The position numbers and the translations under genes are program-made. This document shows, one piece after another, positions 1-24,920 of a stretch of DNA of 24,920 bases; within the stretch, counting starts at the first letter, position 1; each line of letters starts with the position of its first letter. Below the pieces are notes generated by a model. That model saw only the letters and a program-made list of their open reading frames with translations. It was not told the DNA's origin and ran no database searches. This stretch comes from Saccoglossus kowalevskii (taxonomy: Eukaryota > Hemichordata > Enteropneusta > Harrimaniidae), in assembly GCF_000003605.2 (NCBI RefSeq), contig NW_003107098.1:55166-80085 (forward strand), given 5' to 3'.

Positions 1-318
1 TTTGCCAAAATGGAGCCATTTGTAACAACCTCATCAACCAGTACACTTGTACATGCACCCCTGGATGGACTGGCTTGAATTGTGAACTTGATATTGATGA
101 ATGCCTGGTCAGCCCTTGTTACAATGATGCTACTTGTAACAATCTTCTCAATAGTTACACATGTACATGTGCGCCGGGATGGACTGGAAACAGATGTGAA
201 ATTGATATTGACGAGTGCACACCAAGTCCTTGCCAGAACCTTGGAGTGTGTCATAATTTACTTAATGCGTACCGCTGTGACTGTCAACTTGGGTGGATTG
301 GTGTAAATTGCGAGATTG
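1..318 (+). CDS. Exon 1 (partial): EGF 1-3
   Basis: Enters from upstream in frame at base 3. EGF 1 lacks its first cysteine because of the window edge. EGF 2 and 3 carry the calcium-binding signature DIDEC. EGF 2 has Thr just before its third cysteine (CYNDATC, O-fucose consensus). Donor is G|GTGAGT at 319. Confidence 0.92.
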
Positions 319-3159
319 GTGAGTAGAAGTATATTTTCTTTTTGTTTTATAAATAGACAACATATGATGATTGCTTCCTGATAAAACGATCGGAACACAC
401 TTATACATAGATATTGATTACATTATCTACCATCATTTCAGACTTCGACTTCTGTGCCACACGTCCCTGTTTGAATGGTGCCGCATGTATAGATGGATTG
501 ACTCAATACACATGCAACTGTCTACCTGGATATAGAGGAATCAATTGTGAAATTAGTAAGTGAAATGAGAAATTTACATATTATTAGTAAGTGAAATGAG
601 AAATTTACTTATTATTGTACTGAATCGTGTAGCATTAGTTGGAACAAATAATAATTTACTATAAACAACCAAAACAACCAAACTACCAAAATATGGAATG
701 CATAACATTCCTTTTATTCTTCTTTAGATATTAACGAATGTGCCAGCAATCCATGTATGAATGGTGGTGTATGTACTGACAGAGTTAATCAATATACTTG
801 TGAGTGTTCCCAAGGCTGGGCTGGACTCAGGTGTGAAACAGGTGAGTTACTGAACATCGCAATGTAAATTAATTTATCACATATGGAGTTTAAAAATATA
901 CATGCTGACATGGTCTGCATTTTTTTTATATTTAATAGACATCAACGAGTGCGCAACTGCTCCCTGCTTGAATGGTGGGATCTGTCGTGATCTGGTCAAC
1001 TCTTACCTTTGCGAATGTATACCTGGTTGGCTGGGTATCAACTGTGAGATCGACTTCGACGAGTGTGTCAGTCATCCGTGCCTCAATGGTGCCTTGTGTA
1101 ATAACTTGCAGGGTGCGTATAGTTGTAGCTGTGCTGGCGGATGGGACGGTGTCAACTGCGAGAATGAAATTAACGAATGTGCGAGTAATCCATGTCAGAA
1201 CGGGGCCGCATGTGATGATCTGATCAATGGTTATTCGTGTGCATGTGTTCCTGGTTGGTCTGGCGTAAACTGTCAGATTAATATAGACGAATGTGCCAGT
1301 GGACCTTGTCGTAATAGTGGCACGTGCAATGATAATATCAACTCTTACACCTGTACTTGTGTACCTGGGTGGACTGGTCGCATATGTGATGTAGACTATG
1401 ATGAGTGTTTGATGTCTTCTTGCTTGAATGGTGGTACATGCTTGAATCTCTTCAACGCATACCAGTGTATTTGCCCTCCAGGTTGGGGAGGAATCAACTG
1501 CGAGATTTCCACTGATGAATGTAGAAGTCAGCCATGTTTAAATGGTGGTACATGTATCGACTTGGACAACGCCTACAGATGTGACTGTTCTCCTGGGTAC
1601 AGTGGGGCCAACTGCCAAATAGACGTTGACGAATGTTCTGCAATGCCGTGTTTAAACGGGGGTGTATGTATAGATCAGGTCAACAGTTTCACGTGTCAGT
1701 GTCCTGCTGGGTGGCTAGGGCAAAATTGCGAAATTGACCTCAACGAATGTTCAAGCGATCCTTGCAGAAATGGCGCCACTTGTCTCGATCTTCCCAACTC
1801 GTACAGCTGTGTGTGCGTCCTCGGCTGGACTGGAACGAACTGCGATATAGATATAGACGAGTGTTCCAGACTCCCTTGTCAGAATGGCGCAACGTGTTAT
1901 AATACCATTCCACCAAGCTTATATCTATGCACATGTACATACCAATATACTGGCAGAAACTGCGAGTTTGGTGAGTTATGCAATTGTTGTGTTTATTTTC
2001 ACGTGTTCCCGTCACAGACTTTAGACAAGAACATAACACAATTCTTAACCTTTGATTTGTGATTTAATTTTATTTTCAAGACTAATATTTGAAATGCCAT
2101 TGCCTATTTTTTTTTTCAGAAATCGACATGTGTGAATCTAATGACTGCATAAATGGTGCTACTTGTATCAACCACTATACCCATTATACATGTGAATGTG
2201 CCCCAGGATGGACAGGTGCTGCTTGTGCTGAAGGTGAGAATATAGTAAAGGCATTAAAATGTTGTATAATGTCTATGTAAAATCTATGTAAATATATATA
2301 TATACAATATTCGAATGTACGGCGACCTATATCGTTTGAAAAAAAATATCGTAAATAGTGAAATTATAACAATTTTTACAGCATTATTTTATTGTCATGT
2401 GGAAATTCACTTTGTTTCAGATTTCGACGAATGCTTTAGTCAACCATGCCAAAACGGAGGCATGTGCGAGAACTTGCAAAATAGTTACTTGTGCTCATGC
2501 GCGAATGGTTGGACTGGAACAGATTGTAACATTGGTAAGATCGCCTTTTTCATTATTCCGCTTATGTTTAGTGATCTTAGTTATGTTTAATTTTAAAGTG
2601 AGTCACGTTTATGTATTTTGTTAACTTACATTCTAGACATTAACGAGTGTGACAGTAATCCATGCTTGAATGGAGGTACGTGCATGAACGATAATAACAA
2701 GTATATATGTTACTGTACTAGAGAATTCACCGGCACTAACTGTGACACAGGTAAGAGCCAACCGTTCGTCATGCTTGACTTTTATTTACCGTGCTTTGTT
2801 CAATTTTCCTTATTGTTATATTACAACATGCGTTTACGCATCTGTGAAGTGATGATTGATGGCATTCACAGCCTCTTTCTGATTTGAGGTTGTCTGCCAT
2901 TAAACATACTGTTTTAAGACCAATGACGATCAACTACACAGTTGTTGATTTGAACGTTATTTGACGTCACAGAAACGCTTCGTCGGTAGAAAAAGTGTAT
3001 TTACTGTATTTTTTATTAATTTCTGATTTTGTTTGTAGTTATTAGATCTTTTAAATGTGTATTTATTTTTAGTTGCATTACTCATATTTTATTTTACACT
3101 ATTTTTACCTTACTGTATTCACAGCAGATTATAGTTGCGCAATAAACCATTATTATTAA

Positions 3160-3238
<79 letters not shown>

Positions 3239-6200
3239 TTCTTCTATTTCTAGAAATCGACATGTGTATCAGCTCTCCCTGTCTAAACGGCGGTGTGTGT
3301 ATTAACTACCACTCCCACTACACGTGCGATTGTTTAATTGGATGGTCTGGACTAACATGCGAATTAGGTTGGTAAAGTAATACATTATCATAACATTCTG
3401 CGTGAGTCATCCTGCTAATACATTTACCACTATTTCTGGGAAATCAGCAGTAACAGTAATGGATATTATTTTGTTTTATTTTGTTTAGAAGTGAATTTAT
3501 GTAAGAACAATCCGTGTTTAAATGGCGCTGAATGTATTAACCTCTACACGTCCTACACGTGCACGTGCACGCACGGCTGGGAAGGAACAAACTGTGGACA
3601 AGGTAATAAAATACCATGATTTCTTTTACACATTTGCTTCAATAATACGTAAGAAAAAATCACTCGCATTTATAGTCGTTTTAATAACAAGTAACCTTTC
3701 TCCCACAGAGATTAATCCATGTTTCAGTTATCCATGTGCTAACGGTGGGCAGTGTAACAACTTCGTCGACTACTATACTTGTAGCTGTCCACAAGCTTGG
3801 AGTGGACCCACGTGTAATCAAGGTAGTCATATTTAAATAGTTATATGGAGTAGGTGTTCGTTCTTCTACTTATAGCTCAGTGTTGATCTTCCAGAGGTGT
3901 AACTACTCGTTTTAATAATGGGCTGTGTTATTTTGTTCCCGTAGCTGTCGACGCCTGTGAAAACAATCCTTGCTTGAATGGCGCCCTCTGTGTCAACCAG
4001 TATACCCACTATACATGTCAGTGTCTCATTGGATGGGGTGGCATTAATTGCGAAACTGGTGAGTACACATTTAACATTTTTTCAAAGACGAAGAGAACTT
4101 TTATATTAATAATTTTGCAAATGTACTGTAACTTTTTTACGTTTTTACCAAGTAAAGTTATTTACTTCGACGGTTAATTTATTTACAGAACTGAACCCAT
4201 GTCTAAGTACTCCCTGTCTGAACGGTGGACTGTGTTCCAATTTCTACATTTCATATACATGTAACTGTCAGCAAGGGTGGAGCGGAGCAAACTGTGAAAC
4301 TGGTAAGTATTCAACGTGTGGGTGTTGCAGCGCCCCCCCCCCACGACAAGAAAGAGAAACACAAATAATGTGTAATTTTGCCTGTTATTTGTTTCAGAAC
4401 TGAACCCATGCTTCAGCGCACCATGTTTAAACAACGGAGCATGTATTAACCAATTCACATATTACACGTGTAGCTGTGCTGTAGGATACACCGGGCCGAA
4501 TTGCGATAGAGGTGAGTACGGTGTATTTCACAAAATTACTAACAGGAAATGATACTCTATGTTCATTAAATCATCCTCATTTAACCTTGCCGGTGAACAC
4601 TTTTATATTTCTTACAGAAATAGACCTGTGCGTGAATAACCCATGCCTGAACGGTGGTGTCTGTCAGAACTTCATGTCCGACTACAAGTGCACATGCGCG
4701 GAAGGATACACGGGTCCGAACTGTGCTGTCGTCATCAATCTATGTGACCCAAATCCATGCTTGAATGGTGGCGTATGTACAAACTTCGCTACGCGCTACG
4801 CATGCGCATGTCAGGGTGGTTGGACAGGGAATACGTGCAGTATCGGTGAGAGAATTTTAACGTTATCAATCAGAGTTTTCAAAATTTGGTTCGTTTATCA
4901 TAAAAAAATATTTAAACAAGTTTTGTAATAATGGTTTTGATGTGCTTTTATTGAATAGCTGTGGACATGTGTTTTCAAAATCCCTGTTTGAATGGCGGAT
5001 TCTGTACGAATTACCAGACGCACTATACGTGTCAATGTATTGACGGATGGACTGGAAATGACTGCAATACTGGTAAATTGAAACAATACTGATCCAGATA
5101 TCATCAAACTTGTATTGTTGATTCTGCTCTTAGCGTCTTATAAATCTTGTGATATACATATTTCGGTTTTATCGGTGACACTTCTGGAAATGTTTAAACA
5201 AATACTATTTACCCCATTAAAGTCACAATGTCCATTTGTTTATGGAACTTTATATTTCTTTACCTTCAGAAATAAATCTGTGTACCATCTACCCATGTAA
5301 AAATGGTGCCACCTGTATCAATCATCGCACATACTACACATGCGAATGCCCCGATTCCTGGACTGGACCCACGTGTGAAATCAGTAAGTGTGTTTAAGTT
5401 GTTCGTTGCATCGACGCAGCAAATCATTACATATTTCACACCATTTACACCGATTACGGCGACAATTAAAAACTACAACAATTGATATTTCTATGTGTAC
5501 AGGAGTGGATGCATGTGACACCAGTCCGTGTCAAAATGGAGGGACCTGTATAAATTACTACACCCATTACCAGTGTCAATGCCCGCATGGATGGTCCGGT
5601 CTGAACTGTGACAACGGTGAGGTGGTATATAAGTGGCGAAACACTTTTTCTTAATGTATCGTATATCAGTAGAAGCATCGTGTATTGTGGATAATAGTCA
5701 CTAACATTATAAACCGATATCAATTATTATCATTACTAATATATTACATTTTTATGTTAAAGCGCGGTAGTCGACGCGCTGCGCGTGTAAACAAAGATGG
5801 CGACTTTGACTGTCGCGCAGATGAACGAAGTGGAACGTTTCCAAGCTTTAATTGAGTAATTTTCATGTTATTGGAAGGTATCGAAGGAGTCGCCGGCGGC
5901 AATAAGTGCAAGTCGTGCTTGTGATTTCCATTTGAAGAGCGCTTTGGATTGTGGGGAAATCAATGTTTATCAACACAATGTCGCACATGCGCAGCGCGAC
6001 CGCTACCGCACTTTAAACTTGACGTTCACGGTTAATAGAAGGATATCCATTTGTATTTCAGAGATGAATCCTTGTAGAAGCAACCCGTGCTTCAACGGCG
6101 GTACGTGTAATAACCTAGGCACATCGTTTACGTGTTCCTGTACCAGAGGATGGACTGGCCATACGTGTTCGCTTGGTATGTCAATCACGTAGTTTTACAC

Positions 6201-9200
6201 TAAATTGCCTAATAAAACTAAGTATTAAATAAATATGGTATTTATATTATATGTATGTTTCCATGATCTAACACATTGTATACCCCCATTGAATCAACAG
6301 CGATCGATGCCTGCCTCGGCAATCCTTGTCGAAATGGAGGATCCTGCAGCAACCACATTGACTTCTATACTTGCAGCTGTACCCACGAGTGGACTGGAAC
6401 CAACTGTGATACAGGTACGGTAGCGAATATGTTATGTGTTTGTTACGTTTATTTTATCAGCCTAGTAAACACATACCGCGGAAATAAATCGCAGTTTGGT
6501 TGTATTAATACACTGATGAGCAAGCAATTCATATCGCAACCAGTAGAGCTAGTACAATAAACAAGTATGTTTTCCATGTTTCAGTGGTTGATCTCTGCTT
6601 AAGTGGTCCATGCCGTAACGGTGCAACGTGTACGAATCTGTATACAGATTATATATGTACGTGTCAGATTGGGTATACTGGAGCAATATGTGATAAAGGT
6701 AAGTTGATTAGTTTCAATGTACATTTAAAGGGAGAAGTCGTCACCTGCGCATGCGTCAAATGACCATAGCGTGTCTTTGTTTATAAACAATCCTCTACCC
6801 ATGAACCTTTGCGTTTTTAGCGTGTGTTGTTATCGTCACTTGGGACTCAATTCCCGCGCGTGCGCAGATGACGACCCTCCCGCTTTAAAACCGGTCAGAT
6901 TGATCTGGTAATTTGTGTATACACGATGCAATTCATGTAATCTAACGGTGTGTGTTTGTTTGTGATCTCTTATACAGTTGTCAACTTATGCGAACATAAT
7001 CCTTGTTGGAACGGTGGTGTGTGTTTAAATAACAACGGCATTTCATACACGTGTCAGTGTCCTCAAGGGTGGATAGGCAACAACTGTCAGATTGGTAAGT
7101 TTTCCAATTCGGCGTCAATAGAATGTTCTCATATACTTCATATGCGGTATCTCATGGATACTATGAGGTTATTGCGAGGATACCTCAAAGTCGATGCGAC
7201 GGCGTACTGTCTGAGTGCATACTTTGAAGTACCCTCGTAATAACCTTATTATTGTACATCTTTTCCTTCCAAGGATACATCATGGGAGTGCCGAAATCCA
7301 AAAAGTTTCGAACAGAATTAGCGAATTTCTTGTGGGGTCCGGTCAAACCCCGGTGGCAGCCATGTTTGTTTTTAATATTAGAGGACGCTTAAGCACGTAA
7401 TCATTCCATATTTGGAATTCGCATTTCCTTATATGGTAGGATGAAAATACCCCGTAAAATACCGCACGATATGCCTTATGGCGTTACGGTGACAGATGTA
7501 TAATAATGGGTCATAATAGTACACGGTACACGACGTAAAAGTCACATGTTACAAAATTAAACATTTTTTCCAGGAATCGACGCCTGTGCCAGCAGTCCAT
7601 GTTTGAACGGTGCTGTGTGTTCCAACCAACAATCGCATTACACATGTCAGTGTCCTCCGGGGTATATGGGATACAATTGTCAAACTTGTAAGTAAAATAC
7701 AAATGTTACAGTTAGTAACAGTTTCGCTAAAAATCATGTTGTGTTTACTTGAATATGCTACGATAGAGAGAAGAATTTTTTTATAATATATACTAGTAGA
7801 TGATAACGGATTTCTAACCTTGCATTTTTTCTATCTACAATACAGTAATCGATATGTGCTACAACAACCCATGCCAGAACGGTGGTGTATGTAACAACTT
7901 TGGTAGTCATTATACGTGTCACTGCGCTGAGAGATACACGGGTCTAACTTGTGAACTTGGTGCGTATATTTACTTTCGCGAAATTATCGGTAATAAGTAC
8001 AGATACACTTGTATTGTATGTGGAATTTCAAACAAGTCGATACGAAGTCGCCAATGTGTAGCGTAAAAAGAGTCATGTTGGTTGTTTAAAAAGTCGGACA
8101 TATCATTCATTCGTTCATTCGTTCGTTCGTTCGTTCATGGTAACTTGAACCTACTGTCGTGTTCTTTTTGCAGAATTAGACGCATGTGCCAGCAGCCCAT
8201 GTCTGCGCAGTTCTGTGTGTGTTAACCTATACACATCGTACCGTTGCAATTGTTTACCTGGGTGGACCGGTCAACTCTGTAACATAGGTAAGATTGGATA
8301 TGTTAGGGTCGATACATCTCCCACCCCCTGTTTTTAGGAACATGTAAACAAAGCATCGTACACTGCAATATTATTTCACCACCTTAGTAACGATTTCCAA
8401 TTGCAGAAATCAATCTCTGTAACCAGAATCCGTGCTTGAATGGTGGTGTGTGTAGCAATCACCGAACATACTATGCTTGTCAGTGCGCCGACGGGTGGAC
8501 CGGACAAAACTGTGAAGTGGCTACTGACCTATGTGTGTCTCACCCATGTTTGAATGGTGGTGTGTGTTCCAATTACCAGACCAGATACACGTGTACTTGT
8601 TCTGACGGGTGGATGGGGGATACCTGTGGCATCGGTGAGTTCACGTTACAAATACGACTAACAGTTATATATATAAACATTGCAGGATATCATTATTATT
8701 ATAGATTGGACATTATAAGTACGGTACAATAGTACGAATTGTAACATTTATGTATTGTATTTGTGCTGTATTCATTGGTACTGGTGTGTTCTTATCTTGT
8801 CTATAATGTTTGTCACTCAGCCGTGAATCTGTGCGAACCTGATCCGTGTCTCAATGGAGGTATATGCAGTAACTATCAGACGTATTACATGTGCAGTTGT
8901 CCACGTGGTTGGACTGGATATAACTGCGGAACAGGTATGAACTGTGATGTATTTTGGGCATAGATGTGAAGCTGTTGTCTGTCGAATTGATTTTTTAAGG
9001 ATGTAGCAGACTTTCGTTGGGCAAAACAGAAAAAGCTTGATAAAAAAATAATACATGTACTGATTAGTGACTAACAATTTTTACATGTAATTGTAGCCAT
9101 AGCAACACTAAAAAATATCAAAAATATGATAACACTGATGTCGACGTTAATTACGTATGGTAAATAAACAAAATCTTTTGTGTTGCTATTTTTTTACTGC

Positions 9201-12200
9201 TACTAGAAAACGAAAACAGTTAGAAAACACATTTTTATGAGAAAAGGAAGACTACAATGTTATCAAAAATAATGTTTTTACCATTTATATCATTTTATTT
9301 ATTTTCTTTTATTTATTTATTTTTCAGCAATTAATTTGTGTCTGCCACACAATCCATGTCAAAATAGCGGTTTTTGCCAGAATGTTCAAGACAGTTATGT
9401 TTGTATTTGCCAAACTGGTTGGACGGGAATCAACTGTGAAACAGGTAGGATGACAATCTTTCATGCGCCCTCAACACAGTAACATATTCTTTTTTAAGTA
9501 TCCGTTTCTTTCAGGTTGAACCATGTGTGTGAAATCCGTATATTGAATGCTGAAATTTGATTTTAAACAAAAATAATATCGAATTGTTCAAATAATAAAA
9601 TCAGTCAGGTTTCATTGTCTCACCTTGTTTTTTGTTCATGTATATTGCATAGCCTTGAACCAGTGCAGCAGTCTGCCATGTCAGAACAGCGGCACGTGCA
9701 TCGATTTCGTAACTCACTTCACCTGCACATGCGCACAGGGATGGACCGGGCCAACATGCAGTGACGGTACGTGTTTAATCTTATTTAACCCTGGGAAATG
9801 CCTCCATGACGTGCGTTATACAACGATACATATTTCTAACAAATTGCACCAACAAATAAGTGGGCTCACCAAGTGCTTGATTGAATCTGTACGATTTAAC
9901 ACAAACAACTACAATAAAGACCCGAGTCGCTTGTACTGTGAAACGGAATGCCACAAAACGTTAAATTACACTTTTTCTGTATTCTGCAGTGATTGATTTC
10001 TGTGCTACGAGTCCATGTCGCAACGGAGGGATATGTAGCAACGTGGGCACGTCGTACATGTGTCAATGCCCCATTGAGTGGTCTGGTCCACAATGCCAAT
10101 TTGGTAAGTTACGATGTTATAAATAAATCCTATTACATATATTATATAACTAATTTGTACTGACTGGTGAGTACTGACGAGGTTATGTTACATTATTGAA
10201 CATTGCTACGTTTAAAATCATTTAATTAAAGCACGGTGGTCGTCGCGCTGCGCATGTGCGACATTTGTGTTGATAAACATTAATTTTCCCAGCATCCAAT
10301 GCGCTCTTCAAATGGAAATCACAAGTATGAGGTTTAACCTGGGCTCGACTTGCACTAAATACCGCCAGTGACTCCTTCGATACCTTCCAATCACCTAAAA
10401 ATTAAACCTTGGAAATGTCTCAGTTTGTACTCGTTGATCTGCGCAACAGTCAAAGTCGCCATCTTTGTTATATGAGACCCATATATCTCGCGCATGCGTG
10501 GCGCGACGTCTACCGTCCTTTAAACTAGTTACGTTATTGTACTACACATTTTCAGACTATAAAGAACTGTCACACAATACATTAGAATATCATAACTAAA
10601 CTCAGATCATAATTGATGTACAAACCTGTTTATAACAGTACGCAATGTCTTTGTTTCCTCAGCTGTCGATGCCTGTAGCAGTTCTCCGTGCCAACACAAC
10701 GGCGTTTGCCAGAATTTTTACTCTCATTACTCCTGTATATGTACACCAGGGTGGACTGGAGTGAACTGTCACATCGGTAAGATTACTCTGTCTGATTTAT
10801 GCTTATATTATTCTGGCAGCAAAGTATGTAATACACAATAACCTCGATATAAAGAACAAGTTTATAATGAAATCATCGCATGTATCCAGCGCATAACAAA
10901 CCCACTACTTCATTGTAACACTTCACTATAAGAAACTAATTGTATGTACCCAAAAGAGTTTAGTAACTTTTTTGGATGTTTGATTATTTTATTCTGATAG
11001 CAAAGTAAACAATACGTGTATAACGTATTCAATACAGTATTAAAGATGAGACACACCTTTTAAGGCACTTGTTGATTAATACTTGTAATATCCTGTTGAA
11101 TAAATTTGAACTTTCTGTATTCAAGCACACTAAACTAGTCTAGAATACTTCATTTATTGAAACATGTGACTTCTGGGACTTTATTTAAATAGCTGCAGGC
11201 CATTTGCATAATTAACAAGGGCTGCAAATCAGTGGTCATCTACACTGTGCCTTTACACAGTTTATTATACACAAATTTAGGCATTGTAAAAATGAATTCA
11301 GCATGTATTGAGCCATTTGAAAATAATGTATGAGATGTGTAACACAAAAGAGTGACTTTACGAATATTCTAATATCCCTTTTGTTTCATTTTATAAGCAC
11401 TCAAGAATAATTTAATTTGTAATAGCGTCAACACGCCTCTATGTGAATGTTGTTGTCGCGTAATTGGATAAAAAGGGCTTAGCGAATTTTTATTTTCACG
11501 ATTTTAAAAATCAAAAATTTAACCACATTTTTGATAAGATCTTAAATGTTATTCAAAAAAATCCTCTTTAAACCGAATTTATAGACATTCAAAATGTTTT
11601 TTGGAGTTTCATTTTAGAATTGTACTTAATATGACTGTTCTGTTACAGCCAAGGACCACTGTCTTTCTAACCCTTGTCAACATGGAGCATTATGTACGAA
11701 CTACCAGACATACTTTCAATGTACGTGTACCGTTGGATGGAGTGGAACCCATTGTGAAATTGGTAAGTGTGGTTGTTGGTGGCGCATCATCAATTATCTG
11801 CTTTCCACGTGACTCGTGTTACATTATTAATCATTCAATTTTTGTGCCTGTCAGTATAATTTAGTCACGTCATGAACAGTTATGGACTATCTACTCCGTA
11901 AACGCCATCAAGTCTCGTGTCAGAAGTGAAATTTTACATGGGAATTATAATTCTATGCCATTTTCCTTTCAGCCACTGGTCTCTGCAGCTCATCCCCGTG
12001 TCTCAACGAGGGACAGTGCAGTGATTACGGCTCCTATTATTCATGTAGCTGCAAACCGGGCTGGACGGGAACCAATTGCGAAACCGGTGAGTAACACTTT
12101 TGAATTGAAAAATGTAGTATCACGTCAAATTCGCATGCACCAAATTGTTTTTTGCGATTATTGTGTAATTTCGTATTTCCAATAGTTTTCTATTTCTTTT

Positions 12201-15200
12201 CTGTACAGCTCTCACGCCATGTGACAAACACCAGTGTGTAAATGGCGGTACATGCATTGCCGCTGCTCAGAACACTCACTATACCTGCAGGTGCGTTACG
12301 GGGTTTACTGGACCGTTCTGTGACATTAATATCAACGAATGCGCCAGCAATCCGTGTCTGAATGGTGCTGTCTGCAACGATCTCATCGGGAAATATACAT
12401 GCACGTGTACGAATGGATACTCTGGAATCAACTGTGAAAATGGTGAGCAGTACATCCGGGATATTCAACATCCGGGTATCTGAGATACCAGTGTTTTTTA
12501 TGTAATATTTTCTGAGCTGTAATCGGATCTTAACATTATAAACCCAAAATAGTATTACGTATTAGCCCAATTTTATTTTTGTTATGTTTTTACCACTTTC
12601 AGTCGCAGAGCGATGTCTGCCTAATCCATGCATGAATGGCGGCATTTGCACTAACTATGGTACTTACTATGTCTGTACATGTCAACCTGGGTGGACTGGA
12701 TCACAATGTGATGTCGGTACGTATTACTGTCCGTATTACTGTCCATGTTTCTGTCCATTGTCCCTTATCTCACCAATCACTCAATGTGCTCGTGTGACAT
12801 TCTGCGACTAAAAACAAGTGGTAAAATTGTCTCATATTAAATGTGTGTTTTTTTTTCATTTTAGAACAAAATTTATGTCAGAGCAGTCCATGTCTCAATG
12901 GTGGCACATGTTTCCATCAGCTTGGGCAGAGCTTTTACACGTGTCTTTGCGGCGATGGCTTCACAGGGCCACGATGCGAACTCGGTAAGTGCGCCACCAG
13001 CGACATATTGAACCCATTATTTTGTTTTTTCAAAACATTTAATAGCACATAGTAACTACGTATATTTCAGACTATATATGCATTTGCCAGGCTATTGTTG
13101 TTAAATTGTAATTTCTTTGCTTAGATTTAGACGAGTGTGCGCGCCATCCATGTCTGAATGGTGGTACTTGCACCGATGGTATTAATGGTTTCACGTGTTA
13201 CTGTCGACCTGGTTGGACCGGAACGCAGTGTGAAGTTGGTGAGTAATAAGTTCACCCTCGCTGAAAAGTACAATGCATAACCCTAATGTATATTACTCAA
13301 CTTCTTACATTTTACTTTAAAAGCTATATATTTCACTTTTCTATCTAGATATCAACGAGTGCTCGAGTAACCCATGTATCCACGGAGGTACGTGTATTAA
13401 CGGAGCCAATATGTTCACATGTCAGTGTCTACCGGGCTTCAATGGTGACTTATGTCAATTTGGTAAGTGTAACCCATCGGGTAACCCCTCATCACCGACA
13501 ATAATATCGGGAAAAAATTTAGTTCAATATTTGCAGTACGTCTCATATATACATTTCGGTTATTTTCCATAGAGATGAACGAGTGTGCCAGCAGCCCCTG
13601 TCTGAACGGTGGTACGTGTCTCGACATGCGGGGTTCCTACACATGTCAATGTCCAGCAGGTTTCCAAGGGCGTAATTGTGAACTAGGTGGGTGACGCAAT
13701 CCAAAAATTATCTTACTCCATGTTAATTTGTCATTTCTAGTTAAATTATGTTTGCCATGTGAACACTGTCACGAACGTTTGTGAAATTTTGATGGCAATA
13801 TAAATGTTCTGAGTCACTATTCTATATAAAATACAATATACATGTTTATTTGGTCCCGTAGCTATTGGATGTATTGCCGAGGTCGACATCACTGATGCCG
13901 GTATTGTTGAACTGCATTCACCAAATTACCCAGCCAACTACCCAGACAACGAGTACTGTCGTTGGATCGTGCGCTGCAGTCCAGGAAAACGTATTCAGGT
14001 GGTATTCCAGAATTTCTACACCGAATGGAAATACGACTGGGTTGACGTGGGCCTGTGGAGCGATGTGGCCGATCTGGGGTCACGTCTGTTGCACTGGTCG
14101 GGTCAGGAACTACCTCCCGCTATCATCACGGAGGGGACGGAGTGCTGGATTCGATTTACCTCGGATTACGAGAAGACAGAAAGCGGGTTTTCAGTGAGGG
14201 TGTATGAGACAGATCAAACTGATGGTAAGATTTTTAAAATCATTCTGCTTCAACCATCGAACTTGTTAGATTCACACTATGGCATCATATGAGTAAACTG
14301 GCACGATAGAGCTCAAACAATACTGTGAGTTTTGCGAAAACCTCAGCACTGACGGCGACTCGGGTAAGAGCACAACGAGAAGAATATTCGATTGTGTAAT
14401 TTCGTTTTTCCCTTTACAGTTGTGAATGAGTGTTCCAGCTCGCCTTGTAAGAATGGCGCTTCCTGTATCAATTCCATCAATAAATATGTGTGCGTCTGTT
14501 CTGATGAATGGCATGGAGTTAACTGTGAAACCAGAGTCAGTAAGTACAACTTAACAACTCAATTATCTTCACGCACGTCGATAACCTATTTATCAGTTGT
14601 TGTTTGTGTTATGTCATGTGCTATCTTTAAATGAGTACGTCATCACATCCACCATTATTGTTTACGCTTCCCTGGTACCAATTTCGGTTACGCAAACGCT
14701 TGTGACCGTGATCGTCATGATTTTTTTTACTCACTTTAAATTTTTGAATTATAGACATCAATGCTTGTTCCAGTAACCCATGTCCAATGTCGGCTACCTG
14801 TCTCGATACAGCGAGTAACTATGTGTGTATATGCCCAGATGATGTTGATCATTATTTATGCTCCAAAGGTAAGGTTTTACCAACCTATATAGAATGATTT
14901 GCAAAACCGTCGGATTTTATATTTTCTTAGCCTTGATTTTGCGTGTACCCTCTATGTGCATTCATAGATGTATACGTTTTATTGACAACTGAATGTACGT
15001 TATGTCTATTTCAGACTTTGATGTTTGTACTGAAAGTCCATGCCGCAACGGCGCCACGTGCGTGAAATATGGTAATGACTACACGTGTAACTGTGCACCT
15101 GGGTATGAAGGTCCCCTCTGCGATCAAGGTACGTATATTTGTCAACAAATGTTCATATATAAAATATAAGACAGCAATAATAGGCGTTTTCTTACACAGT

Positions 15201-17978
15201 CACTTGGGGCTGAAAATCAATAAATACTATTTTTTTTAAGAAATCATCCGCTATACACATATATAAATAAATGAAATCGGTAAGTAAGAAAAAAACTATG
15301 TATAAATCATTAAAATACAAATACAATTCTACCTGAAAACATAATACACGATATACCATATGCGTATAGCGTATGATTTAAAAAATATATATTTATTCAT
15401 TTTTAGCCCCCAAGTGACTGTGTTTTTTTAATATATAAGTGACGTAATTTCAAATTCAAAGTCATACATCTCGTCAAATAACTCACACGAGTAAATGCGT
15501 GTTCTTGTATACTTATTTCTTGACTGTATTATTTCATATAGAAGTAAACGAGTGTGCTCCCACGCCTTGTCAGAATGGTGGTACGTGTGTCGACGGTATG
15601 AACTCCTACACGTGTTACTGTACTCCAGGGTACGAGGGCACAAGATGTGAAGTTTGTAAGTATATTAGACAATGCTCCGTATAACATAATTATATTCAAC
15701 TTATTTATTCGATTGTTTTTTTGTTTTTTCCCCAATAACGACTCTTATTGAATGAATTGTGTTTCAGCGTTAACTGGCTGTGCTGCCTTGCCATGTCGGA
15801 ATGGTGCTCAGTGTCTGGATCTTGTCGGTGGTGGCGTGCAGTGCAATTGTGTGGCCGGATTTTCGGGTTCAAGATGTGAAAACGGTAATTAAGAAAAAAA
15901 CTATGTGTGAAGACATAATACTAGTACACGATATACCATTTCATACATACTTCAAGACAATTGTGGCGATATTATAAACTTGATACATATCACACATTAT
16001 ATTTTCTCTCACTCTTCTCTTCACCTACAGACAACGATGAGTGTATAAGTAGCCCGTGTCAGCATGATGGATATTGTATCAACGACATCAATAAATTCGC
16101 ATGCGTGTGTCCTTCTGGATGGCGCGGGGAACGCTGCGAACTGCGTAAGTATGACTTGTGAAACATTGGCCATACATTGACAAACGTATAACTAATCCAT
16201 GTAATACTAGTATATACTCCAGTACTACTATAAGTTGTAGCCTTCTATATTTAAAGCAGGACGATCGTCACCTGCGCACGAGCGGGAATTGAGTCCCAAT
16301 CGACGATAACAACACACACTAAAAACGCAAATGCTCATGGGTAGACGCTTGTTTGTAACAATGACACGCTATGGCCATCTTTAAAATTTAAAATTAAATA
16401 CTTAGTCACGACAAGTTAAATGTCGTCGTATACATTATACAACTTTCATTTGTATTTATGTTTACATGATATTTGTTTTTTATGCACAGCTGACCAGTGC
16501 TTCAGTAGCCCATGCATGAACGGTGGCACGTGTCACGACATGGAATACGGTGGATACGCATGCGTTTGTCCAGCGGGTTTATCCGGGGAGAACTGCGAGT
16601 TTGGTAAGTCTCAAAATGAATCCCTGATTACATGTCGCATAAAGTACATGTACTTAAAAATGATAATTTAGAATATAGGTTACCATATCTAAATATTTTA
16701 TCTGTGATGTTTTCTTCAATATATTGCAGGCGTTGTGAGCCACTGCGTAGGTATGGTCAATCCGTGTTCTAATGGAGCTACGTGTGTGTCCATTCAGAAT
16801 GGTTCTCCCCGATGTGTTTGCACCTCGTCGTACACTGGCGAATACTGCGAGACTTGTAAGTGAACTTTGATACATGTTTGATTGCGTCGTTTACTGTACT
16901 CTGTATACGCGACGAAGCTTGCGTGCGTTTGAATGTTGCAGTGTGCAAAACCATTAAACCTGGAATCATTGCCCGAAAAAAATATCTTAATTACTCAATC
17001 TAATAAACTTTCTCATTTTCTCTCTAGATGTCGGCATGTGTGGTAACCATCAGTGTAGAAACGGCGGTTATTGCGTTTCCGTGGACCACGAAAGTAGATA
17101 TACATGTACATGTGAGCCTGGGTGGACTGGAGAATATTGTGAAACAGGTGAGTTGAGCAACGCCACCAACGGCAACATATTAATATATTTGTTTTTATTC
17201 AAATATCTTTGTTGAATTAGTTTTATGTGTAAAGTAGGCAATAATGCAGTTTCCACATTAATATTGGCTTAACCTAACATTTTATCACTCTTTGCGTGAC
17301 GTATTTAGATATCGACGAATGTTCAAGCCAACCATGTATGAATGGTGCTACATGTTTGAACGAACTGGATAAGTTTACATGTAACTGTTTGCCTGGTTAC
17401 GAAGGCGATCTCTGCAGTCTTGGTGAGTGGATATTCTTTGTGAACAAATGTCCCCTTAACACACTGAACACCTCTCAATATTCCGACTGTAGCAAAGTCG
17501 TACATCGATGGATATTCATACATACGATCACTTCCAGCTGTGACGCAACACATCCATCTGTGGTCCGATGGAGTACGATAGCGCCCTCCCCGTGAAACTC
17601 ACATTACGAGTGTGACTGACTCAGTGTTCAACACTTTTCAATGAAACAAACCAAATATATCAAATTCGCTCATAGAAAATTTGGTTCAGCAGAATGTGTT
17701 GCGTGGTCCAGTGTGTCACTTGATAACGGATAATCTGTACAGCAATCTAATACAGTATGCACATGGCACGACGAATTAACGTTATTGTTAACAATACTTC
17801 ATTCAAATTATTCTATTCGTTTACAGTTCCTACTGTCAACACATCTGGTGGTATCAATTGGTTTTGGATCATGTTTGCGTCGTTGCTTGCGTGCATTATT
17901 CTAGTACTTTTCTTGGTGCTGGGATATTGTATGTGCACAGAAAAACGTAAGAAAAAGAAGAGCGAGAGCACAGCTTGA
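1..17978 (+). CDS. Giant EGF-repeat/CUB single-pass membrane protein, 3' part of gene (50 exons)
   Basis: Spliced coding region, partial at the 5' side. Join: <1-318, 442-555, 728-841, 939-1970, 2120-2233, 2421-2534, 2637-2750, 3254-3367, 3489-3602, 3709-3822, 3945-4058, 4189-4302, 4398-4511, 4618-4845, 4959-5072, 5270-5383, 5503-5616, 6062-6175, 6301-6414, 6585-6698, 6978-7094, 7574-7687, 7846-7959, 8174-8287, 8407-8634, 8821-8934, 9328-9444, 9653-9766, 9990-10103, 10663-10776, 11649-11762, 11973-12086, 12209-12442, 12603-12716, 12865-12984, 13125-13238, 13349-13462, 13573-13686, 13862-14224, 14420-14539, 14755-14868, 15015-15128, 15542-15655, 15768-15884, 16031-16144, 16490-16603, 16730-16855, 17028-17147, 17309-17422, 17827-17978. 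The frame begins at base 3 and stays open through every junction: about 2,497 residues plus stop. Modules are 51 EGFs, CUB, 10 EGFs, one helix and a short basic tail. In known families such proteins are extracellular adhesion, matrix or receptor molecules; the ligand and role here cannot be read from sequence. Exon numbers are window-local. Confidence 0.9.
442..555 (+). CDS. Exon 2: EGF 4
   Basis: One 38-residue EGF. The calcium motif is broken (DFDFC instead of DxDEC), while the Asp hydroxylation pattern C-x-D-x4-Y-x-C-x-C is kept. Acceptor TTTCAG, donor A|GTAAGT at 556. The donor sits inside a 31-bp tandem duplication. Confidence 0.92.
728..841 (+). CDS. Exon 3: EGF 5, calcium-binding type
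   Basis: One EGF starting INEC after the junction codon (A|AT gives Asn). Six cysteines in the usual spacing, plus the hydroxylation consensus [12 protein letters not shown]. Acceptor TTTAG, donor G|GTGAGT. Confidence 0.92.
939..1970 (+). CDS. Exon 4: nine fused calcium-binding EGFs (EGF 6-14)
   Basis: A single 1,032-bp exon (344 codons) with nine back-to-back EGFs and no intron. All nine carry the E-C calcium signature (INEC, FDEC, INEC, IDEC, YDEC, TDEC, VDEC, LNEC, IDEC). EGF 9, 10, 11, 13 and 14 also have the O-fucose Thr. EGF 14 has a longer C3-C4 loop containing two prolines. Acceptor AATAG, donor G|GTGAGT. Its size contrasts with the 114-bp one-domain exons around it. Confidence 0.95.
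2120..2233 (+). CDS. Exon 5: EGF 15
   Basis: One EGF with EIDMC, so the calcium Glu is replaced by Met. O-fucose consensus is present (CINGATC). The loop reads [12 protein letters not shown], the signature that typifies the later non-calcium block. Acceptor follows a long T tract; donor G|GTGAGA. Confidence 0.92.
2421..2534 (+). CDS. Exon 6: EGF 16, calcium-binding type
   Basis: One EGF with DFDEC and loop [12 protein letters not shown]. No O-fucose Thr (CQNGGMC). Acceptor GTTTCAG, donor G|GTAAGA. Confidence 0.92.
2637..2750 (+). CDS. Exon 7: EGF 17, calcium-binding type
   Basis: One EGF with DINEC and O-fucose Thr (CLNGGTC). Loop [12 protein letters not shown]. It is the last calcium-type EGF before a run of 28 without the Glu. 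Acceptor TTCTAG, donor G|GTAAGA. Confidence 0.92.
2751..3253 (+). other. Intron 7 (503 bp)
   Basis: AT-rich intron without coding potential in the gene frame. It holds the ATT microsatellite described separately, which ends about 15 bp before the acceptor. A pyrimidine stretch of TTCTTCTATTTC separates the repeat from TAG. Confidence 0.8.
3148..3238. repeat. (ATT)n microsatellite, about 90 bp
   Basis: About 30 nearly uninterrupted copies of ATT/TTA, with one irregularity near 3158. It lies just upstream of the exon 8 acceptor, so length changes could alter branch-point spacing. Confidence 0.95.
3254..3367 (+). CDS. Exon 8: EGF 18, with an unusual donor site
   Basis: One EGF with EIDMC and loop [12 protein letters not shown]. 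The phase-preserving end at 3367 uses the weak donor G|GTTGGT. A better-looking donor G|GTAAAG lies 4 bp downstream at 3372. Using that one would shift the frame and create TGA at the junction with exon 9. The 3367 end is chosen because it gives the standard 114 bp and keeps the frame. Confidence 0.82.
3489..3602 (+). CDS. Exon 9: EGF 19
   Basis: One EGF with EVNLC, Leu at the calcium Glu position. Loop [12 protein letters not shown]; no O-fucose Thr (CLNGAEC). Acceptor TTTAG, donor G|GTAATA. Confidence 0.92.
3709..3822 (+). CDS. Exon 10: EGF 20
   Basis: One EGF with EINPC, loop [12 protein letters not shown] and CANGGQC in the C2-C3 interval. Acceptor CCCACAG, donor G|GTAGTC, which is weak at positions +4 to +6. 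Confidence 0.9.
3945..4058 (+). CDS. Exon 11: EGF 21
   Basis: One EGF with AVDAC and loop [12 protein letters not shown]. The junction codon GCT gives Ala, in place of the Glu or Asp found at most earlier junctions. Acceptor CCCGTAG, donor G|GTGAGT. Confidence 0.92.
4189..4302 (+). CDS. Exon 12: EGF 22
   Basis: One EGF with ELNPC and loop [12 protein letters not shown]. It opens with the same ELNPC as exon 13, suggesting a local exon duplication. Acceptor TTTACAG, donor G|GTAAGT. Confidence 0.92.
4398..4511 (+). CDS. Exon 13: EGF 23
   Basis: One EGF with ELNPC and loop [13 protein letters not shown]2-C3 reads CLNNGAC, without O-fucose Thr. Only 95 bp of intron separate it from exon 12, and the intron includes a run of C. 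Acceptor TTTCAG, donor G|GTGAGT. Confidence 0.92.
4618..4845 (+). CDS. Exon 14: EGF 24-25 (double exon)
   Basis: 228 bp, exactly two 114-bp units, encoding two EGFs with no intron (EIDLC, then VINLC). Both C2-C3 intervals read CLNGGVC. The inner junction codon is GTC, consistent with clean loss of an intron between two standard modules. Confidence 0.93.
4959..5072 (+). CDS. Exon 15: EGF 26
   Basis: One EGF with AVDMC and loop [12 protein letters not shown]. No O-fucose Thr (CLNGGFC). Acceptor GAATAG, donor G|GTAAAT. Confidence 0.92.
5270..5383 (+). CDS. Exon 16: EGF 27
   Basis: One EGF with EINLC, loop [12 protein letters not shown] and O-fucose Thr (CKNGATC). It ends in A rather than G (A|GTAAGT), so the junction codon with exon 17 is AGA (Arg). 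Confidence 0.92.
5503..5616 (+). CDS. Exon 17: EGF 28
   Basis: One EGF with RVDAC, loop [12 protein letters not shown] and O-fucose Thr (CQNGGTC). Acceptor GTACAG, donor G|GTGAGG. The following intron contains MITE A1. Confidence 0.92.
5757..6016 (+). mobile_element. MITE A1, TTAA-flanked non-autonomous DNA element (260 bp)
   Basis: Flanked by TTAA on both sides. The ends are imperfect inverted repeats of about 30 bp: the left begins TTAAAGCGCGGTAGTCGACG and the right, read in reverse, TTAAAGTGCGGTAGCGGTCG. Both run into CGCTGCGC. No coding capacity. It sits in intron 17, ending 45 bp before the exon 18 acceptor. A diverged, oppositely oriented copy is at 10226-10523. TTAA targets are typical of piggyBac and Kolobok elements; which applies is not determined. 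Confidence 0.88.
6062..6175 (+). CDS. Exon 18: EGF 29
   Basis: One EGF with EMNPC and loop [13 protein letters not shown]-fucose Thr present (CFNGGTC). Acceptor ATTTCAG lies just past MITE A1. Donor G|GTATGT. Confidence 0.91.
6301..6414 (+). CDS. Exon 19: EGF 30
   Basis: One EGF with AIDAC and loop [12 protein letters not shown]. Ser before C3 gives an O-fucose consensus (CRNGGSC). Acceptor TCAACAG, donor G|GTACGG. Confidence 0.91.
6585..6698 (+). CDS. Exon 20: EGF 31
   Basis: One EGF with VVDLC, loop [12 protein letters not shown] and O-fucose Thr (CRNGATC). It is the fifth and last of a run (EGF 27-31) with that consensus. Acceptor GTTTCAG, donor G|GTAAGT. Confidence 0.92.
6725..6888 (+). 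mobile_element. MITE B1, TTAA-flanked (164 bp)
   Basis: TTAA at both ends. End sequence contains GTCGTCACCTGCGCATGCG, and the other end in reverse contains GTCATCTGCGCACGCGCGGG. It lies in intron 20. Full-length relative at 23455-23619 (same orientation) and a shortened, inverted relative at 16251-16384. No coding capacity. Confidence 0.88.
6978..7094 (+). CDS. Exon 21: EGF 32
   Basis: 117 bp: one extra codon in the C3-C4 loop ([13 protein letters not shown]). Opens VVNLC. The C2-C3 interval has an unusual Trp (CWNGGVC). Acceptor TACAG, donor G|GTAAGT. Confidence 0.91.
7095..7573 (+). other. Intron 21 (479 bp)
   Basis: Noncoding. Contains the 27-bp-arm inverted repeat at 7165-7247. The rest has no recognised element. 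Confidence 0.75.
7165..7247. repeat. Inverted repeat with 27-bp arms (possible MITE core)
   Basis: Arms 7165-7191 (begins GAGGTTATTGCGAGGATACC) and 7221-7247 are reverse complements with about four mismatches, separated by 29 bp. Could be a palindromic transposon fragment. Also able to fold as a hairpin in the pre-mRNA. Confidence 0.75.
7574..7687 (+). CDS. Exon 22: EGF 33
   Basis: One EGF with GIDAC and loop [12 protein letters not shown]. It ends in T (T|GTAAGT), so the junction codon with exon 23 is TTA (Leu). Splicing to exon 24 or 25, which start AA, would give TAA. Confidence 0.91.
7846..7959 (+). CDS. Exon 23: EGF 34
   Basis: One EGF with LIDMC and loop [12 protein letters not shown]. 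The first two bases are TA. Acceptor TACAG, donor G|GTGCGT. Confidence 0.91.
8102..8138. repeat. (TTCG/TTCA)n tetranucleotide repeat
   Basis: About nine copies of TTCG or TTCA in intron 23, 35 bp before the exon 24 acceptor. Confidence 0.9.
8174..8287 (+). CDS. Exon 24: EGF 35
   Basis: One EGF with ELDAC. The C2-C3 interval CLRSSVC departs from the near-universal NG pair. Loop [12 protein letters not shown]. Acceptor TTTGCAG, donor G|GTAAGA. Confidence 0.9.
8407..8634 (+). CDS. Exon 25: EGF 36-37 (double exon)
   Basis: 228 bp, two EGFs without an intron (EINLC; TDLC at the second). Both C2-C3 intervals read CLNGGVC, as in double exon 14. Acceptor TTGCAG, donor G|GTGAGT. Confidence 0.92.
8821..8934 (+). 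CDS. Exon 26: EGF 38
   Basis: One EGF with AVNLC and loop [12 protein letters not shown]. Acceptor CACTCAG, donor G|GTATGA. Confidence 0.91.
8935..9327 (+). other. Intron 26 (393 bp)
   Basis: AT-rich. Ends in a long TTTATTTATTT tract before the acceptor. No element recognised. Confidence 0.7.
9328..9444 (+). CDS. Exon 27: EGF 39
   Basis: 117 bp; the extra codon lies between C1 and C2 (CLPHNPC). Opens AINLC. Loop [12 protein letters not shown]. Acceptor TTTTCAG, donor G|GTAGGA. Confidence 0.9.
9653..9766 (+). CDS. Exon 28: EGF 40
   Basis: One EGF with ALNQC and loop [13 protein letters not shown]-fucose Thr present (CQNSGTC), isolated within a stretch that mostly lacks it. Acceptor GCATAG, donor G|GTACGT. 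Confidence 0.91.
9990..10103 (+). CDS. Exon 29: EGF 41
   Basis: One EGF with VIDFC and loop [12 protein letters not shown]. Acceptor TCTGCAG, donor G|GTAAGT. The following 559-bp intron is mostly MITE A2. Confidence 0.91.
10226..10523 (-). mobile_element. MITE A2, TTAA-flanked (298 bp), inverted relative to A1
   Basis: TTAA at both ends. Left end reads TTAAAGCACGGTGGTCGTCG, the right in reverse TTAAAGGACGGTAGACGTCG. Interior matches the reverse complement of A1: for example CTCTTCAAATGGAAATCACA, and a GACTCCTTCGATACCTTCCA segment. It lies in intron 29. About 38 bp longer than A1, partly near the right end. Confidence 0.88.
10663..10776 (+). CDS. Exon 30: EGF 42
   Basis: One EGF with AVDAC and loop [13 protein letters not shown]2-C3 reads CQHNGVC. 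Acceptor CCTCAG, donor G|GTAAGA. Confidence 0.91.
10777..11648 (+). other. Intron 30 (872 bp), longest intron of the gene here
   Basis: AT-rich noncoding sequence. A diverged direct repeat (ATTATTCTGGCAGCAAAGTA near 10806; ATTTTATTCTGATAGCAAAG near 10987) hints at an old duplicated or transposed fragment. Nothing else recognised. Confidence 0.7.
11649..11762 (+). CDS. Exon 31: EGF 43
   Basis: One EGF opening AKDHC; loop [13 protein letters not shown]2-C3 CQHGALC. Acceptor GTTACAG, donor G|GTAAGT. Confidence 0.9.
11973..12086 (+). CDS. Exon 32: EGF 44
   Basis: One EGF opening ATGLC, with no acidic residue before C1. Loop [12 protein letters not shown]. Acceptor CTTTCAG, donor G|GTGAGT. Confidence 0.9.
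12209..12442 (+). CDS. Exon 33: EGF 45-46 (double exon)
   Basis: 234 bp. EGF 45 opens ALTPC and has a two-residue-longer loop ([14 protein letters not shown]). EGF 46 is calcium type (NINEC, loop [12 protein letters not shown]). EGF 46 is the first with the Glu after 28 EGFs without it. Acceptor GTACAG, donor G|GTGAGC. Confidence 0.92.
12603..12716 (+). CDS. Exon 34: EGF 47
   Basis: One EGF opening VAERC; loop [12 protein letters not shown]. Acceptor CTTTCAG, donor G|GTACGT. The intron that follows starts with short GTATTACTGTCC repeats. Confidence 0.91.
12865..12984 (+). CDS. Exon 35: EGF 48
   Basis: 120 bp; two extra codons in the C3-C4 loop ([14 protein letters not shown]). Opens EQNLC. 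First of eight consecutive EGFs (48-55) with Ser or Thr at the O-fucose position. Donor G|GTAAGT. Confidence 0.91.
13125..13238 (+). CDS. Exon 36: EGF 49, calcium-binding type
   Basis: DLDEC, loop [13 protein letters not shown]-fucose Thr. Acceptor GCTTAG, donor G|GTGAGT. Confidence 0.92.
13349..13462 (+). CDS. Exon 37: EGF 50, calcium-binding type
   Basis: DINEC, loop [13 protein letters not shown]-fucose Thr (CIHGGTC). Acceptor ATCTAG, donor G|GTAAGT. Confidence 0.92.
13573..13686 (+). CDS. Exon 38: EGF 51
   Basis: EMNEC, loop [13 protein letters not shown]-fucose Thr. Last EGF before the CUB. Acceptor CCATAG, donor G|GTGGGT. Confidence 0.92.
13862..14224 (+). CDS. Exon 39: CUB domain
   Basis: A 363-bp exon encoding a whole 121-residue CUB domain. 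Landmarks are SPNYPANYP (residues 20-28), YCRWIV (32-37), YDWVDV (58-63), LPPAI (84-88) and the SD...GF pattern (101-110). Glu55, Asp59 and Asp102 fit the calcium site of calcium-binding CUBs. The cysteines are Cys4, Cys33, Cys39 and Cys95. The usual second pair (one Cys just before the YDxV strand and one before the LPP turn) is missing, so a Cys39-Cys95 bond is inferred. CUB plus EGF is the layout of fibropellins and of many secreted or membrane adhesion proteins. The acceptor is CCCGTAG; the donor is G|GTAAGA. Confidence 0.95.
14420..14539 (+). CDS. Exon 40: EGF 52
   Basis: 120 bp; VVNEC, loop [12 protein letters not shown], Ser at the O-fucose site (CKNGASC). Tail after the last Cys is longer (ETRV) and the exon ends A|GTAAGT. 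Confidence 0.91.
14755..14868 (+). CDS. Exon 41: EGF 53 (degenerate)
   Basis: NINAC opening. C2-C3 is CPMSATC, without the NG pair. The C5-C6 segment DDVDHYLC lacks the usual GWxG turn. All six cysteines are kept. Acceptor TATAG, donor G|GTAAGG. Confidence 0.88.
15015..15128 (+). CDS. Exon 42: EGF 54
   Basis: DFDVC opening, loop [13 protein letters not shown]-fucose Thr. Acceptor TTTCAG, donor G|GTACGT. The following intron is largely MITE C. Confidence 0.91.
15195..15422. mobile_element. MITE C, 228-bp element with ~60-bp terminal inverted repeats
   Basis: Ends are CACAGTCACTTGGGG and its complement CCCCCAAGTGACTGTG. The inverted match continues, with small gaps, to about 15256 on the left and from about 15364 on the right. 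Flanks TTTTCTTA and TTTTTTTA could be an 8-bp target duplication with one mismatch, but they are low-complexity. Located in intron 42; no coding capacity. Confidence 0.85.
15542..15655 (+). CDS. Exon 43: EGF 55
   Basis: EVNEC, loop [13 protein letters not shown]-fucose Thr (CQNGGTC). Ends in T (T|GTAAGT), giving TCG (Ser) at the next junction. Confidence 0.92.
15768..15884 (+). CDS. Exon 44: EGF 56
   Basis: 117 bp; opens SLTGC, loop [13 protein letters not shown], which has Val in place of the aromatic residue before C4. Donor G|GTAATT is followed at once by sequence shared with the interior of MITE C. Confidence 0.9.
16031..16144 (+). CDS. Exon 45: EGF 57, calcium-binding type
   Basis: NDEC, loop [13 protein letters not shown]2-C3 CQHDGYC. 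Ends in C (C|GTAAGT), giving CCT (Pro) at the next junction. Acceptor CCTACAG. Confidence 0.91.
16251..16384 (-). mobile_element. MITE B2, shortened copy (134 bp), inverted
   Basis: Reverse complement of B1/B3 for most of its length, TTAA at both ends. The B start end has lost about 30 bp: the sequence goes from GCTATGGCCATC directly to TTTAA, so one inverted repeat is missing. Located in intron 45. Confidence 0.85.
16490..16603 (+). CDS. Exon 46: EGF 58
   Basis: Short lead before C1 (PDQC), compensated by a longer C3-C4 loop ([13 protein letters not shown]). O-fucose Thr present. Acceptor GCACAG, donor G|GTAAGT. Confidence 0.9.
16730..16855 (+). CDS. Exon 47: EGF 59
   Basis: 126 bp; longer C1-C2 interval (CVGMVNPC) and loop [13 protein letters not shown] without the hydroxylation consensus. 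O-fucose Thr present (CSNGATC). Ends T|GTAAGT. Confidence 0.9.
17028..17147 (+). CDS. Exon 48: EGF 60
   Basis: 120 bp; opens YVGMC, C1-C2 CGNHQC, loop [14 protein letters not shown]. Acceptor CTCTAG, donor G|GTGAGT. Confidence 0.9.
17309..17422 (+). CDS. Exon 49: EGF 61, calcium-binding type, membrane-proximal
   Basis: DIDEC, loop [13 protein letters not shown]-fucose Thr. Last EGF before the membrane. Donor G|GTGAGT; a 404-bp intron without recognised elements follows. Confidence 0.92.
17827..17978 (+). CDS. Exon 50: transmembrane helix, basic tail and stop
   Basis: Junction codon GTT, then a short Thr/Ser/Gly stalk ([10 protein letters not shown]). A hydrophobic helix of about 24 residues follows, from WFWIMF to LGYCMC. 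The tail of about 13 residues ([13 protein letters not shown]) precedes TGA at 17976. Cysteines at the inner membrane edge could be palmitoylated (inference). The tail has no recognised signalling or PDZ-binding motif, so the protein looks like an anchored adhesion or ligand-type molecule more than a signalling receptor. Acceptor TTTACAG. Confidence 0.93.
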
Positions 17979-18732
17979 ATTCCTGCCAGTATATTAATGC
18001 TTTCTTTATTTTCAATATCATGTATTTATTATTATTTTTTCTATTTTATAAAAAGGCGTACCAAGAGCTTTATGTTTTTAAAGAGAATTTATGTTATTAA
18101 CACCCACGTTGCGCTTAGAAGAATACATATCTAGATTGCTAGCTAATTCAATAATTTACATGAAATTGCACACAATTATGAAGCTTTGAAGCATCATTGT
18201 TTTTTTTTCATGATCTTATTTACACCTTTACTATGCGTGTCTCTCTGTGATATTTCACGCTGTGTATGTAAGTATGAATGAATGTTAATTACTAGAATAT
18301 TTTTGATTATAGAGAGAACTATAAAATGATTGTTAAACCATGAATGTCAACCTAAATATTAACTTGAAAGATTATCACATTTGTTTGGTTCTGAAGAGAT
18401 TTTCAACTATTTGTTGAGCTAGTTTGTATATATATTTTTAAAATATCGTGATTCCCACCGCTTTTAAACATAGTTGAATTAGTTGTTATTGTCTGTTACA
18501 ATGGAGCGCATCACACACAGAACTAGACGTGGATTTACAAATTAACTGCCTCCGAAGTTATTTTTATTTTTTGTATTATACATAAGTGCTAATATATTAT
18601 ATTGTTTTAAAATAAATATTATTATAACATTTTTTACAATTCGTTCTGCTGTTGCCTGAATACTGCATTGTGTGCATTTCCATATACCGGTAATAGCGGT
18701 ATCGATTCTATGATAGTTGTACCCAAAATAAA
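17979..18732 (+). other. 3' UTR with poly(A) signals
   Basis: AT-rich sequence after the stop codon. AATAAA hexamers at 18611-18616 and 18727-18732 are the candidate poly(A) signals. Which one is used cannot be told, so the end is approximate. Confidence 0.6.
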
Positions 18733-21099
18733 GCTTTCTTTAATTTAGCAAATGAAATTTCGAGAAAAATACACTACACTACTATTATTTCAAAAAGACT
18801 AGTCCCTTCAAATTTCAATATTTTTCAAGTTCTGCATATAATGTTCGCCATGCTGGGAGTAGTCATAACGCTAAGATTAAAAACAATCAAGTTCGGTAAC
18901 AGTATAGTGTACCGGTCTGTGCTACAATCTCTCTATCAAATGGCGATATCCAGGCGTCAACCAGGCACTATCACTTGCACTCCAGTGGACGAATCTCTGC
19001 TAGTGGAATATACTTTCCCATTGACTATGTGACACACTCACCCAGGTGCAACAACTACTAAGCTACAAGTGTCTGGTTTGTACAATTCTTCGTAGAATAT
19101 GTTTTCTACTGTTTACACTGGCAAATATTTCAAAACAGTTACACAATTTAAGCATGTCCGGATAATATTCATTTTAATGGCAGAAAAATACGATGTCCAC
19201 ACTATGATTCATAGTTCAATTGTTGAACAATTCGACAAAATATAATCGTGACAGGGCGTATACTCACTTCACCCATCCGTACCTGGCAGTGACAGTAAGT
19301 ATTGTTATGCAAACAAGAAGACCCGGAAATTGACAATGAGTCACCAATACCACACCATCGTAAAATTATACAGTGGCGGCTCTCCGACACGAAGTTATCC
19401 CAGTTACGTCGTACTCAACAGGGTTGTCTTTTCAGAGATTGGAGGTGAAAGATTACCTTCGCGGAAATAAATATCCCTTTAGTACGAGTCACAAGGTTAA
19501 CATTGCCAAGAGGAAAATTCCGCTTGTGTCTTTCCAACAAAAGAATAAGTTATAGATCAATCATGGTACCAATGCAACAACAATTTTAAATGTATCGTTC
19601 CGTTTAGTTACACATTGCGTACGTTTTCGTATTAGCCCCTTCCGTATAATATCAGAGGATGTTATTACGTAATAACGATTAATAACTGCTACACGTGCTT
19701 AACATCCACATGTTTTATATAAAAATCTTAATATTTCGTATTTTCCAATGCCAAGGCCCTGTCCACTGGATTACGATTATTATCGATTAGCGGGTAACTC
19801 GGCAAATTATTTTATGTTTCCATGGGTTACGGGGTGTGCACATGCAATACCAATGGCGATAATATAAATGACATGTACACGGACCACGTATACTAGTATT
19901 ATATATATTTTAGTAAAACATTTGTTCGGTTTTGTTGGAACTAAACATCAAGTTAGTGCATATATATATCACCACATATTAACGATCATAGAAATGGAAT
20001 CACGGCATAGTGTCAAAAATAACATGACACGTGATAAAAAAGCATTGCCTCCGTTGCTAGGCAACATGGTGACTTTGATGATAACGTCAACAGGTAGATG
20101 ATTTCATCGGGTGTACCATCATTTATCCTTAGGTATACAGGCTGTGCACATGAACAAGGAACATTTCGCAGAGAAAATCTAAAGATATTTTTACATGGAG
20201 AGAAGCATAATCTGTACACATGGTCCTGGGCAAAAATGAGATTAGCGGTGCATTCTGTGTGGCCGCGCACCTTGAATAATTGGCTCGGTATTTCACAATC
20301 AATTCACACATTCGCCAGGAGTGGTTTCGGTCTCCAGGGATGGGGTATTGCTATTTCACGTAAAGTTTGAAATTCTTTTCATATTCTGACAGTCAGTCAT
20401 CACAGTTCTATGTCTAGTAAAAAAAAAAACGCGAAAGCATCGTAAAGAGCGAGAGAGAAGGAAATGAAAAAGGACATTACATACCGGATATAGTAATCTT
20501 TTCAAATACACTACAAAAATAAATATAAAAAATAGCAAATGGTAATTTAAATGTTTGGCATCGAGCGAATTGTTATGCAACGGCGTTAACCGAATCATTA
20601 ACACCAAATTCCCGTGCTGGGCTCTGCCTGATTTCATTATAATGCGATCGGGGACATTTTACAGTTACGGTTCAGTTGTAAAATTGTACATATCACAGCG
20701 AGGTATAAGAAACACCTAAATATCGTTTCAACATACACCGTGGAGTATTTTGGCACCGGGATTATGCTAAACACACCATTCCGTGTTATCAGGCCCCAGA
20801 GCAGCCTACTGTATGTACATGTGCATTGCAATACGGGGGAACAGGAGATTGTGGGCGACGCTTCGGTGAACGGATTTGCATGACAATTGGTGTCAGAATT
20901 CCTAATAATGCAAACGTACGAGCTTCATCAATATTTAAAAATAGGGTGATGGCCGCACAAAAAACACGCTCCCACAATTCACCTTTGCAGCGAAAGTGAG
21001 TCGACGGCTTCTGTTATTACTGTCATTGATACTTTGTGTTGAGAGTATTTGGCGTGTGGTTTATGGCCGTGCTCCTATGCAGGTGATACACAGGGAAAC
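18733..21099. other. Intergenic region and 5' flank of the Reeler gene
   Basis: No convincing gene: the open frames are short, lack domains and overlap each other on both strands. A 16-bp perfect palindrome with core TTACGTAA is at 19661-19676. A TATA-like stretch TATTTAAAAATAG lies at 20932-20944, about 160 bp before the ATG at 21100, but promoter use is unproven. Confidence 0.6.
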
Positions 21100-21298
21100 A
21101 TGGCGGCTTCATATCGGGATGTGTTTATTTTATTTTTTACGATATGTGTGGATGTTACTCGGACTTACCGAACGGGCGCTCCACAATCAGCGTGCTTTGA
21201 TATGACTCCCAATCACGGGTACTCCGCACAACTGACAGACAGTCCTTATATTATTACATCGAGCGTACAGGAATACACCCCTGGTCAGCGAGTTACAG
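21100..21298 (+). CDS. First coding exon of a Reeler-domain secreted or membrane protein (partial gene)
   Basis: The ATG at 21100 has a good context (A at -3, G at +4). An in-frame TGA at 21040 rules out a more upstream start in this exon. Residues 1-25 form a signal peptide with hydrophobic core VFILFFTICV. It is followed by GAPQSACFDMTPNHG, a SPY pair and EYTPGQRVTG: the N-terminal signature of the Reeler domain (GAP..AC..M.P.HG....SPY....Y.PG..V.V). Exon ends in phase 1 at G|GTAAGT. Reeler domains start reelin, F-spondin, ferric-chelate reductase (FRRS1)-like and insect-type defence proteins; one exon cannot separate these. The remaining exons are not recognised in the window. Confidence 0.83.
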
Positions 21299-22446
21299 GT
21301 AAGTGTATGCTATAACAACGTAACTCTCGTCCCAGTTAGACGAAAATCGTGCCCTGTCTTAACAGGAGCGTGTATGATTTGTATTATCCTCTGTCTCATT
21401 TTGCAACATGGCAGGTGCGCGTCTCCGTTTAACCAGGATCACCACGCCCTGTCGTATGAAAACTCAAGATTCTTCGGATACCATATGATCGACCAACTTC
21501 GAGCGCCACACTCAAAATACCAATACAAAAAACCTTCTATTTTCTAGAACATTTGACTGTCTGGGACAAGCAGGCCAACCGTGAAAATCACCAAGCAATA
21601 ACTACCCGTGTTTATATATTTTGTATGAAAATGTGATGTCAATATAACTTAAGATGTTGTTTTGGCGCAACTAATTTCGACGTTTATACTCGATTTACTC
21701 AAAATTTCACCTGTTTTAAAAGCTGCAAGGTCGAAGATCGAAATCTAAATCAGAAATTTGAAACGATTTTACTCTGTTAGTGTTACTTTATACAAGTGAA
21801 TTTCTCTCATGCGTAGCACACGTTTTGTTAGAGTGAATAGCTGACGTTTTAAATCTGTTGACTCGACCTCAGTGCTATGTTGACGATCTCATGCGTTCAC
21901 AGAAGAGAAAAGAAAGAAATTGGACAATAAAATGTTTCACGGTAGTGGAATTTTACGTGTCACCACCCAAAAGTGAGTAAGTCCACAAGAGCAAGTTCGA
22001 CACTCTGTAAATTAACATTGGCAATTGGTCGCCCTGGGCGTTTTAGGGGCGAGATATAATGCAGAATCAAAGATTACTTACATCGTGGTTTGTGGTGCCT
22101 CGTAGTCAACCTGACGCTCCTGTAGGTAGTAATTTAACAGTGTAACAGAATATCCGTTTTAGCATAGGAACGGCAATCTGACCTAGCGCCATTTACAAAT
22201 GTAATTTTATTACCCCATTGTTGTGTAGGAGTATAAATACTGTCAAGCGAGCTCCCTTACCAAAACCATCTGTGACAGGATCGAAATAATCTCTATTATG
22301 ACCAATGTTGTCGAATTTTGTTGTCGAGGGTGAATGGACATTCCTGCATATCAATTGTAATGCAATGTGCGTCAACTCTGTACCACTCGTGTCACTTAAT
22401 GGTAATACATGTATATTAAACTAGTGTGCGTGTTAGTATTAGTATT

Positions 22447-22644
22447 GCTACGTTCACACGTCAGCATTCTATCGGAGCCGAACTGCCCCCTGATTATCTC
22501 GAATGCGTTTACACGGGTCGGGGCCGAACGAGAGCCGAAATCCACCCGAGTTCTATCCAATTCGTTCAGAGCCGAACGAAACAGCGTCCTCGATTACGTA
22601 GTATGAATACAACTACGTTCACACGACATCATTTTATCGGAGCC
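22447..22644. repeat. 33-bp direct repeat pair, 165 bp apart
   Basis: Copies at 22447-22479 and 22612-22644 share CTACGTTCACACG...ATC..TATCGGAGCC with a few differences. GCCGAAC words recur between them. Possibly the remains of an inserted element. Confidence 0.75.
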
Positions 22645-23454
22645 CTACGGCTCGTTGCAATTGTGTGCCTCGCTCGGTTGTATCTCTGAGGTTGTATCGC
22701 ATATTCTGTACACTTCGCGCTTCTTCGAATTCGGAAATTGCGTATTTCTTCATGGGATACATGGGATAGCTAGTGTCATATATACATAATTTCTCTCAGC
22801 GTATCAGCGTAATCTGGTTAGCGGTAAAAACTGGGTGTGTTATTTTTGAGGTGGGGTGTTCGAAACAGCCGATGATGAATGCGTCGTATTTAAAATGACC
22901 CGAGTTATCTCTTTCGAAACGAAGACCACTATACCGTGATTTCAACGCATCTCGGTGTAGAATATTATCTATTCGGTCGATTACTAATATTTATTTATTT
23001 ATTTACTTATTGACTCTTACACAATCCCCGGAGGGAAAGAAAATGGTCACAAAGTACAAGGAGAAATGTATATATAAAAAAACAAAACAAAAACACAATA
23101 TACTAAATAACAAATAACAAATACAATCACTAAATTACTAAATAATACAAAATCTCTAAAATACAATCTAATATAAAATTACAAAATTGACAGTAGGCAT
23201 TAAGATGTCAAGTAAGACCCTGCTTCCTGACTTCAAAGCTTTTACTTATGAACTGTGCTACTGGTATAATAATGTTTTCAATAATAAGTTCACTGACACG
23301 GGGAATGCATGCACAGAATATTGACAACAATAACATCCAGTAACGCTTAATATACTAGTAATCCAAACAACTGGGTGTTCATCCAAGAACGTGCCGTGTT
23401 CCGCTATGATGACCAAAATGTTTCCTTGTTTATTATAAACTCAGACAACTAATG

Positions 23455-23619
23455 TTAAAGCGGGGAAGTCATCACCTGCGCATGCGTCCGATGGCCATAG
23501 CGTGTCATTTTTTACAAACAAGCATCTGCTCATGAGCCTTTGCGTTTTTAGCGAGAATTGTTATCGTCGCTTGGTACTCAATTCCCGCGCGTACGCAGGT
23601 GACGAACCTTCCGCTTTAA
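23455..23619 (+). mobile_element. MITE B3, TTAA-flanked (165 bp)
   Basis: TTAA at both ends. Start reads TTAAAGCGGGGAAGTCATCA followed by CCTGCGCATGCG. The other end in reverse begins TTAAAGCGGAAGGTTCGTCA followed by CCTGCGTACGCG. Closely matches B1 along its length, including CCATAGCGTGTC and TTTGCGTTTTTAGCG. Best-preserved copy of family B in the window. Confidence 0.88.
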
Positions 23620-23796
23620 CTGTTAAATGTAGTTGTCTCAGATCAGATACGCGATGTTACGTTCAGTAATTTTATATATCAGATATATGGCGTTGCGTAG
23701 ACTAATTTTAGTATATAAGTATCAGATACGTGATCGCATAGTGATTCATATGAACTATGATTTCAACTAATTTCACGAGGACAAAATTCCCCGGAC

Positions 23797-23834
23797 CACA
23801 GTCACTCTACTAGGACCCTAGTAGAGTGACTGTG
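23797..23834. mobile_element. Micro palindromic element 1 (38 bp) with 7-bp flanking duplication
   Basis: Perfect inverted repeat: an 18-bp arm CACAGTCACTCTACTAGG, a 2-bp centre, then its exact complement. Immediately flanked on both sides by CCCGGAC (23790-23796 and 23835-23841), as expected for a transposon target-site duplication. Confidence 0.75.
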
Positions 23835-23871
23835 CCCGGACGAATGCGTCATGCAAGTGGCAATATATCAT

Positions 23872-23905
23872 CACAGTCCCTCAACACCGGTGTTGAGGGA
23901 CTGTG
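23872..23905. mobile_element. Micro palindromic element 2 (34 bp) with 7-bp flanking duplication
   Basis: Perfect inverted repeat with no centre: arms of 17 bp, the left being CACAGTCCCTCAACACC. Flanked on both sides by ATATCAT (23865-23871 and 23906-23912). The first 11 bases differ from element 1 at one position. Confidence 0.75.
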
Positions 23906-24209
23906 ATATCATATACACTTTTAGACAGGGGTCAGCGAACTTCTGATTTTACTTTGACACAAAGCAATGAAGTCGTTTCAATGCTAACTATCGAATCGAA
24001 ACAAGTCTCCCAAACATGACCAATAATGATGTAATTCGCTTAAAATATGTGATATATATATGTAGCACACTCAGTGTGATCATTCCTTTCCAACAAATCG
24101 TGACATCCGAACAATAGACGTAGGTGACTTATTGTACGAGCTGCGACGTCTCTTATTGTTTCATGACAACATGTATTCAACGTCATAACATTGCCAAACC
24201 CCTCCCACT

Positions 24210-24232
24210 CAACCAACCAACCAACCAACCAA
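24210..24232. repeat. (CAAC)n microsatellite
   Basis: About five and a half uninterrupted tetranucleotide copies. Confidence 0.9.
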
Positions 24233-24495
24233 TCTCCCTTTCAATAGCTATTTGTCTTGAAGCATATGTGTTAATTATTCAGTGAGATCACGGTTAGCTG
24301 TAATATGTCACATGGAAGGTACTATCAGGGGGGAATTCTTTTACTCTCGAGTTCTCCACACGTGTCAGGGGGGAATCTCGTCTCGTCTATATATCTCGTC
24401 CCCTTGAGGTATGGGATCGGGAAAGTCAGTTAAGCTTTACAGTCAAATAAGACACACACAACGAAATACGTTTCAACTTTCGTCTTAGTCGGTCA

Positions 24496-24644
24496 GTCGA
24501 GTACTCTATAAGACACAGCGCCCTGGGGAAAAATCCCCAAGACTATCGCAAGGCTGACCCAAGACTCTTTTAGACTGCGTCAAGGCTCGCGCCAAGTCTC
24601 TCCAGGACTGGACTCTCTACTGCGTCTATCGTAGAGTACTTGAC
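24496..24644. repeat. Segment bounded by 13-bp inverted repeats
   Basis: GTCGAGTACTCTA at 24496-24508 pairs with TAGAGTACTTGAC at 24632-24644 with one mismatch. The 149-bp interior is rich in AAGACT/AGTCT words and contains a small hairpin TGGGG-AAAAAT-CCCCA at 24524-24539. Identity unknown; possibly part of a mobile element. Confidence 0.5.
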
Positions 24645-24691
24645 AAGACCAACTCAAAACTCTCTTTATTCATTTTCAAAACTCTAACCCA

Positions 24692-24730
24692 GGCCCGTAG
24701 TTGGGGGGGGGGGGGTTCGGTCGAACCCCC
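24692..24730. repeat. G13 run with GGGGGTTCG / CGAACCCCC hairpin
   Basis: AGGCCCGTAGTT is followed by 13 G, then a 9-bp stem (24711-24719 with 24722-24730) around a 2-bp centre. CCCGTAG plus a poly-G/TTCG palindrome looks like the terminus of an interspersed repeat, from memory of similar repeats in marine invertebrates; not verified. Confidence 0.5.
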
Positions 24731-24920
24731 TAAATTTTGGAAGTGAATAGATTTATGATCGTAGATTAGAACATAATAAAACAAACATTATTAATTAAAA
24801 TGATTATCATTGTTTAAATCACTTGACTCTGTGAGGTAACTACCAGAGTAATGTAATTAGTAATGCATGGTAATGAGCATTTAGGTGGCAACGAGCTTTA
24901 AATGTCAATCGTGAAGTTAT

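Follow-up and report, generated by a model that had tools for sequence, protein, structure and literature searches.

Two short palindromes in a stretch of Saccoglossus kowalevskii DNA (24,920 nucleotides; hereafter the window) are, with high confidence, healed excision footprints of P-superfamily transposons and not miniature elements. Each consists of two stubs of transposon ends, joined head to head between two copies of a 7-bp target site duplication (TSD). The host genome in which we analysed them (572 Mb; the window lies on its contig C175) contains many sites of the same anatomy, as well as longer elements with the same ends.

Two palindromes in the window

Element 1 (23797-23834) is 38 bp long, with perfect 18-bp arms around an AC centre, while element 2 (23872-23905) is 34 bp long, with perfect 17-bp arms and no centre. 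The two are 37 bp apart and both are flanked by exact 7-bp repeats (Table 1), which confirms the coordinates and letters given by an earlier reading made from the sequence alone (the sequence-only reading). In ten windows simulated with a first-order Markov model, allowing a gap of up to 12, the longest perfect arm was 9-11 bp, versus arms of 18 and 19 bp in the actual window; element 2 scores 19 here because the edges of its TSD add 2 bp.

We refer to elements 1 and 2 as scars 1 and 2. The stubs of scar 1 correspond to one subfamily of transposon ends (T2) and those of scar 2 to another (T3). In several full T2 elements, CGG comes after the 19-nt sequence that forms the left stub of scar 1. 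The junction C of this scar could be an inserted nucleotide or could belong to the left end as its base 20; the two cases are indistinguishable. In scar 2 the stubs abut, with nothing lost and nothing inserted.

Table 1. Anatomy of the two scars in window coordinates.
Feature	Position	Strand	Remarks
Left TSD copy, scar 1	23790..23796	.	CCCGGAC; identical to 23835-23841
Left stub, scar 1	23797..23815	+	T2-type end, first 19 nt, CACAGTCACTCTACTAGGA
Junction, scar 1	23816..23816	.	C, 1 nt; 19 + 1 + 18 split
Right stub, scar 1	23817..23834	-	18 nt of the opposite T2-type end
Right TSD copy, scar 1	23835..23841	.	CCCGGAC
Left TSD copy, scar 2	23865..23871	.	ATATCAT
Left stub, scar 2	23872..23888	+	T3-type end, complete 17 nt, CACAGTCCCTCAACACC
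Right stub, scar 2	23889..23905	-	Opposite T3-type end, complete 17 nt
Right TSD copy, scar 2	23906..23912	.	ATATCAT

A genome-wide palindrome family with 7-bp duplications

We queried the genome for the pattern CACAGTCMCTCN{8,24}GAGKGACTGTG, which is slightly wider than the one proposed in the sequence-only reading, and used the reversed pattern as a control. Matches were found at 270 places, versus none for the reversed control. Flanks were read for 50 of the 270 matches, representing 49 distinct sites (one match is nested within another). Among the matches listed, the 7-bp flanks were identical at 33 sites and differed by one mismatch at 11, by two at one and by three or more at four, so that 44/49 palindromes had at most one TSD mismatch. 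A seed-independent subset of 31 sites gave a similar picture (20 exact, seven with one mismatch, none with two and four with three or more); the probability of obtaining 27 or more of 31 by chance is ~9e-74. The eighth flanking base agreed at 13/77 and 15/77 exact-TSD sites, which is about the level of chance, and the duplication is therefore 7 bp long. The target preference of the scars is roughly RTTWAAY.

These counts bear out much of the sequence-only reading, which had suggested a transposon origin with independent, real 7-bp target duplications and had called for further copies in the genome, most of them with 7-bp direct flanks. They also bear on the possibility that the sites are chance palindromes, assembly artefacts or hairpin-forming regulatory sites. 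Such sites could share the palindromic form, and 5/49 palindromes among the matches listed lack a good TSD, with two or more mismatches, which counts against an origin as scars as well. Set against the empty control and the TSDs at the other 44, this explanation is vanishingly improbable. Viral contigs scanned for the palindromes yielded one match (L005), and its flanking 7-mers disagree.

Subfamilies and full-length elements

The ends were grouped into three subfamilies by 17-nt seeds: T1 (CACAGTCCCTCTATCAC, 163 genome matches), T2 (CACAGTCACTCTACTAG, 139 matches, the type of scar 1) and T3 (CACAGTCCCTCAACACC, 111 matches, the type of scar 2). We sampled 63 T1 loci (L019-L048 and L106-L138), 68 T2 loci (L049-L078, L139-L158 and 18/20 stretches of L159-L178) and 40 T3 loci (L179-L218). 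Scar 1 is included as L056/L057, and scar 2 lies outside the sample. With a palindromic scar counted as two ends, the samples comprise 176 distinct ends. L168 and L169 were kept outside the counts; they were retrieved along with the T2 set but have T1 ends, and TGTG comes next in both.

Longer elements sharing the palindrome ends, which the sequence-only reading had suggested looking for, do occur; those with exact 7-bp TSDs are between 167 bp and about 1.5 kb long. The T1 set includes elements of 616 bp (L027) and 318 bp (L044/L045), the T2 set four full elements of 1135, 1491, 1156 and 641 bp (L161-L167) and the T3 set one of 167 bp (L198). Their full ends commonly continue with CGG and a related block (CGGTCTGG in T1, CGGTTAGG in T2 and CGGTTGGGAAACGCTATTGTT in T3). 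This block motif was found within 11 mismatches at 14/26 end-bearing loci tested, and is absent after some ends, such as the left ends of L044 and L198. For 61/176 sampled ends there was no TSD within 75 bp. Some of these are element ends, and those that resist classification include L113, L119 and L142.

A second T2 end type, CACAGTCACTCTCCTAG, was tried and dropped; many of its 50 matches sit within a recurrent 30-mer (see below), and some fall outside it. Copies of this sequence were clustered at G000:C3951:8142-8617 and C4454:73895-74057, several of those on C3951 at 65-bp spacing, as if a scar had joined a tandem array.

Retained ends stop at a fixed limit

An excision footprint should hold both TSD copies and stubs no longer than the stagger of the cut. 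As the seeds impose at least 17 retained nucleotides, the informative part of each end is the letters after base 17. At short TSD-flanked sites, T1 ends never continued into element base C18 (0/41 ends, at 39 sites), versus 10/21 T1 ends lacking a TSD in the adjacent 75 bp (p = 3e-6). For T3, C18 was present in 3/26 TSD-flanked ends versus 8/18 without a TSD (p = 0.03), the exceptions being an insert-bearing scar, read on both strands (L197), and an internal deletion (L207). These two loci are also the only ones at which TSD-flanked T1 or T3 ends reach the CGG block. Among the 48 TSD-flanked T2 ends, 20 end at base 17, two at 18, 24 at 19, two at 20 and none further; annealing at CTAG explains 14 of the 20 that stop at 17.

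The stubs as retained thus measure 17 nt in T1 and T3 and about 19 nt in T2. These limits are sharp, and breaks scattered through the element interiors are therefore not what the ends show. Scattered break points are what would be predicted if the palindromes were internal-deletion derivatives of MITEs that had lost nearly all of their interior through abortive gap repair, whereas none of the 41 T1 ends extended past base 17 and none of the 48 T2 ends past base 20. L207, in which about 45 nt of one end survive, is such a derivative, and it counts against the scar reading to the extent that this route also exists. As an account of the palindromes in general, we consider internal deletion very unlikely.

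The limits of ~19 nt in T2 and 17 nt in T1 and T3 both fall just before the same CGG. One tentative possibility, about which we remain somewhat doubtful, is that the transposase positions its inner cut relative to the internal CGG block and does not measure from the tip, in which case the long stagger would be adjustable.

L207 itself is a 59-bp internally deleted T3 derivative with the exact TSD GTAGAAC, possibly formed by aborted gap repair.

One-sided scars and junction types

Junctions were read at 100 sites, each counted once. The repeat copies L123, L143 and L159 were dropped from this set, which still includes the non-scar L207. At 25/100 sites the total length was at most 24 bp, comprising one end and 0-7 nt from its partner. 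L108 and L078 have a single end joined directly to the TSD, and L054 and L145 hold 18 nt of one end, or 17 nt and the last G of the other. An exact match to at most 6 nt of one end was seen at 34/100 sites, point-mutated copies included. Scars trimmed at both sides are under-counted, because the seeds demand one complete 17-nt stub.

The stubs overlapped by at least 1 nt at 44 of the 100 sites (at 24 of them by at least 2 nt), were joined bluntly at 20 and were separated by inserted or mutated letters at 36. Several products recur with different TSDs: 17 nt followed by TGTG at 13 places (with L019 and L123 representing copies of a single repeat), GGA|GAGTG at 14 loci and a CTAG-annealed 30-mer at seven loci. 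The T1 element end L044 continues with TGTG, and the 21-bp product could alternatively represent 21 nt of such an end. Judged by eye, L035, L111, L109, L063, L197 and L203 hold repeated stub pieces, as from templated synthesis.

These observations bear most directly on the proposal of the sequence-only reading that the palindromes form a TIR-only transposon family, that is, miniature transposons made of two abutted inverted repeats and inserting as such. Shared ends, perfect arms, 7-bp TSDs and identical 30-mers at many sites agree with that proposal, and its core, a derivation from transposons, stands. The insertion of palindromes as such does not. The 25 sites of at most 24 bp are too short for two ends and therefore cannot have inserted as two-ended elements, and L108 and L078 are one-ended but have TSDs; a TIR-only element or MITE would bring two complete ends with every inserted copy. 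Moreover, the interiors vary through trimming, microhomology and templated inserts, and the TSD-flanked T1 and T3 ends stop before the CGG block, with the two exceptions given above. We therefore regard TIR-only transposons as extremely unlikely; the fixed stub limit and the one-ended sites instead point to full elements that would have inserted and then been excised.

Copies of a repeat, R1 (L076, L100, L143, L146, L159, L071 and L149), carry differing scars or deletions at one GTCCTAG site. The variants are perhaps independent excisions from paralogous copies. We did not count R1 as evidence because some of its variants can be related by descent, L149 by secondary deletion.

A predicted P-type transposase between related ends

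Thirteen matches to PF21787 were found genome-wide. The best of these lies in a 7,942-bp element (C1630:10113-18054) bounded by 30-bp perfect terminal inverted repeats (TIRs). The left end of this element has 88% identity over 51 bp to a T3 element end (E 9e-14), with one change within the first 17 nt. An ORF inside the element contains a TNP-like RNase H N domain (PF21787, E 1e-27) and a downstream ORF a TNP-like RNase H C domain (PF21789, E 1e-6). The first ORF also gave a weak match to the structure of the Drosophila P transposase, 6p5a (E 0.005, or 0.14 for the best stretch alone), and the scan of the two ORFs revealed neither a THAP nor a GTP-binding domain. Judging by this predicted gene, the transposase class behind the palindromes is the P superfamily.

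Of the features expected of that superfamily, TNP-like RNase H domains between TIRs were found in one copy only, the C1630 element, and a TSD of 7-8 bp is present at the palindromes and the full elements but not at this copy. Its flanks disagree (AGTGGGT / GCAATAC), and therefore the copy may be rearranged. That the C1630 element is a single copy with unmatched 7-bp flanks and a weak match to 6p5a counts against the scar reading. No CACAGTC-type end pairs with a TSD were seen at the 13 PF21787 loci of about 3.4 kb, and the 12 matches other than C1630 are untied to T1, T2 or T3 ends. A transposase on C2261 (L012) has a similar subterminal block with seven mismatches, but the sequence read there contained no inverted partner.

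Ends related to RAG or Transib were also considered, as CACAGTC resembles the RAG heptamer, CACAGTG. This candidate was dropped; Transib produces a TSD of 5 bp and not 7 bp, and the transposase enclosed in the C1630 element is predicted to be P-type.

Excision, repair and comparison with known systems

In the scar explanation, a full P-superfamily element would insert and duplicate 7 bp of target. A P-type transposase would later excise it with a long stagger, cutting one strand at the tip and the other 17 nt (T1, T3) or ~19 nt (T2) inside the element. The broken chromosome ends would keep 3' single-stranded tails corresponding to the terminal 17-19 nt of the element. Filled in and joined, these tails would leave no more than ~34-38 bp between the target copies, in the form of a palindrome because the two element ends are inverted copies. 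Trimming, microhomology annealing and small templated inserts would yield the shorter, lopsided or longer variants. The analogy with Drosophila is our basis for proposing this cut chemistry, single-stranded tails and an alternative end-joining (polymerase-theta-like) repair pathway.

One strand of the P element is cut by its transposase at the 3' end and the opposite strand 17 bp into the element (PMC7776569); after excision, the donor ends carry 17-nt 3' overhangs (PMC2895639). Repair products of P{wa} in Drosophila melanogaster consist of an 8-bp duplication, tails of up to 17 nt, a microhomology, blunt or insert junction and again the 8-bp duplication, and so share with our scars the order of TSD, TIR stubs of up to 17 nt, junction and TSD (PMC2895639). 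Lopsided P{wa} products also occur, with most of the left tail, CAT and the last G of the right tail (PMC2895639). Those products are laboratory events at one site with an 8-bp TSD and tails of up to 17 nt (PMC2895639), whereas the scars described here are natural, occur at many sites with a 7-bp TSD and, in T2, have stubs of about 19 nt.

Two further systems can be compared. Galileo, a member of the P superfamily, is like the scars in its 7-bp TSD and in a palindromic target preference (GTATTAC or GTAGTAC), but differs from the scar family in its long Foldback-like TIRs (PMC4168063, PMC2775673). The main text of one of these Galileo papers does not use the word "footprint" (PMC4168063). Zebrafish Pdre2 / THAP9 is alike in having a P-type transposase outside flies, with excision shown, but Pdre2 differs in its 13-bp TIR (CATACCTGTCAAC), 8-bp TSD and larger flanking deletions (PMC10983969). 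Among the matches listed, the open-licence PMC literature contained no genome-wide census of P-type excision scars.

Biochemical work on the Drosophila element has established the long stagger of P-type transposases. With natural scars in their hundreds, a genome would make the cut position, its variation among subfamilies and the end-joining habits of another germline readable from sequence alone. Former P-type activity can also be recognised from scars where few full copies are left, and short palindromes with target duplications may be mistaken for miniature transposons.

Other features of the window

A 228-bp element at 15195-15422 of the window has inverted ends of ~18 bp, CACAGTCACTTGGGG(G)GCT, with one 1-nt difference. 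Its flanks, TTTCTTA/TTTTTTT, agree at 5/7 positions. The element has the CACAGTCAC tip in common with the scar family and lacks the CGG block; it is possibly a distant relative. A separate fold-back, MITE-like repeat (CTCAGACAACTA...) lies at 23440-23641, with stretches of 86% identity at 6725-6888 and 16251-16379. ORFs on the + strand with EGF repeats, a CUB domain and a Reeler domain were found at 854-2059, 13813-14289 and 21043-21312; these domains, like the size of the genome, point to an animal host. More EGF-like ORFs lie between these three, and together they perhaps belong to one large gene.
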